NCBI RefSeq assembly: GCF_024006985.1
Contig: NZ_JAMXIB010000001.1
Span: forward strand, 248,001 to 312,000
DNA: 64,000 nt
Reading direction: 5' to 3'
Source: Robiginitalea marina
GTDB taxonomy: Bacteria > Bacteroidota > Bacteroidia > Flavobacteriales > Flavobacteriaceae
This document shows, piece by piece, positions 1-64,000 of the stretch. The notes under the pieces were generated by a model. It was given only the letters and a program-made list of their open reading frames with translations, was not told where the DNA came from and ran no database searches. Position numbers and translations under genes: made by a program. The number at the start of each line of letters is the position of its first letter. The first letter of the stretch is position 1.

Positions 1-506
1 TCCCAGGATTTGTAAAGGGGTTCAAACAGGAAAAGGAGTACCCCAAAGCCCAGGAGGAGGCCACCCATACCCCTGTATCCCCTCGCTTTGGTAAGGGCAT
101 AAACCCCTACGATAAACAGGAGGGAAATTCCTATGCAGTGTAATACATCCACCTGGTAAGAAGTGGGATAGAATTCCCCTTTGAACAGGCCGAAGAGGTT
201 GGTCCGCAACAGGTATCCGATCAGGATGAGTTGCAACCCCCGTTTGATCCCTTTTCGGATCCGTGGGTTATCGAGCCCCTGGTTCGGGGACCCAAGGAGA
301 AGGTAGGTAAATATAAACCCGGAAACCGTGAAGAAAACCGGGGCGGTAATCCCGCGGAAATAGCTCCAAAGGGCAAAGGCGCCATTGGCCGGGTCACTGA
401 AAACGGGGTCGAGCAGGGCGTCAATGAAGTGACCCTGGAGCATCATCAGGATGGCCCATGCCCTCATGGCATCTATAAAAAAAAGGCGTTTTTCCCGGGT
501 TCCCAT
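1..506 (-). CDS. DUF1624 / HGSNAT-like membrane acyltransferase (partial, 3' end outside window)
   Basis: The reading frame is open from an ATG at 506 (a second in-frame ATG lies at 515) to the left edge, so only the N-terminal ~168 residues are present. The protein starts with a short charged stretch (GTREKR), then LFFIDAMRAWAILMML and QGHFIDALLD. This R-A-x-A-I-x-M-x-x-x-G-H pattern opens DUF1624 proteins related to heparan-alpha-glucosaminide N-acetyltransferase. Several hydrophobic helices follow, including an FRGITAPVFFTVSG segment, as expected for a polytopic inner-membrane acyltransferase. The acceptor substrate cannot be told. It is transcribed divergently from the reductase gene at 620. 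The family call is fairly sure and the substrate is unknown. Confidence 0.7.
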   Translation of the reverse strand, partial: MGTREKRLFFIDAMRAWAILMMLQGHFIDALLDPVFSDPANGAFALWSYFRGITAPVFFTVSGFIFTYLLLGSPNQGLDNPRIRKGIKRGLQLILIGYLLRTNLFGLFKGEFYPTSYQVDVLHCIGISLLFIVGVYALTKARGYRGMGGLLLGFGVLLFLFEPLYKSW

Positions 507-600
507 ATTATGCATGCCCTATATACTTCGAAAACAGGGTGTTTGGATGTTTCAGGGCGCAAAATTAGACAAAAAATGATCAGGAGATACGTAAATCCGG

Positions 601-608
601 TATTTTCG
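601..608 (+). promoter_or_regulatory. Bacteroidetes-type -7 box for the FMN reductase gene
   Basis: TATTTTCG matches the TAnnTTTG-type -7 element with one change and lies 11 bases before the ATG at 620. No clear -33 TTTG is visible at the expected distance, so this rests on the -7 match and its position. Confidence 0.35.
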
Positions 609-619
609 CAGGAAACCGA

Positions 620-1162
620 ATGCTTATGTCTCCTATTCTCGCAACGGCAGGAAGCAATTCCTCCACGTCCATCAATTACCAACTGGTGAAGTATACAGCC
701 GGCCTCGCCCCGGAGGGAACTGTAAAACTGATGGAACTCGCCCGCCATTCCTATCCCATGTACAGCGAGGACCTTGAGAAGGAGCAGGGTATTCCCGGGG
801 CCATAAAGGAACTCCTTGAGGACCTTCGGGAATGCAGGGGCCTGATCCTTTCCGTGAACGAACACAATGGAAACCCCTCGGCCTTCTTCAAGAACATCCT
901 CGACTGGTTGTCGAGGGCCGATCGCAATTTCATGGCAGATACCCCGGTTTTGCTGATGTCCGCCTCAGGAGGGAAACGGGGTGCCTCAGGTTCCCTGGCG
1001 GTGGTGGAGCAAATGTTGCCGAGATTCGGGGCAACTATTGTTTCGACCTTCTCCCTGCCCTCGTACTATGAAAATTTTGACCCGGAATCCGGGATAACCG
1101 GCCCGGAATTGCGCCAAAAGCACCAAAGTGCCCTAAACGCTTTCCTTTCAGCGCTGGACTAG
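620..1162 (+). CDS. NADPH-dependent FMN reductase family protein
   Basis: A 180-residue flavodoxin-fold protein. Close to its N-terminus is the FMN phosphate-binding loop AGSNSSTSIN (residues 10-19), which follows the first beta strand (PILAT). The second conserved flavin-contact region is the SASGGKRGASGSL segment around residues 113-125, and the dimer-side motif NGNPSAFFKNILDWLSR lies in the middle. Such proteins reduce FMN or quinones with NAD(P)H in the cytoplasm. The physiological acceptor cannot be inferred. Translation may start at the ATG at 626 instead, which gives MSPILATAGS and fits relatives better; the difference is two residues. It is followed after 42 bases by an alpha/beta hydrolase on the same strand. 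Confidence 0.85.
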   Translation: MLMSPILATAGSNSSTSINYQLVKYTAGLAPEGTVKLMELARHSYPMYSEDLEKEQGIPGAIKELLEDLRECRGLILSVNEHNGNPSAFFKNILDWLSRADRNFMADTPVLLMSASGGKRGASGSLAVVEQMLPRFGATIVSTFSLPSYYENFDPESGITGPELRQKHQSALNAFLSALD

Positions 1163-1204
1163 GGCCTACACCTGCCCGCGAACGGTTTTAAAGCCAGAAT
1201 ACCA

Positions 1205-2068
1205 ATGGATAAGGTTGCCAAAGAAGATTTTACAGGGGTATGGGAGGGGGTTCCCATCCATGGGTTTTGGGCCCTGCCTCCGGCCCCGAATGGAATGATT
1301 GTCCTGGTCCATGGATTCGGGGAACATTCGGGCCGTTACCTGGACGGGGTCGTACCCTTTTTTAATGATCTCAACTGGGGCGTTTTCGCCTTTGACCTGG
1401 TCGGACACGGGAAATCCGGGGGGCGCAGGGGACATTGCCAGGGGTATGAACAGTTGCTGGCGTTGGTCACCCGGGGTTTTCAAACCGTCCGGGCACGGAT
1501 GCCCGGCTTGCCTGTGGTCCTTTTCGGCCACAGCATGGGAGGGAACCTGGTCCTGAATACTGTACTCCGAGAGCTGGTTGACCCCGGGGGGATCATCGCC
1601 AGCAGCCCATACCTCAGGCTGGCTTTCCAGCCGCCGGCCTGGAAATGGCAACTGGGAAAGCTCCTGGAAAAAGTGGCGCCAGGGGTTACGGTGGCTGCGG
1701 GCCTGGATCCGGCAGGCATTTCACGCGACCCGTCTGAAGTAAAGACATATCGGGAAGACCCTTTGGTCCATGACCGCGTTAGCCCCAGGTACTCCTTTCC
1801 GGTGATCGCCGCAGGGGAGTGGGCCCTGGACCATGCGGCAGCCCTTTCGGTGCCTGCCCTGCTGCTTCATGGCACGGCCGACCCCATTATCGACCCGGAG
1901 GGAAGCCGGGCATTTCAGGGACAATCGGCCATGGCCAGTCTGGTGCTTATTGAAGGCGGGTACCATGAACTCCACCACGACCCTGACCGCAAGGTGTATT
2001 TTGAGGCGATCGGAGAGTGGATGAGGATGCAGTTTCCCCCGGTTCCCGATGGGGTGGCCAGCCCCTGA
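1205..2068 (+). CDS. alpha/beta hydrolase (monoacylglycerol lipase / serine aminopeptidase S33-like)
   Basis: A 287-residue soluble alpha/beta hydrolase. The oxyanion-hole motif VLVHGFGEHSGRY lies near residues 33-45, the nucleophile elbow GHSMGG carries Ser110, the acid is in HGTADPIID, and the histidine is in GGYHELHHD near the C-terminus. The HGFGEHSGRY and GHGKSGGRRGH signatures are those of the monoglyceride lipase / lysophospholipase (Hydrolase_4) branch, so cleavage of short acylglycerol or lysophospholipid esters is likely. No signal peptide is visible, so it should be cytoplasmic. It precedes tilS on the same strand and may be cotranscribed, although tilS has its own possible -7 box. 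Confidence 0.85.
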   Translation: MDKVAKEDFTGVWEGVPIHGFWALPPAPNGMIVLVHGFGEHSGRYLDGVVPFFNDLNWGVFAFDLVGHGKSGGRRGHCQGYEQLLALVTRGFQTVRARMPGLPVVLFGHSMGGNLVLNTVLRELVDPGGIIASSPYLRLAFQPPAWKWQLGKLLEKVAPGVTVAAGLDPAGISRDPSEVKTYREDPLVHDRVSPRYSFPVIAAGEWALDHAAALSVPALLLHGTADPIIDPEGSRAFQGQSAMASLVLIEGGYHELHHDPDRKVYFEAIGEWMRMQFPPVPDGVASP

Positions 2069-2106
2069 ACCGGGCCCGTAAACAATTTTGTACCTACCTT
2101 TGCGGG

Positions 2107-3429
2107 GTGTACCAGCAGTTTGAGACCCATATTGCCAAATACTTTCCCGAACTACGGGAAAACCCCTTCCTGCTGGCTTGTAGCGGAGGGTTGGATAGCG
2201 TGGTCCTCTCGCACCTTTGCGCTTCCCTGGAGCTCCGGTTCGAACTGGCCCACGCCAATTTTCAGCTCAGGGGTAAAGAGAGTGACCTGGACCAGGAATT
2301 CGTAGAAGATCTGGGAAAAAATATCCACCGTAGGGTTCACGTAAAATGCTTTGATACAAATGCATACCTTACCCAAAATAAACTAAATGTTCAACAGGCG
2401 GCCAGGGACCTCCGCTATGGGTGGTTCCGGGACCTTCTCCGCGAACGGCAACTGGCTTTTACCGTGACCGCACACCAGGCCGACGACCAGCTGGAAACTT
2501 TTTTGATCAACCTCACCAGGGGCAGCGGACTGAGGGGACTTAGCGGGATCCCGGATACTGCCCCCGGGCTACGGAGGCCGCTTCTGGCCTTTCCAAGGGA
2601 CTCCATCCGGTCTTATGCCACAAAGAACCAGATCGCCTGGCGGGAGGATAGCTCCAATTTACAGGACTATTACCTTCGAAACCGCCTGCGCCACAGGGTG
2701 ATCCCGGCCCTAAGGGAAGCGGATTCACGCTTTGCTGAAAATTTCAGCAGGTCCCTCGATTTCCTGAAAGGGAGTAAGGCCCTTGTCGACAACCATATCG
2801 GGGAGGTGCGCGAACGGCTTTTCCGAAACGAGGGAAATCTGGTGCGCATCGCCCTGGAGGAACTGAGAGCCCTCCATCCGAGGCGGGCTTACCTGCATGA
2901 GCTTTTTCAGCCGTTTGGCTTTACGGACTGGGAAGCCCTGGAGCGACTGCTGCATTCCGCCAGTGGCAGGGAAATCCTTTCCCCGACCCATGGGCTGTTG
3001 AAAGACCGGGACGCATTTTTGCTCCGGCCGCTCGGGGAGGATGTGCATGGGCCCATTATGTTGGACCATGGGGGCGCGGGCGTGCATGAACAGGTACCGC
3101 TAAAGATTTCGGTGGTCGGGGAAATGGGGGAACCCGCTTCCAACGTACTATATTTAGATAAAAATGCGTTAAACAATGGATTGCACCTGCGCAGGTGGAA
3201 GAAGGGAGACTATTTTTATCCCCTCGGCATGAAAGGGAAACAGAAAATCTCCAAATACTTCAAAGACCATAAGTTCAACCGCTACGAAAAGGAGGCGCAA
3301 TGGCTCCTTTGCAGCGGCGATGAAGTGGTTTGGATCGTTGGAAGGCGTGCCGACGACCGGTTTAAAGTCAGGGAAACAACAACAGAAATTCTAAAGATCC
3401 AGTGGCTCGATTCGCAAGACTTCTCTTAG
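2107..3429 (+). CDS. tilS: tRNA(Ile)-lysidine synthase
   Basis: TilS ligates lysine to C34 of the AUA-reading tRNA(Ile), which is an essential step. The PP-loop ATPase motif SGGLDS lies at residues 26-31. The N-terminal domain continues through HANFQLRGKESD and TAHQADDQLETFLINLTRGSG, which are diagnostic, and the C-terminal TilS domain contains KGDYFYPLGMKGKQKISKYF. I chose the GTG at 2107 (protein begins VYQQFETHIAKYFPE, about 440 aa). The frame stays open upstream to an ATG at 2017, but that start would lie inside the preceding gene and adds 30 residues with no counterpart in the family. TACCTTTG at 2095-2102, a perfect TAnnTTTG, sits just before the GTG, so the transcript may be nearly leaderless. 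Confidence 0.93.
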   Translation: MYQQFETHIAKYFPELRENPFLLACSGGLDSVVLSHLCASLELRFELAHANFQLRGKESDLDQEFVEDLGKNIHRRVHVKCFDTNAYLTQNKLNVQQAARDLRYGWFRDLLRERQLAFTVTAHQADDQLETFLINLTRGSGLRGLSGIPDTAPGLRRPLLAFPRDSIRSYATKNQIAWREDSSNLQDYYLRNRLRHRVIPALREADSRFAENFSRSLDFLKGSKALVDNHIGEVRERLFRNEGNLVRIALEELRALHPRRAYLHELFQPFGFTDWEALERLLHSASGREILSPTHGLLKDRDAFLLRPLGEDVHGPIMLDHGGAGVHEQVPLKISVVGEMGEPASNVLYLDKNALNNGLHLRRWKKGDYFYPLGMKGKQKISKYFKDHKFNRYEKEAQWLLCSGDEVVWIVGRRADDRFKVRETTTEILKIQWLDSQDFS

Positions 3430-5435
3430 TCATAAGTTCTATTTTGATTTGCCTGCCCGTGTCGGGCCAGGTAGGCAATACCCCGGTGGTCACCTGGTCG
3501 CAGGACCTGATTCGGGTTTCCGACAGTACTTATACCCTTGTAATGGAAGCTTCCATTGCCGAGGGGTGGCACCTGTATTCCCAGCATACCGCCGACGGGG
3601 GAGCATTACCTACCGAGTTCCTGTTTGTCGGTGCCGGAGAGGGATATGAGGTCCTGGGGCCGGTTTCCGAAAGTGCCTCCCAAACAGCCTACAGCGATAT
3701 TTTCGAGGTGGAGGAAACCTTTTTCACCGGGAATGCCCGCTTTACCCAGGAGGTCCTGGTTCTGAACCCGAACCTGGCCGGCATACAGGTCGATGTGTTC
3801 TACCAGGTCTGTGAGGAAGTTTGCATCGGAGGGGAACACACCTTCCTTTTTTCCCTTGCCGGAACGCCCTTCCTCGGGGAGCAGCTGGAAGTGGATGAGC
3901 GGTCCGTCACCCTGGGGCAAGGCCTGGTCCTGGACCTGAGGAACCCCGAAAGGCTGGACGGGGAGGGGAATGCCGCTTCAATGCAGGAACCCCGGGGGGG
4001 GTGGGTGATTTTCGGACTGGGCTTTCTCGGTGGGCTGGTAGCCCTGCTCACCCCCTGTGTTTTTCCGATGATCCCGCTCACTGTTTCCTTTTTTACCAAA
4101 CAGTCGGGAAGCCGTTCACGGGGTATAGGCAATGCCATGTTCTATGGGTTTTCCATCGTACTGATCTATTTCCTGCTCAGCCTCCCGTTCCACCTTTTTG
4201 ATTCGGTAGATTCCCAGCTGCTGAATTCCATGGCCACCAACATCTGGCTGAATTTGTTTTTCTTTTTGGTTTTCGCAGTGTTTGCCTTTTCTTTTTTCGG
4301 CTACTACGAGCTAACCCTCCCGTCTTCATGGGCTTCCGGGGCCGACTCGGCTTCGAGCCGGATAGGAGGGGGCATTGGCATTTTCTTTATGGCCCTGACC
4401 CTGGCTATCGTCTCCTTTTCCTGCACGGGGCCAATCCTTGGGGGGCTATTGGGAAGCACTGCCCTGGCTGAGGGGGATGTGGCCTATAACCTCACTTATG
4501 GGATGTTGGGTTTCGGGCTTGCCCTGGCGCTGCCCTTTGCCCTGTTCGCCCTGTTTCCCTCATGGCTGCAAAAATTGCCGAGTTCGGGGGGGTGGATGGA
4601 AACCGTAAAGGTCGTCCTGGGCTTCCTGGAACTGGCCCTGGCCCTGAAGTTCCTCTCCAATGCCGACCTGGTCGGAAACTGGGGCCTGCTCAAACGGGAG
4701 GTCTTCCTCGGCCTCTGGATTGTTCTCGCCCTTTTGCTGACGGCCTACCTGCTGGGGCGGTTCCGCTTTAAGCCCTCCGGGGCCAGGACGAAAATCACCC
4801 CCTGGAGGGTCGGGGGGAGTGTGCTGCTCTTGGCCTTTTCAGCCTATCTTGCTTACGGGATGGTTACCGGGGCACCCCTCAAACTCCTCAGCGGGTTCCC
4901 ACCCCCGGACTTTTACAGCCTGGGGCAAAACGATGTGGACTGCCCCCTGGGCCTCGATTGCCAGAAGGATTTCGAGCAGGGGCTGCAACTTGCCCGGTCG
5001 ACCGGAAAACCCATCCTGCTCGATTTCACCGGGTGGGCCTGCGTGAATTGCCGGAAAATGGAAGAACAGGTCTGGAGCGACCCTGAAATCTTCCGCCTGC
5101 TGCGCGACGAATTTGTGCTTATCTCGCTCTATGTAGATGACCGCACCCCGCTCCCCGAAGGGGAACAGTTTACCTTTGAATTCCCTTCAGGAAAGCGAAA
5201 ACGGATCGAAACCACCGGGGATTTCTGGAGTACCTTCCAGAATGCCAATTTCAGCGCGGTTTCCCAACCTTATTACGTGTTGTTGTCGCCCGGCCTGGAA
5301 GTCCTTGGGCCTGCCATACAAAACACAGATGCCGCCACCTATGAATCCTGGCTTCTCAAAGGCCTTGAACGTTTTAAATCGAATCCCGGGCTGGTCGAAT
5401 CCGATGGGCTGAAAATGGTCCGCTCCGTATTCTGA
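3402..5435 (+). CDS. dsbD: thiol:disulfide interchange protein DsbD
   Basis: A 677-residue inner-membrane reductase that carries electrons from cytoplasmic thioredoxin to periplasmic proteins. It has the full three-module layout: a signal sequence (ARLLLVISSILICLPVSGQ); an N-terminal periplasmic immunoglobulin-like domain with CEEVC at 137-141; a central eight-helix domain with the paired cysteines C219 (LLTPCVFPMIP) and C341 (FSCTGPILGG); and a C-terminal thioredoxin-fold domain with CVNC at 547-550. The only start that keeps the signal peptide is a GTG at 3402, which overlaps the end of tilS by 28 bases. This overlap suggests translational coupling to tilS, although the functions are unrelated. 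Confidence 0.93.
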   Translation: MARFARLLLVISSILICLPVSGQVGNTPVVTWSQDLIRVSDSTYTLVMEASIAEGWHLYSQHTADGGALPTEFLFVGAGEGYEVLGPVSESASQTAYSDIFEVEETFFTGNARFTQEVLVLNPNLAGIQVDVFYQVCEEVCIGGEHTFLFSLAGTPFLGEQLEVDERSVTLGQGLVLDLRNPERLDGEGNAASMQEPRGGWVIFGLGFLGGLVALLTPCVFPMIPLTVSFFTKQSGSRSRGIGNAMFYGFSIVLIYFLLSLPFHLFDSVDSQLLNSMATNIWLNLFFFLVFAVFAFSFFGYYELTLPSSWASGADSASSRIGGGIGIFFMALTLAIVSFSCTGPILGGLLGSTALAEGDVAYNLTYGMLGFGLALALPFALFALFPSWLQKLPSSGGWMETVKVVLGFLELALALKFLSNADLVGNWGLLKREVFLGLWIVLALLLTAYLLGRFRFKPSGARTKITPWRVGGSVLLLAFSAYLAYGMVTGAPLKLLSGFPPPDFYSLGQNDVDCPLGLDCQKDFEQGLQLARSTGKPILLDFTGWACVNCRKMEEQVWSDPEIFRLLRDEFVLISLYVDDRTPLPEGEQFTFEFPSGKRKRIETTGDFWSTFQNANFSAVSQPYYVLLSPGLEVLGPAIQNTDAATYESWLLKGLERFKSNPGLVESDGLKMVRSVF

Positions 5436-5468
5436 GTACACGGGTTGTTTTCTATTCGATAAAGGGAT

Positions 5469-5476
5469 TATCTTTA
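5469..5476 (+). promoter_or_regulatory. predicted promoter (-7 box) for the penicillin acylase-like gene
   Basis: TATCTTTA matches TAnnTTTG at all but the last base, and a TTG at 5445-5447 lies 21 bases upstream, close to the usual -33/-7 spacing. The start codon follows 25 bases downstream. Confidence 0.5.
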
Positions 5477-5501
5477 GGGGCATTTCCAGATACCGACACC
5501 C

Positions 5502-7892
5502 TTGAAACGACTCAAACGCATCCTGGCCGTCCTGGCCCTGCTCCTGTTCCTGGTTTTCGTGGCCGGGTTTTTCTTTGTACAACACCTTAAGCCCGAGTAT
5601 GAAGGGGAAAGGCCGATGCCGGAGTTGAAAGATTCGGTGACGGTCTATTTCGATTCCTATGGCATCCCCCATATTTATGCCGAAAACGAAGCGGACGCCT
5701 TCAAGGCCCTGGGGTACGTGCACGCCCAGGACCGGCTCTGGCAGATGGAATTGCTTCGGCGGATCGCGCCTGGCAGGTTGTCAGAGGTTTTCGGGCCCGA
5801 TGCGGTGGAGAATGACAAATTGTTTCTTGGCCTGGGGATTGACGAGGCTACCCGGGATATCCTGGCAAAAATAAATCCGGCTTCACCTGCAGTGGCACTT
5901 GCCCAGGCGTACCTGGATGGGATCAACCAATACATCGAGGAGGGATCGACCCCGATAGAGTTTTATTTTACCGGGATTGACAAAACCCCTTTTTCGCTGG
6001 AAGACGTGTACAATACGGTGGGGTACATGGCGTTCAGCTTTGCCATGGCCCATAAAACAGACCCATTCCTTATGGAGGTACACGATCGGTTGGGCATGGA
6101 ATACGTAGCGGAACTGCTTGGGAACTCGCCTTCCAACACGACGATGATTCGCACTTTCGACTCCCGTTTCCCTGCGGATTCTTCCCATCGGCTAACCGCT
6201 GAAATCAGGGAGCTTCTCCGTAAGACCCCCGTTCCGGCCCTCGAGGGCAGCAACTCCTGGGTGCTTGGCCCGTCTAAAACCAAAAGCGGCAAGGTCATTT
6301 TGGCCAACGACCCCCATATCGGATTTGCACAGCCTTCCGTATGGTACGAGGCCCATATCGTCACCCCTGGGTATGAGAAATACGGGTACTACCTGGCAGG
6401 GGTCCCGTATCCGCTGTTGGGACATGACCGCAATATCGCCTATGGGCTTACCATGTTTGAGAATGACGATATCGATTTTTATACCGAAACCACTGATCCG
6501 CAGGACAGTTCCCGTTACCGCAGGCCCGGGGGTTGGGGCACCTTTGAGGAAATCGAAAAAAAGATTGTCGTAAAAGATGCAAACCCGGTAAGGTTCCGGT
6601 ACCGGAAAACCGACCGGGGGCCCGTACTCAACGATGCCCTGAAAACAATAAAGGAAACCGGGCCGGTTAGTATGTCCTGGGTCTATACCCAAGGCGAGAA
6701 CGAAGTCCTGGAAGCCCTCTACGGAATTAGCCACTCCCGGGAAATAGGCGATTTTGAAAAGGCGGTTGAAAAGATCCATGCCCCCGGGCTGAATGTCATG
6801 TACGGGGATGCCGAGGGCAATGTAGCCTGGTGGGGCGCTGCCCGGATTTCCATGCATCCGGACAGCCTGTCGACCAAGTTGTTCCTCGATGGCGCCACGG
6901 TGGAGCCCCCTGCACCGGTGCCCTTCCGAAATAACCCGCGCGCCATTAACCCTCCCTGGGGGTACGTATATTCGGCCAACAACCAGGCAGATACCATACA
7001 GTACGGGAACATTCCCGGGTACTACCTGCCGGAGAACCGGGCGAGGCGAATCGAGGCGTTGCTCGAACCCAGGAATGACTGGGACCTCAAAGCTGCCATG
7101 GAAATGATCACGGACGTCACTTCGCCCGTGAATCCGGAAATTGTGAGGGAACTGGCTGCGGAAATACCTGAAGCTGACCTTGACGGGGAGGCCAAACGCA
7201 TGCTCGAAGCCCTGGGCCAATGGGATGGTACAGCGGACCTGGACAGTAAGGAAAGCGTACTTTTCCACAGGTGGGTGTATGAATTCCTAAGGGGAACCTT
7301 CCGCGATGAACTGGGCGCGGACGGGTTTGAATCCCTGCTGAGCACGCACCTGGTCAAGCGCCTGATTTCCCCTATGGCCCGAAAGGCCGAATCGGTTTGG
7401 TGGGACGATATCGGGACGCCCGAAGTGGTGGAAGACAAGCAACGCATCGTCAGGCAGGCTTTTCAGAAGGCCGTGGCTTCAATACAATCGGACTTTGGTG
7501 GCTATGAAGGCGATTGGGGCTGGAAGGACGTTCACACTTTGGAATTCAACCATCCCTTCGGGAGGGTGGAGTCCCTGAGGTCCTATTTCAATGTGGGGCC
7601 GTTTCCGGTAAACGGGACCAGGGAAGTCATCAACAACCTGATGTTCCCCTATGACTCCACCGGATACTACAAGGTAAGTGCCGGGCCGTCGACCCGCAGG
7701 ATCATCGATTTTTCCAACATAGGGGAAAGCATGAGCATCCTCCCCACAGGCCAGTCGGGAAACCCCTTCAGCCCGCATTACAACGACCAGGCAGAGATGT
7801 ACCTGCAAGGCAAATTCCGGAAGATGCTCCTGGAAAAAGCGGAGATTGAGGCCCAGGCCAAATCCATACTTGTTTTCCGCCCGGGGGAATAG
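5502..7892 (+). CDS. penicillin acylase family (Ntn) hydrolase
   Basis: A 796-residue N-terminal-nucleophile hydrolase, synthesised as a precursor that cuts itself into alpha and beta chains. The proposed nucleophile is Ser250 in EGSNSWVLGP, where cleavage between Gly249 and Ser250 would free the catalytic serine. The alpha chain has the usual YGIPHIYAENEADAFKALGYVHAQDRLWQMELLRR region (residues ~51-85), and the beta chain has NDPHIG and YSANNQ. The N-terminus (KRLKRILAVLALLLFLVFVAGFFF) is a signal or anchor helix, so the enzyme is periplasmic. It begins with a TTG codon; the next in-frame ATG would remove the membrane segment. Family members cleave amides such as acyl-homoserine lactones, beta-lactam side chains and peptides, and the substrate here is unknown. 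Confidence 0.88.
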   Translation: MKRLKRILAVLALLLFLVFVAGFFFVQHLKPEYEGERPMPELKDSVTVYFDSYGIPHIYAENEADAFKALGYVHAQDRLWQMELLRRIAPGRLSEVFGPDAVENDKLFLGLGIDEATRDILAKINPASPAVALAQAYLDGINQYIEEGSTPIEFYFTGIDKTPFSLEDVYNTVGYMAFSFAMAHKTDPFLMEVHDRLGMEYVAELLGNSPSNTTMIRTFDSRFPADSSHRLTAEIRELLRKTPVPALEGSNSWVLGPSKTKSGKVILANDPHIGFAQPSVWYEAHIVTPGYEKYGYYLAGVPYPLLGHDRNIAYGLTMFENDDIDFYTETTDPQDSSRYRRPGGWGTFEEIEKKIVVKDANPVRFRYRKTDRGPVLNDALKTIKETGPVSMSWVYTQGENEVLEALYGISHSREIGDFEKAVEKIHAPGLNVMYGDAEGNVAWWGAARISMHPDSLSTKLFLDGATVEPPAPVPFRNNPRAINPPWGYVYSANNQADTIQYGNIPGYYLPENRARRIEALLEPRNDWDLKAAMEMITDVTSPVNPEIVRELAAEIPEADLDGEAKRMLEALGQWDGTADLDSKESVLFHRWVYEFLRGTFRDELGADGFESLLSTHLVKRLISPMARKAESVWWDDIGTPEVVEDKQRIVRQAFQKAVASIQSDFGGYEGDWGWKDVHTLEFNHPFGRVESLRSYFNVGPFPVNGTREVINNLMFPYDSTGYYKVSAGPSTRRIIDFSNIGESMSILPTGQSGNPFSPHYNDQAEMYLQGKFRKMLLEKAEIEAQAKSILVFRPGE

Positions 7893-7954
7893 GCATTTCG
7901 AGGCAGGAAGCCCCCTGCGCACCGATTCGTCTCCGCAAACCGCCTTCCCCTGCA

Positions 7955-7971
7955 AGGCCCCTTCAGGGCCT
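7955..7971 (+). terminator. possible hairpin terminator after the penicillin acylase-like gene
   Basis: A perfect 6-bp G+C-rich stem (AGGCCC / AGGGCC-type arms at 7955-7960 and 7966-7971) with a 5-base loop lies 63 bases after the stop. Only a short T run (tatttt) follows, so termination is uncertain. Confidence 0.3.
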
Positions 7972-7976
7972 GGGTG

Positions 7977-7984
7977 TATTTTCG
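7977..7984 (+). promoter_or_regulatory. -7 box upstream of the YifB/ComM gene
   Basis: TATTTTCG lies 20 bases before the ATG at 8005. The same variant is seen before the gene at 620. No convincing -33 element was found. Confidence 0.35.
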
Positions 7985-8004
7985 GGCGGTAAATTCTATG
8001 GACA

Positions 8005-9543
8005 ATGCTCGCAAAAGTCTTTGGGGGAGCTGTTTTTGGCATCGAGGCTATCCTGGTAACCCTGGAGGTAAACATCGATAAAGGGGTGGGGTACCACCTG
8101 GTAGGCCTGCCCGATAATGCCATAAGGGAAAGCAATTACCGTATCGCTGCCGCCCTGCTGAACAACGGACACCACATTCCCGGCAAGAAAATCACCATCA
8201 ATATGGCCCCGGCCGACCTGCGCAAGGAGGGCACGGCCTATGACCTCCCGCTGGCCCTCGGAATCCTGGTGGCCTCCGGGCAGCTTAAGGCCGGGGCGCT
8301 TTCGGATTTCCTCATTATGGGCGAATTATCACTGGATGGGACCCTGCATCCAATTAAAGGGGCACTGCCGATTGCCCTCTGCGCACGGGGATCGGGGTTT
8401 AAAGGGATGATACTTCCAATGGAAAATGCGGAGGAAGCCGCCGTGGTCGAGGGGATCGAAGTGCGGGCGGCAAGCAGCCTGGCAGAGGTTATATTGTTTT
8501 TTTCCGGCCTCGGGGACCTGCCCCTGGCCCATTTTACAATGGGGGAATCCGCTGGGATCCCCGAAGCAGACCTGCCCGATTTCAGCGAAGTCAGGGGCCA
8601 GGAAACCGTTAAGCGGTGCATGGAGATCGCAGCCTCCGGAGGCCACAACATTATCCTTATCGGCCCCCCGGGCTCGGGAAAAACCATGCTGGCGAAGCGG
8701 CTTCCCGGAATCCTTCCGCCCATGACCCTCGAGGAATCCCTCGAAACCACCAAAATCCACAGTGTTGTCGGCGGGGATACCAAAACGGGACTGATCAGGC
8801 AACGTCCCTTTCGCAGCCCGCACCATACGATTTCAGATGTTGCCCTGGTCGGAGGGGGTTCCTATCCCCAGCCCGGGGAAATTTCCCTGGCTCATAACGG
8901 CATTTTATTCCTGGACGAGCTTCCCGAATTCAAAAGGCATGTCCTGGAAGTCATGCGCCAACCTTTGGAAGACCGGCAGGTCACTATTTCCAGAGCCCGC
9001 TTTACGATTACCTACCCCAGCAGTTTTATGTTGGTCGCCAGCATGAACCCAAGCCCGTCCGGGTACTTCAATTCCCCGGGGGAAAAGGGGTTTACCAATA
9101 CCCCATTGGAAATGCAGCGATACCTGAACCGCATTTCCGGCCCCTTACTGGACCGGATTGACATCCACATGGAGGTAAGCCCGGTGCCCTTTGAGCAGAT
9201 AGCCTCACACCACAAAGGGGAAAAGAGCTCAGACATCAGGCAACGGGTGGTGGAAGCCAGGAACCGCCAGTTAAACCGCTTTCGGGCCTACCCCGAGCTG
9301 CATTGCAATGCACAGATGGGAACCCGCCTGATCCGCAGGTATTGCCGCCTGGAAGCCGGGCCGCTAAAGCTCCTGAAGGAGGCCATGGACCGTCTGGACC
9401 TCTCGGCCCGGGCTTACGACCGGATACTGAAACTGGCCCGCACCATTGCCGACCTCGAAGGCAGTGCCGAAATCCGGGAGGCACACCTGTCGGAGGCCAT
9501 CCAGTACCGGTCCCTGGACCGGGAAGGGTGGCTGGGGCAATGA
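8005..9543 (+). CDS. comM: YifB family Mg-chelatase-like AAA ATPase (ComM)
   Basis: A 512-residue protein with the N-terminal ChlI/Lon-substrate-like domain (HLVGLPDNAIRESNYR, INMAPADLRKEGTAYDLPLA), a Walker A motif GPPGSGKT at 220-227, a Walker B in GILFLDELPEF, the sensor region MVASMNPSPSG-like (here LVASMNPSPSG), and the C-terminal Mg_chelatase_C domain (LSARAYDRILKLARTIADLEG). In Vibrio cholerae, ComM is a hexameric helicase that drives branch migration during natural transformation. The family is also widespread in bacteria not known to be competent. It sits alone with a predicted promoter just upstream. Confidence 0.92.
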   Translation: MLAKVFGGAVFGIEAILVTLEVNIDKGVGYHLVGLPDNAIRESNYRIAAALLNNGHHIPGKKITINMAPADLRKEGTAYDLPLALGILVASGQLKAGALSDFLIMGELSLDGTLHPIKGALPIALCARGSGFKGMILPMENAEEAAVVEGIEVRAASSLAEVILFFSGLGDLPLAHFTMGESAGIPEADLPDFSEVRGQETVKRCMEIAASGGHNIILIGPPGSGKTMLAKRLPGILPPMTLEESLETTKIHSVVGGDTKTGLIRQRPFRSPHHTISDVALVGGGSYPQPGEISLAHNGILFLDELPEFKRHVLEVMRQPLEDRQVTISRARFTITYPSSFMLVASMNPSPSGYFNSPGEKGFTNTPLEMQRYLNRISGPLLDRIDIHMEVSPVPFEQIASHHKGEKSSDIRQRVVEARNRQLNRFRAYPELHCNAQMGTRLIRRYCRLEAGPLKLLKEAMDRLDLSARAYDRILKLARTIADLEGSAEIREAHLSEAIQYRSLDREGWLGQ

Positions 9544-9730
9544 GGCCCTATGGGGCCCCTTAAACCTGCTTATAACAAACGGGCAGTCCGGTATACATGA
9601 ATTCAAAGCGTTTCCCGTTGCCAGGGTATTTTCCCGGACATCAATTACTCACTATGGGCAAAGGGGCACAGGAACAGGCACCCCGGGTTCATTTTAACAC
9701 GTCCTGTCACGGTAAGGCATATAATAATTG

Positions 9731-9738
9731 TAGCTTTA
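9731..9738 (+). promoter_or_regulatory. candidate -7 box in the 9544-9810 intergenic region
   Basis: TAGCTTTA resembles TAnnTTTG and lies 72 bases before the ATG at 9811, in a locally A+T-rich stretch. The remainder of this 267-base gap shows no gene or repeat that I can support. Confidence 0.35.
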
Positions 9739-9810
9739 TGGTGTTATACAATGTAGTAATTCCCAAAACTTACCAGGTTGTCCGCATAGTGGGCAAGCCG
9801 TTCAAGACCT

Positions 9811-11118
9811 ATGCAGCGTTTCAGGATATTCATTACCCTTACACTTCTGATTGCCGCGCTTTTTGCGCTAGCCCTGGGGACGAACCATGCGGTGTCACCC
9901 GAAGATTCGCCATGGGAAGTCGCAACAGACCAGCCCGGCAGGCAGGTCCGTGTACGGGAGGCATCCAAGACCGCCGCACTCAGGAAAGAAACCCTGCGCA
10001 AATCCCTGGAGGCCTATTTTGAAAAAGCCATTGCCACCGGCGATATCGTGGGCGCAGGGGTAAGCATTGTCAAAGAAGGGGAAATCCTGGTCTCCGATGG
10101 GTTTGGCAGGCGAAATGCCCGGAAGGCCGATCCAGTGGATGGAGAAACCATTTTCAGGCTCGGGTCCCTTTCAAAGGGGTTTACCGGGATTTTGGCAGCC
10201 AGCATAAAGTATGAAGGGGGCTTCGACTGGGAGGACAAGGTTACGGACTATATCCCCGGGTTCACATTGGGGGACCGGGGCAATAGCCATCGGATCACCC
10301 TGGCCCATCTGCTCTCGCATACCGCAGGCGCCCCGTACCATAGCTACACAAATCTGGTGGAGGCCGGCCTTTCGATAACGGAAATTGCCTCCCGGTTTAA
10401 GGAGGTCCAACCCATAAGTGCTCCCGGGGAACTGTACAGCTACCAGAATGCCCTGTTTGCATTATCGGGGGCGATTATCCAAAAGGTTTCCGGGCAAGAT
10501 GTGGCCGAAGCGTTCAAAAGCAGGTTGTTTTACCCCCTGGAGATGTGCGCCACCAACATGGACCACGAGGCCCTGTTGGCGCAGGAGAATGTGGCCCTTC
10601 CCCATTACCGGAGCGGGCGCGGCTGGAAGCCCAAAAAACTGGTAGACAATTATTACAATGCCATTCCAGCCGGGGGTATTAATGCCAGCGCAGCCGATAT
10701 GGCCCGGTGGATGCGGTTTTTACTCGGATATAATCCCGAGGTGATGCCGCGGAGGGCCATTGAGGAAGCTTTCACCCCTGTTGTTGAAATTCCCGGAAAG
10801 GGCAAATATTACCAACGCTGGCCCGGGCACCTATCTTCGCACTACGGTTTTGGCTGGAGGATCCACAAATTTAAGGAAGGGGCTTCAGAGCTGGAAAAAA
10901 CGATCTGGCACCATGGGGGGAGCGTGAACAGTTTCAGAAATGAAATTGCGATTTTCCCGGAGGCCGACCTTGGGATCTGTGTGCTACTGAATTCGAATTC
11001 CAAACGCTCCACGACCGTCATTCCCGATTTATATGAGATTGTCGGGGAAATCTACTCCGAATCCCCAAAAGCCTTTAGTGAGCACCTTATGGCGGAGATC
11101 AGCACTTTGGATCCATAG
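9811..11118 (+). CDS. serine hydrolase, class C beta-lactamase-like
   Basis: A 435-residue penicillin-binding-protein-fold hydrolase. It opens with an export signal (FRIFITLTLLIAALFALALG). The catalytic SxxK motif is SLSK (residues 119-122, in FRLGSLSKGFTG), the second motif is a YxN in LYSYQNALFALSG, and HHGGSVNSF supplies the H-x-G third motif. The family includes AmpC beta-lactamases, DD-peptidases and esterases, and sequence alone does not separate them. The intact YQN and HHG favour a functional peptidase or esterase that acts in the periplasm. It faces the MFS transporter gene tail to tail. Confidence 0.87.
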   Translation: MQRFRIFITLTLLIAALFALALGTNHAVSPEDSPWEVATDQPGRQVRVREASKTAALRKETLRKSLEAYFEKAIATGDIVGAGVSIVKEGEILVSDGFGRRNARKADPVDGETIFRLGSLSKGFTGILAASIKYEGGFDWEDKVTDYIPGFTLGDRGNSHRITLAHLLSHTAGAPYHSYTNLVEAGLSITEIASRFKEVQPISAPGELYSYQNALFALSGAIIQKVSGQDVAEAFKSRLFYPLEMCATNMDHEALLAQENVALPHYRSGRGWKPKKLVDNYYNAIPAGGINASAADMARWMRFLLGYNPEVMPRRAIEEAFTPVVEIPGKGKYYQRWPGHLSSHYGFGWRIHKFKEGASELEKTIWHHGGSVNSFRNEIAIFPEADLGICVLLNSNSKRSTTVIPDLYEIVGEIYSESPKAFSEHLMAEISTLDP

Positions 11119-11156
11119 GGAAAGCGGGCCGCGCGTACATTTTTTTCAATAAAAAG

Positions 11157-12458
11157 TCATCGCGGGCGGCCATAAAGCTTGAAGTACCGCCAGGCCGCAA
11201 GGCACCCGATGCAGGAAAAAGCGGCCAGCATCCAAAAAACATGCTGGTGACCAGTTTCGCCGGGGGATTGGTCCAGCAGGAACCCCATGGCTGGCCCGGC
11301 AAAGATATCCGGGGTATATCCGATCAGTGAAATCAGGCCAACCGCCGTACCGGTGAGGACCAGGGGGATCTTTCCCCGTTCCATCACGGCAAAGTACAGG
11401 GCGCGGGCCGCATAAACCCCCGTGGCCACGATAAGGATGGAAAGGAAGAACAGTACCGTAGCCGAATCCGTGATGATTCCCGTGGCAAAAAGCAGGGCCC
11501 CGAGGATGGAAACCAGAAAGCTCACTACCAGCCAGAAGGTGGTCCTTGAGCGATCGGCGACAACCCCGATCAAAACCCCCACCACGGGGCGCATGAAAAG
11601 CAGGAAGGTTCCCACCTGGGCCGACTGGACCTGGTCGTAGCGCATCACATCCTGGGCATAGAGCGAAAACACATCGGTGATTTTATAGCCCACATAAGCG
11701 CACAGGATTATGATCATCAGCAACCAAACCGCGGGCAAACGCGCAACATCCCTGATCTGCGCCATGCTGATGCGTTCCAGGATGATTTCCCGCTCCAGGT
11801 TGCGGTCCATTTTCATAAACAACCAGACCAACACGCCCACAAGGGCCACCAGGGCAGCGCTGACCAAAATCACATACCGGAAGGCCTCCCTGCGTTCCGC
11901 CACCAGGGTGGCTGTTGTTTCACTGCCCAGGAACCATGAGAAGACCAGGACTCCCAGGGTGCCAAAGAGTGCCCCCACCAGCCCGCGCCCACCATCCAAA
12001 AAGCCGAAGGCCTTTCCCTGGGATGTGGCGCCTCCCCATACCCGGGTGGCTTTGATCATAGGGGCCCAGAAAATGAAAATGGTCGTAAACCCCCAGTAGC
12101 CATAGAGCACTCTTAATACCGGATACGCCGGGAAGGTCGCATAGGCCAGTCCCCCCAGGGCGGTCATCCAAAGGGCTACTGCGATTAACTTCCTGGGGGG
12201 GTATTTGTCAGCCAGGGGTCCCCCGAAAAAATAAGAAACCAGGGCTACGACCCCATATACAGAAAAGCATAGGCCCAATTGGGTGTTGTCGAGCCCGAAA
12301 GTGTCCAGTACCGTTGGCCTGAAGACGCGCGAGAGCACAAAAGGCAGGATGAATGCCGATTCCCCGGCCAGGATAAGCAAAACCAGGAAGTACCAGGGGG
12401 GCTTGGCCGAGTGGCCGGGATGGGAAAGCGGTGGGGGGGAACCCTCAGGAGTCTTCAT
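11157..12458 (-). CDS. MFS transporter
   Basis: A 433-residue polytopic protein with about twelve hydrophobic helices. Loop 2-3 carries the signature GGPLADKYPPRKLIAVALW, a close match to the MFS G-x-x-x-D-R-x-x-R/K motif, and the symmetrical cytoplasmic loop has GVVADRSRTTFW. A long charged loop between the halves (LFMKMDRNLEREIILERISMAQ) is typical. The layout resembles anion:cation and sugar-phosphate/nitrate-type carriers, but I cannot name the substrate. It may be transcribed with the M20 peptidase and aminotransferase genes upstream, since the gap to the peptidase is 85 bases. Confidence 0.85.
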   Translation of the reverse strand: MKTPEGSPPPLSHPGHSAKPPWYFLVLLILAGESAFILPFVLSRVFRPTVLDTFGLDNTQLGLCFSVYGVVALVSYFFGGPLADKYPPRKLIAVALWMTALGGLAYATFPAYPVLRVLYGYWGFTTIFIFWAPMIKATRVWGGATSQGKAFGFLDGGRGLVGALFGTLGVLVFSWFLGSETTATLVAERREAFRYVILVSAALVALVGVLVWLFMKMDRNLEREIILERISMAQIRDVARLPAVWLLMIIILCAYVGYKITDVFSLYAQDVMRYDQVQSAQVGTFLLFMRPVVGVLIGVVADRSRTTFWLVVSFLVSILGALLFATGIITDSATVLFFLSILIVATGVYAARALYFAVMERGKIPLVLTGTAVGLISLIGYTPDIFAGPAMGFLLDQSPGETGHQHVFWMLAAFSCIGCLAAWRYFKLYGRPR

Positions 12459-12543
12459 GGATTTATTCTTTCGGCCCTGAAATCCACAGGAAGCTACATC
12501 ACGTGCCCAAAAAGGGGTGCCATTGCTCCCGGGCAGGCAAAGG

Positions 12544-13971
12544 TCAGCTGAATTTCCGGATCAGGTGATAGGTAAATTCAATAAGCTCCCTGTAGTTTTC
12601 CTTGCTGATTTTTTCGTCAATCCCATGAAAGCGGGTAAAGCTCTCCTGGTTGATCCGGATGGGGTAAAACCGGTACACTTCATCGGCCAGGTCATAGAAG
12701 TAGCGCGCATCGGTGCCGCCCCCAACCAGCCCGGGAACCACGATGGCATCGGGGAAGACAGACCGGATGGTAAGTTCAAGGTTTTTGAAGGCTTCGGAAT
12801 CGATCCCGGAAACCTGTGAAGGATTGGCCAGGAACCCGACGGGTTCCACCTGTATTTTGCTGCCTACCGTGGCCTGGATATGTTCCTGAACAGATTCAAT
12901 CGTTTCCCCTGGCAGGATCCGGAAATTGATCGTGGCTTCTGCCATCGTAGGGATCACATTATTCTTCACCCCCCCTTCGATAATGGTGGGGGCGGTAGTG
13001 GTGTGTGCATTCAGGGCTTCCAATATGGGCTTTTTAAAGAGCCAAGGATTCGCAAAGGCCATTTTTTTGAAAAAGGGGAGTTCCGCCCCCATATACTCAA
13101 ACTGGTAGTTGATGGGCTCCACCAGCTTATAGGGAAGCTGGTTGTTTTCCAAATCCACAATCGCCCGGGCGAGCATGCCAATTGTATTTTCTTTGGGCGG
13201 CTGGGAACTGTGCCCTCCGTTGGTGCGAACGATCAGCCGGAAAGAGGCAAACCCTTTTTCCGCCAGGTTCACCATGGCCACGGGTTTCTCAATGCCAGGA
13301 ATCATCCCCTCAGCCAGGAATCCACCTTCATCCAAAGCCATTGCGGCATCTACCCCTTTGGCCTTTAGATGGGCTGCAATCGCCCCCGCCCCATTGCTGC
13401 CCCCTACTTCTTCATCATGGCCAAAGGCCAGATACAGCGTCCGGGTCGGGGTATGGTTTTCCCGGAGGAGCATTTCCACACTCTCCAGCACGGCCATTAA
13501 AGACCCCTTGTCATCCAGGGTGCCACGCCCTATAATGTGGGTATCGGTAATTTTACCTTCGAAAGGGCCCGCCTCCCATTCCGCCAGGGTGGGCCCGTCT
13601 ACCGGGACCACATCCTGGTGCGACATCAGGATGACGGGCTTTTGGGAAGCATCCGTCCCGTTCCATGTATACAACAGGCTGTATTCATTGATTTTTTCAA
13701 GGGTGAGTTTCTCATGCACCAGGGGGAAGGTCTTCCGGAGGAACTCATGGAACCCATGGAAAGCAGCAGAATCGGGGATGGCGTCTTCACTTATGGATAC
13801 GGTTGGAAACTGAATAGCCCCCGAAAGGTTTTCATAGACCCTATCGGGGATTGACACAGCCTGCAAGGTTTCCGGTTCCACCTGACGGGAAAACAGGGTA
13901 AGGGTGTTGAACACCAGGATGCCTGCAACAACAACAGCCACGAGCAACAGGGCAGAAAGGATTTTTTTCAT
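12544..13971 (-). CDS. M20 family metallopeptidase (PM20D1-like), membrane-anchored
   Basis: A 475-residue zinc exopeptidase. The chosen start gives MKKILSALLLVAVVVAGILVF, an N-terminal membrane anchor; the frame extends upstream to 14100, but that would run into the aminotransferase gene. Zinc-site motifs are MSHQDVVPVDG, LDDKGSLMAVLE (bridging Asp and following acid) and FGHDEEVGGSNGA, with a dimerisation domain around TNGGHSSQP. The overall length and the H-Q-D-V-V-P motif match the carboxypeptidase PM20D1/CPS1 branch, which cleaves or forms N-acyl amino acids and small peptides outside the cytoplasm. It lies 53 bases downstream of the Tat-signal aminotransferase gene and is probably cotranscribed with it. 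Confidence 0.88.
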   Translation of the reverse strand: MKKILSALLLVAVVVAGILVFNTLTLFSRQVEPETLQAVSIPDRVYENLSGAIQFPTVSISEDAIPDSAAFHGFHEFLRKTFPLVHEKLTLEKINEYSLLYTWNGTDASQKPVILMSHQDVVPVDGPTLAEWEAGPFEGKITDTHIIGRGTLDDKGSLMAVLESVEMLLRENHTPTRTLYLAFGHDEEVGGSNGAGAIAAHLKAKGVDAAMALDEGGFLAEGMIPGIEKPVAMVNLAEKGFASFRLIVRTNGGHSSQPPKENTIGMLARAIVDLENNQLPYKLVEPINYQFEYMGAELPFFKKMAFANPWLFKKPILEALNAHTTTAPTIIEGGVKNNVIPTMAEATINFRILPGETIESVQEHIQATVGSKIQVEPVGFLANPSQVSGIDSEAFKNLELTIRSVFPDAIVVPGLVGGGTDARYFYDLADEVYRFYPIRINQESFTRFHGIDEKISKENYRELIEFTYHLIRKFS

Positions 13972-14024
13972 AGGGAATCGGTCGTGTGAAGGGAAATGTT
14001 CCCTGCTACTTCTGTGATAACAAT

Positions 14025-15137
14025 TTAGGCCAGTACTTTTTTCAGGGCGCCGGTAAAGGCCTGTACTTCTTCGAGAGTACCGGTGCTGATACGGGCCCAA
14101 TCGAGCAGGGGAGGGAAGGGGCGGCCAATCTGAACCCCTTCGGCACCCATCCTTTCCAGCAGGGTGCCTATAGGCATCCCGCTTTTGAAGAACACAAAAT
14201 TGGTGTGCGAGCGGAGATAGGGAATGCCCATGGCATCCAGTTCGTTATATATCCACTGTTTGCATTTTTCATTCTGGGTAAGGCTGAACTTGTAAAAATC
14301 GGTGTCTTTAAGGGCTTCCCGGGCGGCGAGGATGGCCAGGACGTTGGTGTTGGCCATCAGGGCTTCCCGCAGGCGCAGGGCGATATCGGGTCTGGCGATA
14401 AGATATCCGATGCGCATCCCGGCCAGGCCGTAAACTTTGGAAAAGGTTTTGGACACAATCACATTGTAGCCCTGCCGCACCAGGCCCACCATAGAGGGGT
14501 AATCGGGTTCCGTGATGTAATCATAATACGCCTCATCGCTGAAAACCACAGCCCGGGAGGCCGTGGAAGCGCAAAAATCTTTCAACTGCCCGGGGTCCAG
14601 CAGGGTACCGGAAGGGTTATTGGGATTGCAAAGGAAAACCAGGCGGGTCTTACCGGTGATCCTTTGTTCCATAGCGTTTAAATCATGGGAAAGTCCTTCG
14701 TCGAGGGGGACCCTGTGTACATACCCGCCAAAATATTCCGCATAACTCAAAAGGGCCTGAAACGTCGGGTCGGCAGCGATTATTTCCCCGCCCCCGAGGC
14801 CATAGACCAGGCCTGCCGCATTAAGGCCTTCCGTGGACCCTCCGGTTATTACCACGTGGTCTTCCGGGACCTCCTCTTTCCTGGCAATATCGCTCACCAG
14901 GGCTTTGATGTACTGGAAAGGGTACCGACACCCGAGGTGAAAGTTTTCCTGGAGGACCCTGCGGACGCTTTCAGAGGGCCCAAACGGGTTCTCATTTGAA
15001 TTTAGCTTTACGGGGCCTTCGGCGAGGGGCCTTTTGGGCGCTGCCATTTGTGCCAGGCCGGGCATACCGCCCATTAACGTAAAGCCGCCCCCAAGGGCGA
15101 TGGTTTTCAGCCAGTGGCGTCGGTCAGTAGTGTTCAT
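14025..15137 (-). CDS. Tat-exported class I/II aminotransferase (HisC-like)
   Basis: A ~370-residue fold-type I PLP enzyme. The body resembles histidinol-phosphate aminotransferase: LNSNENPFGPSESVR near the start, the PLP-phosphate loop GGSTEGLNAAG, LCNPNNPSGT, DEAYYDY, and the Schiff-base lysine in SKTFSKVYGLAGMRIGY. Unlike HisC it begins with a twin-arginine signal, DRRHWLKTIALGGGF, followed by a hydrophobic stretch and an Ala-rich cleavage region. It would therefore be exported folded with its cofactor. I chose the ATG at 15137, which places the twin arginine at residues 6-7. The substrate is unknown. The neighbouring exported M20 peptidase suggests a shared periplasmic amino-compound pathway, by inference only. 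Confidence 0.82.
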   Translation of the reverse strand: MNTTDRRHWLKTIALGGGFTLMGGMPGLAQMAAPKRPLAEGPVKLNSNENPFGPSESVRRVLQENFHLGCRYPFQYIKALVSDIARKEEVPEDHVVITGGSTEGLNAAGLVYGLGGGEIIAADPTFQALLSYAEYFGGYVHRVPLDEGLSHDLNAMEQRITGKTRLVFLCNPNNPSGTLLDPGQLKDFCASTASRAVVFSDEAYYDYITEPDYPSMVGLVRQGYNVIVSKTFSKVYGLAGMRIGYLIARPDIALRLREALMANTNVLAILAAREALKDTDFYKFSLTQNEKCKQWIYNELDAMGIPYLRSHTNFVFFKSGMPIGTLLERMGAEGVQIGRPFPPLLDWARISTGTLEEVQAFTGALKKVLA

Positions 15138-15231
15138 AATCCGTGTCCTTTGGCTCAAAAGGTACGAATTAATCTCATATCAGAAGGCTATCCGGAAAAT
15201 GTCAGGGGGAGGTCACGCGGTATGTTGCCCT

Positions 15232-15525
15232 TCAGCCATAGGCCGTATTGCTGACCAGGATCGCGATCACCAGAACAGCCATGGCCAGGTTAACCGTCAG
15301 GGCAATGACCTTCCGTTCGGTCAGGGGCTCGTGAATGCCCTTTAAAACATAATAGGTGCCGGCCAACCCAAGCATCCCGGAAAGCACTATGGGCAGGCCC
15401 AAAAGCCACCGGTAGAGAAAGGGTCCCAGGTTCAGAAGGGCCATTGCCCCGGACAATGCCAGGAGCAGTAAAATCCAGCGGCACAACTGGTACGAGCGAT
15501 TGGTATATTCAAGTTCAGCAGCCAT
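15232..15525 (-). CDS. small membrane protein of unknown function
   Basis: A 97-residue protein with three hydrophobic segments: CRWILLLLALSGAMALLNLG, WLLGLPIVLSGMLGLAGTYYVL, and KVIALTVNLAMAVLVIAILV. A short polar loop (KGIHEPLTERK) separates the last two. I do not recognise the family. It lies 16 bases downstream of the next minus-strand gene (start 15985), so the two are probably cotranscribed. Its reality is supported by the clean start, the uniform hydrophobic pattern and that spacing. Confidence 0.6.
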   Translation of the reverse strand: MAAELEYTNRSYQLCRWILLLLALSGAMALLNLGPFLYRWLLGLPIVLSGMLGLAGTYYVLKGIHEPLTERKVIALTVNLAMAVLVIAILVSNTAYG

Positions 15526-15541
15526 AGGTATTGTTTTGGGG

Positions 15542-15985
15542 TCAGACCACCTTAATGTTGGCTTTCAACCCTTCCATGATTCCCAGGACGTTGACCACGG
15601 TCTCCCGAAGGTGGTTGCGGATCAAAAAATGCGGGATCCGGATGGTGGTAAACCCGTTTCGGAACGAATGCATGGTCTGTTCGAGTTCGTGCATGGCCTG
15701 TTCATGGGTCATGGCTTCTAGCCCCCGGTCTATTTCAATGTTGAGTTTCACCCTGGAAAGGGCGAGGTCCACAGTTTTTTTACCATCCCACCAGGCCAGC
15801 ATGGGTCGTATCCCTGCTTCCCTGAGTCCATAGTAAAGCATTACGGCTTCGGCGGGGATTTGTCCCTTGCGGATGAGGAGTTCCAGGCGGCTTCGGTGCG
15901 CGGCACACAATTCAGCCTGAAAAAGGTCCATCGACGCGCGATGGTCAAGGTAACTGAGTTTTTTATTGCACTCCAGGCATGTCAT
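15542..15985 (-). CDS. conserved hypothetical: Zn-finger-like N-terminus plus PD-(D/E)XK-like core
   Basis: A 147-residue protein that I do not recognise by name. Its N-terminus has C3-x2-C6 (TCLECNKK) and, 20 residues later, C27-x2-H30 (LCAAHRSR), a plausible zinc-finger pair. The C-terminal half reads TVDLALSRVKLNIEID: Asp73 on one strand and Glu84-x-Asp86 on the next. Then comes a helix with EQAMHELEQTM and a strand GFTTIRIPHFLIRNHL. This order resembles DUF559 / very-short-patch-repair-type nuclease folds, where the last strand ends in an R-I/V-P motif. Nuclease activity is inference; the usual trailing lysine is not obvious (Asp86 sits where E-x-K would have Lys). Confidence 0.6.
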   Translation of the reverse strand: MTCLECNKKLSYLDHRASMDLFQAELCAAHRSRLELLIRKGQIPAEAVMLYYGLREAGIRPMLAWWDGKKTVDLALSRVKLNIEIDRGLEAMTHEQAMHELEQTMHSFRNGFTTIRIPHFLIRNHLRETVVNVLGIMEGLKANIKVV

Positions 15986-16153
15986 AGTCCGGGTAAGAAT
16001 TTAGGTTTCGGGAAAAATAATAACCGTACAGCCCGTATTTTATTTTGAAGTTTTCGACGTATGGCACCCTCAGCGGTCAGGAAACCCGATATTTTAGATG
16101 AAATGCCTTCCTGTGATCGCGAAGGGCGCCTTCACAAAAGCAGCCGGAATGCG

Positions 16154-16161
16154 TATCTTTA
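16154..16161 (+). promoter_or_regulatory. -7 box of the pxp operon
   Basis: TATCTTTA, one base from TAnnTTTG, lies 27 bases before the first gene of the transporter-pxpABC operon. No clear -33 box is visible. Confidence 0.45.
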
Positions 16162-16188
16162 CCCTTCACCGATTACGCTGGGATATCC

Positions 16189-17379
16189 ATGTTCAAAAAA
16201 ACAGGACCGGGGATGCTCATAGCAGCGGCCTTCGTAGGCCCCGGTACGGTCACCACCTGTATCAGGGCCGGGGTAGACTGGCGGTACGGGTTGTTGTGGG
16301 CGCTGCTGCTTTCCGTCTTTGCCACCTGGGTGCTTCAGGAAATGGCAGGAAGGCTGGGGCTGACCACCGGGGATGGAATCCCGGGGGTCATCAGGCAGAG
16401 CCTCCCGAACCGCTGGCTGAAGGCTGCAATGCTGGGGGTAATCCTCTCGGCTATTGTGGTGGGAAATGCCGCCTATGAAGCGGGGAATATTTCCGGGGCC
16501 GTCCTGGGCTTGCAGGGCCTTACGGGCCATGACGGACAGGGCCTTTACCCGTGGCTTTCGGGCCTGCTGGCCTTCGGACTGCTTTGGTACGGGAATTCGC
16601 GCCTGCTGGAACGGGTCTTTACGATCCTTGTACTCCTGATGAGCCTTTCCTTCCTGGTAACGGCCATACTGACCCGACCGGATCTGACCGAACTGCTGAG
16701 CGGCCTCTTCCTGCCGCGGGCGGACTCAGGGAACCTCCTGACCGTGGTGGCCCTAATTGGCACCACGGTAGTCCCGTACAACTTGTTTCTTTATACCTCC
16801 CTGGTGAGTGAAAAATGGAAATCAACCCGGGAGATGGGTACCATGCGACGCGATATCCTCCTTTCCGTTGCAGCCGGGGGGCTGGTCTCGATGGCGATAG
16901 TGGTAACGGCAGCCGGGAGCGGAGCTCCCGGGGTCCAAACCCTGGAAGACCTCTCCAGGGGACTCGAACCCCTTTACGGGGCCACAGCGCGCTTTGGCCT
17001 CGGCATCGGCCTTTTTGCGGCGGGGATTACCTCTGCCATAACGGCCCCCCTGGCGGCTGCCTATGTCGCACGTCAGTGTTTCGGATGGCCCGAAGGCAGG
17101 AAGCAGGCCCGGTTCCGGGCCGTCTGGATTTTCGTCCTGCTGAGCGGCATCCTGGCGCTCAGCTGGGATTTCAGACCCCTCGAGGTAATCTTTTTTGCGC
17201 AGGTTGCCAACGGAATCCTGTTGCCCGTTATCGCTATTTTCCTTTGGTGGGCCGTAAACCGGGTGGTCCTTATGGGGGACCTGAGGAACAACCTCCTGCA
17301 AAATGCCGCGGCCCTGGCCATCCTGGTGCTCGTAACGGGACTCGGCATCTGGAGCATCCTTAAAATCATACTCTTTTAA
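16189..17379 (+). CDS. NRAMP-fold transporter lacking canonical metal ligands (YcsG-like)
   Basis: A 396-residue membrane protein of the NRAMP family with about eleven helices. In true NRAMP metal carriers the unwound helix 1 reads D-P-G-N and helix 6 reads M-P-H; Asp, Asn and Met bind the ion. Here helix 1 reads GPGT (G17-P18-G19-T20, in FVGPGTVTTCIRAGVDW) and helix 6 reads VPYN (V195-P196-Y197-N198). All three side-chain ligands are therefore replaced, while the prolines and glycine that break the helices are kept. It leads an operon with pxpABC, starting 8 bases before pxpA. Bacillus subtilis has the same association (ycsF, ycsG, kipI, kipA). I infer import of 5-oxoproline or a related acid rather than a divalent metal. 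Confidence 0.8.
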   Translation: MFKKTGPGMLIAAAFVGPGTVTTCIRAGVDWRYGLLWALLLSVFATWVLQEMAGRLGLTTGDGIPGVIRQSLPNRWLKAAMLGVILSAIVVGNAAYEAGNISGAVLGLQGLTGHDGQGLYPWLSGLLAFGLLWYGNSRLLERVFTILVLLMSLSFLVTAILTRPDLTELLSGLFLPRADSGNLLTVVALIGTTVVPYNLFLYTSLVSEKWKSTREMGTMRRDILLSVAAGGLVSMAIVVTAAGSGAPGVQTLEDLSRGLEPLYGATARFGLGIGLFAAGITSAITAPLAAAYVARQCFGWPEGRKQARFRAVWIFVLLSGILALSWDFRPLEVIFFAQVANGILLPVIAIFLWWAVNRVVLMGDLRNNLLQNAAALAILVLVTGLGIWSILKIILF

Positions 17380-17387
17380 GCCCGATC

Positions 17388-18125
17388 ATGACAACCATTG
17401 ACCTGAATTGTGACGTAGGGGAGGGGGTGGGAAATGAACCCCTCCTGTTTCCCCTGATATCTTCCTGCAACATCGCCTGCGGGGGTCATGCCGGGGACCA
17501 TCGCAGTATGAAAGATACGGCGCGCCTGGCCCTTGCCCACGGGGTCCGGATCGGGGCCCATCCGTCTTATCCCGACCGGGAGCATTTTGGGCGGCGTTCC
17601 GTGAAAATGGCCGACATCGAGTTTCGGGAAAGCATCCGGGCGCAGGTAGCTTCCCTGGCGGATGTCCTTGGGACCCTGAATACCCGACTACACCACATTA
17701 AGGCCCACGGCGCCCTGTATAACGACCTGGCCCCGGGGGGAAGCCTGGCCGAAAGCTATCTGGAGGCCCTGGAGGGGTACAGGGAAAAGGCCATTCTCTT
17801 TGTGCCCTGTAACGCCACCCTGGCTACCCTGGCCCGGGGCCATGGGTTCCGGGTGTGGGAAGAAGCCTTTCTCGACCGCGCCTACGAGGCCGATGGGAGC
17901 CTGGTGGCCCGAAATAGGGAAGGGGCTGTGCTCGGCGACCCCCGGCAAATATTTTCCCGGTTGAAGGAGATGGCGGGCAACCACCGGGTTCTCTGCGCAG
18001 ATGGTTCGTATATCTCCCTGCAGGCCGACACCTATTGCCTTCATGGCGATACCCCGAATGCCGTTGAAATCCTTACCTTTCTCGCAAATAACCTGCCCGA
18101 TGCAGAAATAATGGTCAGCAGATGA
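17388..18125 (+). CDS. pxpA: 5-oxoprolinase subunit PxpA (LamB/YcsF family)
   Basis: A 245-residue member of the LamB/YcsF family, the A subunit of the three-part ATP-dependent 5-oxoprolinase that opens 5-oxoproline (pyroglutamate) to glutamate in the cytoplasm. Recognisable signatures are DLNCDVGEG at the very start, SCNIACGGHAGD, IGAHPSYPDREHFGRR, HHIKAHGALYND, and the late LQADTYCLHGDTPNA. The length is normal for the family. The stop overlaps the start of pxpB by four bases (ATGA-type), which supports coordinated synthesis of subunits. Confidence 0.94.
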   Translation: MTTIDLNCDVGEGVGNEPLLFPLISSCNIACGGHAGDHRSMKDTARLALAHGVRIGAHPSYPDREHFGRRSVKMADIEFRESIRAQVASLADVLGTLNTRLHHIKAHGALYNDLAPGGSLAESYLEALEGYREKAILFVPCNATLATLARGHGFRVWEEAFLDRAYEADGSLVARNREGAVLGDPRQIFSRLKEMAGNHRVLCADGSYISLQADTYCLHGDTPNAVEILTFLANNLPDAEIMVSR

Positions 18126-18859
18126 GCGAGGCTCCCTTCCATATCAAACCCTTTGGCCGTGAGGCCCTTTTGCTGGAATGGCCGGCAGGGGTGTCCGAAG
18201 AAACCCTTATGGATGTCCTTGGGTTTATGCGCTATCTGCGCGACAACCACCTGCCTGAATCCGAATGGGAATTCATACCGGTGTATCATTCCCTTACCCT
18301 GATAAGCTATGGGAAGGAAAAGGACCTAGAAAGGGTAACCCGAAATCTGCCGGCCTGGTACCATGACTATCCAGGTCCGGGTACCCTATCTGCGCGGTGC
18401 TGGGAACTCCCCGTTTGCTATGATCCCCCTTTTGCCCCCGACCTGGAAGAAGTTGCCCGCATCCTCAATACCACGGAACCGGACCTTGTACGCAGCCATA
18501 CAGCCCAGCCTTACCGCGTTTTCGGCATTGGCTTCCTCCCCGGGTTCCTCTACCTTGGGGGCGTCCCGGAAACCCTGAGGCTCCCGAGGCGCGACCACCC
18601 CCGCCTGCGGGTACCGGCCGGCGCGGTGGGGCTGGCCGACCGCCAAACCGGGATTTACCCGCAGGAATCCCCGGGGGGTTGGCACCTTATTGGAAATTGC
18701 CCGGTTCCCCTCTTTAATCCGGAGGCGCAGCCCCCGTGTTTTATCTCCCCGGGGGACCAGGTGCGTTTCCGGGCGGTTAGCCCTGCGGAATATGAACTGC
18801 ACAAAATAGAGGGAGAAATAGGGATTTACAATTTCAGGGAAGGGGAGGGAAATGCTTAA
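18122..18859 (+). CDS. pxpB: 5-oxoprolinase subunit PxpB (KipI family)
   Basis: A 245-residue homologue of the KipI / allophanate hydrolase subunit 1 family, the B subunit of 5-oxoprolinase. Motifs are the N-terminal FGREALLLEWP, the central IPVYHSLTL, and the highly conserved GIGFLPGFLYLGGVPETLRLPRRDHPR-type region near residues 137-165, followed by PAGAVGLADRQTGIYP and SPGGWHLIGNCP. It overlaps pxpA by 4 bases and pxpC by 8 bases. In B. subtilis the homologue was first named as an inhibitor of KinA. The operon context here supports the metabolic role. Confidence 0.94.
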   Translation: MSEAPFHIKPFGREALLLEWPAGVSEETLMDVLGFMRYLRDNHLPESEWEFIPVYHSLTLISYGKEKDLERVTRNLPAWYHDYPGPGTLSARCWELPVCYDPPFAPDLEEVARILNTTEPDLVRSHTAQPYRVFGIGFLPGFLYLGGVPETLRLPRRDHPRLRVPAGAVGLADRQTGIYPQESPGGWHLIGNCPVPLFNPEAQPPCFISPGDQVRFRAVSPAEYELHKIEGEIGIYNFREGEGNA

Positions 18860-19691
18860 GATCATACAACCCGGATTCTATACCACCCTCCAGGACCTGG
18901 GGCGCTACCACTATCGGCAATACGGGGTTCCGGTATCGGGTGCCATGGACCAGGGCGCATTGCGGAGGGCTAATGCCCTGTTGGAGAATGAACCCGGAGC
19001 TGCTGCACTTGAAGTGACCATGAAAGGGCCGGAAGTGGAATTTACCACCCCTACCTTCCTGGTAGTTAGTGGCGCCCACCTCGAAGCCGAATTAAACGGG
19101 GAGCCTGTGGAAATGAACCGGGTTTACCAGGTCCCTGCCGGTTCCCATCTGAAATGCGGCCCGGTACTGCGCGGCCTCAGGGCGTACCTGGCCGTAAAAG
19201 GGGGGTTCCTCCCCGAAGTGAGGTTGGGGAGCCGGTCTTACTTTCCTCCGGTGACCCGACATAAATTCCTGGCCAGGGATTCGGAGCTTCCCTATGCTCC
19301 CTGTGAAGATTTTACGCCCAGGCTGCTCAAGTTGAATGCTGCGGATTCTTATGGGCAAAAGGAGGTGCGGGTCTGGCCGGGTCCGGAATTTGACCTGTTG
19401 AACCCCTCCCAGAAGGCCTGCTTATTCGAAACGGAATACCACCTGGCCAAAGAACACGACCGGATGGCCTGCCAGCTCGGACCGGCCATGGAGGGGATAG
19501 GCACCAGCATGATTACTTCAGCCACCTTACCGGGGACCGTACAACTGACCCCTGCAGGCAAACTACTGGTGTTGCTGAGGGATGGGCAGACTACGGGCGG
19601 GTATCCTCGGATTCTGCAACTCGATCCCGATTCCCTCGACCTGATGGGGCAAAAGAAATCAGGCGATGCGATACGGTTCCTCTGGGCCTGA
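18852..19691 (+). CDS. pxpC: 5-oxoprolinase subunit PxpC (KipA / biotin-dependent carboxyltransferase family)
   Basis: A 279-residue member of the allophanate hydrolase subunit 2 family. The N-terminus IIQPGFYTTLQDLGRYHYRQYG and PVSGAMDQGALRRANALL are diagnostic, as are LRAYLAVKGGF, RVWPGPE, and the C-terminal LLRDGQTTGGYPRI. It completes PxpABC. At 279 residues it is slightly shorter than many homologues (about 300) but shows no missing block. It ends two bases from the stop of the converging nitroreductase gene. Confidence 0.93.
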   Translation: MLKIIQPGFYTTLQDLGRYHYRQYGVPVSGAMDQGALRRANALLENEPGAAALEVTMKGPEVEFTTPTFLVVSGAHLEAELNGEPVEMNRVYQVPAGSHLKCGPVLRGLRAYLAVKGGFLPEVRLGSRSYFPPVTRHKFLARDSELPYAPCEDFTPRLLKLNAADSYGQKEVRVWPGPEFDLLNPSQKACLFETEYHLAKEHDRMACQLGPAMEGIGTSMITSATLPGTVQLTPAGKLLVLLRDGQTTGGYPRILQLDPDSLDLMGQKKSGDAIRFLWA

Positions 19692-19692
19692 T

Positions 19693-20418
19693 TCAGACCT
19701 GTCGGTAGACTTCCCCGAAAGGGAGGCGGAATCGGGGGCCATACACCCCATTTTCTTCGCGGATCCCGCAACCGATTACCATGTTGATTTCGGCCCCGGA
19801 CGGAAGGTCAAGAAGCTTCCGCAGACGCAGGGAATCAAAGCCTTCCATCGGGCAGGTGTCGAACCCAACGGCAGCCATGGAAATCATGAAGTTTTCGGCT
19901 GCCAGGGCTGCGCTTTTATGGGCGACGATCCTCAGGTCTGAAAGGCGTACCTGCCTGTAAACCGGCCTAAAGAGCCCCAACAGGCTGAAAAAAAGGTACC
20001 GGATCGCCCCAAGGATCCCGAAAAATTCCAGGTATAGCGTCGGGATGAGCTTGCGGTAATAATTCAGGGCGAAGGCTTTACGGCGTGGAGACGCCTCTGA
20101 CGCCGCGCTTTCAAATTGTGTTTTCAGGAATTCCAGGTTTGCCCCAGCCCTGCGCCTCCAGAGATCCCTGCGGCACACCACCACTACGATTTGCCGGGCG
20201 GTTTTGGCGGCGTTTTGGTTAAAGCAGCATGAAGCCACGGATTTAAGCGTTTCAGTGGAGGTAATATGAACAAATTCCCATAATTGCAGGTTGCTGCTGT
20301 TGGGGGCCAGGACGGCATTCTCGAGGCACCTGCGCACCACGGCAGCATCAATGGGGTCTTCCCGGTACACCCGAACCGACCTGCGGTAGGCAATCGCTTC
20401 ACTGACTGTTTTTTCCAT
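19693..20418 (-). CDS. nitroreductase family protein
   Basis: A 241-residue flavin-dependent oxidoreductase. The FMN-binding signature AIAYRRSVRVYRED opens the domain (residues ~8-21), followed by APNSSNLQLWEFVHI, a typical APSSxNxQPW-like motif, and AAENFMISMAAVGFDTCPMEGFD toward the C-terminus. I chose the ATG at 20418 (MEKTVSEAIAYRRS) over an upstream start at 20460, because the extra 14 residues have no family counterpart. A region around FLKTQFESAASEASPRRK and the hydrophobic LEFFGILGAIRYLFFSLLGLF is inserted relative to short nitroreductases and may lie at the membrane. The substrate is unknown. Confidence 0.83.
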   Translation of the reverse strand: MEKTVSEAIAYRRSVRVYREDPIDAAVVRRCLENAVLAPNSSNLQLWEFVHITSTETLKSVASCCFNQNAAKTARQIVVVVCRRDLWRRRAGANLEFLKTQFESAASEASPRRKAFALNYYRKLIPTLYLEFFGILGAIRYLFFSLLGLFRPVYRQVRLSDLRIVAHKSAALAAENFMISMAAVGFDTCPMEGFDSLRLRKLLDLPSGAEINMVIGCGIREENGVYGPRFRLPFGEVYRQV

Positions 20419-20649
20419 TAGGGGTATTTTTGGACTTGCAAGATACATAACCGGCAACACTTCCCGTCAATGCCCCCCGGGGCGGTTCGGACAAGCGGAA
20501 ATAAGGTGCGATACGCCCGGCAAAGTCTTGAATTGGATATGGTATTTTTAATGAGGCATGTGGCTGAATTACAGACAGATAGTCTTTTTTGCCTTTAAAT
20601 GACCCTCTTTTCAGGCTACTGATCGAAAACCCTCCCCCTGCCAAAGCCT

Positions 20650-20657
20650 TATCTTTG
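20650..20657 (+). promoter_or_regulatory. -7 box of the ilv operon
   Basis: TATCTTTG is a perfect TAnnTTTG match 45 bases before the ilvD ATG at 20703. The leader after it would be about 38 bases, too short for a classical attenuator. The rest of the 20419-20702 gap shows no gene. Confidence 0.5.
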
Positions 20658-20702
20658 GTAGCATCCAAACTAAAACGAATCCAGAAAAAGACCCTTAATC
20701 GA

Positions 20703-22379
20703 ATGCCTCTTAACAAGTATAGTAAAGCCATTACCCAGGACCCCACCCAACCGGCTGCACAGGCCATGCTTTATGCCATCGGGATGTCGGAGGAAGATTT
20801 TGACAAACCCCTGGTGGGCGTCGCCAGCACAGGGTATGAAGGGAACCCCTGTAACATGCACCTGAATGACCTGGCTAAATTCGTCAAGCAGGGTACCCTG
20901 GAGGAAGGCCTGGTAGGCCTTATTTTTAATACTATAGGCGTCAGTGACGGAATTTCCATGGGGACCAGCGGAATGCGGTACTCCCTGCCATCAAGGGATG
21001 TTATTGCCGATTCCATGGAAACTGTGGTGCAGGCCATGAATTACGATGGGCTGGTAACCGTGGTGGGCTGTGATAAAAATATGCCGGGCGCCCTGATGGC
21101 CATGATCCGGCTGAACAGGCCGTCTGTAATGCTCTACGGGGGCACCATTGCCTCCGGGTGCCTTAAGGACCAAAAACTCGATGTGGTTTCCGCCTTTGAA
21201 GCCTGGGGTCAGAAAGTGGCGGGCAGCATCGATGAAAAGCAGTTCAGGGATGTCATCCGAAACGCCTGCCCCGGGGCAGGTGCCTGCGGGGGGATGTATA
21301 CGGCCAATACTATGGCTTCTTCCATAGAAGCCCTGGGGATGTCGCTCCCGTACAGTTCCTCGAACCCGGCGGTGGGCCCGGAAAAGCAGGCTGATGCCAT
21401 CGCAGCCGGAAAGGCCCTGCGCAACCTTCTGGAACTGGACCTGAAACCCCTGGATATCATCACCCGCAAATCCCTGGAAAATGCAGTGCGCCTGATCGTG
21501 CTCCTGGGAGGTTCCACCAATGCAGTACTCCATTTTCTCGCCATTGCCCGCACCGCGGGAATCGAATTTACCCTCGATGACTTCCAGCGAATCAGCGACA
21601 AGACCCCTTTCCTGGCCGATTTAAAACCCAGCGGGAAATACCTCATGGAGGACGTCCACAGGGTAGGGGGCATCCCGGCGGTGCTGAAATTCATGCTGGA
21701 ACACGACATGCTCCACGGCGATTGCATGACGGTAACCGGCAAGACCCTGGAAGAAAATCTGAAATCGGTGCCTGGCCTGGCCAGTGGGCAAAAGGTGATC
21801 CACCCGTTGGATGCCCCCATTAAACCCACGGGCCACCTGAGGATCCTGTATGGAAACCTGGCTTCAGAAGGTGCAGTGGCCAAAATCACCGGGAAGGAAG
21901 GCCTGAGGTTCGAAGGACCTGCCCGAGTCTTTGAAAGTGAATTCGACGCCAACACCGGTATCGGGGAAGGAAAAGTGCGGCCCGGCGAGGTGGTGGTCAT
22001 ACGCTATGAAGGCCCGAAAGGCGGGCCCGGTATGCCGGAAATGTTGAAACCCACCAGCGCCATTATGGGGGCTGGCCTGGGCAAGGAGGTTGCCCTGATC
22101 ACCGATGGCCGGTTTTCCGGCGGTACCCATGGCTTTGTAGTGGGCCATGTGACCCCTGAGGCCCAGGATGGGGGCGTTATTGCCCTGGTACAGGACGGGG
22201 ATATTATCACCATCGATGCAGAAAAAAACACCCTTTCGGTAGCGCTTTCCCCCGAAGCGCTGCAACAACGCAGGGAAAAATGGAATCCTCCGGCCCTGAA
22301 AGTCGGGCGGGGCTCCCTCTATAAATATGCCAAAACCGTCTCTTCCGCTTCACAGGGATGTGTTACGGATGAATTTTAA
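20703..22379 (+). CDS. ilvD: dihydroxy-acid dehydratase
   Basis: A 558-residue Fe-S enzyme that dehydrates 2,3-dihydroxy-isovalerate and -methylvalerate, the third common step of valine and isoleucine synthesis. Fe-S cysteines lie in [16 protein letters not shown] and [13 protein letters not shown], and other signatures are [20 protein letters not shown] and [21 protein letters not shown] chose the ATG at 20703 ([12 protein letters not shown]). The frame is open to 20589, but the -7 box at 20650 lies inside that extension. It is the first gene of ilvD-ilvB-ilvN-ilvC-gapN, with 22 bases to ilvB. Confidence 0.96.
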
Positions 22380-22401
22380 GCAACAAGCAAGGCAGTCAGT
22401 C

Positions 22402-24135
22402 ATGGAACATGTAAAAACCAAAGAACAAGGACAGGTCGCTGCATCCCCTATGCGGATCAGTGGGGCCGAGGCCATAATCCAATGCCTCCTCGCAGAAGGG
22501 GTTGACCTGATTTACGGGTACCCGGGAGGAGCCATAATGCCTGTTTATGATGAACTCTATAAGTTTCAGGACCGCCTGCGCCACGTGCTGACCCGCCATG
22601 AACAGGCCGCTGCCCATGCTGCCCAGGGCTATGCCCGGGTCAGTGGCAGGGTAGGGGTGGCCATGGCAACCTCCGGGCCGGGGGCGACAAACCTGGTCAC
22701 TGGCCTGGCCGATGCCCAGATCGATTCTACCCCGGTGGTCTGCATTACGGGACAGGTCTCTCGGCACCTGCTCGGTTCGGATGCCTTTCAGGAAACAGAC
22801 ATCATTGGGATCTCCACCCCAATCACGAAGTGGAATTACCAGATAACCAAAGCTTCGGAAATCCCCGAAATCATGGCCAAGGCCTTTTTTATTGCCCGTT
22901 CGGGCAGGCCCGGCCCCGTTTTGGTTGACATTACGAAAAACGCCCAGTTCGATGAGCTGGATTTCCAGTACCAACCCTGCAGGGGGGTCCGGAGCTATAA
23001 CCCGGTGCCGAAGCCTGATATGGAAGCGATCAGGGCGGCTGCCACCCTGATCAACCAGGCCAAAAAGCCTTATATCGTGTACGGCCAGGGGGTGATCCTG
23101 GGGAAGGCTGAGGCAGAATTGAAGGCCCTGGTGGAAAAAGCCGGGATCCCTGCGGCATGGACCATCCTTGGGCTTTCCGCCATGGATTCGGACCACCCAC
23201 TGAATGTGGGCATGGTGGGCATGCATGGAAACTACGGGCCCAATGTGCTGACCAATGAATGCGATGTCCTTGTCGCCATCGGGATGCGATTTGACGACCG
23301 GGTAACCGGCAACCTCGAAACCTATGCCAAACAGGCAAAGGTCATCCACTTTGAAATAGATCCCGCAGAGGTAAACAAAAATGTACATGCCGACGTGGCC
23401 GTCCTGGGGAATGCCCGGGAAACGCTCGGCCTGCTGCTGCCCCTGATCCGGGAAAACTCCCACGAAGAATGGGTGGGGGAGTTCCACAAAAAATACCAGG
23501 AAGAATACCAGGCGGTTATTGAAGGGGATATCCATCCGACAAAGCCCGGGCTGACCATGGGCGAAGTGGTAACCGAAATCAACCGGGCCACAGGTCACCG
23601 CGCCGTGATCGTAACGGACGTGGGGCAGCACCAGATGGTGACCTGCCGGTATGCCAAATTCCGGGACACCAAAAGTAATATCACCTCAGGAGGCCTGGGA
23701 ACAATGGGCTTTGCCCTTCCTGCGGCCATAGGCGCTAAAATGGGGGCCATGGACCGCGAAGTGGTGGCGGTGATCGGAGATGGCGGCTACCAGATGACCA
23801 TTCAGGAACTGGCCACTATTTTCCAGAATAAATTACCCGTGAAAATCGTGGTATTGAACAACGACTTCCTGGGGATGGTGCGCCAGTGGCAGGAGCTCTT
23901 CTTTGATAGCCGCTATGCGTCTACCGTAATGGTGAACCCTGATTTTGTAAAAATCGCAGAGGGGTATTACCTGAAAGCCCGTCGGGTCGATAAGCGGGAA
24001 GAACTGGCTGAAGCCGTGCAGGAGATGATTTCCTCTAAGGAAGCGTATTTCCTGGAGGTACGGGTGGAAAAGGAAGACAACGTGTTTCCCATGATTCCCT
24101 CGGGGGCTTCCGTATCTGACATCCGCCTGAAATAA
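22402..24135 (+). CDS. ilvB: acetolactate synthase, large (catalytic) subunit
   Basis: A 577-residue thiamine-diphosphate enzyme that condenses two pyruvates, or pyruvate with 2-oxobutyrate. The N-terminal domain carries GAEAIIQCLLAEGVDLIYGYPGG and the catalytic glutamate in RHEQAAAHAAQGYAR. The ThDP-binding motif in the C-terminal domain is GDGGYQMTIQELATIFQNKLPVKIVVLNN-like (GDG...NN). QVSRHLLGSDAFQETD and the MVRQWQELFF segment are typical of biosynthetic synthases. The chosen ATG at 22402 gives MEHVKTKEQGQ; an alternative is MRISGAEA, 16 residues further in. The regulatory subunit follows. Confidence 0.96.
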   Translation: MEHVKTKEQGQVAASPMRISGAEAIIQCLLAEGVDLIYGYPGGAIMPVYDELYKFQDRLRHVLTRHEQAAAHAAQGYARVSGRVGVAMATSGPGATNLVTGLADAQIDSTPVVCITGQVSRHLLGSDAFQETDIIGISTPITKWNYQITKASEIPEIMAKAFFIARSGRPGPVLVDITKNAQFDELDFQYQPCRGVRSYNPVPKPDMEAIRAAATLINQAKKPYIVYGQGVILGKAEAELKALVEKAGIPAAWTILGLSAMDSDHPLNVGMVGMHGNYGPNVLTNECDVLVAIGMRFDDRVTGNLETYAKQAKVIHFEIDPAEVNKNVHADVAVLGNARETLGLLLPLIRENSHEEWVGEFHKKYQEEYQAVIEGDIHPTKPGLTMGEVVTEINRATGHRAVIVTDVGQHQMVTCRYAKFRDTKSNITSGGLGTMGFALPAAIGAKMGAMDREVVAVIGDGGYQMTIQELATIFQNKLPVKIVVLNNDFLGMVRQWQELFFDSRYASTVMVNPDFVKIAEGYYLKARRVDKREELAEAVQEMISSKEAYFLEVRVEKEDNVFPMIPSGASVSDIRLK

Positions 24136-24183
24136 ATAGATTCAAAACCCGGTTCAAGCGGGAAACTAATACCAGTTTGAGGT

Positions 24184-24723
24184 ATGGAAAATAAATTGTT
24201 TACCATCTCGGTGTATTCCGAAAATAATGTGGGGCTGCTGAACCGCATCTCGGGAATATTCCTGAAGCGACACATCAATATAGAGAGCTTAAATGTTTCT
24301 AAATCAGAAATTGAAGGGGTTTCAAAATTCACTATAGTGGTTAACACTACGGAATCATGGACCCGAAAGATCGTCACGCAGATTGAAAAACAGATCGAGG
24401 TGATCAAGGCATTTTACCATACCGATGAGGAGACCATCTTCCAGGAAACAGCACTGTTCAAGATCGCTTCCCACCTGCTTTTTGACGAGCGCCAGATTCA
24501 GAACATCATCAAAGAAAGCCATAGTCAGATCGTTACCGTGAGCAGGGAGTTTTTCGTACTGGCCAAAACCGGGCGCCGCCACGAAATCGACGAAATGTAC
24601 CACGAATTGGAACCCTTCGGGATTATGCAATTTGTGCGTTCCGGAAGGATCGCCGTGAGCAAGGCAGAGATGCAGATCACCCCCCTGCTGGCGAAGTTCC
24701 AGCACTCAGAAACTGAAAACTAA
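24184..24723 (+). CDS. ilvN: acetolactate synthase, small (regulatory) subunit
   Basis: A 179-residue regulatory partner of IlvB. The N-terminal ACT domain reads FTISVYSENNVGLLNRISGIFLKR, followed by HINIESLNVSKSE, the typical valine-binding ACT pattern. The C-terminal domain (HEIDEMYHELEPFGIMQFVRSGRIAV) matches the ALS_ss_C fold. It should confer valine feedback inhibition and full activity on IlvB. It lies 48 bases after ilvB and 23 bases before ilvC. The base composition of its first third is visibly more A+T-rich than neighbouring genes, with no sign of disruption. Confidence 0.95.
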   Translation: MENKLFTISVYSENNVGLLNRISGIFLKRHINIESLNVSKSEIEGVSKFTIVVNTTESWTRKIVTQIEKQIEVIKAFYHTDEETIFQETALFKIASHLLFDERQIQNIIKESHSQIVTVSREFFVLAKTGRRHEIDEMYHELEPFGIMQFVRSGRIAVSKAEMQITPLLAKFQHSETEN

Positions 24724-24746
24724 CCTTAATATAAAAGATTCAGAAC

Positions 24747-26222
24747 ATGGCAAATTACTTCAACACCCTTTCCTTACGGGAAAAACTGGAGCAGCTCGGC
24801 AAGTGCCGTTTTATGGAGGCTTCGGAATTTTCAGACGGGGTATCCGCATTGAAGGGCAAGAAGATCGTGATTATTGGTTGTGGGGCCCAGGGCCTGAACC
24901 AGGGGTTGAATATGAGGGATTCAGGCCTGGATATTTCCTATGCCCTTCGGCCTGAGGCGATAAGTGGGAAAAGGGCCTCCTTTATGAATGCCACTGAAAA
25001 CGGTTTCGAGGTGGGTACCTATGAAACCCTGGTTCCCCGGGCTGACCTGGTGATTAACCTCACTCCCGACAAACAGCATACCGCTGTGGTCGGTGCGGTA
25101 ATGCCCCTTATGAAGAAAGGGGCGACCCTTTCCTATTCCCATGGTTTCAATATCGTGGAAGAGGGGACTCAAATCCGCAAAGACCTGACCGTAATTATGG
25201 TGGCTCCCAAAAGCCCCGGGTCTGAAGTACGGGAGGAATATAAGCGGGGCTTCGGTGTGCCGACCCTGATTGCCGTACACCCCGAAAACGACCCTGAGGG
25301 CAAGGGCCTTGCCCTCGCGAAGGCGTACGCAGCCGCCACCGGCGGGCACCGGGCCGGGGTGCTGGAGTCATCCTTTGTTGCCGAAGTAAAGTCGGACCTG
25401 ATGGGGGAGCAAACCATCCTCTGCGGCCTGCTCCAAACGGGTTCCATATTGTGTTTCGATAAGATGTTGGAGGAGGGCATAACCCCCGGATATGCCGCAA
25501 AATTGATCCAGTACGGGTGGGAGGCCATCACGGAGGGCCTGAAATACGGGGGGATCACCAATATGATGGACCGCCTGTCAAACCCGGCTAAAATAAAGGC
25601 CTTTGAACTTTCGGAGCAGCTCAAGGACCTGATGCGCCCGCTTTTCAGAAAGCATATGGACGACATCATGAGCGGACATTTTTCAGGCACCATGATGGAA
25701 GACTGGGCCAACGGGGATGCCGACCTGTTGCGCTGGAGGGCTGCCACCGCCGAAACCCGGTTTGAAAAGACAGAGGCCAGCCCCGACCCGATCAGCGAAC
25801 AGGAATACTATGACCGCGGGGTGCTGCTGGTTGCTTTTGTCAGGGCCGGGGTGGAACTCGCCTACGAGTCCATGACCGAATCGGGGATTATCGGGGAGTC
25901 GGCTTATTACGAGTCCCTCCACGAAACACCCCTGATCGCCAATACGATTGCCCGGAAAAAGCTTTATGAGATGAACCGGGTCATTTCCGACACAGCAGAA
26001 TATGGTTGCTACCTTTTCGACCACGCCTGTAAACCCCTGCTGGCCGGATTTATGAAAGAAGTCAGCTCAGAGGTCATCGGCAAGGTCTACGGGGAGGGCC
26101 GGGGCACCGGGGTGGACAATGCCCGCCTGATAGCGGTAAACAATGCTATCCGGAACCATCCGGTAGAAACCGTCGGGGCCCGCCTCAGGGCATCCATGAC
26201 CGCCATGAAACCCATACTCTAG
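24747..26222 (+). CDS. ilvC: ketol-acid reductoisomerase (class II, long form)
   Basis: A 491-residue NADPH-dependent enzyme that isomerises and reduces acetolactate or acetohydroxybutyrate. The Rossmann motif is [21 protein letters not shown] ([12 protein letters not shown]), and the nucleotide-phosphate loop is [14 protein letters not shown], which fits NADPH preference. The length matches the plant/enterobacterial class II enzyme, with duplicated C-terminal helical domains, rather than the ~330-residue class I form. Acidic metal ligands are expected in the [11 protein letters not shown] segment. Its NADPH need is notable because gapN follows after 19 bases. Confidence 0.96.
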
Positions 26223-26241
26223 TTTTAAAGCGAAGCAAAGC

Positions 26242-27831
26242 ATGAAGAACCTTCCCCCTGTCCCCGAGAAATACCAGTTGCCCGAGCCTGTTGCACAGCG
26301 TCATTATTTGGTTGGGGGAACCCTCAAATCCTGGGGGGGACCGGTTACCGAAGTCTATTCCTCCATTTCCACAACTCCGTCGTACCAGCCCACCCTGTTG
26401 GGGAGTATCCCCGATATGGGGGAAGAAGCGGCCCATGAAGCCCTTGAGGCTGCCCTGAACGCCTACGACAAGGGAAAAGGGGTATGGCCCACGATGAAGG
26501 TCAGGGACCGGATCGCCTGTATGGAAAAATTCCTGAAACAGATGATTACCCAAAGGGAACCGGTGGTACGCCTGCTGATGTGGGAAATCGGGAAGTCCCT
26601 GCCGGATTCCGAGAAGGAGTTTGACCGCACCGTGGAATACATCCGCGATACCCTGGAGGAATACAAGCAACTCGACCGCGATTGCGCCCGGTTTAAAAAA
26701 GCGGAAGGGGTGTATGCCCATATCCGCCGGGGGCCCCTTGGGGTGGTGCTTTGCCTTGGGCCTTACAATTACCCGCTGAACGAGACGTTTGCCCTGCTGA
26801 TCCCGGCTATTATCATGGGGAATACCACCATCTTCAAGCCCGCCAAACACGGGGTTTTACTGATTACCCCCTTGTTGGAAGCTTTCCGCAACAGCTTTCC
26901 CAAAGGGGTGGTAAACATTTTATTCGGACGGGGGAGGGCCGTGGCCGGGCCGATTATGAAAACCGGAAAAGTAGACGTCCTGGCCCTTATTGGCAACAGC
27001 CTTTCCGCCAATGCGTTGCAGGAACAGCACCCGAAGAGCAACCGGTTGCGGTTGGTCCTGGGCCTGGAGGCAAAGAACCCGGCCATTATTATGCCCGATG
27101 CAGACCTTGACCTGACCCTTCAGGAGTGCCTTGCCGGGACACTTTCCTTCAATGGCCAGCGGTGTACCGCCCTGAAGATCGTCTACGTCCATGAAGACGT
27201 GCGGGAGAAATTCCTATCAGCCTTCAGCGAAGCTGTGGACGCTCTTAAATTCGGCAATCCCTGGGACGAGGGGGTAAAACTAACCCCCCTGCCGGAACCC
27301 GGAAAGCCCGACTATATCCAGGAGCTCATAGATGATGCCCTTGCCAGGGGGGCGAAGATCATGAACGCAAAAGGAGGGCAACGCACCGAGAATTTTATTT
27401 GGCCGGCCGTGCTATACCCGGTCACCCGTGACATGCGCGTCTACCAGGAAGAACAGTTCGGGCCGGTAATCCCGGTCGTGTCTTTCCGTGAAATCGACGA
27501 ACCCCTCGATGATATGGCGTCCAGCAATTACGGGCAGCAGGTAAGCCTTTTTGGGAAAGATGTGTACACCCTGGCCCCCCTTATCGATACCCTGGCCAAC
27601 CTCGTTTGCCGCGTAAACCTGAACAGCTCCTGTCAGCGCGGCCCCGACGTCTATCCCTTTACGGGGCGCAAAGATTCTGCCCAGTCCACCCTGAGCGTAC
27701 ACGACGCCCTGCGGTCATTTTCCATCAGGACCTTTGTCGCCTTTAAGGACAACCCACTGAACACGGAAACCGTCGAAAAACTCCTGGAAACCAAGCTTTC
27801 CAACTTCATCAGCACCGATTACCTGTTGTAG
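26242..27831 (+). CDS. gapN: NADP-dependent non-phosphorylating glyceraldehyde-3-phosphate dehydrogenase (GapN-like)
   Basis: A 529-residue aldehyde dehydrogenase. Its catalytic cysteine is Cys308 in [10 protein letters not shown], and the general-base region is [47 protein letters not shown] and [25 protein letters not shown] are the sequence features I associate with GapN. GapN oxidises glyceraldehyde 3-phosphate directly to 3-phosphoglycerate and makes NADPH. The protein is somewhat longer than the ~475-residue streptococcal enzyme because of an N-terminal extension. It lies 19 bases after ilvC and so is probably in the ilv operon. Assignment within the aldehyde dehydrogenase superfamily is good but not certain. 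Confidence 0.82.
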
Positions 27832-27836
27832 GGAAC

Positions 27837-29357
27837 CTAAGCGGTAATATTCAACATTTTCTCGGTGGCCTTGATGGCAGATACGGTCTGGTCGGAATCC
27901 AGCCCGCGGGTAATGAATTCCTTTTCCCCGCTGCGCCAGGTAATCAGGGTTTCACACAAGGCATCAGAACTCGAACCCGGGGGAATGCGCACTGCGTAAT
28001 CCACCAGGGAAGGCAGGGGCTTTTTGAGGTGTTGGTATACCCGCCTGAGCGCATTCATAAAGGCATCGAACTGCCCGTCGCCCCGCGCATTCTCCTCATA
28101 ATGCTTTCCATCGATCTCCAGGGCCACCGTTGTGGAAGGTTGCAGGCCCTTGGCATGGGTAAGCACATAAGAACGGATGAAGACCTTTTGGGGAAAGGCC
28201 CCGCTGCCAAGCACGTCAGAGATGATATAAGGAAGGTCTTCCCGGGTCACTTTTTCCTTTTTATCGCCCAGTTCGATGATGCGCGCCGTGACTTTTTTCA
28301 GTTCCTCCTCAGTAAGGGTCAGTCCCAGTTCCTGGAGGTTTTTCTGGATGTTGGCCTTGCCTGAAGTCTTACCCAGGGCATACTTGCGTTTGCGCCCGAA
28401 CCTTTCGGGGAGCAAATCGTTAAAATAGAGGTTCTTTTTGTTGTCCCCGTCGGCATGGATCCCGGCGGTTTGGGTGAAGACGTTGTCGCCCACAATCGGT
28501 TTGTTCGCGGGGATCCCGATACCCGTAAAGGTCGATACCAGTTTGCTCACCTGATACAAAGCGGCCTCCCTGACCCCGATTTCCACCTCGGGAAGGAAAT
28601 CGTTGATCACAGCCACCACACTGGCCAGGGGGGCATTCCCTGCCCGTTCTCCCATGCCGTTGACCGTAAGGTGTAAGCCGTCTACCCCGGCGCGCACCGC
28701 CTCAAGCACGTTGGCCACGCTCAGGTCGTAATCGTTATGCCCGTGGAAATCGAGATGCGCCAGGGGATAGCGGGTCCTGATTTCTGAAAGGAAACGGCCC
28801 GTTTCCGAGGGGGTAAGGATTCCCAGGGTATCGGGAAGCAGGATGCGTTTCACCGGCATGCCCTGAAGGAATTCGAGGAATTCATAAACATATTCCCTGG
28901 AATTCCGCATCCCGTTGCTCCAGTCTTCAAGGTATACGTTCGATTCCATCCCGGCCTTTGCTGCCATCCGGAGCACGGCTTCCACCTCACGGAAATGGGC
29001 ATCAGGCGTTTTTTTGAGCTGGTGGGTCAAATGGTTCAGGGAACCCTTTGTGAGCAGGTTTTGCACCCGGGCGCCGGTAGCCTCCATCCATTCCAGGGAA
29101 GCCCCTCCGTCGACAAAGCTGAGGACCTCTACCCGGGAAAGAAGCCCGGCTTCGGAGGCCCATTGGGTAATCTGGCGCACGGAATCGAATTCCCCTTCCG
29201 ACACCCGTGCAGAAGCCACTTCGATCCGGTCCACCTGCAGTTCCTCAAGGAGCAACCTGGCCAGGGTCAGTTTTTCAGGACCGGTAAAGGTTACCCCCGA
29301 GGTTTGTTCCCCATCCCTGAGGGTGGTATCCATGATTTCTATGCGCCTGCGTTCCAT
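27837..29357 (-). CDS. cimA: (R)-citramalate synthase or 2-isopropylmalate synthase (DRE-TIM family)
   Basis: A 506-residue acyl-CoA-dependent condensing enzyme with a TIM barrel (DTTLRDGEQTSGV, metal-site HGHNDYDLSVAN, NGMGERAGNAPL) and a C-terminal LeuA regulatory domain (YAVRIPPGSSSDALCETLITW). As I recall it, the closest characterised relative is the Leptospira-type citramalate synthase: RIEVASARVSEGE, LLTKGSLNHL and NVYLEDWSNGMRNS match that enzyme, including the leucine and tyrosine that shape its pyruvate pocket. I therefore favour pyruvate + acetyl-CoA to citramalate, the threonine-independent route to isoleucine. Flavobacterial homologues are often labelled LeuA. It follows leuD by 33 bases and converges on gapN. 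Confidence 0.75.
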   Translation of the reverse strand: MERRRIEIMDTTLRDGEQTSGVTFTGPEKLTLARLLLEELQVDRIEVASARVSEGEFDSVRQITQWASEAGLLSRVEVLSFVDGGASLEWMEATGARVQNLLTKGSLNHLTHQLKKTPDAHFREVEAVLRMAAKAGMESNVYLEDWSNGMRNSREYVYEFLEFLQGMPVKRILLPDTLGILTPSETGRFLSEIRTRYPLAHLDFHGHNDYDLSVANVLEAVRAGVDGLHLTVNGMGERAGNAPLASVVAVINDFLPEVEIGVREAALYQVSKLVSTFTGIGIPANKPIVGDNVFTQTAGIHADGDNKKNLYFNDLLPERFGRKRKYALGKTSGKANIQKNLQELGLTLTEEELKKVTARIIELGDKKEKVTREDLPYIISDVLGSGAFPQKVFIRSYVLTHAKGLQPSTTVALEIDGKHYEENARGDGQFDAFMNALRRVYQHLKKPLPSLVDYAVRIPPGSSSDALCETLITWRSGEKEFITRGLDSDQTVSAIKATEKMLNITA

Positions 29358-29390
29358 GGGCTTGTGATTGGGGGATACGGTGCAGGCACC

Positions 29391-29987
29391 TTAATGGGGT
29401 AGGCGTGTGGCAAAGGTTTCAATTTCGGCTTTCATATTGAGCAGGTAATCGATGTCGTCGAAGCCGTTCAGCATATTTTGCTTTTTGTACCCGTTGATCT
29501 CAAAGGATTCGGAAAGGCCGGAATCCGTAAGGGTAATGCGCTGGTTAGGCAGGTCTACTTCCAGCACGGCCCCAGGGTCGGCTTCAATCGCCTGGAAAAT
29601 GTTCTCCAAAAAACCGGCACTGACCTGTACGGGCAAAACCCCGATATTCAGGCAATTGTTTCGAAAAATATCCGCAAAAAAACTGGAGACCACACACCGG
29701 AAACCATAATCGTATATGGCCCAGGCGGCATGTTCGCGGGAAGACCCTGACCCGAAATTCTTGCCGCCCACCAAAATTTGCCCCTGGTAGCGCGGGTTGT
29801 TTAAAACAAAGTGTTCCTTCGGGCTACCGTCGGGGTTATACCTCCAGTCGCGAAAGAGGTTTTCCCCAAACCCCTCCCTTTCAGTGGCCTTGAGGAACCT
29901 CGCCGGGATAATCTGGTCGGTATCCACGTTTTCAATCGGAAGCGGGACGGCAGTGCTTTTCAGCACGGTAAATTTATCGTAAGCCAT
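29391..29987 (-). CDS. leuD: 3-isopropylmalate / citraconate isomerase, small subunit
   Basis: A 198-residue swivel-domain subunit. The start region [33 protein letters not shown] is the LeuD signature, and the substrate loop is [17 protein letters not shown]. The ATG at 29987 is chosen; a longer open frame to 30128 overlaps leuC. With LeuC it moves the hydroxyl group of 2-isopropylmalate, and also of citramalate when that pathway operates. It lies between leuC (19-base gap) and the condensing enzyme (33-base gap). Confidence 0.95.
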
Positions 29988-30006
29988 TTCTTTGACATTT
30001 CTTGAG

Positions 30007-31416
30007 TTAAACCAATTCGGAGACCAGGAGCTCCCTGGGGTCGGTAACTTTTCCGGTAACTGCGGCAGCCGCGGCCACCAGGGGACTGGCCAGGAGGGTA
30101 CGGGCGCCCGGGCCCTGCCGTCCTTCAAAATTTCGGTTCGAAGTGCTTACGGCGTACTTCCCTGCCGGGATCTTGTCATCATTCATGGCCAGACAGGCGG
30201 AACACCCCGGTTCCCGGAGTTCAAACCCCGCCTTTTCCAGGATATCGAGAATTCCTTCCTCCCGGATGGCCGCTTCAACCTTGTGCGACCCGGGGACCAG
30301 CCAGGCCGTTACATGGGGGGCCTTTTTCCTCCCCTTGACTACCCTGGCGAAAGCGCGGAAGTCTTCAATCCTCCCATTGGTGCAGCTTCCCAAAAAAACA
30401 AAATCGATCTTTTTCCCCAGCATGGCTTCCCCTTCCTGGAAATCCATATACGCCAGGGATTTTTTGTACGTGGCCACCCCGCCCTCCAGGCTTTCTGCCC
30501 TGGGGATAGCCCCGGAAATTCCCATCCCCATCCCGGGGTTTGTCCCGTAGGTGATCATCGGTTCAATTTCGTCCCCGTCAAACGACACCTCCCGGTCAAA
30601 AGTGGCCCCCGGTTCCGAATGAAGGGTTTTCCAGTAGGCCATCGCCCGGTCCCATGCGGCCCCTTTCGGCGCATATTCCCGGCCCTTAACATAATCAAAC
30701 GTCTTGTCATCAGGGGCGATCATCCCGCCGCGGGCACCCATTTCAATGCTCAGGTTGCACACCGTCATCCGCCCTTCCATCGACATGTTCCGGAAGACCT
30801 CCCCGGCGTATTCCACGAAATACCCAGTAGCCCCGGAGGTCGACAGGCGCGAGATGATAAAAAGCGCCACATCCTTTGGGGTGACCCCTTCGCTAAGGAC
30901 GCCGTCTATGGTGATCCGCATGCTTTTGGGCTTCGGCTGCATAATGCATTGGGTGGCAAGCACCATTTCCACCTCCGAGGTCCCGATGCCAAAGGCTATG
31001 GCTCCAAAGGCGCCATGGGTGGAGGTATGGGAATCGCCGCATACAATGGTGGCCCCGGGCACCGTAATCCCATTTTCGGGCCCGATCACATGCACAATGC
31101 CGTTTTTCTCATGGCCAAGCCCCCAGTAGGGGATGCCATGGCGGTGTGCATTCTCTTCCAGGGCCTTCAACTGGTTGGCCGAAAGGGGGTCCTTAACGGG
31201 AAGGTGCTGGTTGCGGGTGGGGGTATTGTGGTCCGCCGTGGCAAAGGTTCTCTCGGGATAAAGTACGGGGATTCCGCGGTTCTTCAACCCCAGGAATGCA
31301 ACCGGACTGGTGACCTCATGAACCAGATGGCGGTCTATGAACAATACGTCGGGGCCGTTCTCAATCCGGTGTACGACATGGGAATCCCAGACTTTGTCAA
31401 ACAGGGTTTTGCTCAT
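30007..31416 (-). CDS. leuC: 3-isopropylmalate / citramalate isomerase, large subunit
   Basis: A 469-residue aconitase-family protein. The [4Fe-4S] cysteines are in [12 protein letters not shown] (first) and [11 protein letters not shown] (second and third). [28 protein letters not shown] and [16 protein letters not shown] are further LeuC hallmarks. It is the first gene of a minus-strand operon leuC-leuD-cimA/leuA. A 225-base region separates it from recG upstream and holds its probable promoter. The third enzyme of this route, LeuB, is not encoded next to it. Confidence 0.96.
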
Positions 31417-31454
31417 GGCATGGTATGCTTTAAGGATTTCAGATTCTCAGGCGG

Positions 31455-31462
31455 TAAAAATA
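31455..31462 (-). promoter_or_regulatory. candidate -7 box of the leuC operon
   Basis: On the minus strand this reads TATTTTTA, a near match to TAnnTTTG, 38 bases before the leuC ATG. No firm -33 partner is visible. Confidence 0.35.
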
Positions 31463-31641
31463 GGGACACGCTGGCTTTGAGGAAATGCAAGCCATTCAAA
31501 ATTACGATGTCCAAAGGGGGTGCATCCAGGGGGTGATGCCCACCGGCACCCCGATTTCCTGTTCAAATATCCCGGAGAATCCCTTTGGAAACAGTGAGTG
31601 TACGCGTATTACATACAATACAGGCAGAAAGCCCCGGGCTT

Positions 31642-33747
31642 TTAGCTGATGTAATCCCAGATCGTCCTGAAGACGTCCATCCGTGCCATTTTCTCGCGCA
31701 CCATGCGGTGTTCCTCCAATTCCAGGCCCGGGTCTTTCCTAAGCAATTGCTGGGCGTAAAAGCGCGCCGACCTCAGGATATCCTGGTCTTTGACCACATC
31801 GGCTATTTTCAGGGCCAACAATCCGCTTTGCTGGGTCCCCATGAGGTCCCCGGGGCCCCTGAGCCTCAGGTCCGCCTCGGCGATCTCAAACCCGTCATTG
31901 GTGTCCACCATCGTTTGCAGGCGGGTTTTCGCTTCCCCGGAAAGCTTGTTGCCGCTCATCAGGATGCAATAGCTCTGGTCGGCCCCGCGGCCCACCCGCC
32001 CCCTGAGTTGATGGAGCTGCGACAGCCCGAAACGTTCGGCACTCTCGATGACCATCACCGTGGCGTTGGGCACATTTACCCCCACCTCGATCACTGTGGT
32101 GGCCACCATGATCTGGGTTTGTCCCCCGACAAAGCGCTGCATTTCGAAATCTTTGGCCTCGGGCTTCATTTTCCCATGTACAATTGAAACCTGGTACCGG
32201 GGGGCAGGGAATTCCCGGGTAATGCTCTCATAGCCGTCCATCAGGTCTTTGTAGTCCAAAGCTTCAGATTCCTGTATCAGGGGGTAGACCACATAAACCT
32301 GCCGTCCAAGGGCAATTTGTTCCCTCAGGAAGCCAAACACCCTCAGGCGGTCAGCATCCGTACGGTGAAGGGTACGTATGGGCTTTCTACCGGGGGGGAG
32401 TTCGTCGATGACGCTTACGTCGAGGTCGCCATACAGGCTCATGGCCAGGGTTCGGGGAATGGGGGTGGCAGTCATCACCAGCACATGAGGCGGGGTCTGG
32501 TTTTTTTTCCACATCCGGGCCCGCTGGGCAACCCCGAAACGGTGCTGCTCGTCGATAATCGCCAGGCCGAGGTTGGCAAAACGCACCTTGTCTTCCAGTA
32601 CGGCATGGGTTCCCACCAGGACGGGAAGCTCCCCGGAGCGCAGTTTTTCATACACAGGGGCGCGCTGCCTGGCCTTTACCGACCCGGTGAGCAGGGCTAC
32701 TTCCAACCCCATGGGTTCCAGTAACTCCCGCACCGATTGAAAGTGTTGTTGGGCCAGGATTTCGGTAGGGGCAATCAGGCAGGCCTGGTATCCGTTATCG
32801 ATAGCCAGCAGGATAGCCATAACAGCCACAATGGTCTTGCCGGAGCCCACATCCCCCTGGAGCAGGCGGTTCATCTGGGCGTAACTGCCCAGGTCGGCGC
32901 GTATTTCCCTGAGCACCCGTTTCTGGGCCTGGGTAAGCTCAAAAGGGAGGTGGTGCTGGTAAAACCCGGTAAAGGCTTCCCCTACCTTTTCGAAGGGAAG
33001 GCCCTTGATCCTGCTTTTTCGTTGCATCTTCTTGGTAAGAAGCGCCAACTGGATGTAAAAAAGCTCTTCAAACTTCAGGCGGAATTGCGCCCTGGCCAGT
33101 TGCTCGGTCGAATCGGGGAAGTGTGCCTGCAACAGTGCCTCTTTTTTGATTGGAAGATGAAGTTCCTCCCGCAGGCCGGCCGGCAGGGTTTCCGGAATGA
33201 CTTCCCCGACCTCCGACAGCAATTGTTGCATCCATTGGGCCACAACCCGGTTGGTGACGCCCTGCTGTCCAAGTTTTTCCGTGGAGGGATAAACGGGCTG
33301 CATGGCAATCCTTCTCTGTTGCCGGAACACCTCTACCGGGGTAATTTCAGGGTGTGGCATGGAAAACCGGCCATTAAACCAGTTTACCCGGCCGAAAATA
33401 ACATAAGGCGCGTTCAGCTTGAGGCGATCCCTGAACCATTGGTGGCTTCTGAACCAGACCAGCTCCATTTCCCCGGTATCGTCCACAAAGGTTGCCACCA
33501 GGCGCTTCCCCCTTTTCTGTTCCACGGTCTTCAGGTGGATGATCTTGCCCACCACCTGAACGTCCGCGCTGTTTCGCTGCAATTCCCGGATTTTATGAAA
33601 CCGCGTTTTGTCAATATACCGGTTGGGGAAAAGGTAGAGCAGGTCCTGATAGGTCTCAATCCCCAGTTCACGGCCCAAAAGCGAAGCCCTTCCGGGACCC
33701 ACGCCTTTCAGATACGTCACAGGGGTATGGAGCGGGTTGGGATGCAT
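31642..33747 (-). CDS. recG: ATP-dependent DNA helicase RecG
   Basis: A 701-residue helicase that remodels stalled forks and Holliday junctions. The N-terminal wedge/OB domain includes PVTYLKGVGPGRASLLGREL and the OB strand region VVGKIIHLKTVEQKRGKRL. The helicase core has Walker A GDVGSGKTIVAV, the DEQH box IIDEQHRFG, TATPIPRTLAMSLYGDLD, and motif VI QLRGRVGRG. The length is normal. It starts at an ATG at 33747, divergent from the M1 aminopeptidase gene, whose start is 66 bases away. Confidence 0.96.
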   Translation of the reverse strand: MHPNPLHTPVTYLKGVGPGRASLLGRELGIETYQDLLYLFPNRYIDKTRFHKIRELQRNSADVQVVGKIIHLKTVEQKRGKRLVATFVDDTGEMELVWFRSHQWFRDRLKLNAPYVIFGRVNWFNGRFSMPHPEITPVEVFRQQRRIAMQPVYPSTEKLGQQGVTNRVVAQWMQQLLSEVGEVIPETLPAGLREELHLPIKKEALLQAHFPDSTEQLARAQFRLKFEELFYIQLALLTKKMQRKSRIKGLPFEKVGEAFTGFYQHHLPFELTQAQKRVLREIRADLGSYAQMNRLLQGDVGSGKTIVAVMAILLAIDNGYQACLIAPTEILAQQHFQSVRELLEPMGLEVALLTGSVKARQRAPVYEKLRSGELPVLVGTHAVLEDKVRFANLGLAIIDEQHRFGVAQRARMWKKNQTPPHVLVMTATPIPRTLAMSLYGDLDVSVIDELPPGRKPIRTLHRTDADRLRVFGFLREQIALGRQVYVVYPLIQESEALDYKDLMDGYESITREFPAPRYQVSIVHGKMKPEAKDFEMQRFVGGQTQIMVATTVIEVGVNVPNATVMVIESAERFGLSQLHQLRGRVGRGADQSYCILMSGNKLSGEAKTRLQTMVDTNDGFEIAEADLRLRGPGDLMGTQQSGLLALKIADVVKDQDILRSARFYAQQLLRKDPGLELEEHRMVREKMARMDVFRTIWDYIS

Positions 33748-33795
33748 CGGTCTAAATTAAGCCTTCCGGTATAGAAGTGCAACCCGGCAAAATGC

Positions 33796-33803
33796 TAAAT
33801 TTG
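33796..33803 (+). promoter_or_regulatory. -7 box of the M1 aminopeptidase gene
   Basis: TAAATTTG is a perfect TAnnTTTG only 9 bases before the ATG at 33813. It lies downstream of two earlier in-frame ATGs (33777, 33792), so it decides the start and implies a very short leader. Confidence 0.5.
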
Positions 33804-33812
33804 AAACACCTT

Positions 33813-35918
33813 ATGGCGAAACCAGCCCACATAGTGCCGCGATGGACCTTTCTGCTGGTCCTGCTCATGATGGTCCCGGGTTTGGCGCAGCAGCCCGCCG
33901 TGGACCTGGTCAGCGCCCATATCCTCATCGCGCCCGACCCCATGGAAGAAACGGTTACGGGCCAGGTTACCTACCAGCTGCAGGTATCAAAACCTGCAGA
34001 CACTATTGTGCTGGACGCCCATAACATGGTATTTCACAGGGTGGCACTCGATGGAATGCCAGTGGCCTACAGGGCGTTGCCCGGTAAAATCGCCATTGCC
34101 GGCACGCATATCCCTGGTAACCACGAACTGCAGATCGAATATACCGCCAGGCCATTGCAAACGGTCTATTTCATTGGCTGGAAGGACGATGTTGTGGGAA
34201 ATGAGCAGATCTGGACCCAGGGACAGGGGAAAGATACCAGCCACTGGGTGCCGGTGGTGGATGCCCTTTCCGAAAAGGTGGAATTCGACCTTTCCCTTCA
34301 GTTCGATTCCAATTTCAGCGCCATTGCCGGGGGTCTGCTGGCAGCAAAAACAGAGATCGGGGAAACCTCCCGCTGGGATTACCAAGGCACGGCCCCGATG
34401 AGCAGTTACCTGCTGGCATTCGCCATCGGGCGTTTCAATTTCCTGGAACAGCAATCGGCCTCCGGGGTCCCCCTGCAGCTCTATTACCCGGAAGGGGAAG
34501 TGCACAGGGCCGAATACACGTATCGCTATTCCTCCGAACTCTTCGATTTCCTGGAACGGGAAATCGGATACCCCTTCCCCTGGGGCGTCTACCGGCAGGT
34601 ACCGGTACGCGATTTCCTGTATGCCGGGATGGAAAATGCCGGGGCCACTTTCTTTTCAGACCGGTACCTGGTGGATTCCCTGGGATATAACGATGAAAAC
34701 TACATAACTGTGAACGCCCATGAACTGGCCCACCAGTGGTTCGGAAACCTGGTGACGGAAACCGATGCCTCAGAGCACTGGCTCCATGAGGGCTTTGCCA
34801 CCTTTTATGCCTACCAGGCGGAGCGCCATTTGCTCGGGGAGGATCATATTTACTGGAAACTTTTTGACACGGCCCGGGCCCTGGAAACCATGGATGAGGC
34901 CGGCAGGGGGGAATCCCTGCTGGATCCGGGCGCAAGCAGCCTTACCTTCTATGAAAAGGGTGCCTGGGCCCTCTTCCTGCTCAGGGAAGAGGTAGGGGAA
35001 GCGGCCTTTCGCCAGGGGGTGAAAAACTTCCTGATGGCCCATGCCTATTCCAATGCCCGGGTAGAGGACTTCCTTAAGGCCGTTGAAGATGCCTCCGGGA
35101 TTTCCCTGGCAGGGTTCCGGGAAACCTGGTTGGAGGATACCGGGTTTCCCGCCGGACCGGCGATGGATTACCTTAAACGCCATTCCCCATCGGTAAAGGC
35201 GTACCTGGGGCTGCTGGAAGCGCAAAAGGCGGGAAACGTTGTTCGTGAATCCACAATAGCCGAGGCATGGCAGCAGTATAACGTCCCCGAATACCGGGCG
35301 CAACTACTCAGCAGCTTCAGGGTCGAACTTACCCCTGCCTTCCTGGAAAGGGTGTGCCGGGAGGGCTCCCTGCCGGTGCAGAAGGCATTTCTGATGACGA
35401 CAAAAACCCTTGAGGATTGGATGATCCCAATGGTGGAAGGTTGGCTGGATGCCCCGAGTTATGAGCTCCGGGAAGCTTCCCTGTTTCGGCTGTGGGTGGC
35501 AGTTCCCGACAGGAGAATTAAATACCTGGACCGGGTTTCCGGCAACGGGAGCCTGTCGCAGAAGGGGATACAGCAATACTGGTGGATCCTGGCGGCACTT
35601 ACGGAAGGATACGCAGGGAAAGGGGAAAAAGAGGCATATCTGGATAGCCTTAGAGGGACTACTTCGCCTGCCTATTCCTGGGAAACAAGGGAGAAGGCGT
35701 TTTCAATACTCCAGGAGGTCGGGGCGCTAAACCGGGAAAACCTGCGGGATCTCATAGAGGCCACGGAACACCACAGCTGGCAGTTCAGGAAATTTGCGCG
35801 ACGCCTTTTGGATGCCCTGTTGGAGCAAGGGCCTGAGGCTGCTTTCTGGAGGGACCTGGCGGAACCCTTCCCCAGGGACCGCTATCGTTACGTCCACCAA
35901 AAAATTGATTCGTTATGA
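33813..35918 (+). CDS. M1 family aminopeptidase, exported
   Basis: A ~701-residue zinc metallopeptidase. The signal peptide is RWTFLLVLLMMVPGLAQQ. The catalytic motif HELAHQWFGN starts at His303, and the third zinc ligand is the glutamate in HWLHEGFATFY. The exopeptidase motif appears as AGMENAGATFF (GxMEN-type), which binds the substrate amino group. It should remove N-terminal residues from peptides in the periplasm. I prefer the ATG at 33813 because the -7 box lies between it and the upstream ATGs. Its stop overlaps the ATG of the patatin gene by 4 bases, so the two are translationally coupled. Confidence 0.92.
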   Translation: MAKPAHIVPRWTFLLVLLMMVPGLAQQPAVDLVSAHILIAPDPMEETVTGQVTYQLQVSKPADTIVLDAHNMVFHRVALDGMPVAYRALPGKIAIAGTHIPGNHELQIEYTARPLQTVYFIGWKDDVVGNEQIWTQGQGKDTSHWVPVVDALSEKVEFDLSLQFDSNFSAIAGGLLAAKTEIGETSRWDYQGTAPMSSYLLAFAIGRFNFLEQQSASGVPLQLYYPEGEVHRAEYTYRYSSELFDFLEREIGYPFPWGVYRQVPVRDFLYAGMENAGATFFSDRYLVDSLGYNDENYITVNAHELAHQWFGNLVTETDASEHWLHEGFATFYAYQAERHLLGEDHIYWKLFDTARALETMDEAGRGESLLDPGASSLTFYEKGAWALFLLREEVGEAAFRQGVKNFLMAHAYSNARVEDFLKAVEDASGISLAGFRETWLEDTGFPAGPAMDYLKRHSPSVKAYLGLLEAQKAGNVVRESTIAEAWQQYNVPEYRAQLLSSFRVELTPAFLERVCREGSLPVQKAFLMTTKTLEDWMIPMVEGWLDAPSYELREASLFRLWVAVPDRRIKYLDRVSGNGSLSQKGIQQYWWILAALTEGYAGKGEKEAYLDSLRGTTSPAYSWETREKAFSILQEVGALNRENLRDLIEATEHHSWQFRKFARRLLDALLEQGPEAAFWRDLAEPFPRDRYRYVHQKIDSL

Positions 35919-36820
35919 GGGCACTGGTAATCTCGGGAGGAGGAAGTAAGGGCGCCTTTGCAGGTGGGGTGGCCCAATATTTGATCCAGCAAAAGGAAAT
36001 CACCTATGACCTGTTTTTGGGCACCTCCACCGGGAGTTTGCTGATCTCCCATCTCGCCCTTGGCAAGGTTGAAAAAATAAACCGCGTTTATACTTCAGTG
36101 AACCAGGACAGCATTTTCAGCAACTGTCCGTTTACCATTGAAAAGAAACACGGAATAGCCACCATCGGCATTAACCACTGGAACGTCTTGAAAAATTTCT
36201 CAAAGGGGAGCAAGACCTTTGGGGAAAGCCACAACCTGTTGAAACTAATTAAAAAATCGCTAACCCCGGCGGAATTCCAAACCCTGAAGGAGCAGCCCGT
36301 GGAGATCGTGGTTACCGTGTCGAACCTTTCCCTGAACCAGGTCGAATACAAGTCCATCAAAGATTTTGACTATGAGGAGTTTTGCGAGTGGATCTGGATT
36401 TCCTGTAACTACATCCCGTTCATGAGCCTGGTGCGCAAGTACGGCTGTGAGTATGCCGACGGGGGGCTGGGGTGTATGGTGCCCATAGAGGAAGCCATCC
36501 AGCGCGGGGCCAGGGTGGTGGACGCCATCATCCTCCATACGGAGGTCACCCATTTAAACCGGATGCCTTCGAGGAACCCCTTCTCACTGTTGACCAACAT
36601 GTTCGGCTTTATGCTCGACAGGATTGAGGAGCAGAATATCAAGATCGGGAAGTTTACGGCCAGCCACCGCGACGCCCTGATCAATTTTTATTATACCCCC
36701 ACCATCCTTACCACCAATTCCCTGGTCTTCGACCAGGAACAGATGCGCAAGTGGTGGAAAAGCGGTTTTGTCTATGCCTCGGGCCGCAGTGAGGAAAGTA
36801 ACGATGTGGGGCCCGTTTAG
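35915..36820 (+). CDS. patatin-like phospholipase
   Basis: A 301-residue lipid acyl hydrolase with the complete patatin dyad. The oxyanion-hole loop is ISGGGSKGAFAGG (residues 6-18), the nucleophile Ser38 lies in FLGTSTGS (GxSxG), and the catalytic Asp182 lies in YADGGLGC (DGG). No signal peptide is seen, so the protein is cytoplasmic or peripherally bound. It starts inside the stop of the M1 aminopeptidase gene (ATGA overlap). The two functions are not obviously linked, but both could serve breakdown of protein and lipid material. It converges on the gene ending at 36826. Confidence 0.92.
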   Translation: MRALVISGGGSKGAFAGGVAQYLIQQKEITYDLFLGTSTGSLLISHLALGKVEKINRVYTSVNQDSIFSNCPFTIEKKHGIATIGINHWNVLKNFSKGSKTFGESHNLLKLIKKSLTPAEFQTLKEQPVEIVVTVSNLSLNQVEYKSIKDFDYEEFCEWIWISCNYIPFMSLVRKYGCEYADGGLGCMVPIEEAIQRGARVVDAIILHTEVTHLNRMPSRNPFSLLTNMFGFMLDRIEEQNIKIGKFTASHRDALINFYYTPTILTTNSLVFDQEQMRKWWKSGFVYASGRSEESNDVGPV

Positions 36821-36825
36821 GGCTT

Positions 36826-37350
36826 CTACCAGAGATTGCTGATCTCCTTTTTTACGTATGATAGCGCCGTGGCCGAAGGGGAATTCCGTTCCATGGATTC
36901 ATTCAGCAATAGTTCCCTGAGCTTATCTGCGCTGTCGGTTTGCTGGCCCATAGCGGTTTTTCGGATTACCTGAATGGTAGTGTTTTTTGCAGCCTTAATC
37001 ACGTTCCAGCATTCATCAGTCATATAAATCTGCTGGGAGAGGTTATGCTCAAATTCATTTTCGATGTTGCGGATCAACTGGTTCTCATATTCTGTTTTAT
37101 CGGCCGTCTTGGGGGCCACCCTCACGACCAGGCTGGGGATGGTGATGCGTTCCAGGAAAAGGGCCATCCGTTCATAAGCCTGAAGGCGAATGGGCAGGGA
37201 ATTCTTCTGGCTGTCTTTATGGAGGAGGTACCTGCGTCGGCCTTCTTCATTGTTAGTGTGCAACCTGAAAAAATAGAAGGCCACAGCCCCGGTAACCACG
37301 GCCGGGAGGAGGTATGCAAACAGTTGAAGGATATCGACTCCACTCATCAT
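36826..37350 (-). CDS. conserved Bacteroidetes membrane-anchored protein (DUF7935-like)
   Basis: A 174-residue protein with one N-terminal transmembrane helix (ILQLFAYLLPAVVTGAVAFYFF), then a cytoplasmic, charged region (RLHTNNEEGRRRYLLHK) and a mostly helical domain. Conserved-looking blocks are LPIRLQAYERMALFLERI and LIRNIENEFEHNLSQQIYM. I recall this as a flavobacterial family of unknown function, possibly DUF7935, without certainty. It lies downstream of the degenerate OmpA-like gene on the same strand. The gap between the genes is 75 bases, so cotranscription is possible. Confidence 0.65.
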   Translation of the reverse strand: MMSGVDILQLFAYLLPAVVTGAVAFYFFRLHTNNEEGRRRYLLHKDSQKNSLPIRLQAYERMALFLERITIPSLVVRVAPKTADKTEYENQLIRNIENEFEHNLSQQIYMTDECWNVIKAAKNTTIQVIRKTAMGQQTDSADKLRELLLNESMERNSPSATALSYVKKEISNLW

Positions 37351-37425
37351 TAAGGGGATTTATCGGGTTTGTAGGAAAAAACGAAGGAAAACGTCAAAAA
37401 GTATTCCTGCAGCCACAAACCTGCC

Positions 37426-38217
37426 TCAATTCTTCAACTCCTGCCGCACCGTCTGATAAAATTGCCGGTAGTTGGGGTGGACCAGGATGTCGACCCCCTC
37501 GCTGAAATTCCCGTCGCGCCCCCTCGAAAAAACCGGGGTCGCGGGGAGGGCAAGGGAGGTGTTGAGGGCATTCATTACTGCGGTAGCCTGCTCTGCCGCC
37601 AAATCGAGGTCACCTACCATAGAAAGTCCTTCGACGGTCAGGCCCATTTCCGGATGCAACCGCGCGAGTTCCGCCACCCTGGCCACCCATGCGCCACCAC
37701 CTTCCGTAAGCTGTTTGGCCGTATCACTTCCGAAAAGTTCGGTAAGGCCTGCAGAAATAACCAGGCTTCCGGAGGCCACCTTCAGGCGGGCACTTTCACC
37801 AAGGAGCCTTTTCGCGTCTGTAAGCAATGCGATAATCGTGGAATCGTGCTTCCCCATGGTTTCCTGTATCCCCTTCAGCTGTCGTTCCCTGGAATTCAGG
37901 GAGGCCAGGGCCTGGTTGAGGGCCTGGGAATTCTTATTGGAAACGTCGGCAAAATTTCCAAGGTTCTGGAGCAGGGTTGCGTTGGCATCCTTGAGCTCAT
38001 TGACCTGCGTCTCGTAGGACGCCGCTTTGGCCAGGCTGGCTTTTTCCCTCGCCTGTGACTCGGAGAGCGAGGTTTGCAGGGAACGGACCTTCGCCTGAAG
38101 GGTATCAATTTGTTGGATCAAATCGGCACGCCGTTGTGCCTGGGTGGTAAAGGTCCCCAAAAGAAACATGCAGGGGGCCAGTAGCAATAAAACGCGGATC
38201 GGGGCATTCCTTTTCAT
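37426..38217 (-). CDS. degenerate OmpA/MotB-like protein with coiled coil
   Basis: A 263-residue secreted protein. A signal peptide (IRVLLLLAPCMFLLGTFTTQAQ) is followed by a long heptad-rich coiled coil (RADLIQQIDTLQAKVRSLQTSLSE onward, residues ~30-130) and a C-terminal OmpA-like fold. It shares its layout with the OmpA-family lipoprotein at 43378-44238. However, the peptidoglycan-binding signature of that protein (EGHTDNVPY) is replaced here by VEGLSMVGDLD, and the late R-x-x-R motif is not recognisable. The perfect -7 box TATCTTTG (minus strand, 38239-38246) lies 21 bases upstream and supports the ATG at 38217 over the one at 38259. Peptidoglycan binding is doubtful. Confidence 0.7.
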   Translation of the reverse strand: MKRNAPIRVLLLLAPCMFLLGTFTTQAQRRADLIQQIDTLQAKVRSLQTSLSESQAREKASLAKAASYETQVNELKDANATLLQNLGNFADVSNKNSQALNQALASLNSRERQLKGIQETMGKHDSTIIALLTDAKRLLGESARLKVASGSLVISAGLTELFGSDTAKQLTEGGGAWVARVAELARLHPEMGLTVEGLSMVGDLDLAAEQATAVMNALNTSLALPATPVFSRGRDGNFSEGVDILVHPNYRQFYQTVRQELKN

Positions 38218-38238
38218 AAACCTCAAAAGATTTTCGGG

Positions 38239-38246
38239 CAAAGATA
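38239..38246 (-). promoter_or_regulatory. -7 box of the degenerate OmpA-like gene
   Basis: Minus-strand TATCTTTG, a perfect TAnnTTTG match, 21 bases before the chosen start codon. Confidence 0.5.
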
Positions 38247-38322
38247 CATTCCTTTCCAATATAAATAGCCACTGCCCTGAACGGCCCCGGCCCCTCTGAA
38301 TGCAGGGTGGCCGGGTCAGTCG

Positions 38323-39621
38323 CTATTTGGAGCCGGCAGGGGACTGGTCCTGGCTCAGGTAATCGAGGCTGAGTTCGGTCAGGGCCTTTACCCCCAGCAC
38401 CAGGCCGCTTTCGTCTATCCTGAAATCGGGGGTATGGTGGGGGAAGGGCTCCTCATTGCCCGGGGTCATCCCGCCCAGGAAGAAAAAGAACCCCGGAACT
38501 TCCCTTTGGTAGTAGGAGAAATCCTCTGCCCCGGTAACGGCTTTCTGTGTTTGGATATTGGCGTCCCCGGCCACCCGGTTCAGGGTGGGGACCATTTGAC
38601 TGACCAAATCCGGGTTGTTAAAGGTGATGTCCGTGGCATCGTTGATCTCAATGGTGGCTTCGCCCCCATAGGCCCTGGCGATAGCAGGTACCATTTCCAT
38701 CATACGGCGATTGATCAGGTCCTTCATCCCATAATCCAAAGTTCGGATGGTCCCGAGCATTTCGGCGCTCTCCGGGATAATGTTGAAACGCACCCCGCTT
38801 TTGATCTTGCCAACCGTTATTACTGCAGCTTCATTGGTGAGGTTGGCCTCCCGGCTGATGATGGTCTGCAGCCCGTCGATGATCTTGGCGCTGATCAGGA
38901 TCGGGTCCACCCCTGACCAGGGCTGGGAGCCGTGGCTTTGTTTCCCCTTTACATGGATGGTAAAGCTCTGGGCGGCAGCCATCGTACCTCCTGACTTATA
39001 CCGGATCACACCCGCCGGGGTCTGCGAATTGATGTGAAGCCCGAAAATGGCATCGACATCGGGGTTCTTAAGTACCCCCTCGCGTACCATCAAAAGGGCC
39101 CCGCCTTCCTCCCCGGGGGGCGGGCCTTCCTCCGCTGGCTGGAAAATGAATTTTACAGTCCCCTTTATTTTATCGCGGTTTTTGGCCAGGATTTCCGCAA
39201 CGCCCATAAGGATCGCGGTATGGGTATCATGGCCACAGGCGTGCATCACGCCTACGCTTTCGCCCAGGAATTCCGAGGTAACCTCGGAGCGGAAAGGCAA
39301 CTCATTCCTTTCCGTTACCGGGAGGGCATCAATATCGGCCCTCAGGGCCACGACCTTCCCGGGACTTTCTCCCCTGAGCACGCCAACCACCCCGGTGTGG
39401 GCCACCCCTTCCTGTACTTCCATCCCGAGGGATTTCAGGTGCCTTGCGATTTTTTCAGCGGTTTTGTATTCCCGGTTCGAGAGTTCCGGGAACTGGTGGA
39501 AGTCCCTGCGCCATTCGATCACCTTGGGTTCGATAGCCTGGTACTCAGCCTGCAGGGACCAGTTTTGGGCCGACGCCGTAACGCCTGCAAGGAGAACGGC
39601 AATCATCAATTGCTTTTTCAT
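38323..39621 (-). CDS. M20D family amidohydrolase, exported
   Basis: A 432-residue dinuclear-metal amidohydrolase with a signal peptide (KKQLMIAVLLAGVTASAQ). Metal-site motifs are MHACGHDTHTAILMGVA, FIFQPAEEGPPPGEEGG, FGLHINSQTPAG and TGAEDFSYYQ. The dimerisation domain carries KGKQSHGSQPWSGVDPI. This is the branch that contains IAA-amino acid hydrolase and N-acyl-amino acid amidohydrolase (hippurate hydrolase), so release of an acyl group from an N-acyl amino acid in the periplasm is likely. It is distinct in sequence from the M20 peptidase at 12544-13971. Confidence 0.9.
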   Translation of the reverse strand: MKKQLMIAVLLAGVTASAQNWSLQAEYQAIEPKVIEWRRDFHQFPELSNREYKTAEKIARHLKSLGMEVQEGVAHTGVVGVLRGESPGKVVALRADIDALPVTERNELPFRSEVTSEFLGESVGVMHACGHDTHTAILMGVAEILAKNRDKIKGTVKFIFQPAEEGPPPGEEGGALLMVREGVLKNPDVDAIFGLHINSQTPAGVIRYKSGGTMAAAQSFTIHVKGKQSHGSQPWSGVDPILISAKIIDGLQTIISREANLTNEAAVITVGKIKSGVRFNIIPESAEMLGTIRTLDYGMKDLINRRMMEMVPAIARAYGGEATIEINDATDITFNNPDLVSQMVPTLNRVAGDANIQTQKAVTGAEDFSYYQREVPGFFFFLGGMTPGNEEPFPHHTPDFRIDESGLVLGVKALTELSLDYLSQDQSPAGSK

Positions 39622-39634
39622 AATTGAGGTTTGT

Positions 39635-40174
39635 TTAGAATTTTATAAGTCTGTACCCCGAGTCCTGCAATTGGATCAGGGCGGTCATGGCCGAGAGGGA
39701 CAGGCGGACCCCGGGGAGGGTTTGTTCGATGGGAACTTCCCTGGCATGGGAGGATTGCCCGCAAAAAATCACATCAGCCCCAAAGTCCATTAGTTCCTTC
39801 AGCAATGGGGCATTCGGATTAGGCACCCCAAACCGGTCCCGATAAAAAGGGTCGTCCAGAAGGTCGGTACTGGCCTGGTTATGGACTACCAGGGCCACCT
39901 TCAGAGCCTCAGGGGGCACGCCACCCCGGGCGTGCATATTCAGGAAACGGGCGGCGGTTTCCATCCATGGGTTTACCGCCGTTTTGTCTTCCGGGCTTTG
40001 CATCACGTCAAAAACGACCCTGAAGGTCTTTGTGGTGTCGGTGGGGTAAGACTGTTGGGGGATGTCCCAGACTGCACCGTACCCCTGAATCACGGGCCCC
40101 GTGTTTTTTTGCTGGGCCAGCCCGGTAAACCCGGTAGCCAGCATCGATATAAAAAATAGGCAGAAGGCCCTCAT
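39635..40174 (-). CDS. periplasmic DsrE-like protein
   Basis: A 179-residue protein with a signal peptide (MRAFCLFFISMLATGFTGLA). The mature part has a strand FRVVFDVMQSP, a helix around NPWMETAARFLNMHARGGV, the strand KVALVVHNQAS, and a short loop VIFCGQSSHAREV with one cysteine. This matches the DsrE/DsrF-like fold of periplasmic family members known from flavobacteria. DsrE proteins in the cytoplasm relay sulfur, but the function of the exported versions is not known. It lies 13 bases before the M20D amidohydrolase gene on the same strand and is probably cotranscribed with it. A minus-strand -7 box TATCTTTA lies at 40197-40204. Confidence 0.75.
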   Translation of the reverse strand: MRAFCLFFISMLATGFTGLAQQKNTGPVIQGYGAVWDIPQQSYPTDTTKTFRVVFDVMQSPEDKTAVNPWMETAARFLNMHARGGVPPEALKVALVVHNQASTDLLDDPFYRDRFGVPNPNAPLLKELMDFGADVIFCGQSSHAREVPIEQTLPGVRLSLSAMTALIQLQDSGYRLIKF

Positions 40175-40196
40175 GTCTTTGCGGTATCCAAAGCCT

Positions 40197-40204
40197 TAAA
40201 GATA
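40197..40204 (-). promoter_or_regulatory. -7 box of the DsrE-like/M20D gene pair
   Basis: Minus-strand TATCTTTA, one base from TAnnTTTG, 22 bases before the ATG at 40174. Confidence 0.4.
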
Positions 40205-40314
40205 TTAAAATGGCGCCAATGTGCAGGGAAATGTTTATAAATCCCAGGTGGTTTGGTTTGAGCATGCAGTGAATTATGGCTAACTTCAACCCCGCGTTTA
40301 ACATACGCCGGCCT

Positions 40315-42636
40315 ATGTATCTGGAGGAACTCAATGAAGCGCAGAAAGCCCCGGTCCTGCACCGGGATGGGGCCCTGATGGTTATTGCGGGCGCAGGATC
40401 CGGAAAGACACGGGTGCTCACCTACAGGATTGCCCATCTGATGCAACACGGGGTGGACCCCTTCAACATCCTGGCCCTGACCTTTACCAACAAAGCGGCC
40501 CGGGAAATGAAGAAACGGATTGCCGAACTCGTAGGGGGGGACGAAGCCAAAAACCTGTGGATGGGCACCTTCCACTCAATATTTGCCCGGCTGCTCCGGT
40601 TTGATGGCGACAAGCTGGGGTTCCCCAGCAATTTCACGATCTATGACACCCAGGATTCCCAGAGGCTCATCGCCTCCATCATCAAAGAAATGGGCCTCGA
40701 TAAGGATATTTATAAATACAAGCAGGTCCAGCAGCGGATATCTTCCTTCAAGAACAGCCTGATCACGGTGAAAGCCTATTTCCAGAATCCCGAACTGGTT
40801 GAGGCCGACGCCATGGCCAAACGCCCCAGGATGGGGGAGATTTATAAGAATTACGTAGACCGCTGCTTTAAGGCCGGAGCCATGGATTTTGACGACCTGT
40901 TGCTCAGGACCAATGAGCTGCTGGCCCGTTTCCCGGATGTGCTCATGAAATACCAGGACCGCTTCCGGTATATCCTGGTGGATGAGTACCAGGACACGAA
41001 CCATTCCCAGTACCTGATCGTCCGCGCCCTGGCAGACCGCTACCAGAATATTTGTGTGGTTGGCGACGACGCCCAGAGCATTTATTCCTTCCGCGGGGCC
41101 AATATCAGCAACATCCTGAATTTTCAACGGGACTATGACCAGGTAGCGGTATACCGCCTGGAACAAAACTACCGGTCTACCAAAAATATCGTCAACGCGG
41201 CCAACAGCATCATTGCGAACAACAAGAACCAGCTCGAAAAGGTGGTTTGGACCGCCAATGAGGAAGGGCCGAAGATTAAACTGCACCGCAGCCCCACCGA
41301 TGCGGAGGAAGGTCGCTTTGTGGCCGGCTCCATCTTTGAGAACCGGATGCAGAAACAGCTTCCAAACGGGCATTTTGCGGTGCTTTACCGGACCAATTCC
41401 CAGTCCCGGGCCATTGAGGATGCCCTGCGCAAACGGGATATTCCCTATCGGATTTACGGGGGGCTTTCCTTTTACCAGCGGAAGGAAATCAAGGATGTGC
41501 TTGCCTACCTGAGGCTGGTGATCAACCCGGGCGATGAAGAGGCCTTAAAACGGGTCATCAACTACCCGGCCAGGGGGATTGGGCAGGCAACTATCGACAA
41601 GCTCACCGTGGCTGCCAACCAAAGCGGGCTTACCATATTTGAGCTGATGGAAAACCTGTCGTCTGCCAATATCGGCATCCATGGGGGTACCCGCCGCCGG
41701 CTGGAAGATTTCGTCGCCATGATCCGGAGTTTCCAGATCCTCAACAGGGAGGCGGATGCCTTTACCCTGGCCGAACAGGTGGCCCGCAAATCGGGGCTCC
41801 TGATGGAATTCAAAAAAGACGGCACCCCGGAGGGGATTGCCCGGATGGAGAATATTGAGGAACTTCTCAACGGAATCAAGGATTTTGTGGAAGGGCAGAA
41901 GGAACTGGCCGATGCCCGGGGGGACCTGGCGGAATTCCTCGAAGACGTGGCCCTGGCGACCGATCTGGACACCGATACCGGGGATGACGACCGGGTGGCG
42001 CTGATGACTATCCACCTGGCCAAGGGGCTTGAATTCCCCTACGTATATATCGTGGGTATGGAAGAAGACCTTTTCCCCTCCGCCATGAGCATGAATACCC
42101 GCAGTGAGTTGGAGGAGGAGCGCAGGCTGTTTTATGTGGCCCTCACCAGGGCCGAGGAACAGGCCTACCTGACCTACACCCAGAACCGCTATCGGTGGGG
42201 AAAATTAATCGATGCCGAACCGAGCCGGTTTATCCATGAAATTGATGAACGGTTCCTGGAAAACCTTACCCCTGAAGATTTTTACAGGCCAAGGAATTTG
42301 CTGAATGCCGAGCTTTTCGGGGAAGTAGACAAAAGCAGACTGAGGTTGCAGAAACCGGTCAAAGGCAACCCCCCATCGCCCAATCAGCCCACGGAAAACC
42401 AGTTAAGGCGCCTTCGGAAGATCAGGCCCCAACTCGGCGATCCCAGCAGTGACGGCCCCACCGGTCTGCCCGACCTGAAGGAGGGGAGCCTGGTGGATCA
42501 CTCCCGCTTTGGCAAGGGAAAGGTCCTGAAAATTGAAGGCACGGGAAATGACTTAAAAGCGGAAATCCGGTTTGAAAGGGGGGAAGTTAAAAAATTACTG
42601 CTCCGTTTTGCCAGGTTACGCATCCTGGAGGGGTAG
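40315..42636 (+). CDS. UvrD/PcrA-type 3'-5' DNA helicase
   Basis: A ~773-residue superfamily 1 helicase. It has the Q-motif LNEAQKAPVLHRDG, Walker A IAGAGSGKTRVLTYR, the Ia motif LTFTNKAAREMK, the DExx box LVDEYQDTNHSQ, QNYRSTKNIVNAAN (motif IV) and VALMTIHLAKGLEFPYV (motif V region). The C-terminal tail has a Tudor-like module, GSLVDHSRFGKGKVLKIEG, which in PcrA contacts RNA polymerase. The likely start is the ATG at 40315 (MYLEELNEAQ), but an in-frame ATG at 40276 is possible. It acts in nucleotide excision and mismatch repair and on stalled transcription complexes. It is encoded alone. Confidence 0.93.
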   Translation: MYLEELNEAQKAPVLHRDGALMVIAGAGSGKTRVLTYRIAHLMQHGVDPFNILALTFTNKAAREMKKRIAELVGGDEAKNLWMGTFHSIFARLLRFDGDKLGFPSNFTIYDTQDSQRLIASIIKEMGLDKDIYKYKQVQQRISSFKNSLITVKAYFQNPELVEADAMAKRPRMGEIYKNYVDRCFKAGAMDFDDLLLRTNELLARFPDVLMKYQDRFRYILVDEYQDTNHSQYLIVRALADRYQNICVVGDDAQSIYSFRGANISNILNFQRDYDQVAVYRLEQNYRSTKNIVNAANSIIANNKNQLEKVVWTANEEGPKIKLHRSPTDAEEGRFVAGSIFENRMQKQLPNGHFAVLYRTNSQSRAIEDALRKRDIPYRIYGGLSFYQRKEIKDVLAYLRLVINPGDEEALKRVINYPARGIGQATIDKLTVAANQSGLTIFELMENLSSANIGIHGGTRRRLEDFVAMIRSFQILNREADAFTLAEQVARKSGLLMEFKKDGTPEGIARMENIEELLNGIKDFVEGQKELADARGDLAEFLEDVALATDLDTDTGDDDRVALMTIHLAKGLEFPYVYIVGMEEDLFPSAMSMNTRSELEEERRLFYVALTRAEEQAYLTYTQNRYRWGKLIDAEPSRFIHEIDERFLENLTPEDFYRPRNLLNAELFGEVDKSRLRLQKPVKGNPPSPNQPTENQLRRLRKIRPQLGDPSSDGPTGLPDLKEGSLVDHSRFGKGKVLKIEGTGNDLKAEIRFERGEVKKLLLRFARLRILEG

Positions 42637-42699
42637 CCATAAACCGGGGCCTTTCGGGGAAGTGCCTTTCTTGAGTTAAACCTATTCATCGCAGCAGAA

Positions 42700-43320
42700 A
42701 TGGCAGAGTTGATCAGAATTTATGAGGAGAACCCCAATCCAAAAGCGATTGAGAAGGTCGTGGAAGTACTCCGAAGGGGTGGGTTGGTCATTTATCCTAC
42801 CGATACCGTTTATGGGCTGGGATGCGATATCACCAATTCCCGCGCCCTGGAGCGGTTGGCCCGGATCAAAGGGGAAAAGGTGGAAAAGGCCAACTGGTCA
42901 TTCATTTGTGCCGATTTGAGCAACCTTTCCGATTACGCCCGCCAAATAGATACCCCCACCTTCAAAATCCTCAAAAGGGCCCTTCCGGGGCCATATACCT
43001 TCATCCTCCCCGGCAGCAACCAGCTGCCGAGGGACTTCAAGAAGAAAAAAACCGTGGGGATCAGGGTGCCAGACAACCGCATCGCCCAGGCTTTGGTGCG
43101 CGCCCTGGGAAATCCGATTGTTTCGACCTCCATACGCGATGAAGACGATGTGCTGGAATATACCACGGACCCGGAACTGATCCACGAAAAATGGGGCAAC
43201 CTGGTGGATGTGGTCATTGACGGGGGGTATGGCGACAATGTGGCCTCAACGGTAATCGACCTCTCCGGCCAGGAACCCGTAGTGATCCGGGAGGGAAAAG
43301 GGGATTTGTCAATCCTTTAA
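42700..43320 (+). CDS. tsaC: L-threonylcarbamoyladenylate synthase (Sua5/YrdC/TsaC family)
   Basis: A 206-residue protein that makes threonylcarbamoyl-AMP from threonine, bicarbonate and ATP for t6A modification of ANN-decoding tRNAs. Family signatures are LRRGGLVIYPTDTVYGLGCD near the start, RIKGEKVEKANWSFICADLSNLSDYAR, LPGPYTFILPGSNQLP, VGIRVPDN and PIVSTSIRDEDD. It has only the YrdC domain and no C-terminal Sua5 domain. It is the last plus-strand gene before a bidirectional terminator. Confidence 0.93.
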   Translation: MAELIRIYEENPNPKAIEKVVEVLRRGGLVIYPTDTVYGLGCDITNSRALERLARIKGEKVEKANWSFICADLSNLSDYARQIDTPTFKILKRALPGPYTFILPGSNQLPRDFKKKKTVGIRVPDNRIAQALVRALGNPIVSTSIRDEDDVLEYTTDPELIHEKWGNLVDVVIDGGYGDNVASTVIDLSGQEPVVIREGKGDLSIL

Positions 43321-43324
43321 ACAA

Positions 43325-43356
43325 AAAAACCTGCAACTTTTACATTGCAGGTTTTT
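43325..43356. terminator. bidirectional intrinsic terminator between tsaC and the OmpA-family gene
   Basis: A perfect 12-bp inverted repeat (43325-43336 and 43345-43356, arms AAAAACCTGCAA / TTGCAGGTTTTT) encloses an 8-base loop. The T-rich arm end serves the plus strand, and the A-rich end gives the same on the minus strand. It lies 4 bases after the tsaC stop and 21 bases from the stop of the converging gene. Confidence 0.85.
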
Positions 43357-43377
43357 GAAAGTTTTCGGTAAGGAACC

Positions 43378-44238
43378 TTATCGGATATTCGGGTCTTTCA
43401 TCCCTTCCTCGATCATATTGTAGAACTGATCCAGTTTTGGGAGCACCACGATCCGGGTCCTGCGGTTTTTGGCGCGGTTCTGGGCCGTGTCATTCCCTGC
43501 CAGGGGGATGTAGTAGCTGCGTCCTGCGGCTGTCATACGGGCCGGGTCCACAGAGAAGTCATCCTGCAGGATTCGTACCACAGAGGTGGCCCGCTTCACG
43601 CTCAAATCCCAGTTGTCGAGCAGTACGCCGCTCCGGTAAGGGACATTGTCGGTGTGTCCTTCCACCATAAACTCAAAGTCAGGCTTGTTGTTCACCACCT
43701 GGGCCACCTTGCCCAAAACCTGTTTGGCCTGGTCGGTCACGTTGTAGCTGCCGCTCCTGAAAAGCAATTTGTCGGAGATGGAGATAAATACCACCCCTTT
43801 CTCCACGCTGATTTCGATGTCTTCGTCGTCGAGGTTGCCCAAAACCCCTTTCAGGCTTTGTACCAGGGCCAGGTTTACTGAATCGCGCCGGGTAACGGCA
43901 TCCTGGAGTTTACGGATGGTGAGGTCTTTCTCCTGAAGGCTTTCAAGCGATTTTTCCAGGTTGTCTGCACCCTTTGCGGTGAGGGTGGTCAGGTTGCCCA
44001 TGTTGTTGATCAATTCCTGGTTGTTCGCTTTCAGGAAGGCGTTTTGTTCTTCGAGGGTCTTCAGCCGGGCATCTGCAGAGGCTTTGTCCTCAAGGCAGCT
44101 GTTGAGCTTCACGGTAGCGGAATTCAGCAGGTCCTGGGCTTCTTTGTGTTTGGCTTCCAGGTCGGCATATTTCTTCTGCGACACGCAGGAAGAAAGGACT
44201 AAGGCCAGACCCAGGCATCCTAAGATCATTTTTTTCAT
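43378..44238 (-). CDS. OmpA/MotB family outer-membrane lipoprotein
   Basis: A 286-residue lipoprotein. The signal peptide ends in a lipobox (LSSC, lipidated Cys18). A coiled coil (residues ~22-125) leads to an intact OmpA-like peptidoglycan-binding domain: FMVEGHTDNVPYRSG carries the conserved Asp, followed by NWDLSVKRATSVVRIL, and NRAKNRRTRIVVLP has the paired arginines. It should tie the outer membrane to the cell wall. A perfect minus-strand -7 box (TAATTTTG, 44292-44299) lies upstream. It is a paralogue of the degenerate protein encoded at 37426-38217. Confidence 0.92.
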   Translation of the reverse strand: MKKMILGCLGLALVLSSCVSQKKYADLEAKHKEAQDLLNSATVKLNSCLEDKASADARLKTLEEQNAFLKANNQELINNMGNLTTLTAKGADNLEKSLESLQEKDLTIRKLQDAVTRRDSVNLALVQSLKGVLGNLDDEDIEISVEKGVVFISISDKLLFRSGSYNVTDQAKQVLGKVAQVVNNKPDFEFMVEGHTDNVPYRSGVLLDNWDLSVKRATSVVRILQDDFSVDPARMTAAGRSYYIPLAGNDTAQNRAKNRRTRIVVLPKLDQFYNMIEEGMKDPNIR

Positions 44239-44291
44239 GATAGTGTTGGGATTTAAAGGTTTTAAAAGTTTTTTTTCGTCAGGATTTTCTA

Positions 44292-44299
44292 CAAAATTA
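44292..44299 (-). promoter_or_regulatory. -7 box of the OmpA-family lipoprotein gene
   Basis: Minus-strand TAATTTTG, a perfect TAnnTTTG match, 53 bases before the ATG. No -33 TTTG is seen at standard distance. Confidence 0.45.
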
Positions 44300-44331
44300 A
44301 CAAATGTCCACCGCTATTGGGGAAGAAACCG

Positions 44332-45345
44332 TTAATCTTTTACTAAAATACCGAAGGTTCTTATTTTACATACGTAATACGACCACACCACAGATGTCGT
44401 GGCGAAATATTTCGCCATAAAACGGCCCTTTTCACGTTTTTTCAGGATGCGGAAAAAATTGCGGTAATAGCTTAGGTGGGCCCGTAAAACTGCACCTGCG
44501 TGCCTGCCTTTTCCCTGCAAAAGAAACCGCACCGCCGCAACCCCATCGAGCAGCAAACGGGCCAAAACAATTGGGAACGCCTGCCGCCGCGGGAGGTTTT
44601 TGGTTATGGAGAAAAGGGAATTCCTGAAATTCAGGAAGGTCTTTTTTGGGTTCATGTTATTAAGGGTGGATCCCCCAAGGTGGAAAACCTCTGAAGCCCC
44701 GATATAATATACCTTGTAGCCGTGATTATGGGCCCTCCAGCAAAGGTCGACCTCTTCCTGGTGCGCGAAATAATCCGCATCGAACCCCCCAAGTTCCCGG
44801 AACACTTTTTGACGGATGAACATACAGGCCCCCGTGGCCCAGAACACCTCCCGGGTATCGTTGTACTGCCCCAGATCTTCCTCCAGGGTCTGGAAAATGC
44901 GGCCCCTGCAAAACGGATAGCCCAACCGGTCGAGGAACCCACCCGCTGCCCCGGCGTACTCAAATCGGGCAGGGTTTTGTAAATCTTTTATTTTTGGCTG
45001 TACAATGCCCGCCTGGCCATATTCCGCGAAGAATTTTAAAATGGGATCCAACCATCCCGGGGTGACCTCCACATCGGAGTTGAGCAGGCAGTAGATATCG
45101 GCCTCCACTTCCTCAAGTGCCCGGTTGTATCCCCCGGCAAAGCCCAGGTTTTCGGCATTGGTTACCACACGCACCTGGGGGAAAGCATCATTCAGGTAGG
45201 CTACGGAACCATCTGTGGAGGCATTGTCGGCCACGATTACCCGGGCCCCCGGGCTGTATCGCAACACCTGGGGGAGGAACCTGCGGAGCAGGGCTTTCCC
45301 GTTCCAGTTCAGGATAACGACGGCAATAGAAGGCATTTCGGGCAT
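44332..45345 (-). CDS. glycosyltransferase family 2
   Basis: A 337-residue GT-A fold glycosyltransferase (alternative start at 45336, three residues shorter). The nucleotide-sugar region is AVVILNWNGKALLRRFL and VIVADNASTDGSVAYL, the metal-binding D-x-D-like motif is CLLNSDVEVTPGW, and the acceptor region has ATGACMFIRQKVF and FAHQEEVDLCWRA. These place it in the rhamnosyltransferase-like GT2 group involved in cell-surface polysaccharide. A short hydrophobic stretch near the C-terminus could associate with the membrane. No other polysaccharide genes are nearby, so the substrate is unknown. Confidence 0.88.
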   Translation of the reverse strand: MPEMPSIAVVILNWNGKALLRRFLPQVLRYSPGARVIVADNASTDGSVAYLNDAFPQVRVVTNAENLGFAGGYNRALEEVEADIYCLLNSDVEVTPGWLDPILKFFAEYGQAGIVQPKIKDLQNPARFEYAGAAGGFLDRLGYPFCRGRIFQTLEEDLGQYNDTREVFWATGACMFIRQKVFRELGGFDADYFAHQEEVDLCWRAHNHGYKVYYIGASEVFHLGGSTLNNMNPKKTFLNFRNSLFSITKNLPRRQAFPIVLARLLLDGVAAVRFLLQGKGRHAGAVLRAHLSYYRNFFRILKKREKGRFMAKYFATTSVVWSYYVCKIRTFGILVKD

Positions 45346-45413
45346 GAAAGGATTATCCTGTGGGCAGGTTTATTTTGACAGGGGCACAAAGTAACTAAAT
45401 ATTTTGCAATCCC

Positions 45414-45893
45414 TTATTCCCCGGGGCAATTCCGCCCCCCCTGTCCCGGCGGTTCAAATTCCGGCAACTCCCTCATGAACTCGTAAGCCTTCCTCCGGTA
45501 GTCCATGCGGCAATAGAAATGGGCCAGCCCGTTGGTCACCATAAGCAACTCGGCCCTGGCCTCCCAGTTGTAACGGGCAATCTGGTCGAAAACGTTCTGG
45601 TCAATAACCACTTCAGGGGCCTTGCATTCCACCAGGAGCTGGATGCTGCCGTCGGGGCGGCAAACTGCGATGTCGAGACGTTTCGAAAGGCCTTCTACCT
45701 TGAGTTGCCGCTCGACCTGTATCCATCCTGCCGGGTATTTTTTTTCCGAAATCAGGAAATGCAGGCAATGCTGGCGCACCCACTCTTCCGGTTGCAGGGG
45801 CACGTATTTTTTGCGGATGACATCAAATACCAGCGTTTTATTTTCCCTACTTTTGAGTCTGAGCGGGTATTTTGGAAATTCCAGGGGGATCAT
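45414..45893 (-). CDS. orphan HsdR-N-like (type I restriction R-subunit N-terminal) nuclease-fold protein
   Basis: A 159-residue protein that resembles only the nuclease domain of type I restriction endonucleases. PD-(D/E)XK residues appear as KRLDIAVCRPDG (Asp), LLVECKAPE (E-x-K) and a later QIARYNWEARAELLMVTNG strand. It is far too short for HsdR, and no hsdM or hsdS gene is present. The start at 45893 (MIPLEFPKYPLRLKS) is chosen; a longer frame reaches 45956 but overlaps holA. It is transcribed divergently from holA, with 27 bases between the starts. This pairing recurs in Bacteroidetes as I recall it, suggesting a housekeeping role rather than restriction. Confidence 0.75.
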   Translation of the reverse strand: MIPLEFPKYPLRLKSRENKTLVFDVIRKKYVPLQPEEWVRQHCLHFLISEKKYPAGWIQVERQLKVEGLSKRLDIAVCRPDGSIQLLVECKAPEVVIDQNVFDQIARYNWEARAELLMVTNGLAHFYCRMDYRRKAYEFMRELPEFEPPGQGGRNCPGE

Positions 45894-45920
45894 CGTACAA
45901 AGTTGCCCAATTTTTTTGAG

Positions 45921-46925
45921 ATGGATGAAGTAAAAAATATTCTTGAAGATATCCAAAAGGGCCGTCCTTCCCCCATTTATTTCCTAATGGGGGAAGAACC
46001 TTACTACATTGACCGCATTGCCGAATTCATAGGCGACAATATCCTTTCCGAGGCAGAAAAGGGGTTTAACCATATGGTGCTCTACGGGGGGGATGTTACG
46101 GTAGACGAAATCCTCGAAAATGCCAAACGCTTTCCAATGATGGCAGAATACCAGGTCATCATCGTCCGCGAAGCCCAACACCTCTCCAGGACCATCGAAA
46201 ACCTGGAACCCTACGCCGGGAACCCCATGCCGAGCACAATCCTGGTCCTATGCTATAAATACAAAACCATCGACAAACGCAAAAAGCTATACAAGGCCCT
46301 GAAAGGCAACGGGGGCGTGGTCTTTGAAAGCAGGAAATTATACGAAAACCAGGTGGCAGACTGGATCCGGCGGGTCCTGCTGGGCAGCGGATACAAAATT
46401 TCGCACAAGGCTGCCGCCTTGCTGGTAGAGTATTTGGGTACCGACCTAAGCCGCATTGCCAATGAACTGGATAAGCTCAAAGTGATCCTTCCCAAAGGGT
46501 CGGAAATCGATCCCGGATCGATCGAGCAATACATCGGCATCAGTAAAGACTACAACAATTTTGAGCTCAAAAAGGCCATCGCTCAGCACGATATCCCCAA
46601 AGCTTCCAGAATTATCAGGTACTTCGCCGAAAACCCCAGGGAAAACCCCTTTGTGCTGACCACTTCCCTGCTGCATACGTTCTTCTCCCAGGTATTGCAG
46701 TACCACGGGTTGGAGGACCACAGCCCGAAGCATGTGGCGCAAGCCCTGCGCATAAACCCTTATTTCGTGGGGGAATATCAGGAGGCCGCACGGCATTATC
46801 CCATGAAGCGGGTAAGCCGGATCATCGAGGTCCTTCGGGAGATGGATTTGAAGGGCAAAGGGGTTGGAACGCCAGCCCTCAGCCAGGCAGACCTCTTAAA
46901 GGAATTGCTTCACAAAATCCTGTAA
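45921..46925 (+). CDS. holA: DNA polymerase III, delta subunit
   Basis: A 334-residue clamp-loader subunit that opens the beta clamp. The N-terminus (MDEVKNILEDIQKGRPSPIYFLMGEEPYYIDRIAEFI, family motif YFLMGEEPYYID) and the middle block LLVEYLGTDLSRIANELDKLKVIL are characteristic, as is DYNNFELKKAIAQHD. The frame is open 134 codons further upstream to 45519, but that part runs antisense through the HsdR-N-like gene and has no family similarity, so the ATG at 45921 is chosen. It converges on the DoxX gene with one base between the stops. Confidence 0.92.
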   Translation: MDEVKNILEDIQKGRPSPIYFLMGEEPYYIDRIAEFIGDNILSEAEKGFNHMVLYGGDVTVDEILENAKRFPMMAEYQVIIVREAQHLSRTIENLEPYAGNPMPSTILVLCYKYKTIDKRKKLYKALKGNGGVVFESRKLYENQVADWIRRVLLGSGYKISHKAAALLVEYLGTDLSRIANELDKLKVILPKGSEIDPGSIEQYIGISKDYNNFELKKAIAQHDIPKASRIIRYFAENPRENPFVLTTSLLHTFFSQVLQYHGLEDHSPKHVAQALRINPYFVGEYQEAARHYPMKRVSRIIEVLREMDLKGKGVGTPALSQADLLKELLHKIL

Positions 46926-46926
46926 G

Positions 46927-47307
46927 TTACTTTTTATCAATACTATACTTTCCCGGACCCAGTAAAAGGACTGCGGTAAAAATCACCATGAAAAGCAGGG
47001 ATTTTTCTTTGGACCCAAAGGGGTCTGCCGCATGCTGGATCAGCCCGGCGACCAACATGGTGGCAATAATCGGGAGGGTTGCCCATCGGGTCTTGAACCC
47101 TATCAACACAAGTACCGAACAGAGGAACTCCGAAAATACGGCAAGGAAAAAAGTGGGGCTTGACCCGATCCCCAGCGGATCCGCGAATTCAATCGGGCCT
47201 TCCGCAAAGAGTCTGAGAAGTTTCGGATACCCGTGGGTAAGGAGGAGGGCCGATCCGCCAATGCGGAGAAATGCCAGCCCGAGGTGATAAGTGAGGGAAC
47301 TTTTCAT
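46927..47307 (-). CDS. DoxX family membrane protein
   Basis: A 126-residue protein with four hydrophobic helices. The DoxX signature is seen in GLAFLRIGGSALLLTHGYPKLLRLF at the N-terminus, followed by FFLAVFSEFLCSVLVLIGF (with the family glutamate), ATLPIIATMLVAGLIQH and LLFMVIFTAVLLLGPG. DoxX-like proteins are small inner-membrane proteins linked in some bacteria to thiol or quinone redox chemistry; the role here is not evident. It is probably cotranscribed with, or read after, the fused kinase-lyase gene, 44 bases upstream. Confidence 0.85.
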   Translation of the reverse strand: MKSSLTYHLGLAFLRIGGSALLLTHGYPKLLRLFAEGPIEFADPLGIGSSPTFFLAVFSEFLCSVLVLIGFKTRWATLPIIATMLVAGLIQHAADPFGSKEKSLLFMVIFTAVLLLGPGKYSIDKK

Positions 47308-47351
47308 GATTTGTCTGGTATTTGCATGCCTCCTAAATTATTAATAATTCT

Positions 47352-49604
47352 TCAGGATTCTTCAAGCAGATCGAGGATTCTTGCAGTTTCTGTAAGAAGG
47401 CGGTCACTATTTTCCCGGTTGAAGGGCAGGGGGGGCTTAATTTTCAGGACGTTCTCGTCGGGGCCATCCGTGCCCACCAGGATACGGGCTTCCCGAAGCT
47501 GGTTTTTAAGGGAACCCGCCAGTGCCGTTCCCGGGTTTCCATGTCGGTCCTGCACTTCAACCCCTATGAACAGGCCTTCCCCCCGCACGTCCGAAATACT
47601 GCGGAATCGGCCCTGCAGTTCCCGGAATCCGTCCATAAGATATTGGCCTGTAGCCCGTGCATGTTCCCGCAACCCTTCCTCCTCCAAGACCTGCAGGACG
47701 GCCAGGCCGGCAGCACAGGAAACCGGGTTTCCGCCAAAAGAACTGAAGAACTCGGGGCCGGAATCGAAACAGGAGGCAACAGCCCCTGTGGTTACCACTG
47801 CACCTATCGGATGCCCATTGCCCATGGGCTTCCCGAGGACTACGATGTCGGGGACAACCCCATATTTCTCAAACCCCCAGTTCCATTGCCCAAGCCTGCC
47901 AAAGCCCACCTGAACCTCATCGGAAATACAAAGCCCGCCCTGTGCCCTCACCCGGTCATACAGTACAGGTAAATACCCTTCAGGGAGGGGAACCTGCCCA
48001 CCACACCCCATAATGGGTTCTGCGATAAAGGCACCAATGCTGCCCGCGTGTTCGTCGAGGTGGCGAAGGCCCTGTAAGCTGAAAAACCGACCCGCCTCCC
48101 CATTGTCATTCAGCCCGCTGCCAAACACCTTGGGCATGGGGCATACAAGGGTGTCAGGCCAGGAATCGCCCTGGCGGTGCTTGTAATGGCTCGCGGCAAT
48201 TCCGGCAAGGGTATTGCCATGGTATCCGTATTCCAGGGCCAGGACTTTCCTGCGCCCGGTGTAGGCCCTGCAAAGTCGCAAGGCAAGGTCTGTGGCCGCA
48301 CTGCCGGAATTCACGAGCATTATTTTGGTAAGGGGAGGGGGGAAGTATCGCAGTAGGTGCGCCGCGTAATCGAGCAATTCGTCATACAGGTACCGGGTAT
48401 TCGTATTGAGCCTCCTGAGGGTATGGGTTGTCGCTTCCACCACCTTCGGGTGGGCGTGCCCTACCAGCATGATGTTGTTGTAAGCGTCCAAAAAAGTTTC
48501 CCCTTTATGGTTGAACATATACTGGAAGGCCGCCCGCCGCATCAGGATGGGGTTCTGGTAGCTCAGCGAAAGGGAATCGGGGAAGTACTGCCTGCGGCGC
48601 AAAAGGAAGTTTTCCGGATCAGAGGCATGTCCGGCTTCCAGGCCTGCAGCCTGCAGAAAGGCTTTTTGGGCTGCTTCCGGGGCAATGGCAATCCACTTTC
48701 GCAACAGTTGCCTGATCGGGGCTTCACTTATGCTGATATACGCCGATTCCGGTTGCTCTTTTTTGGCCTTTGCGCTATTGCAAAGGCTCATCGCCATACG
48801 CCCTCCAATCAGGTAGTACAAAACCCCCAGTTCTTCCGCATCCAGGGGGCAATGCTTATGGTATGCCCCGATAACCGCACGCGCGGCCCCAAGGGGGTCT
48901 TGTTTTCCCGGAAGCACATAGGTAAGGGCAACGGCCAGTTCATTAACCCGCCAGGAGTATGCCATATCCCCAAAGTCTATGATACCGCTTACCCGGCCTT
49001 GCCGGGTAAGCACGTTCCAGTCATTGGCGTCATTATGGATCAGGGCTTTTTTTAAACGGTGTTGGATGGGGGAAACCTCAGCCTCAAAATGCAGGAAATA
49101 ATAGCCGATAAGCGCCCGGTCACGGGGATCTTCCACCAGGCTTATGTTTTCCCGGTGCATCCCGAGGTGCTGCAGGTCCCACCGGAAAACCTCTGCCGCC
49201 AGGCTTCCGCCCCCCAGGCCGGAACCCGCGCGGTTCATCTGCCCCAGCATCGTCCCAAGGCTTTCCAGAAGTTCTTCGGGTTGCGGCACTTCAGCCAAAA
49301 AATCCCCCTCCAGGTACGTTAAAAGTCGAATATAATGTCCATCGGCCTTCAGGATGGTCTTTCCTTCCAGGGAAGGCAACGGAACAGGCAGGTCAAAAGA
49401 GGTGGTGGCGTGGAGTTTTTTTACCAGCCGCTCCTCCAGGCGCAAACGATCCGGTAAAGCCTTCCGGGCTTTCTGGAATTTGAGGATATACCGCGCCGCA
49501 CCTGCTTTTACCAGATAGGTCTTGTCGTCATATCCTTCCAGTAATGTAAGGCGGACGGCTGTGAGGCCGTATTCCTCCCTGAGCAGGCGGACGAGGTTCT
49601 CCAT
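47352..49604 (-). CDS. bifunctional APH-fold kinase / class III aminotransferase-fold phospholyase
   Basis: A 750-residue fusion. Residues ~1-320 are an aminoglycoside-phosphotransferase-like kinase: ATP-site lysine region ARYILKFQ, catalytic loop HNDANDWN (Asp192), and the metal-binding DFGD (residues 210-213). Residues ~335-750 are a class III PLP enzyme with NSGSAATDLALRLC, GYHGNT and the Schiff-base Lys592 in LGKPMGNGHPIGAVV. The separate human homologues are hydroxylysine kinase and the phospholyases AGXT2L1/AGXT2L2. The fused enzyme may therefore phosphorylate an amino alcohol, such as 5-hydroxylysine or ethanolamine, and then eliminate phosphate. Here there is no peptidase domain, which some fused homologues carry. 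The substrate is inferred. A minus-strand TAAGTTTA lies at 49627-49634. Confidence 0.85.
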   Translation of the reverse strand: MENLVRLLREEYGLTAVRLTLLEGYDDKTYLVKAGAARYILKFQKARKALPDRLRLEERLVKKLHATTSFDLPVPLPSLEGKTILKADGHYIRLLTYLEGDFLAEVPQPEELLESLGTMLGQMNRAGSGLGGGSLAAEVFRWDLQHLGMHRENISLVEDPRDRALIGYYFLHFEAEVSPIQHRLKKALIHNDANDWNVLTRQGRVSGIIDFGDMAYSWRVNELAVALTYVLPGKQDPLGAARAVIGAYHKHCPLDAEELGVLYYLIGGRMAMSLCNSAKAKKEQPESAYISISEAPIRQLLRKWIAIAPEAAQKAFLQAAGLEAGHASDPENFLLRRRQYFPDSLSLSYQNPILMRRAAFQYMFNHKGETFLDAYNNIMLVGHAHPKVVEATTHTLRRLNTNTRYLYDELLDYAAHLLRYFPPPLTKIMLVNSGSAATDLALRLCRAYTGRRKVLALEYGYHGNTLAGIAASHYKHRQGDSWPDTLVCPMPKVFGSGLNDNGEAGRFFSLQGLRHLDEHAGSIGAFIAEPIMGCGGQVPLPEGYLPVLYDRVRAQGGLCISDEVQVGFGRLGQWNWGFEKYGVVPDIVVLGKPMGNGHPIGAVVTTGAVASCFDSGPEFFSSFGGNPVSCAAGLAVLQVLEEEGLREHARATGQYLMDGFRELQGRFRSISDVRGEGLFIGVEVQDRHGNPGTALAGSLKNQLREARILVGTDGPDENVLKIKPPLPFNRENSDRLLTETARILDLLEES

Positions 49605-49626
49605 CGCAGGTTTTGCTTTAACTCCC

Positions 49627-49634
49627 TAAACTTA
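49627..49634 (-). promoter_or_regulatory. candidate -7 box for the kinase-phospholyase fusion gene
   Basis: Minus-strand TAAGTTTA, one base from TAnnTTTG, 22 bases before the ATG at 49604, in the 155-base gap after the E1 gene. The rest of this gap shows no gene. Confidence 0.4.
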
Positions 49635-49759
49635 CGATTTTACCCGCTTTCCCTAATGGAAACCTCACGCCCCGGTTACCAGGGGAACTGCCTATAAGAA
49701 CACGCAAGTCGAAAAAATAAGGTCCTGCCGACAGCTCTTCATGCCTTCGGGGCTGTACT

Positions 49760-52171
49760 TCAGAGAAGCGCGGGATAATCCTGGGGGTTGGCCTCATGCA
49801 TGATGGCGTAGGCCATTTCAAAAATATCCTCCGCACTGGGTTTTGAAAAGTAATCCCCATCACTTGCATAGGCCGGTCGGTGTTCCCGGGCCGTGAGGGT
49901 ACGGGGGGCGGAATCCAAATAGCGGTATCCGCCCTGCACTTCCAAAATCTGTTGCAGGAGGTAGGCCGAACAACCGCCGGGCACATCTTCGTCCACGATC
50001 AGCAATCGGTTGGTCTTTTCGAGGCTCTTGCACACCTGGTGGTCCAGGTCAAAGGGCAGGAGGGTCTGGGCATCGATTACTTCAGCATCGATTCCCACTT
50101 CCAGCAATTCCCGGGCGGCCTGCAGGGCTATCCGAAAGGTGGATCCGTACGATAGCACGGTGAGGTCTTTTCCCTCCCTTACCACCTCGACCCTGCCTAT
50201 CGGGGTGCATATTTCGCCCAGGTTTTCAGGCACCCTTTCCTTCAGGCGGTACCCGTTCAGGCTTTCTATGATCAGGGCCGGCTCATCAGTCTTCATCAGG
50301 GTATTGTAAAAACCGGCCGCTTTGGTCATATCCCTGGGTACCAACAGGTACATCCCCCTGAGCAGGTGGATGAGGCCCCCCATCTGCGAACCCGAGTGCC
50401 AGATGCCCTCGAGCCTGTGGCCACGGGTCCTCACGATCAACGGGGCCTTCTGCTTGCCCACGGTGCGGTACAGCAATGTGGCCAGGTCGTCACTAAGGGT
50501 TTGAAGCCCGTAAAGCACGTAGTCCAGGTATTGGATTTCCGCAATGGGCCGCAACCCCCGCAGCGCCAGGCCAATTCCCTGACCGATGATGGTAGCTTCC
50601 CGGATGCCGGTATCGGCCACGCGAAAGGGGCCGTATTTTTTCTGCAGCCCTTCCAGGCCCTGGTTGACATCCCCAATCGTACCGGTGTCTTCACCAAAAA
50701 TAAGCGCCTTCGGGTACTGTGAAAAAAGCAGGTCGAAGTTGTCCCTCAGGATAATCCGGCCGTCTACCTCCTGCTTCTGGTCCGTGTAAACCGGCTTTAC
50801 CTCTTCGATGTCGGTTGCCTTCCCCTCCAATTCAGAGTACAGGTGGGAACTGTAAAGGGGTTCCGTCTCTTCCAGGTACCCCAGGATCCATTGCCTCAGG
50901 GCCTCGCCGGCGGCATGCCGCTCGCCCACGATATAGCGGAGGGCTTTTCGCGCCGTGGTGAGCAAGTCCCTTTTAAGGGGCTCTTCCACCGCGATAAGGT
51001 CATTGGTTAGTTTGCGGATAAAGGCCTTATTGGGGCTGGAATCACCCACTTGTTTCATCAGGGCGGTTAACTCCTGCTGTCTTTTCTTCTGGGGCTCGAG
51101 GAACTCGGCCCAGGCATCCCTTTTGGCGGTTCGCACTTCCTTTTTGACTTCCTTCTCCAGGGCTTGCAGGTCTGCTTCCGTAGCGATCTGGTTTTCCAGG
51201 ATCAATTGGCGGAACTTCAGGTTGCAATCGTGCTCCCTTTCCCATTCGAGGCGCTCCTGCGATTTGTAGCGCTCGTGCGACCCCGAAGTGGAATGCCCCT
51301 GGGGCTGCGTGAGTTCCATGACATGGATCAGCACGGGTACGTGCGATTCCCGCGCTATGTCGGCAGCGTTTTCATAGGTATGGATAAGGGAGGTATAATC
51401 CCAACCCCTGACCCGGAAAATCTCAAAGCCTTCCTGTTCCTCTGTACGCTGGAAGCCCTTCAGAACCTCCGAAATGTTTTCCTTGGTGGTTTGGTATTTT
51501 GCAGGGACTGAAATCCCATATTCGTCATCCCAGACGCTTACAATCATGGGCACCTGCAGGACCCCGGCCGCGTTGATGGTTTCGAAAAAATGCCCTTCAC
51601 TGGTAGAGGCATTCCCTATGGTTCCCCAGGCCACTTCATTGCCGTTTGACGAAAAGCCTTCCGAAGGCAGTTCCTCCAGTTCCCGGTACACCTTGGAAGC
51701 ATAGGCCAGGCCGAGCAGCCTGGGCATCTGGCCGGCGGTAGGGGAGATATCGGGGCTGCTGTTCGGCTGGGCAGTGAGATCCTTCCAACTGCCATCGTTA
51801 TTCAGGCTATGGGTCCCAAAATGTCCCCCCATCTGCCTCCCTGCACTCATGGGCTCCTTTTTCAGGTCTGTGGTGGCGTACAGCCCATGGAAAAATTCCT
51901 TTGGACTTAACAGGCCCAAAGCCATCATAAAGGTCTGGTCCCTGTAATATCCGCTTCGGAAATCCCCGTTCCTGAAAGCCCTGGCCATAGCCAACTGGGG
52001 AAGTTCCTTTCCGTCCCCAAAAATGCCGAACTTCGCTTTTCCTGTAAGGACTTCCCTGCGCCCGAGGATGCTGCATTCCCTGCTTGTCACCGCTATTCGG
52101 TAATCTTCCAGGATCTGTTCCTTGAAATCTGCAAAGGAAAGGTCTTTTTCGGGGTCCAGCTGAACTTTCAT
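49760..52171 (-). CDS. 2-oxoacid dehydrogenase E1, fused alpha and beta subunits (branched-chain type)
   Basis: An 803-residue thiamine-diphosphate enzyme in which the alpha (residues ~1-430) and beta (~470-803) chains are one polypeptide. The alpha half has YYRDQTFMMALGL, QMGGHFGTHSLN and the ThDP motif GTIGNASTSEGHFFETINAAG, with the usual GDG start changed to GTIGN. The beta half has LIFGEDTGTIGDVNQGLEGLQKKYG and the transketolase-like EIQYLDYVLYGLQTLSDDLATLLYR. It would decarboxylate branched-chain 2-oxoacids or pyruvate in a complex with E2 and E3, which are not in this window. The start at 52171 (MKVQLDPEKDL) is chosen over one at 52237. Confidence 0.88.
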   Translation of the reverse strand: MKVQLDPEKDLSFADFKEQILEDYRIAVTSRECSILGRREVLTGKAKFGIFGDGKELPQLAMARAFRNGDFRSGYYRDQTFMMALGLLSPKEFFHGLYATTDLKKEPMSAGRQMGGHFGTHSLNNDGSWKDLTAQPNSSPDISPTAGQMPRLLGLAYASKVYRELEELPSEGFSSNGNEVAWGTIGNASTSEGHFFETINAAGVLQVPMIVSVWDDEYGISVPAKYQTTKENISEVLKGFQRTEEQEGFEIFRVRGWDYTSLIHTYENAADIARESHVPVLIHVMELTQPQGHSTSGSHERYKSQERLEWEREHDCNLKFRQLILENQIATEADLQALEKEVKKEVRTAKRDAWAEFLEPQKKRQQELTALMKQVGDSSPNKAFIRKLTNDLIAVEEPLKRDLLTTARKALRYIVGERHAAGEALRQWILGYLEETEPLYSSHLYSELEGKATDIEEVKPVYTDQKQEVDGRIILRDNFDLLFSQYPKALIFGEDTGTIGDVNQGLEGLQKKYGPFRVADTGIREATIIGQGIGLALRGLRPIAEIQYLDYVLYGLQTLSDDLATLLYRTVGKQKAPLIVRTRGHRLEGIWHSGSQMGGLIHLLRGMYLLVPRDMTKAAGFYNTLMKTDEPALIIESLNGYRLKERVPENLGEICTPIGRVEVVREGKDLTVLSYGSTFRIALQAARELLEVGIDAEVIDAQTLLPFDLDHQVCKSLEKTNRLLIVDEDVPGGCSAYLLQQILEVQGGYRYLDSAPRTLTAREHRPAYASDGDYFSKPSAEDIFEMAYAIMHEANPQDYPALL

Positions 52172-52293
52172 AGGCGGGCCAGGTGTTTTCTCCAAAGGTA
52201 TCAAAGCCGTGGGATTTTTGCAATCCCACCGGGCCATTTAGCTTAACGATTTATCAATATTCATATTGTAAACAAGCTGAAAATTACAAAACC

Positions 52294-52318
52294 CCTAAAT
52301 ATTGTTGAAAATATTAGG
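52294..52318 (-). terminator. possible A+T-rich hairpin terminator after the M1-like gene
   Basis: An imperfect inverted repeat (arms CCTAATATT / AATATTTAGG on the minus strand, with a one-base bulge) lies 12 bases after the stop at 52330 and is followed on the minus strand by a T-rich run (GGGGTTTTG, TAATTTT). The 52172-52329 gap otherwise holds only A+T-rich sequence that probably includes the E1 promoter. Confidence 0.35.
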
Positions 52319-52329
52319 AATCTATTAAC

Positions 52330-55176
52330 TCAAAACCATTTTCGGGTAAACAATCCGATAAGGGTTTTGGGGCTGAGGGTGACCACAAATCGAATCTTCT
52401 GGCTGTAATTCGGGTCTGCGATTTCCCAGCCATTATTGGAGTACAGGGGAAAATAGAGTTCGAAGTAATCTGTTACCAGGTTGAGCCGGATGCCCGAATC
52501 ATAAACAAAACGGGCCGGGTCGCCTTCATTTTTCAGAAACCCCAGGTCGCCATAGGCTTCAATCCAGCGCCACAGGCTGTAACTCATGTTTCCGGTTACC
52601 ATCCAGCGGTTGGCAAACGGATAGGCCAGGCGGGATTTAAACCCGCCTTCCGCAATAATGATCTGCTGGCTGAAGATCCCGGAGTCCTCAGAGCGCCCGA
52701 GGTAATTGAAATCAAAAAGGTAATCGGTAGGGCGGTCCAGGGCAAAGCTGAAAAAATCGGAGTTTGTCTGGTTCCGAAGGAAAACGCCTCCGAAAAACCG
52801 GAGGTTGATCTGGCGGTTGTTGATCATCAGTCGCCGGTATTCCATGTTGACGGAAAACTTTGTGAAGTCTGCTGCCTGCTGTCCGTCCGCAAACCAGGAA
52901 AAGTAATCGATGATATTGTTTTTCAAATAACTGTACCTCACGTTGAAAACACTGTAATCCGGGTTGGTTTCCAGGGCTTCAAGGCCGGGGTCAATGGTGC
53001 GGAAAACGTTTACATGGCGAAGCAACAGGGAGCTGCGGATATTGGCAATAAGGTCAGCAGGCCTCCAGCCGAAACTTATGGAAGGCGTAAGGGTGGAATA
53101 CCGCGAATTGGTTTGAAAATGGAACGTGGACCCCCTAAGGGCGTAATTGGTTACAAAAAAACCGCTTTTTCCATGGTAATGCCGGTACAACAGGCTGCCA
53201 TAGCCCACCAGCGACTTTTCCCTGGTGGCATACTGGGGGGCCACATCAATGACAAAAGGGCGCTCGAGCAGGGTTTTGTTGGTCAGGCGCAATCCCGGGG
53301 TCAGGCCATCGTAGATGTTGAAATTGACCACAGGCATATAAAAGATCTGATTATAGTATGGGTTTTCGGCATCCCTGAAGAACTGGAGCTTTAATTTCCG
53401 GTTGCTTGAAAGGAAGCCGCCCATGGACTTCCAGTTATCCCTTTGGTTGAATTCGGGAATCGACTGGTCGTAGTTCAGTACCAGTCGCTTTTCGCCCCTG
53501 TCGGGAATCTGGAAGGTCTGGCTTTCCGGGAAGCCCCGGAACCAGTATTTGGAAACCACCGTATCGTTGCGCAGGCCAAAAAGGGAAATGGGCACCTGTG
53601 CCTTCGTCTTGTTTTGTAAGGTAACCTGGAGGGAGTCGTTTTTAGGCTCAACGGTCCTGATTTTATAGTCGATGCGTTCGTCTGAGGCCACATATGAATC
53701 GAAGAACCACCCGATATCCACCGAAGCATATTTCTCCAGGGTGGCGCGGAAGTCACCCGGGGTGGCTTCCCGCAGGGTATAGCTCTTCAAAAAATCCTTT
53801 ATCCCCTGGTCAACGACATCCCTTCCTGCATACTGTCCAAGGTACAGCAGGCCCAGACCGGCTTTATAGGTGTTCGCGATTTTTTGATTGAACTTGATCA
53901 GGGAGTCGTTGGGCGTGGTAAGCGCCTGGTCGAGGTTCCGACGGGCGGTAAGCATGTGGAGGAAGGAATACTGGTCGTTGAAGTCCATTTGCGCCAGATA
54001 CGTCCCCTTCATAAGCCAGAAACCGGAGAGTTTTCCCAGGAGTTTCTGGTCGGGGTAGAATTCCTCAACATAACGGATCATGAGGTAGTTGATAATCGCA
54101 TCGCTGATCCATTTGTCCTTTCGGGGGTTTAGAAAAATCGATTCCCGCAGGTAGCTGATCAGGGCCGTTTTCAAAAACTTCATCTCGAACTGGAACTGCT
54201 CTTCGTAGGGCCGGATGAAGGAAGGGAGCTGGTTCAGGCCATAGAGGGGGTTTTTGTTAAAATCAATTTCACTGACCAGTAACTGTTCATAGGGAAAGTC
54301 CCCTAAGTTTTCATAGATGAAACGGGTAATGCGGTCAATGGAAATTCCCTGCCGGATTTCATCGTATTTGCGCGATTGAATATCGGTGACCACGAAAAGG
54401 GTGGGGGTAACGTGTTTCTTGAAGGGACGGCCGGCATTGAGGATCACGTCGCAACTTTTGCGGCTCTGTCCCCTGAGGTTGGCAAACTGCTTTCCGGGAA
54501 AACTGCTCAGGCTCAGGTCCACGTAATTGGTGCCGAGAAAAAGGGAATCCGGGAAAATAAAATTGATGTAGGTATTGGTGAGGTCCGTGTACAGGTCTTC
54601 AAGGTTTTTGTTTGAATACCGGTTCCAGGTCGTATCGTAAACTGCTGGGGTCAGGTACCAGTCCCTGAGGTAGAAACTCCCATCGGGGGCATATCCGAAA
54701 GGGGTATACCGGTTTGGAGGCAGTTTCACCGTGTAGGTAAGTAACAAGCGAACGGAGTCACCGGGCCGCAGGGGTTCATTCAGGTAGAAGCGAATCAGGT
54801 CAAGGGAGGAAAGGCGCTTCCAGGAGACGTTGCGATATACCCCATCCGAAACGGAGAGGATGGTCGTACGGCCCCTTTCTTCTTCTTTGGCCAGGTGGAG
54901 CGATTTTTTGAATTCTTCAGCAAATCGCTTTGCCAGGGCAGTGGTCTTATCGGAATAAGCATTGGCCCAGTCATTGAAAACCAGCGATTCCAGGACGTCA
55001 TCGGAATCGTTCACATACGTGAATTCCTGCTGGATCTGGATGACCCTGGTATCCTGGTCAAGGGTGGCGGTAATCTTGTTTTCATGCTGGCCATAAAGGC
55101 ATACAGGCATCCAAATCCCCGGGAAGAGGACGCGCAGGAAGAATGCGGCAAGAGCGTGTTTTGCCTGGCCAGTCAT
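52330..55176 (-). CDS. M1 peptidase-like protein without catalytic motif, probable C-terminal beta barrel
   Basis: A 948-residue exported protein (signal segment FFLRVLFPGIWMPVCLYGQ). The N-terminal half follows the M1 aminopeptidase plan: beta-rich domain with DQDTRVIQIQQEFTYVN, VRLLLTYTVKLP, and the region before the active site YEQLLVSEIDFNKNP. Where active enzymes have HExxH and a downstream E, it reads RESIFLNPRKDKWISDAIINYLM, so no zinc ligands are present. The later GLGLLYLGQYAGRDVVDQGIKDFL block is M1-like. The last ~350 residues alternate aromatic and polar residues, as in outer-membrane barrels, and end in W-F. It may be an outer-membrane binding protein or scaffold. It starts 3 bases after the LOG-family gene. 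Confidence 0.75.
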   Translation of the reverse strand: MTGQAKHALAAFFLRVLFPGIWMPVCLYGQHENKITATLDQDTRVIQIQQEFTYVNDSDDVLESLVFNDWANAYSDKTTALAKRFAEEFKKSLHLAKEEERGRTTILSVSDGVYRNVSWKRLSSLDLIRFYLNEPLRPGDSVRLLLTYTVKLPPNRYTPFGYAPDGSFYLRDWYLTPAVYDTTWNRYSNKNLEDLYTDLTNTYINFIFPDSLFLGTNYVDLSLSSFPGKQFANLRGQSRKSCDVILNAGRPFKKHVTPTLFVVTDIQSRKYDEIRQGISIDRITRFIYENLGDFPYEQLLVSEIDFNKNPLYGLNQLPSFIRPYEEQFQFEMKFLKTALISYLRESIFLNPRKDKWISDAIINYLMIRYVEEFYPDQKLLGKLSGFWLMKGTYLAQMDFNDQYSFLHMLTARRNLDQALTTPNDSLIKFNQKIANTYKAGLGLLYLGQYAGRDVVDQGIKDFLKSYTLREATPGDFRATLEKYASVDIGWFFDSYVASDERIDYKIRTVEPKNDSLQVTLQNKTKAQVPISLFGLRNDTVVSKYWFRGFPESQTFQIPDRGEKRLVLNYDQSIPEFNQRDNWKSMGGFLSSNRKLKLQFFRDAENPYYNQIFYMPVVNFNIYDGLTPGLRLTNKTLLERPFVIDVAPQYATREKSLVGYGSLLYRHYHGKSGFFVTNYALRGSTFHFQTNSRYSTLTPSISFGWRPADLIANIRSSLLLRHVNVFRTIDPGLEALETNPDYSVFNVRYSYLKNNIIDYFSWFADGQQAADFTKFSVNMEYRRLMINNRQINLRFFGGVFLRNQTNSDFFSFALDRPTDYLFDFNYLGRSEDSGIFSQQIIIAEGGFKSRLAYPFANRWMVTGNMSYSLWRWIEAYGDLGFLKNEGDPARFVYDSGIRLNLVTDYFELYFPLYSNNGWEIADPNYSQKIRFVVTLSPKTLIGLFTRKWF

Positions 55177-55179
55177 AGG

Positions 55180-55866
55180 CTAGAAATTCGGTGCAAGGAT
55201 ATTCCCTTTGTAGAAATTGTCGATAACAGAAACCACCTCTTCAGCAGTGTCCGCCAACTTCAGTAAATCGAGGTCATCAGGGTGGATATTCCCTGCCTCC
55301 AGCATGGTACCCCGGATCCAGTCCAACATCCCTTTCCAATAGTCCGAACCCACCAGGATAATGGGGAACGGTGCTATTTTTTTGGTCTGGATCAGGGTCA
55401 TGGCTTCAAAAAGTTCATCGAGGGTGCCAAATCCGCCGGGCAAAACCACAAACCCCTGTGCGTATTTGACGAACATGACCTTGCGGACGAAAAAATAGTC
55501 GAAGTCCATGCTTTTGTCTTTGTCGATGTAGGGGTTGTCGTTCTGTTCAAAAGGCAGATCGATATTCAGGCCCACCGAAGTACCCCCGGCCTGGTGCGCT
55601 CCCCGGTTCCCGGCTTCCATGATGCCCGGGCCACCCCCGGTGATGATACCGTAACCCGCTTCGGCGAGCTCCTGGCATATATTCATGGTTAATTGATAAT
55701 ACGGGTGTTCCGGCTTTGTGCGGGCCGACCCGAAAATACTTACGCAGGGGCCAATAGCACTCATTTTCTCGAAGCCATTTACGAATTCCCCCATGATCTT
55801 GAAAATGGCCCAGGAATCGTTGATCTTGATCTCGTTCCAGCCTTTTATTTTATGTTCTTTGCCCAT
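55180..55866 (-). CDS. TIGR00730 / LOG family Rossmann-fold protein
   Basis: A 228-residue protein with the two diagnostic motifs of the lysine-decarboxylase-like/LOG family: ITGGGPGIMEAGNRGA and PGGFGTLDELFEAMTLIQ. ISGSARTKPEHPYY-like SIFGSARTKPEHPYY precedes them. Characterised members are nucleoside 5'-monophosphate phosphoribohydrolases, including cytokinin-activating enzymes, and are not decarboxylases. Bacterial homologues probably act on modified AMP. It lies 47 bases downstream of uvrA and 3 bases before the M1-like gene. Confidence 0.9.
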   Translation of the reverse strand: MGKEHKIKGWNEIKINDSWAIFKIMGEFVNGFEKMSAIGPCVSIFGSARTKPEHPYYQLTMNICQELAEAGYGIITGGGPGIMEAGNRGAHQAGGTSVGLNIDLPFEQNDNPYIDKDKSMDFDYFFVRKVMFVKYAQGFVVLPGGFGTLDELFEAMTLIQTKKIAPFPIILVGSDYWKGMLDWIRGTMLEAGNIHPDDLDLLKLADTAEEVVSVIDNFYKGNILAPNF

Positions 55867-55913
55867 AGCTTACTTTAAACGGCCCACAGGCCAAAAAGGT
55901 ATTTTTTCGGAAA

Positions 55914-58772
55914 TCATTCCACTGTTAGTTCCCGTTCGGGAAGCAATTCTTTTTTCAAAAAACGCGCGGTATGGCTCCGGGGGTCCAGGGCCACTTCCTC
56001 CGGGGTACCCTGGCAGACGATTTGGCCCCCGCCGCGTCCCCCTTCATACCCGATGTCGATGATATAATCCACCATCTTGATTACATCCATATTGTGTTCG
56101 ATGACCAGTACGGTATTGCCCTTGTCGGCGAGTTTGTTCAGAACGTCCATCAGGACACGGATGTCCTCAAAATGCAGGCCAGTGGTGGGTTCATCGAGAA
56201 TGTAGAACGTGTTTCCGGTATCCCTTTTGGAAAGCTCCGCGGCCAGCTTCACCCGCTGGGCCTCCCCCCCTGAAAGGGTCGTGCTTTGCTGCCCGAGGGT
56301 GATGTATCCCAGCCCGACATCCTGTATGGTTTTCAGTTTGCGGTAGATCTTCGGGATATGTTCAAAAAACTCCACAGCTTCATCCACGTTCATCTCCAGC
56401 ACATCGGCAATGGATTTGCCCTTATACCTTATTTCCAGGGTTTCCCTGTTAAACCGTTTTCCCTGGCAGGTCTCGCACTCCACGTAAACATCCGGAAGGA
56501 AATTCATCTCGATCACCCTGAGGCCGCCCCCCTGGCAGGTCTCGCAGCGCCCCCCCTTGACGTTGAAACTAAATCGCCCAGGCTTGTAACCCCGGATAGA
56601 GGCTTCGGTGGTCTTGGTAAACAGCGAGCGGATTTCGCCAAAAACCCCGGTATACGTGGCCGGGTTGGACCGCGGCGTCCGTCCTATAGGGGCCTGGTTG
56701 ATGTCAATGACTTTATCGATATGCTCCAGGCCTTCGATCCCCTCATAGGGTTTGGGTTTTTTCACCCCATTGAAGTAATGGGCATTCATGATCGGGTAGA
56801 GGGTTTCATTGATCAGGGTCGACTTCCCGCTCCCGGATACCCCCGTAACCCCGATCATTTTCCCCAGGGGAAAAACGGCGGTTACATTTTTGAGGTTATG
56901 CCCGGTACATCCCCGAAGCACCAATTCCTTTCCATTCCCCTTGCGGCGTTTCTGAGGGACTTCCATGCTTTTGCGGCCGCTCAGGTAATCGGCCGTTAGC
57001 GTATTGTGGTGGATGAGTTCTTCAGGGGGGCCTTGCGATATGATTTCCCCTCCGTGTTTCCCCGCCCTTGGACCAATGTCGATGACATAATCGGCCTCCT
57101 CGATCATATCCCGGTCGTGTTCTACCACGATAACGGAGTTGCCGAGGTCCCTCAGGGCCTTGAGCGATTCGATCAGGCGGTGGTTGTCGCGCTGGTGAAG
57201 CCCGATGCTGGGTTCATCGAGGATGTACAGGACTCCGACCAGTTGCGACCCGATCTGGGTTGCCAGGCGGATCCGCTGGGCCTCGCCCCCGGATAGCGTC
57301 TTGGATCCCCGATCGAGCGACAGGTACTCCAGGCCGACATCGAGCAGAAACTGGAGCCGGGTATTGATTTCTTTGAGGATTTCATCCGCAATGGTTTTCC
57401 GGTCCCCTTTCAGCTGGGCTGGGAGCTCCCTGAAAAACGCGGCGAGTTCCCCGATATCCATGGCCGCCAGTTCAGCGATATTCCTGCCGTTGACCCTGAA
57501 AAAAAGCGCCTCCCTTTTCAGGCGGCTTCCCTGGCAGGATGGGCACTTTACCTTGTCCATATATTCTTTTGCCCATCGCTTGATGTTGGCTGAGTCGCTT
57601 TCCTGGAACTGGTGTTTCAAAAAGGAGGCAATGCCCTCGTAGTCTATGCGATACTGCCTGCGGACACCCAGGGTTTTGGAATCCACTTCGAAGCGTTCAT
57701 CCCCGCCATCCAGGATTACGTTCAGGGCTTCTTCCCCGATTTGTGAAATGGGGTCGTCGAGGTCGAACCCATAGCGGATGCCGATGGTTTCCAGTTGGCG
57801 GAAGGCCCAGGATTTCTTGAACTCCCCAAGGGGCGCAATTCCCCCTGCCCGTATTGATTTTTCAGGATCGGGAATAATTTTGCCGCGGTTTACCTGATAG
57901 ATATGCCCAAGTCCATTGCACTCCGGGCACATTCCCTTGGGGGAGTTGAAGGAAAACGAATTAGGCTCGGGTACCGGATAGGATATCCCGGTGGTAGGGC
58001 ACATGAGGTCACGGCTGAAATACCTGGGGGTATCGGACCCTTCTTCCAGTACCATAAGTACATCTTCCCCTGTATACATGGCGGTGCGGATACTTTCATC
58101 CAGCCTTTTCAGGGTGTCTTCCCCGGAACCCACTTTCATCCTGTCGATAACGACCTCTATGTCGTGGGTCCGGTACCGGTCCACCTTCATTCCCCTTTCC
58201 AGGTCGCGGATCTCGCCGTCTACCCGCACCTTAACAAAACCCTGTTTGACAATTTGCTCAAAAAGCTCCCTGTAGTGCCCTTTCCTTGATTTAATTACGG
58301 GGGCCAGCAGGTTTATCCGCTGATCCAAATACTGCTCAGCGATCAGGTCCCGGATTTGCTGGTCGGTATAGCTTACCATTTGTTCGCCCGTGTTATAGCT
58401 ATAGGCGTCTGAGGCCCGTGCATAAAGCAGGCGCAGGAAATCGTATACTTCCGTTATGGTGCCTACCGTGGAACGGGGCGAACGGGAGGTGGTTTTTTGC
58501 TCGATGGCGATCACCGGGGACAGCCCGTCGATCTTATCCACATCGGGCCGTTCCAGGCTGCCCAGGAATTGCCTGACATAGGCGGAAAAGGTCTCAATAT
58601 AGCGGCGCTGGCCTTCTGCATACAAGGTGTCGAAGGCAAGGGAAGACTTCCCGCTGCCGGAAAGACCGGTGATTACCACCAGTTTTTCCCTGGGGATATT
58701 CACATCTATATTCCTGAGGTTGTGGACCCGGGCGCCCTGTACTTCTATACAATGTCCTTTAGCGTGTTCCAT
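55914..58772 (-). CDS. uvrA: excinuclease ABC subunit A
   Basis: A 952-residue DNA damage sensor of nucleotide excision repair. It has two ABC ATPase modules: Walker A GLSGSGKSSLAF near residue 36 and GVSGSGKSTLIN in the C-terminal half, and signature motifs LSGGEAQRIRLA and LSGGEAQRVKLA. The zinc modules are seen in MCPECNGLGHIY, KCPSCQGSRLKRE, and CETCQGGGLRV...CETCQGKRFN. The length is normal. A minus-strand -7-like box (TAATTTCG, 58788-58795) precedes the ATG. It is followed by the LOG-family and M1-like genes in an operon. Confidence 0.97.
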   Translation of the reverse strand: MEHAKGHCIEVQGARVHNLRNIDVNIPREKLVVITGLSGSGKSSLAFDTLYAEGQRRYIETFSAYVRQFLGSLERPDVDKIDGLSPVIAIEQKTTSRSPRSTVGTITEVYDFLRLLYARASDAYSYNTGEQMVSYTDQQIRDLIAEQYLDQRINLLAPVIKSRKGHYRELFEQIVKQGFVKVRVDGEIRDLERGMKVDRYRTHDIEVVIDRMKVGSGEDTLKRLDESIRTAMYTGEDVLMVLEEGSDTPRYFSRDLMCPTTGISYPVPEPNSFSFNSPKGMCPECNGLGHIYQVNRGKIIPDPEKSIRAGGIAPLGEFKKSWAFRQLETIGIRYGFDLDDPISQIGEEALNVILDGGDERFEVDSKTLGVRRQYRIDYEGIASFLKHQFQESDSANIKRWAKEYMDKVKCPSCQGSRLKREALFFRVNGRNIAELAAMDIGELAAFFRELPAQLKGDRKTIADEILKEINTRLQFLLDVGLEYLSLDRGSKTLSGGEAQRIRLATQIGSQLVGVLYILDEPSIGLHQRDNHRLIESLKALRDLGNSVIVVEHDRDMIEEADYVIDIGPRAGKHGGEIISQGPPEELIHHNTLTADYLSGRKSMEVPQKRRKGNGKELVLRGCTGHNLKNVTAVFPLGKMIGVTGVSGSGKSTLINETLYPIMNAHYFNGVKKPKPYEGIEGLEHIDKVIDINQAPIGRTPRSNPATYTGVFGEIRSLFTKTTEASIRGYKPGRFSFNVKGGRCETCQGGGLRVIEMNFLPDVYVECETCQGKRFNRETLEIRYKGKSIADVLEMNVDEAVEFFEHIPKIYRKLKTIQDVGLGYITLGQQSTTLSGGEAQRVKLAAELSKRDTGNTFYILDEPTTGLHFEDIRVLMDVLNKLADKGNTVLVIEHNMDVIKMVDYIIDIGYEGGRGGGQIVCQGTPEEVALDPRSHTARFLKKELLPERELTVE

Positions 58773-58787
58773 ACATACGGCAAGTTG

Positions 58788-58795
58788 CGAAATTA
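58788..58795 (-). promoter_or_regulatory. candidate -7 box of uvrA
   Basis: Minus-strand TAATTTCG, one base from TAnnTTTG, 15 bases before the uvrA ATG. No LexA-like palindrome of the type found at 60205-60280 is visible here. Confidence 0.35.
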
Positions 58796-58838
58796 CTATT
58801 TTGGGCTGTAAAAGCGAAGCAGCCCACAGCTTAGTTGG

Positions 58839-58846
58839 TATATTTG
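58839..58846 (+). promoter_or_regulatory. -7 box of the hypothetical gene at 58887
   Basis: TATATTTG, a perfect TAnnTTTG, 40 bases before the ATG at 58887 and 22 bases before the alternative GTG at 58869. Confidence 0.45.
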
Positions 58847-58886
58847 ATGCCCTGGCCTAAATTTACCCGTGAAATCAACATTTATC

Positions 58887-59417
58887 ATGAAATTACTAGG
58901 AATTGGATCCCGAATAGCACATCCCGATTATGGCAAAGGGGTGGTAATCAATGTCAGCTCCTCTATGTACTGGGTTTCCTTCCTCGACTCCGGGGTGGAA
59001 ACCATTGACCTGGATGCCGAATTCGAAGTCATTGAAGCCCTGGAGGATGAAGTGGATACCATTAGTTTTTCCGAGGTGGAAACCACCCTCATCCGTATTT
59101 TGAGGAAATGGAGCGATGTGACCACCCTGGTTCCCATTGCTGATAAATGGAAAGGGGGAACCCTCCTAATACAGTCTGCGGACCCGGGCCTGGCCCCAAA
59201 GGAAATCCCCATCGACACCTTTTTCCATAAAATTGTTATGGTCAGGGACCGGCTCCGGGTGATGGAACAAAAAATCAATGCCAGCCCGGTACTGGACGAC
59301 CAGGATAAAGTAGACCTCCAGCAATACATAACCCGAATCTACGGGAGCCTTACCACTTTCAATATCCTTTTCAAGAATAAGAGCGATCAATTCGTGGGCG
59401 AGAAATCAAAGTCCTGA
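58887..59417 (+). CDS. conserved hypothetical protein with N-terminal Tudor/KOW-like module
   Basis: A ~176-residue soluble protein that I do not recognise. The first 50 residues read GIGSRIAHPDYGKGVVINV and then a strand pair YWVSFLDSGVETIDLDAEFEVIE, a small beta-barrel pattern (G-x-x-V/I-x-H-x-x-F/Y-G-x-G-x-V) also seen at the C-terminus of the PcrA-like helicase in this window and in CarD-type domains. The remaining ~120 residues are mainly helical and charged (ETTLIRILRKWSDVTTLVPIADKWKG). It lies between uvrA and the TIGR03915-like gene but is not part of either transcript. An alternative GTG start at 58869 adds six residues. Confidence 0.6.
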   Translation: MKLLGIGSRIAHPDYGKGVVINVSSSMYWVSFLDSGVETIDLDAEFEVIEALEDEVDTISFSEVETTLIRILRKWSDVTTLVPIADKWKGGTLLIQSADPGLAPKEIPIDTFFHKIVMVRDRLRVMEQKINASPVLDDQDKVDLQQYITRIYGSLTTFNILFKNKSDQFVGEKSKS

Positions 59418-59431
59418 CCATTTAGAACACG

Positions 59432-60196
59432 CTAAACCGCTTCCTGATACGCCCTGTGTGGTTTCTCCGGGTGGGGGGAAGAATACCCGTCCCGCTCCAT
59501 GGGGAAGCTGGCCTCCCGGCCCGGAAATCCAGGGGTTAGGTGCTCCCCGGAGTACCCTGGGAACGGATGCATTTCCCGAACCATGGACCGGACCGCAGCC
59601 GGGCAATGAACAAGCCTTTCCAGGAACAGGGGGGAGCCTTCCTGTGCCCAAAGGACCCTGTCCCTCCTTCGATCATAGACCATCCAGGAATTGCCCCTGA
59701 ACCGGTATCGCAATTGACGTGAAAGTAGGGGGAGTACATTGTGTTCAGGCGCAATAACCCCTGCAAAAACCCCTTCTTTAGGGTTTTGGAAGCTCAGGGA
59801 GGTCTCCAACCGGCGCCTTTCACAGGCCACCTGTCCCGCCCACCGCGCCAGGGTTGCCGGCGGATCAGCATTCCCGATAGTCCATTTTTCCGTATAACGC
59901 CCGAGGACCTGCCTGATGAAAGTCAGTAATTTCCTCTCAACCCCCTCCCGCTCGCTGAGGAATGAAAAATAGACCAGCCTTTGGAAGGCCGTCCCTTTTT
60001 TACCGAGGGAATGCCACAGGTCCATGGCAGCGACCCTGTCGGTTCGTATCCGACGCTCATTCTGAAAAAGGCCTTCCGGACCTCCGGTTGTTTTCCGGAG
60101 TTCCACCAGGCCCTCAGGTTGGGCCAGGGCACTACTGCAGGCAGTTAAAAACCCTTCGAAACTTTCATCGTAATAGAAAAGTGCAGGTTGTTCCAT
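59432..60196 (-). CDS. TIGR03915/DUF4130-like putative DNA-repair protein
   Basis: A 254-residue protein that matches the TIGR03915 family: FYYDESFEGFLTACSSAL at the start, SFLSEREGVERKLLTFIRQVL, LARWAGQVACERRRLETSLSFQ, EGVFAGVIAPEHNVLPLLSRQL, RFRGNSWMVYDRRRDR. The DUF4130 domain covers the second half. Family members are usually encoded next to a radical-SAM protein (TIGR03916) and are predicted to act in DNA repair, but no such partner is adjacent here. The last ~60 residues are Pro/Gly-rich and do not show the conserved R-N and M-P-x-R-W segment I expect, so the C-terminus may be diverged. I chose the ATG at 60196, right next to a -7 box and an operator array. Confidence 0.78.
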   Translation of the reverse strand: MEQPALFYYDESFEGFLTACSSALAQPEGLVELRKTTGGPEGLFQNERRIRTDRVAAMDLWHSLGKKGTAFQRLVYFSFLSEREGVERKLLTFIRQVLGRYTEKWTIGNADPPATLARWAGQVACERRRLETSLSFQNPKEGVFAGVIAPEHNVLPLLSRQLRYRFRGNSWMVYDRRRDRVLWAQEGSPLFLERLVHCPAAVRSMVREMHPFPGYSGEHLTPGFPGREASFPMERDGYSSPHPEKPHRAYQEAV

Positions 60197-60204
60197 GTTG
60201 ATGC

Positions 60205-60280
60205 ATTTGGATATACGCCAAATATATGGATATATTCCAATATATGGAAATATTCCATTTTTATTTTGGATATATTCCAT
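60205..60280. promoter_or_regulatory. four-copy palindromic operator array between the repair gene and the S24 repressor
   Basis: Four related palindromes with TTGG/TGGA...TCCA/CCAA arms are present: 60205-60223 (ATTTGG-N7-CCAAAT), 60227-60239 (TGGATATATTCCA), 60244-60258 (ATGGAAATATTCCAT, a perfect 6-bp inverted repeat) and 60267-60279 (TGGATATATTCCA). Their centres lie at 60214, 60233, 60251 and 60273, about 18-22 bases apart, or roughly two helical turns. They overlap the predicted promoters of both flanking genes. This is probably the binding array of the repressor encoded at 60336. Confidence 0.8.
60219..60226 (-). promoter_or_regulatory. -7 box of the TIGR03915-like gene
   Basis: Minus-strand TATATTTG, a perfect TAnnTTTG, 22 bases before the ATG at 60196. 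It overlaps operator copy 1, so repressor binding there should block transcription. Confidence 0.5.
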
Positions 60281-60294
60281 ATTTCTTATCTTTG
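60265..60294 (+). promoter_or_regulatory. promoter of the S24 repressor gene (-33 and -7)
   Basis: TTTG at 60265-60268 and TATCTTTG at 60287-60294 are separated by 18 bases, the best full promoter match in the window. Operator copy 4 (60267-60279) lies between the two boxes, which implies autorepression. The start codon follows 41 bases later. Confidence 0.7.
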
Positions 60295-60335
60295 AAATCA
60301 ATGTGGGGGCCAAGCCCCCTGGAAACCCACTCGGA

Positions 60336-61094
60336 ATGGAAAGCGAACTAACCCTTAAGCGTTTTACGGAAGTAAGGCGGGAACTCGGCTATACACAGGC
60401 TGAATTTGCCGCTATCCTGGGCATCCCTAGCACTACTGCCGATATTGAAAGGGGGAGGACCCGTTTGTCCGGAAAAGTGGTAGCCGAAATGCTCCGGCAA
60501 TTCAAGGTCAACCCCCTGTGGTTGTTCGGGGAAAGCAAGGTACGGCACCTCGATCCATCTTCGGTGAGCGTGATGCCCCGCGTAGTCACGGTAAGCAATG
60601 CCGAACAGGAAAACATTGTGCTGGTTAACGCAAAAGCGGCGGCAGGTTACCCGCAACATCTTCACGATACCAGTTGGTACCGGCAATTGCCCGCGTTTGA
60701 TTTGCCCCTTCCCCAATTCCGAAATGCTTCATACCGCGGGTTTCAGGTCGAAGGCGACAGTATGCTCCCTAACCTTGTCCCCGGAGACTGGGTACTGGCG
60801 AGGGCTGTGGATAACTGGGAAGATATCAGCCCTAACCGGATGTACGTGGTGGTGTTGCAGGATGCTGTGGTAGTTAAGAAGATTGAAAAGCTTCCCGGAA
60901 AAGAGCGGTTGCGCCTGATTTCCCTGAATGAATCCTACCCCCCCTATGAAGTGGAAGCCGCACAAATACAGGAAGTGTGGCTCGTAAGCAGCAAGATTAC
61001 CTTTGGTATGGATGCGACCACTGAAAAAGGCCTGCTAAGGGAACTGCGCCAGTCGATGGAGGAGTTGAAAGAAAAACTGGGCACGGCAAAATAA
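60336..61094 (+). CDS. XRE-family repressor with LexA/S24 peptidase domain
   Basis: A 252-residue transcription regulator. An N-terminal Xre/Cro-type helix-turn-helix lies around residues 19-40 (YTQAEFAAILGIPSTTADIERG). The C-terminal half is an S24 (LexA/UmuD/CI-type) self-cleavage domain: the putative scissile bond is Ala103-Gly104 in AAAGYP, the nucleophile is Ser142 in EGDSMLPNLVPGD, and the general base is Lys181 (or 182) in DAVVVKKIE. Distances agree with autoproteolytic LexA. It should repress its own gene and the divergent repair gene through the four operators, and be inactivated by RecA filaments. The frame runs further upstream to 60195, but the -7 box and operators fix the start at 60336. 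Confidence 0.9.
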   Translation: MESELTLKRFTEVRRELGYTQAEFAAILGIPSTTADIERGRTRLSGKVVAEMLRQFKVNPLWLFGESKVRHLDPSSVSVMPRVVTVSNAEQENIVLVNAKAAAGYPQHLHDTSWYRQLPAFDLPLPQFRNASYRGFQVEGDSMLPNLVPGDWVLARAVDNWEDISPNRMYVVVLQDAVVVKKIEKLPGKERLRLISLNESYPPYEVEAAQIQEVWLVSSKITFGMDATTEKGLLRELRQSMEELKEKLGTAK

Positions 61095-61201
61095 GTATCG
61101 CGGCAGCACCTTTTACCCCTGAAATGCATCCCCGAACGCCCTCCCGGAAGTACCACCCCGCGGACGGTACCTGGCAGGTTGGAAGCCCGCCCTGGTTGCG
61201 G

Positions 61202-62926
61202 TCAATACCCCACTGCGGTATCGTCCCCCCGGGGGTCAGCCCCCCCTTCAAGTTTTCCGCCGGACAGGACGCGGATGGCATCCACCTTTCCAATAATTGG
61301 GGTCCGCCCTTCAAAAATCTGGTACCCGCGTTGCCGGAGGCTATCTTTAAGGTTTTCCGAAAACCCTTCCGATTCAAAAGTGATCTGGTCAGGAAGCCAT
61401 TGGTGGTGGAATCGCGGGGCATTTACCGCTTCCTGCATCGAAAGCCCGAATTCATAAGCATTCAGGATGGTTTGTGTTACCGCGGTGATAATGGTCGATC
61501 CGCCCGGGGTCCCCACCACCATCCAAAGCTTTCCATCCCGTTCCACGATAGTCGGGGTCATGCTGCTGAGCATGCGTTTTTCCGGGGCAATACTGTTGGC
61601 CTCAGCCCCGATCAGGCCAAACATGTTTGGAGTGCCCGGCTTTGAGCTGAAATCGTCCATTTCATTGTTCAGGAAAAAGCCCAGCTCATCGCAATAGAGC
61701 TTGGACCCATAGGCCCCGTTCAGGGTTGTCGTAACCGAAACTGCGTTTCCTTCCTGATCCACGATAGAATAATGGGTGGTTTCATCACTTTCAAAGACGG
61801 CTACTTCCCCGTGTGAGACTTCCGAGGACGGGGTGGCCTTTTCAAATGAAAACCCTTCCATGCGCTCCTGAAGATAGCCCTCATCCAAAAGGGTTTCCAG
61901 GGGGATGGCCACAAAATCAGGGTCTCCGAGAAAATAGTTTCGGTCCGCATAAGCCCGTCTGGCGGCCTCTGTAAAAAGTTGTATGGTGCGTGCGGAATTA
62001 TGGCCGAAATCAGCCACCTCATAGGGTTCCATCATCTTGAGGATCTGGTTCATCGTGACGCCACCGGAACTGGGGGGGCTCATGGAGATGATCCGAAGGT
62101 CCTTATAGGTAAATACTATCGGCTCCCTCCATTTGGCTTCATAGCGCGCCAGGTCCTCCTCCGTAACATAACCGCCTTTTTCCTGAATGAACCGGGCCAG
62201 GACCTTTGCTGTTTGGCCTTTATAAAACTCATCCCTGCCGTGCTGTACAATCCGTCTAAGGGTGGCTCCCAAAGCTGGATATCTTAAAGTATCACCTGGT
62301 ATACATTGATTGTAAAATAGGGTGTTATCCCCATTTACTTCAAGTATTTGTTCGCGATAACTTTCAAGGCGCGCCGCCTGTTTCGGGGTCACTTCCACCC
62401 CTTGTTCCACCAGGGCAATGACCGGCTCAATGATCGCTTCAATGGGCAGGCGGCCAAATCGCTCGTGGACTGCGAAAACGCCCGCAATCGTACCGGGAAC
62501 CCCTACGGCTGTGGCCCCCTTGGTACTCATGCCGGGGATCACGTTGCCCAGGGAATCGAGGTACATGTCTTTATGGGCGCTCAGGGGGGCCTTTTCGCGG
62601 TAGTCGAGGCCACCGATTTCACCGTCACTTTTGCGATAGACCATAAAACCTCCCCCGCCAAGGTTTCCTGCAAACGGATAAGCCGCTGCCAGGGCCAGTT
62701 CGGTACCCACCATGGCATCGAAGGCATTTCCGCCCATCTTCAAAATAGCCACCCCGATTTCAGAAGCTTCCCTGCGGGCTGAGACCACCATGGCATGATC
62801 GGCAACCAACCCGGTGGGAGGTGCAGGAGGTTCCCCGCAATGGGTGAGCACAAGCGACAAGACACCCGCCAGGAGGCGGGTAAGGGCCTTTCGGACCCAT
62901 CGGGACACGAGCATGGTTGGATTCAA
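61202..62926 (-). CDS. ggt: gamma-glutamyltransferase, lipoprotein-like signal
   Basis: A 574-residue Ntn-hydrolase that splits glutathione and other gamma-glutamyl compounds outside the cytoplasm. The proposed nucleophile is Thr383 in DETTHYSIVD, where autocleavage before Thr383 gives large and small subunits. Other motifs are GGNAFDAMVGTELALA, GNLGGGGFMVYRK, and the small-subunit MSSMTPTIVERDGKLWMVVGTPGGSTI. The N-terminus LLAGVLSLVLTHCGEPP looks like a lipoprotein signal, so the enzyme may be anchored. Its ATG overlaps the stop of acpH upstream (ATGA), which indicates coupling. Confidence 0.94.
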   Translation of the reverse strand: MNPTMLVSRWVRKALTRLLAGVLSLVLTHCGEPPAPPTGLVADHAMVVSARREASEIGVAILKMGGNAFDAMVGTELALAAAYPFAGNLGGGGFMVYRKSDGEIGGLDYREKAPLSAHKDMYLDSLGNVIPGMSTKGATAVGVPGTIAGVFAVHERFGRLPIEAIIEPVIALVEQGVEVTPKQAARLESYREQILEVNGDNTLFYNQCIPGDTLRYPALGATLRRIVQHGRDEFYKGQTAKVLARFIQEKGGYVTEEDLARYEAKWREPIVFTYKDLRIISMSPPSSGGVTMNQILKMMEPYEVADFGHNSARTIQLFTEAARRAYADRNYFLGDPDFVAIPLETLLDEGYLQERMEGFSFEKATPSSEVSHGEVAVFESDETTHYSIVDQEGNAVSVTTTLNGAYGSKLYCDELGFFLNNEMDDFSSKPGTPNMFGLIGAEANSIAPEKRMLSSMTPTIVERDGKLWMVVGTPGGSTIITAVTQTILNAYEFGLSMQEAVNAPRFHHQWLPDQITFESEGFSENLKDSLRQRGYQIFEGRTPIIGKVDAIRVLSGGKLEGGADPRGDDTAVGY

Positions 62927-63507
62927 AGCAACGTCAGTTTATCTCGGGAAAAGATAACCAATTCGTCGAAAAACGCAGTAAATTCCCGTTCGAAATCTTC
63001 GTAATGCTCCCTGAGTTCATGTACCGCCTGGTCCATGTTGCTCTCATGGGAAGCCCTCCTGGACATCCCTTCAAGGACCCGCTGTACCCCCTGCAGCTCG
63101 CGATAGTTCAGCAGCCAGTTGTCTGCAACCATGTAGGGGGTCAGGCGCTGTACGGGTTCCGGAAGCCAATGGAGGTTCTCCTCGAGAAGGACATAAAATT
63201 CGGCTACATACCGTGGAAGGCCCACCGGGGAATATACCTCCCAGTTCCTCGCCAGGAAATGGTCGTAATAAATATCGACGATTACCCGGCTGTAGTGGCT
63301 GTACAGGGGAAAAAGCCTCTGTCTGCTGCCCCTGGTAATCGGGTGGGTATCGGTAAAGGCATCTATAGCCCTATGGAGCAGGATCCCTTTCCGCACCGCC
63401 GGGGAATAGTGGAGGTACTCCTTTCCCCTGACGCTATCGGCGATGAGATTGCCCAGGGTAACCCCGGGGTCCCCGAACGAAAGGTAGATATGGGCCAGGA
63501 AATTCAC
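62923..63507 (-). CDS. acpH: acyl-carrier-protein phosphodiesterase (AcpH/DUF479 family)
   Basis: A 194-residue HD-fold-like hydrolase that removes 4'-phosphopantetheine from holo-ACP. The start is probably the GTG at 63507, giving VNFLAHIYLSFGDPGVTLGNLIADSVRG, which matches the family N-terminus (MNFLAHIYLS). The open frame reaches 63633 but would cross the glmM promoter. Conserved histidine/aspartate clusters are GILLHRAIDAFTDTHP and IVDIYYDHFLARNW. Although bacteria such as E. coli carry this enzyme as non-essential, its pairing with ggt by a 4-base overlap is unexplained. Confidence 0.88.
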   Translation of the reverse strand: MNFLAHIYLSFGDPGVTLGNLIADSVRGKEYLHYSPAVRKGILLHRAIDAFTDTHPITRGSRQRLFPLYSHYSRVIVDIYYDHFLARNWEVYSPVGLPRYVAEFYVLLEENLHWLPEPVQRLTPYMVADNWLLNYRELQGVQRVLEGMSRRASHESNMDQAVHELREHYEDFEREFTAFFDELVIFSRDKLTLL

Positions 63508-63564
63508 GTCACCGGAAATATACGGCTTAATATCAGAAAACCGTTCCGGTCCCGTGATTGGGCC

Positions 63565-63572
63565 TATATTTG
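63565..63572 (+). promoter_or_regulatory. -7 box of the glmM gene
   Basis: TATATTTG, a perfect TAnnTTTG, 20 bases before the ATG at 63593. It lies between the divergent acpH and glmM starts. Confidence 0.5.
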
Positions 63573-63592
63573 TAGCGCCAAACCGAATAATC

Positions 63593-64000
63593 ATGACACT
63601 TATCAAATCCATTTCAGGTATCCGGGGTACCATCGGCGGGGTACCTTCAGAGAACCTTACCCCCCTTGATGCCGTTAAATTTGCAGCCGCTTACGGGTCG
63701 TGGTTGCGGGGGTACAGGAAGAAAGACAAGCTGAAGGTCGTTATTGGCCGGGATGCCCGGCTCTCAGGCCCCATGATCCAGCAGCTTGTATCTGCCACCC
63801 TTACCGGGTTGGGCATCGATATCATCGACCTGGGATTATCCACCACCCCCACCGTGGAACTCGCAGTGCCCATGGAAGGGGCCGATGGGGGGATTATCCT
63901 CACCGCAAGTCACAACCCAAAACAATGGAACGCCCTGAAGCTCCTCAATGAACGGGGGGAATTCCTCGATGCCGAACAGGGAAAGGCCATCCTGGAAATC
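63593..64000 (+). CDS. glmM: phosphoglucosamine mutase (partial, 5' part)
   Basis: The frame begins at the ATG at 63593 and runs off the right edge (136 codons). It starts MTLIKSISGIRGTIGG, continues VVIGRDARLSGPMI and TGLGIDIIDLG, and has the phosphoserine loop ILTASHNPKQWNALKLL (active-site Ser in TASHNP). These are hallmarks of the alpha-D-phosphohexomutase family. In Bacteroidetes this N-terminal form (ISGIRGTIGG) is usually annotated as GlmM, which makes glucosamine-1-phosphate for peptidoglycan and LPS. Phosphomannomutase cannot be excluded from this fragment. Confidence 0.85.
   Translation, partial: MTLIKSISGIRGTIGGVPSENLTPLDAVKFAAAYGSWLRGYRKKDKLKVVIGRDARLSGPMIQQLVSATLTGLGIDIIDLGLSTTPTVELAVPMEGADGGIILTASHNPKQWNALKLLNERGEFLDAEQGKAILEI

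Follow-up and report, generated by a model that had tools for sequence, protein, structure and literature searches.

A probable SOS repressor of Robiginitalea marina and its divergent TIGR03915-like gene without a radical-SAM partner

Two divergent genes in the 64,000-nucleotide stretch of Robiginitalea marina DNA analysed here (the window) are best explained, at a probability of about 0.8, as the SOS repressor of a Robiginitalea-type flavobacterium and a target whose product has lost its radical-SAM partner but kept a degron-like end. The window's own locus was compared with the best 80 of the 389 loci that were confirmed. Among these 81, 36 carry a radical-SAM gene, 44 lack it but have a TIGR03915 homologue, and one, Saonia flava (L184), has neither beside its repressor. 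Some loci and searched genomes are the same assemblies (L166 and G007, L167 and G006, L168 and G005, L172 and G001, L182 and G004, L226 and G003, L244 and G035). In L180, L214 and L228 the start motif was not recognized, and the N-termini are badly trimmed or untrimmed.

The repressor and its operator array

The repressor gene (60336–61094, plus strand) encodes 252 aa. Its N-terminus matches PF01381 (HTH_3, CI type; 38.4 bits, Pfam cut-off 23) and its C-terminus PF00717 (S24; 48.3 bits, cut-off 23.3); there was no Pfam or NCBIfam match at E <= 0.01 to a LexA winged-helix domain or the LexA family. The Ala103–Gly104 bond, Ser142 and Lys181/182, predicted from the window alone to be placed as for autocleavage, do not vary in an alignment of the window's repressor with six orthologues (seven sequences). 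The only other S24 match in the genome scores 31 bits, against the same cut-off, in a 731-aa frame. A PDB sequence search with the repressor returned a sole match, DBP48 (E 0.002).

By sequence, the protein fits the GGA-N5-TCC group of the Bacteroidetes 'non-canonical LexA' described in the available part of PMC8565304. The two share the HTH_3 N-terminus, S24 C-terminus, Ala-Gly bond and Ser-Lys dyad, the GGA-N5-TCC operator in the promoter of the repressor gene itself as well as upstream of genes for Y-family polymerases and radical-SAM proteins, and a host in the Flavobacteriaceae. Since the CI/Xre-type helix–turn–helix, the operator and induction by mitomycin C have been in print for that family since 2021, with data on DNA binding by its members (PMC8565304, same part), neither repressor nor operator type is new. 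Canonical LexA likewise has the S24 domain, the self-cleavage residues and, presumably, the SOS role in common with the repressor, but differs in its winged helix–turn–helix and its operator, as the original prediction had stated. Most likely the repressor is the flavobacterium's main DNA-damage repressor, of the kind described in 2021, and family membership supports such a damage-response role.

The CI/Xre type of the helix–turn–helix would also suit a phage repressor, belonging to a prophage or its remnant, and the published family may itself stem from phage repressors (available text of PMC8565304). Such an origin for this gene is very improbable. One orthologue is present in each of eight of the nine other genus genomes, the ninth being 74 % complete; a TIGR03915-type gene adjoins the repressor in 79 of the 80 named loci (the best 80 of 389); dN/dS for the repressor is near 0.02; and no phage structural family was found among the four window proteins scanned.

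The gap between the divergent coding sequences spans 60197–60335 (139 bases). Four palindromes had been predicted to fill it: the gap and the four centres are as described, three of the palindromes are exact TGGA-N5-TCCA sites (starting at 60227, 60245 and 60267), and the fourth is only half-intact. This last is site 1 (60208–60220, centre 60214; TGGATATACGCCA), with one arm intact and the other imperfect, and its core is perfect in 6 of 80 arrays. Site 2, on the divergent-gene side (60227–60239, centre 60233; TGGATATATTCCA), has a perfect core in 73 of 80. Site 3 (60245–60257, centre 60251; TGGAAATATTCCA) lies between the promoters and site 4 (60267–60279, centre 60273; TGGATATATTCCA) just upstream of the repressor -7 box; both have perfect cores in 80 of 80. 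When the gap was shuffled by dinucleotides, 1 of 20,000 shuffles reached three GGA-N5-TCC sites. Measured from start to start, the sites are spaced at 19, 18 and 22 bp, and the even distance of about two helical turns that had been proposed does not hold.

A second correction to the original prediction is that the fitting promoter elements belong to the Bacteroidota type: both promoters were assigned from TAnnTTTG, which we take to be the Bacteroidota -7 consensus, and their -33 boxes were judged by eye. The repressor -7 box lies at 60287–60294 on the plus strand (TATCTTTG) and the divergent one at 60219–60226 on the minus strand (TATATTTG). The operators lie over both promoters, as anticipated. 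TAnnTTTG follows site 4 in 79 of 80 arrays (2.9 % in shuffles) and occurs on the minus strand at sites 1–2 in 79 of 80 (2.8 % in shuffles).

Comparison of the gap in relatives, which the original prediction had called for, finds the four sites, spaced at 19-18-22/23 bp, in 80 of the 81 loci, with 20–23 of 24 core positions matched, as against 16 in the remaining locus and at most 16 when each of the 81 regions was shuffled once by mononucleotides. Upstream regions of 330 nt were scanned, 170 nt being too short for long leaders. The exception, Saonia flava, keeps sites 3–4 only and, alone among the 80, has no TIGR03915 homologue beside its repressor. In the available part of PMC8565304 no description was found of a four-site array with fixed geometry and a conserved weak site. 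Within the literature searched, the array adds to the published record; the repressor half of the finding extends a known family of SOS regulators, to which it adds a precise, conserved operator geometry.

In the undamaged cell, the repressor would occupy these GGA-N5-TCC sites. Site 4 would be the point of autorepression, and site 2, upstream of the divergent -7 box, would act on the other gene; the weak site 1 lies over the divergent start region and site 3 between the promoters.

Operator sites elsewhere in the genome

A genome search for the operator had been proposed as a way of defining the regulon. Single TGGA-N5-TCCA sites proved weak for this purpose (164 places, compared with 123 when the pattern was reversed), and the four in the window (shuffle mean 1.62) were reached by 5 of 100 shuffles. 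Paired sites occur at 26 places in 13 genomes, the window's own included, against none for the reversed pattern. By our count thirteen of these, one per genome, lie upstream of a Y-family polymerase gene or the operon containing it, six are the divergon, six precede a PA0069-type radical-SAM gene (6 of 13 genomes) and one is inside a valS frame. In 11 of 13 loci the regulated polymerase has a DnaE start motif next to it; in G010 DnaE precedes the polymerase and the paired sites precede DnaE, and in G001 the motif was looked for beside the polymerase and not seen.

These distant sites bear directly on whether the repressor governs only its own gene and its neighbour, as the 'self-contained' circuit of the original prediction implied. 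The single array common to both genes would suit such a local switch, as would recA, which carries no site. It is nevertheless improbable, because the paired operator also stands before the Y-family polymerase gene or operon in every genome searched and before the PA0069 gene in six. In the relative L158, moreover, SRAP, Y-polymerase, DnaE, radical-SAM and TIGR03915 genes are all divergent from the repressor. A damage-response module is thus retained as a reading, and its self-containment is not.

The upstream regions of recA had no operator site in any of the 13 genomes scanned, a difference from the non-canonical LexA family as presented in the available part of PMC8565304. recA is therefore rejected as a target for this clade, and the regulon looks narrow. 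Following damage, RecA filaments would promote self-cleavage of the repressor at Ala103–Gly104, and this would derepress the repressor gene, the divergent gene and the distant Y-family polymerase–DnaE operon.

Five further exact TGGAWATWTTCCA sites in the window's genome were set aside; the frames around them are named from readings of their translations. Those at C6:44869, inside a TypA/BipA-like frame, and C46:79849, beside a tRNA-like sequence, are attributed to chance, having no partner site at 18–23 bp. Those at C22:113596 (inside a long TonB-type receptor frame), C47:19736 (inside a long TPR/adenylate-cyclase-like frame) and C46:80425 (inside an integrase frame) are also treated as chance. 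Further single near-matches occur in frames read as uvrA-like, recQ-like, valS and citrate synthase.

The divergent gene and its absent partner

The divergent gene (59432–60196, minus strand) encodes 254 aa. The original prediction called it TIGR03915-like; the relationship stands, and full membership does not. It scores 83.7 bits, below the curated cut-off of 112.25, and aligns to profile positions 1–182 of 243, compared with 280 bits for the full-length relative L242; its partner gene, in addition, is gone. It passes DUF4130 (PF13566) at 41.3 bits (cut-off 27). Neither it nor three full-length relatives has a uracil-DNA-glycosylase domain, and all match DUF4130.

In relatives, a TIGR03916 radical-SAM gene often sits with the TIGR03915 homologue (36 of 81 loci), and the pair is divergent from the repressor under the same operators. 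TIGR03916 is absent from the window's genome, from all nine genus genomes searched and from all 44 named partner-less genomes (seven shared with the genus set); five of five controls were positive. Single absences may be gaps, since several of the partner-less genomes were assembled from metagenomes, the smallest being 2.0–2.9 Mb. Absence of the partner coincides with loss of particular residues from the homologue. REKHRM is found in 36 of 36 homologues with the partner and in 0 of 44 without, and KRYW in 34 of 36 and 0 of 44, the two misses being L192 and L197, which is cut by a contig end. Eleven residues (F13, L17, F44, A57, W61, Y76, P156, L157, W171, D175 and R178) are kept in 44 of 44 partner-less homologues.

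Nine partner changes fall on the best tree of the locus's own clade; well-supported branches force only three of them, which is not enough to reach significance (p 0.25). We infer that the direction of change is loss: the divergent gene would descend from a radical-SAM + TIGR03915 operon whose radical-SAM gene has disappeared repeatedly, in this genus among others. The partner-less protein would then have shed partner-linked parts (REKHRM, PKRYWKYL) and retained the conserved core and its C-terminal end.

A gene in this position might be a non-functional remnant that is being lost. Its score is under the family cut-off and its C-terminal domain is eroded; mean identity within the genus (36 pairs) is 31 %, against 76 % for the repressor; and the median dN/dS of the homologues is about four times higher without the partner (0.168, 15 pairs) than with it (0.041, 31 pairs), with a single clade (Eudoraea) supplying at least 13 of the 15 low-divergence pairs without the partner. 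The higher ratio is still well below 1, so that in the measurable pairs the partner-less homologues are under purifying selection. The frame is open (200–269 aa) in all 44 partner-less loci that have the gene, loci which were picked by their repressor; Saonia flava alone has none beside its repressor. The core residues are also kept, and operator sites 1–2 are retained along with the gene. A relic is therefore unlikely, and the partner-less gene appears to be kept by selection. Within the literature searched, the partner's absence, the linked loss of REKHRM and KRYW and the kept frame add to the published record.

TIGR03915-type proteins have been described as predicted mutagenesis-related enzymes tied to SplB-like radical-SAM proteins and uracil-DNA glycosylases (PMC3765255, available part), and the COG1573–COG4277 operon, a uracil-DNA-glycosylase-type gene with a radical-SAM gene, as a putative base excision repair system (PMC8565304, available part). 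The relatives' TIGR03916 + TIGR03915 pair may be likened to that operon, TIGR03916 being equated with COG4277 on our own reading. The locus described here differs from the published operon, as far as the available text goes, in having neither a radical-SAM gene nor a uracil-DNA-glycosylase domain, and from the non-canonical LexA loci of the same source in its divergent operon without the partner. For tested activity of TIGR03915/DUF4130 proteins or the radical-SAM partner, the literature searched yielded predictions only.

A structure search with both models of the divergent protein placed 8a8k first (E 3.8e-4 and 5.8e-4; TM-score 0.39–0.45, rmsd 7.8–12 Å). We take 8a8k to be a DHH protein; the divergent protein had no Pfam match to a DHH family domain at E <= 0.01. 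A tentative proposal, which we hold with less than even confidence, is that repeated loss of the radical-SAM protein freed an SOS-controlled DUF4130/TIGR03915 protein to become a lone effector of DHH-like fold, with its core kept, the partner module dropped and its presence limited to a brief damage pulse by a C-terminal degron.

The C-terminal end and its implications

The divergent gene ends in GCG GTT TAG (59432–59440, minus strand), which gives its product a degron-like Ala-Val C-terminus. Ends of the class [AV][AVIM], chosen after the ends had been seen, occur in 41 of 44 homologues without the partner, 29 of 35 with it (L197, cut by a contig end, being excluded) and 16 of 589 control ORFs, which are mechanical, non-overlapping frames of at least 200 aa and related across loci. 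As the end is also common with the partner, it is by itself uninformative on partner loss. The outgroups G019, G021 and G036 do not have it, and the class does not coincide with the ssrA tag of the window's genome, GESNYALAA.

Most likely, by analogy, the A-V/A/M/I end is a protease degron, which would make the divergent protein short-lived after the damage pulse. The conserved Ala-Val could also be imagined as a tip onto which a partner protein docks, given that it is retained in 29 of the 35 homologues encoded with the radical-SAM gene and that much of the tail is disordered in both models; we regard this as possible but rather doubtful. The variety of residues at the last position resembles that of terminal degrons with LAA and RRKKAI ends (PMC7857536, available part), and there is a precedent in RecN, which is induced in the SOS response and which ClpXP removes by way of its C-terminus (PMC10714372, available part). 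E. coli RecN is similar in further respects, with several operators upstream of its gene and a short C-terminal end suitable for protease recognition (same source). It is, however, unrelated to the divergent protein, whose degradation is a prediction. The kept degron-like C-terminus adds to the published record within the literature searched.

The conserved operator geometry is testable on one 139-bp fragment. The divergent-gene half is the more useful half of the finding: repeated absence of the partner, together with loss of the same motifs and retention of the same core in the loci examined, marks residues worth mutating and suggests that the divergent protein can work alone. If the proposal of a freed, lone effector is true, the partner-less lineages would be a natural experiment that splits TIGR03915 residues into radical-SAM-dependent and independent ones. 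The degron-like end, if kept, would mean that proteolytic limiting of the pulse of SOS products is under selection even as the remainder of the tail erodes.

Repressor and operator array

The repressor gene (60336–61094, + strand, 252 aa) is separated by 139 bases from a divergent TIGR03915-like gene (59432–60196, − strand, 254 aa). A pattern search of the window located exact TGGA-N5-TCCA sites in this gap at 60227, 60245 and 60267; a weak, half-degenerate site 1 lies at 60208. Of 20 000 dinucleotide-shuffled versions of the gap, one contained as many as three GGA-N5-TCC cores. The original observation of palindromes between the two genes therefore holds. There are four sites, as claimed, but the spacing of about two turns is corrected to 19, 18 and 22 bp, and site 1 is weak.

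Comparison of the gap in relatives, using 81 loci (the best 80 of 389 confirmed, plus our own), reveals conservation of a four-site array in 80, with 20–23 of 24 core positions present; the top array score in shuffled upstream regions of the 81 loci was 16. Spacings were 19-18-23 (49 arrays), 19-18-22 (28) or 18-18-23 (3). The core is perfect at sites 3 and 4 in all 80 arrays, at site 2 in 73 and at site 1 in six, the commonest letters at site 1 being TGTA-N5-TCCA. TAnnTTTG, which we take to be the −7 element of Bacteroidota promoters, lies 3′ of site 4 in 79/80 arrays (2.9 % of same-stretch shuffles) and, on the opposite strand, at sites 1–2 in 79/80 (2.8 %). In Saonia flava (L184), the only one of the 80 named loci to lack a TIGR03915 neighbour, sites 3–4 are kept and sites 1–2 are lost. 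Most simply, the repressor promoter would be served by site 4 and the divergent promoter by sites 1–2. Cooperative binding at the putative operators is possible.

HTH_3 and Peptidase_S24 both score above their Pfam cut-offs in the repressor. Ala103-Gly104, Ser142, Lys181 and Lys182, previously likened to the residues of autocleaving LexA, are invariant in seven aligned repressors (the window's and six orthologues with 71–78 % identity to it). A single orthologue is present in eight of nine other genomes of the genus, the ninth being 74 % complete, and named relatives include Robiginitalea, Eudoraea, Maribacter, Muriicola, Flagellimonas and Zobellia. An S24 search of the R. marina genome returned the repressor and one other match, of 31 bits in a 731-aa frame (cut-off 23.3). 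Proteins with the features of the window repressor are described as SOS repressors of Bacteroidetes, with gel shifts using mutated sites and mitomycin C RT-qPCR for one family representative (PMC8565304). By domain, residue and operator features, the window repressor may be filed as a member of this non-canonical LexA family. As a regulator it is ordinary, its kind having been known since 2021 (PMC8565304).

Sites elsewhere in the genomes

The tandem two-site pattern was searched in 13 genomes, with the reversed pattern as control and with strands and overlaps merged by hand. It occurs at 26 distinct places; the reversed pattern gave no match in these genomes. Thirteen places, one per genome, lie upstream of a Y-family polymerase gene (12) or of DnaE followed by the polymerase (G010). 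Six are the repressor divergon, six precede a PA0069-type radical-SAM gene (NCBIfam for two, the remainder judged by eye) and one falls within a valS frame, identified by reading the translation. At 11 of these 13 polymerase loci a DnaE start motif adjoins the polymerase gene; none was seen beside it in genome G001. No GGA-N5-TCC lies upstream of recA in any of the 13 genomes. With paired sites before a Y-family polymerase gene or its operon in 13/13 genomes, the idea of a self-contained circuit is not borne out.

In R. marina, the sites (contig C46, 160216–160246) are immediately 5′ of a polymerase gene (403 aa), and the next gene encodes a homologue of DNA polymerase III alpha (1,020 aa); domain searches covered this pair. 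In the relative G019 (L158, 1138–9866), a row of genes runs divergently from the repressor: SRAP, a small gene of unknown type, Y-polymerase, DnaE, TIGR03916 radical-SAM and TIGR03915. This makes a complete damage-response cassette, perhaps near an ancestral arrangement.

In a distant relative (G048; L162, 3860–5996), a frame resembling a Y-family polymerase is the immediate divergent neighbour of the repressor, and two sites lie between the pair or at their starts. One imperfect site, ATGGAAAATTTCCTT (L087, 1501–1515; R. marina C22, 228378), lies a few bases 5′ of a RecQ-like helicase frame read by eye, which could be a weak regulon member. Two TGGAAATATTCCA copies 576 bp apart on C46 (near 79849 and 80425; L051, 1380–2984) form no tandem; one adjoins a tRNA-like sequence and the other is within an integrase frame. 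They are perhaps due to chance or a piece of an attachment region.

The divergent protein and its missing partner

The divergent protein is related to TIGR03915, as predicted, but its score of 83.7 bits is below the cut-off of 112.25 and the match is partial (profile positions 1–182 of 243). DUF4130 is above its Pfam cut-off. Of the 80 named loci (the best of 389 confirmed), 36 carry a TIGR03916-type radical-SAM gene, the partner, between the repressor and TIGR03915 genes. Whole-genome searches found TIGR03916 in none of the 44 named partner-less genomes (43 loci with a TIGR03915 homologue, and L184) and in 5/5 positive controls whose locus carries the partner. Another search, which shares seven assemblies with those 44, found it in 7/25 genomes, the genus included, and in none of the nine searched within the genus. 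Presence or absence of the partner requires nine changes on the repressor tree, at least three of them forced by well-supported branches. We infer that these were losses, because there are outgroups with the radical-SAM and TIGR03915 pair.

Convergent to the TIGR03915-like gene is a 182-aa gene (58869–59417, + strand), which has no Pfam or NCBIfam match and is itself divergent from uvrA. In L102 and L164, proteins that resemble its product by eye are encoded next to TIGR03915.

The motif REKHRM is present in 36/36 TIGR03915 proteins with the partner and 0/44 without; KRYW is present in 34/36 (one of the two misses falls at a contig end) and 0/44. REKHRM tracks the partner in all three well-supported independent contrasts, and KRYW does so in an average of 2.9 of them; P is 0.25, since three contrasts cannot attain significance. 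Of columns at least 95 % conserved in proteins with the partner, the fraction kept without it is 0.81 (residues 1–50), 0.77 (51–110), 0.45 (111–135), 0.53 (136–170), 0.83 (171–195), 0.20 (196–225) and 0.19 (226–257). Within the genus, mean identity over 36 pairs is 31 % for the divergent protein and 76 % for the repressor. For the TIGR03915 protein (pairs with dS <1.3), median dN/dS is 0.168 where the partner is absent (15 pairs, most of them Eudoraea and none from the window's genus, where none was close enough) and 0.041 where it is present (31 pairs); repressor medians are 0.019 and 0.015, respectively. The partner-less protein therefore evolves faster, yet is under purifying selection in measurable pairs.

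Predicted fold and C-terminal end

Mean pLDDT was 79.0 for the model of a full-length relative (L242) and 82.9 for that of the window protein, with much of the tail <50 in both. For both, the top Foldseek match in the PDB was 8a8k (PAP phosphatase), followed by the PF0399 DHH domain, PggH, RecJ and Cdc45 among others, proteins of the DHH phosphoesterase superfamily. The best TM-scores are only 0.39–0.45 (rmsd 7.8–12 Å). A possible remote DHH-like fold for TIGR03915/DUF4130 proteins is a lead only.

The last dipeptide is [AV][AVIM], a class picked once the ends had been inspected, in 41/44 partner-less proteins, 29/35 with the partner and 16/589 control ORFs. Entropy is 1.70 and 0.75 bits at −1 and −2, and 2.75 to 3.65 bits at −3 to −15. 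Codons for the terminal Ala and Val vary, and no conservation was seen among loci beyond the stop codon. The end survives in 200-aa forms without the tail (L193, L199 and L241) and is lacking in the outgroups G019, G021 and G036. Known degradation signals include LAA and RRKKAI ends (PMC7857536), and ClpXP degrades the SOS protein RecN via its C-terminus (PMC10714372). The R. marina ssrA tag is GESNYALAA. The conserved dipeptide is probably a degron; the main rival is that it forms a docking tip.

In the accessible portions of the literature searched, no description was found of the conserved array, of the partner's repeated absence and its clean residue signature, or of the C-terminal end that is kept. 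These features open a repair family that is poorly understood to testing.
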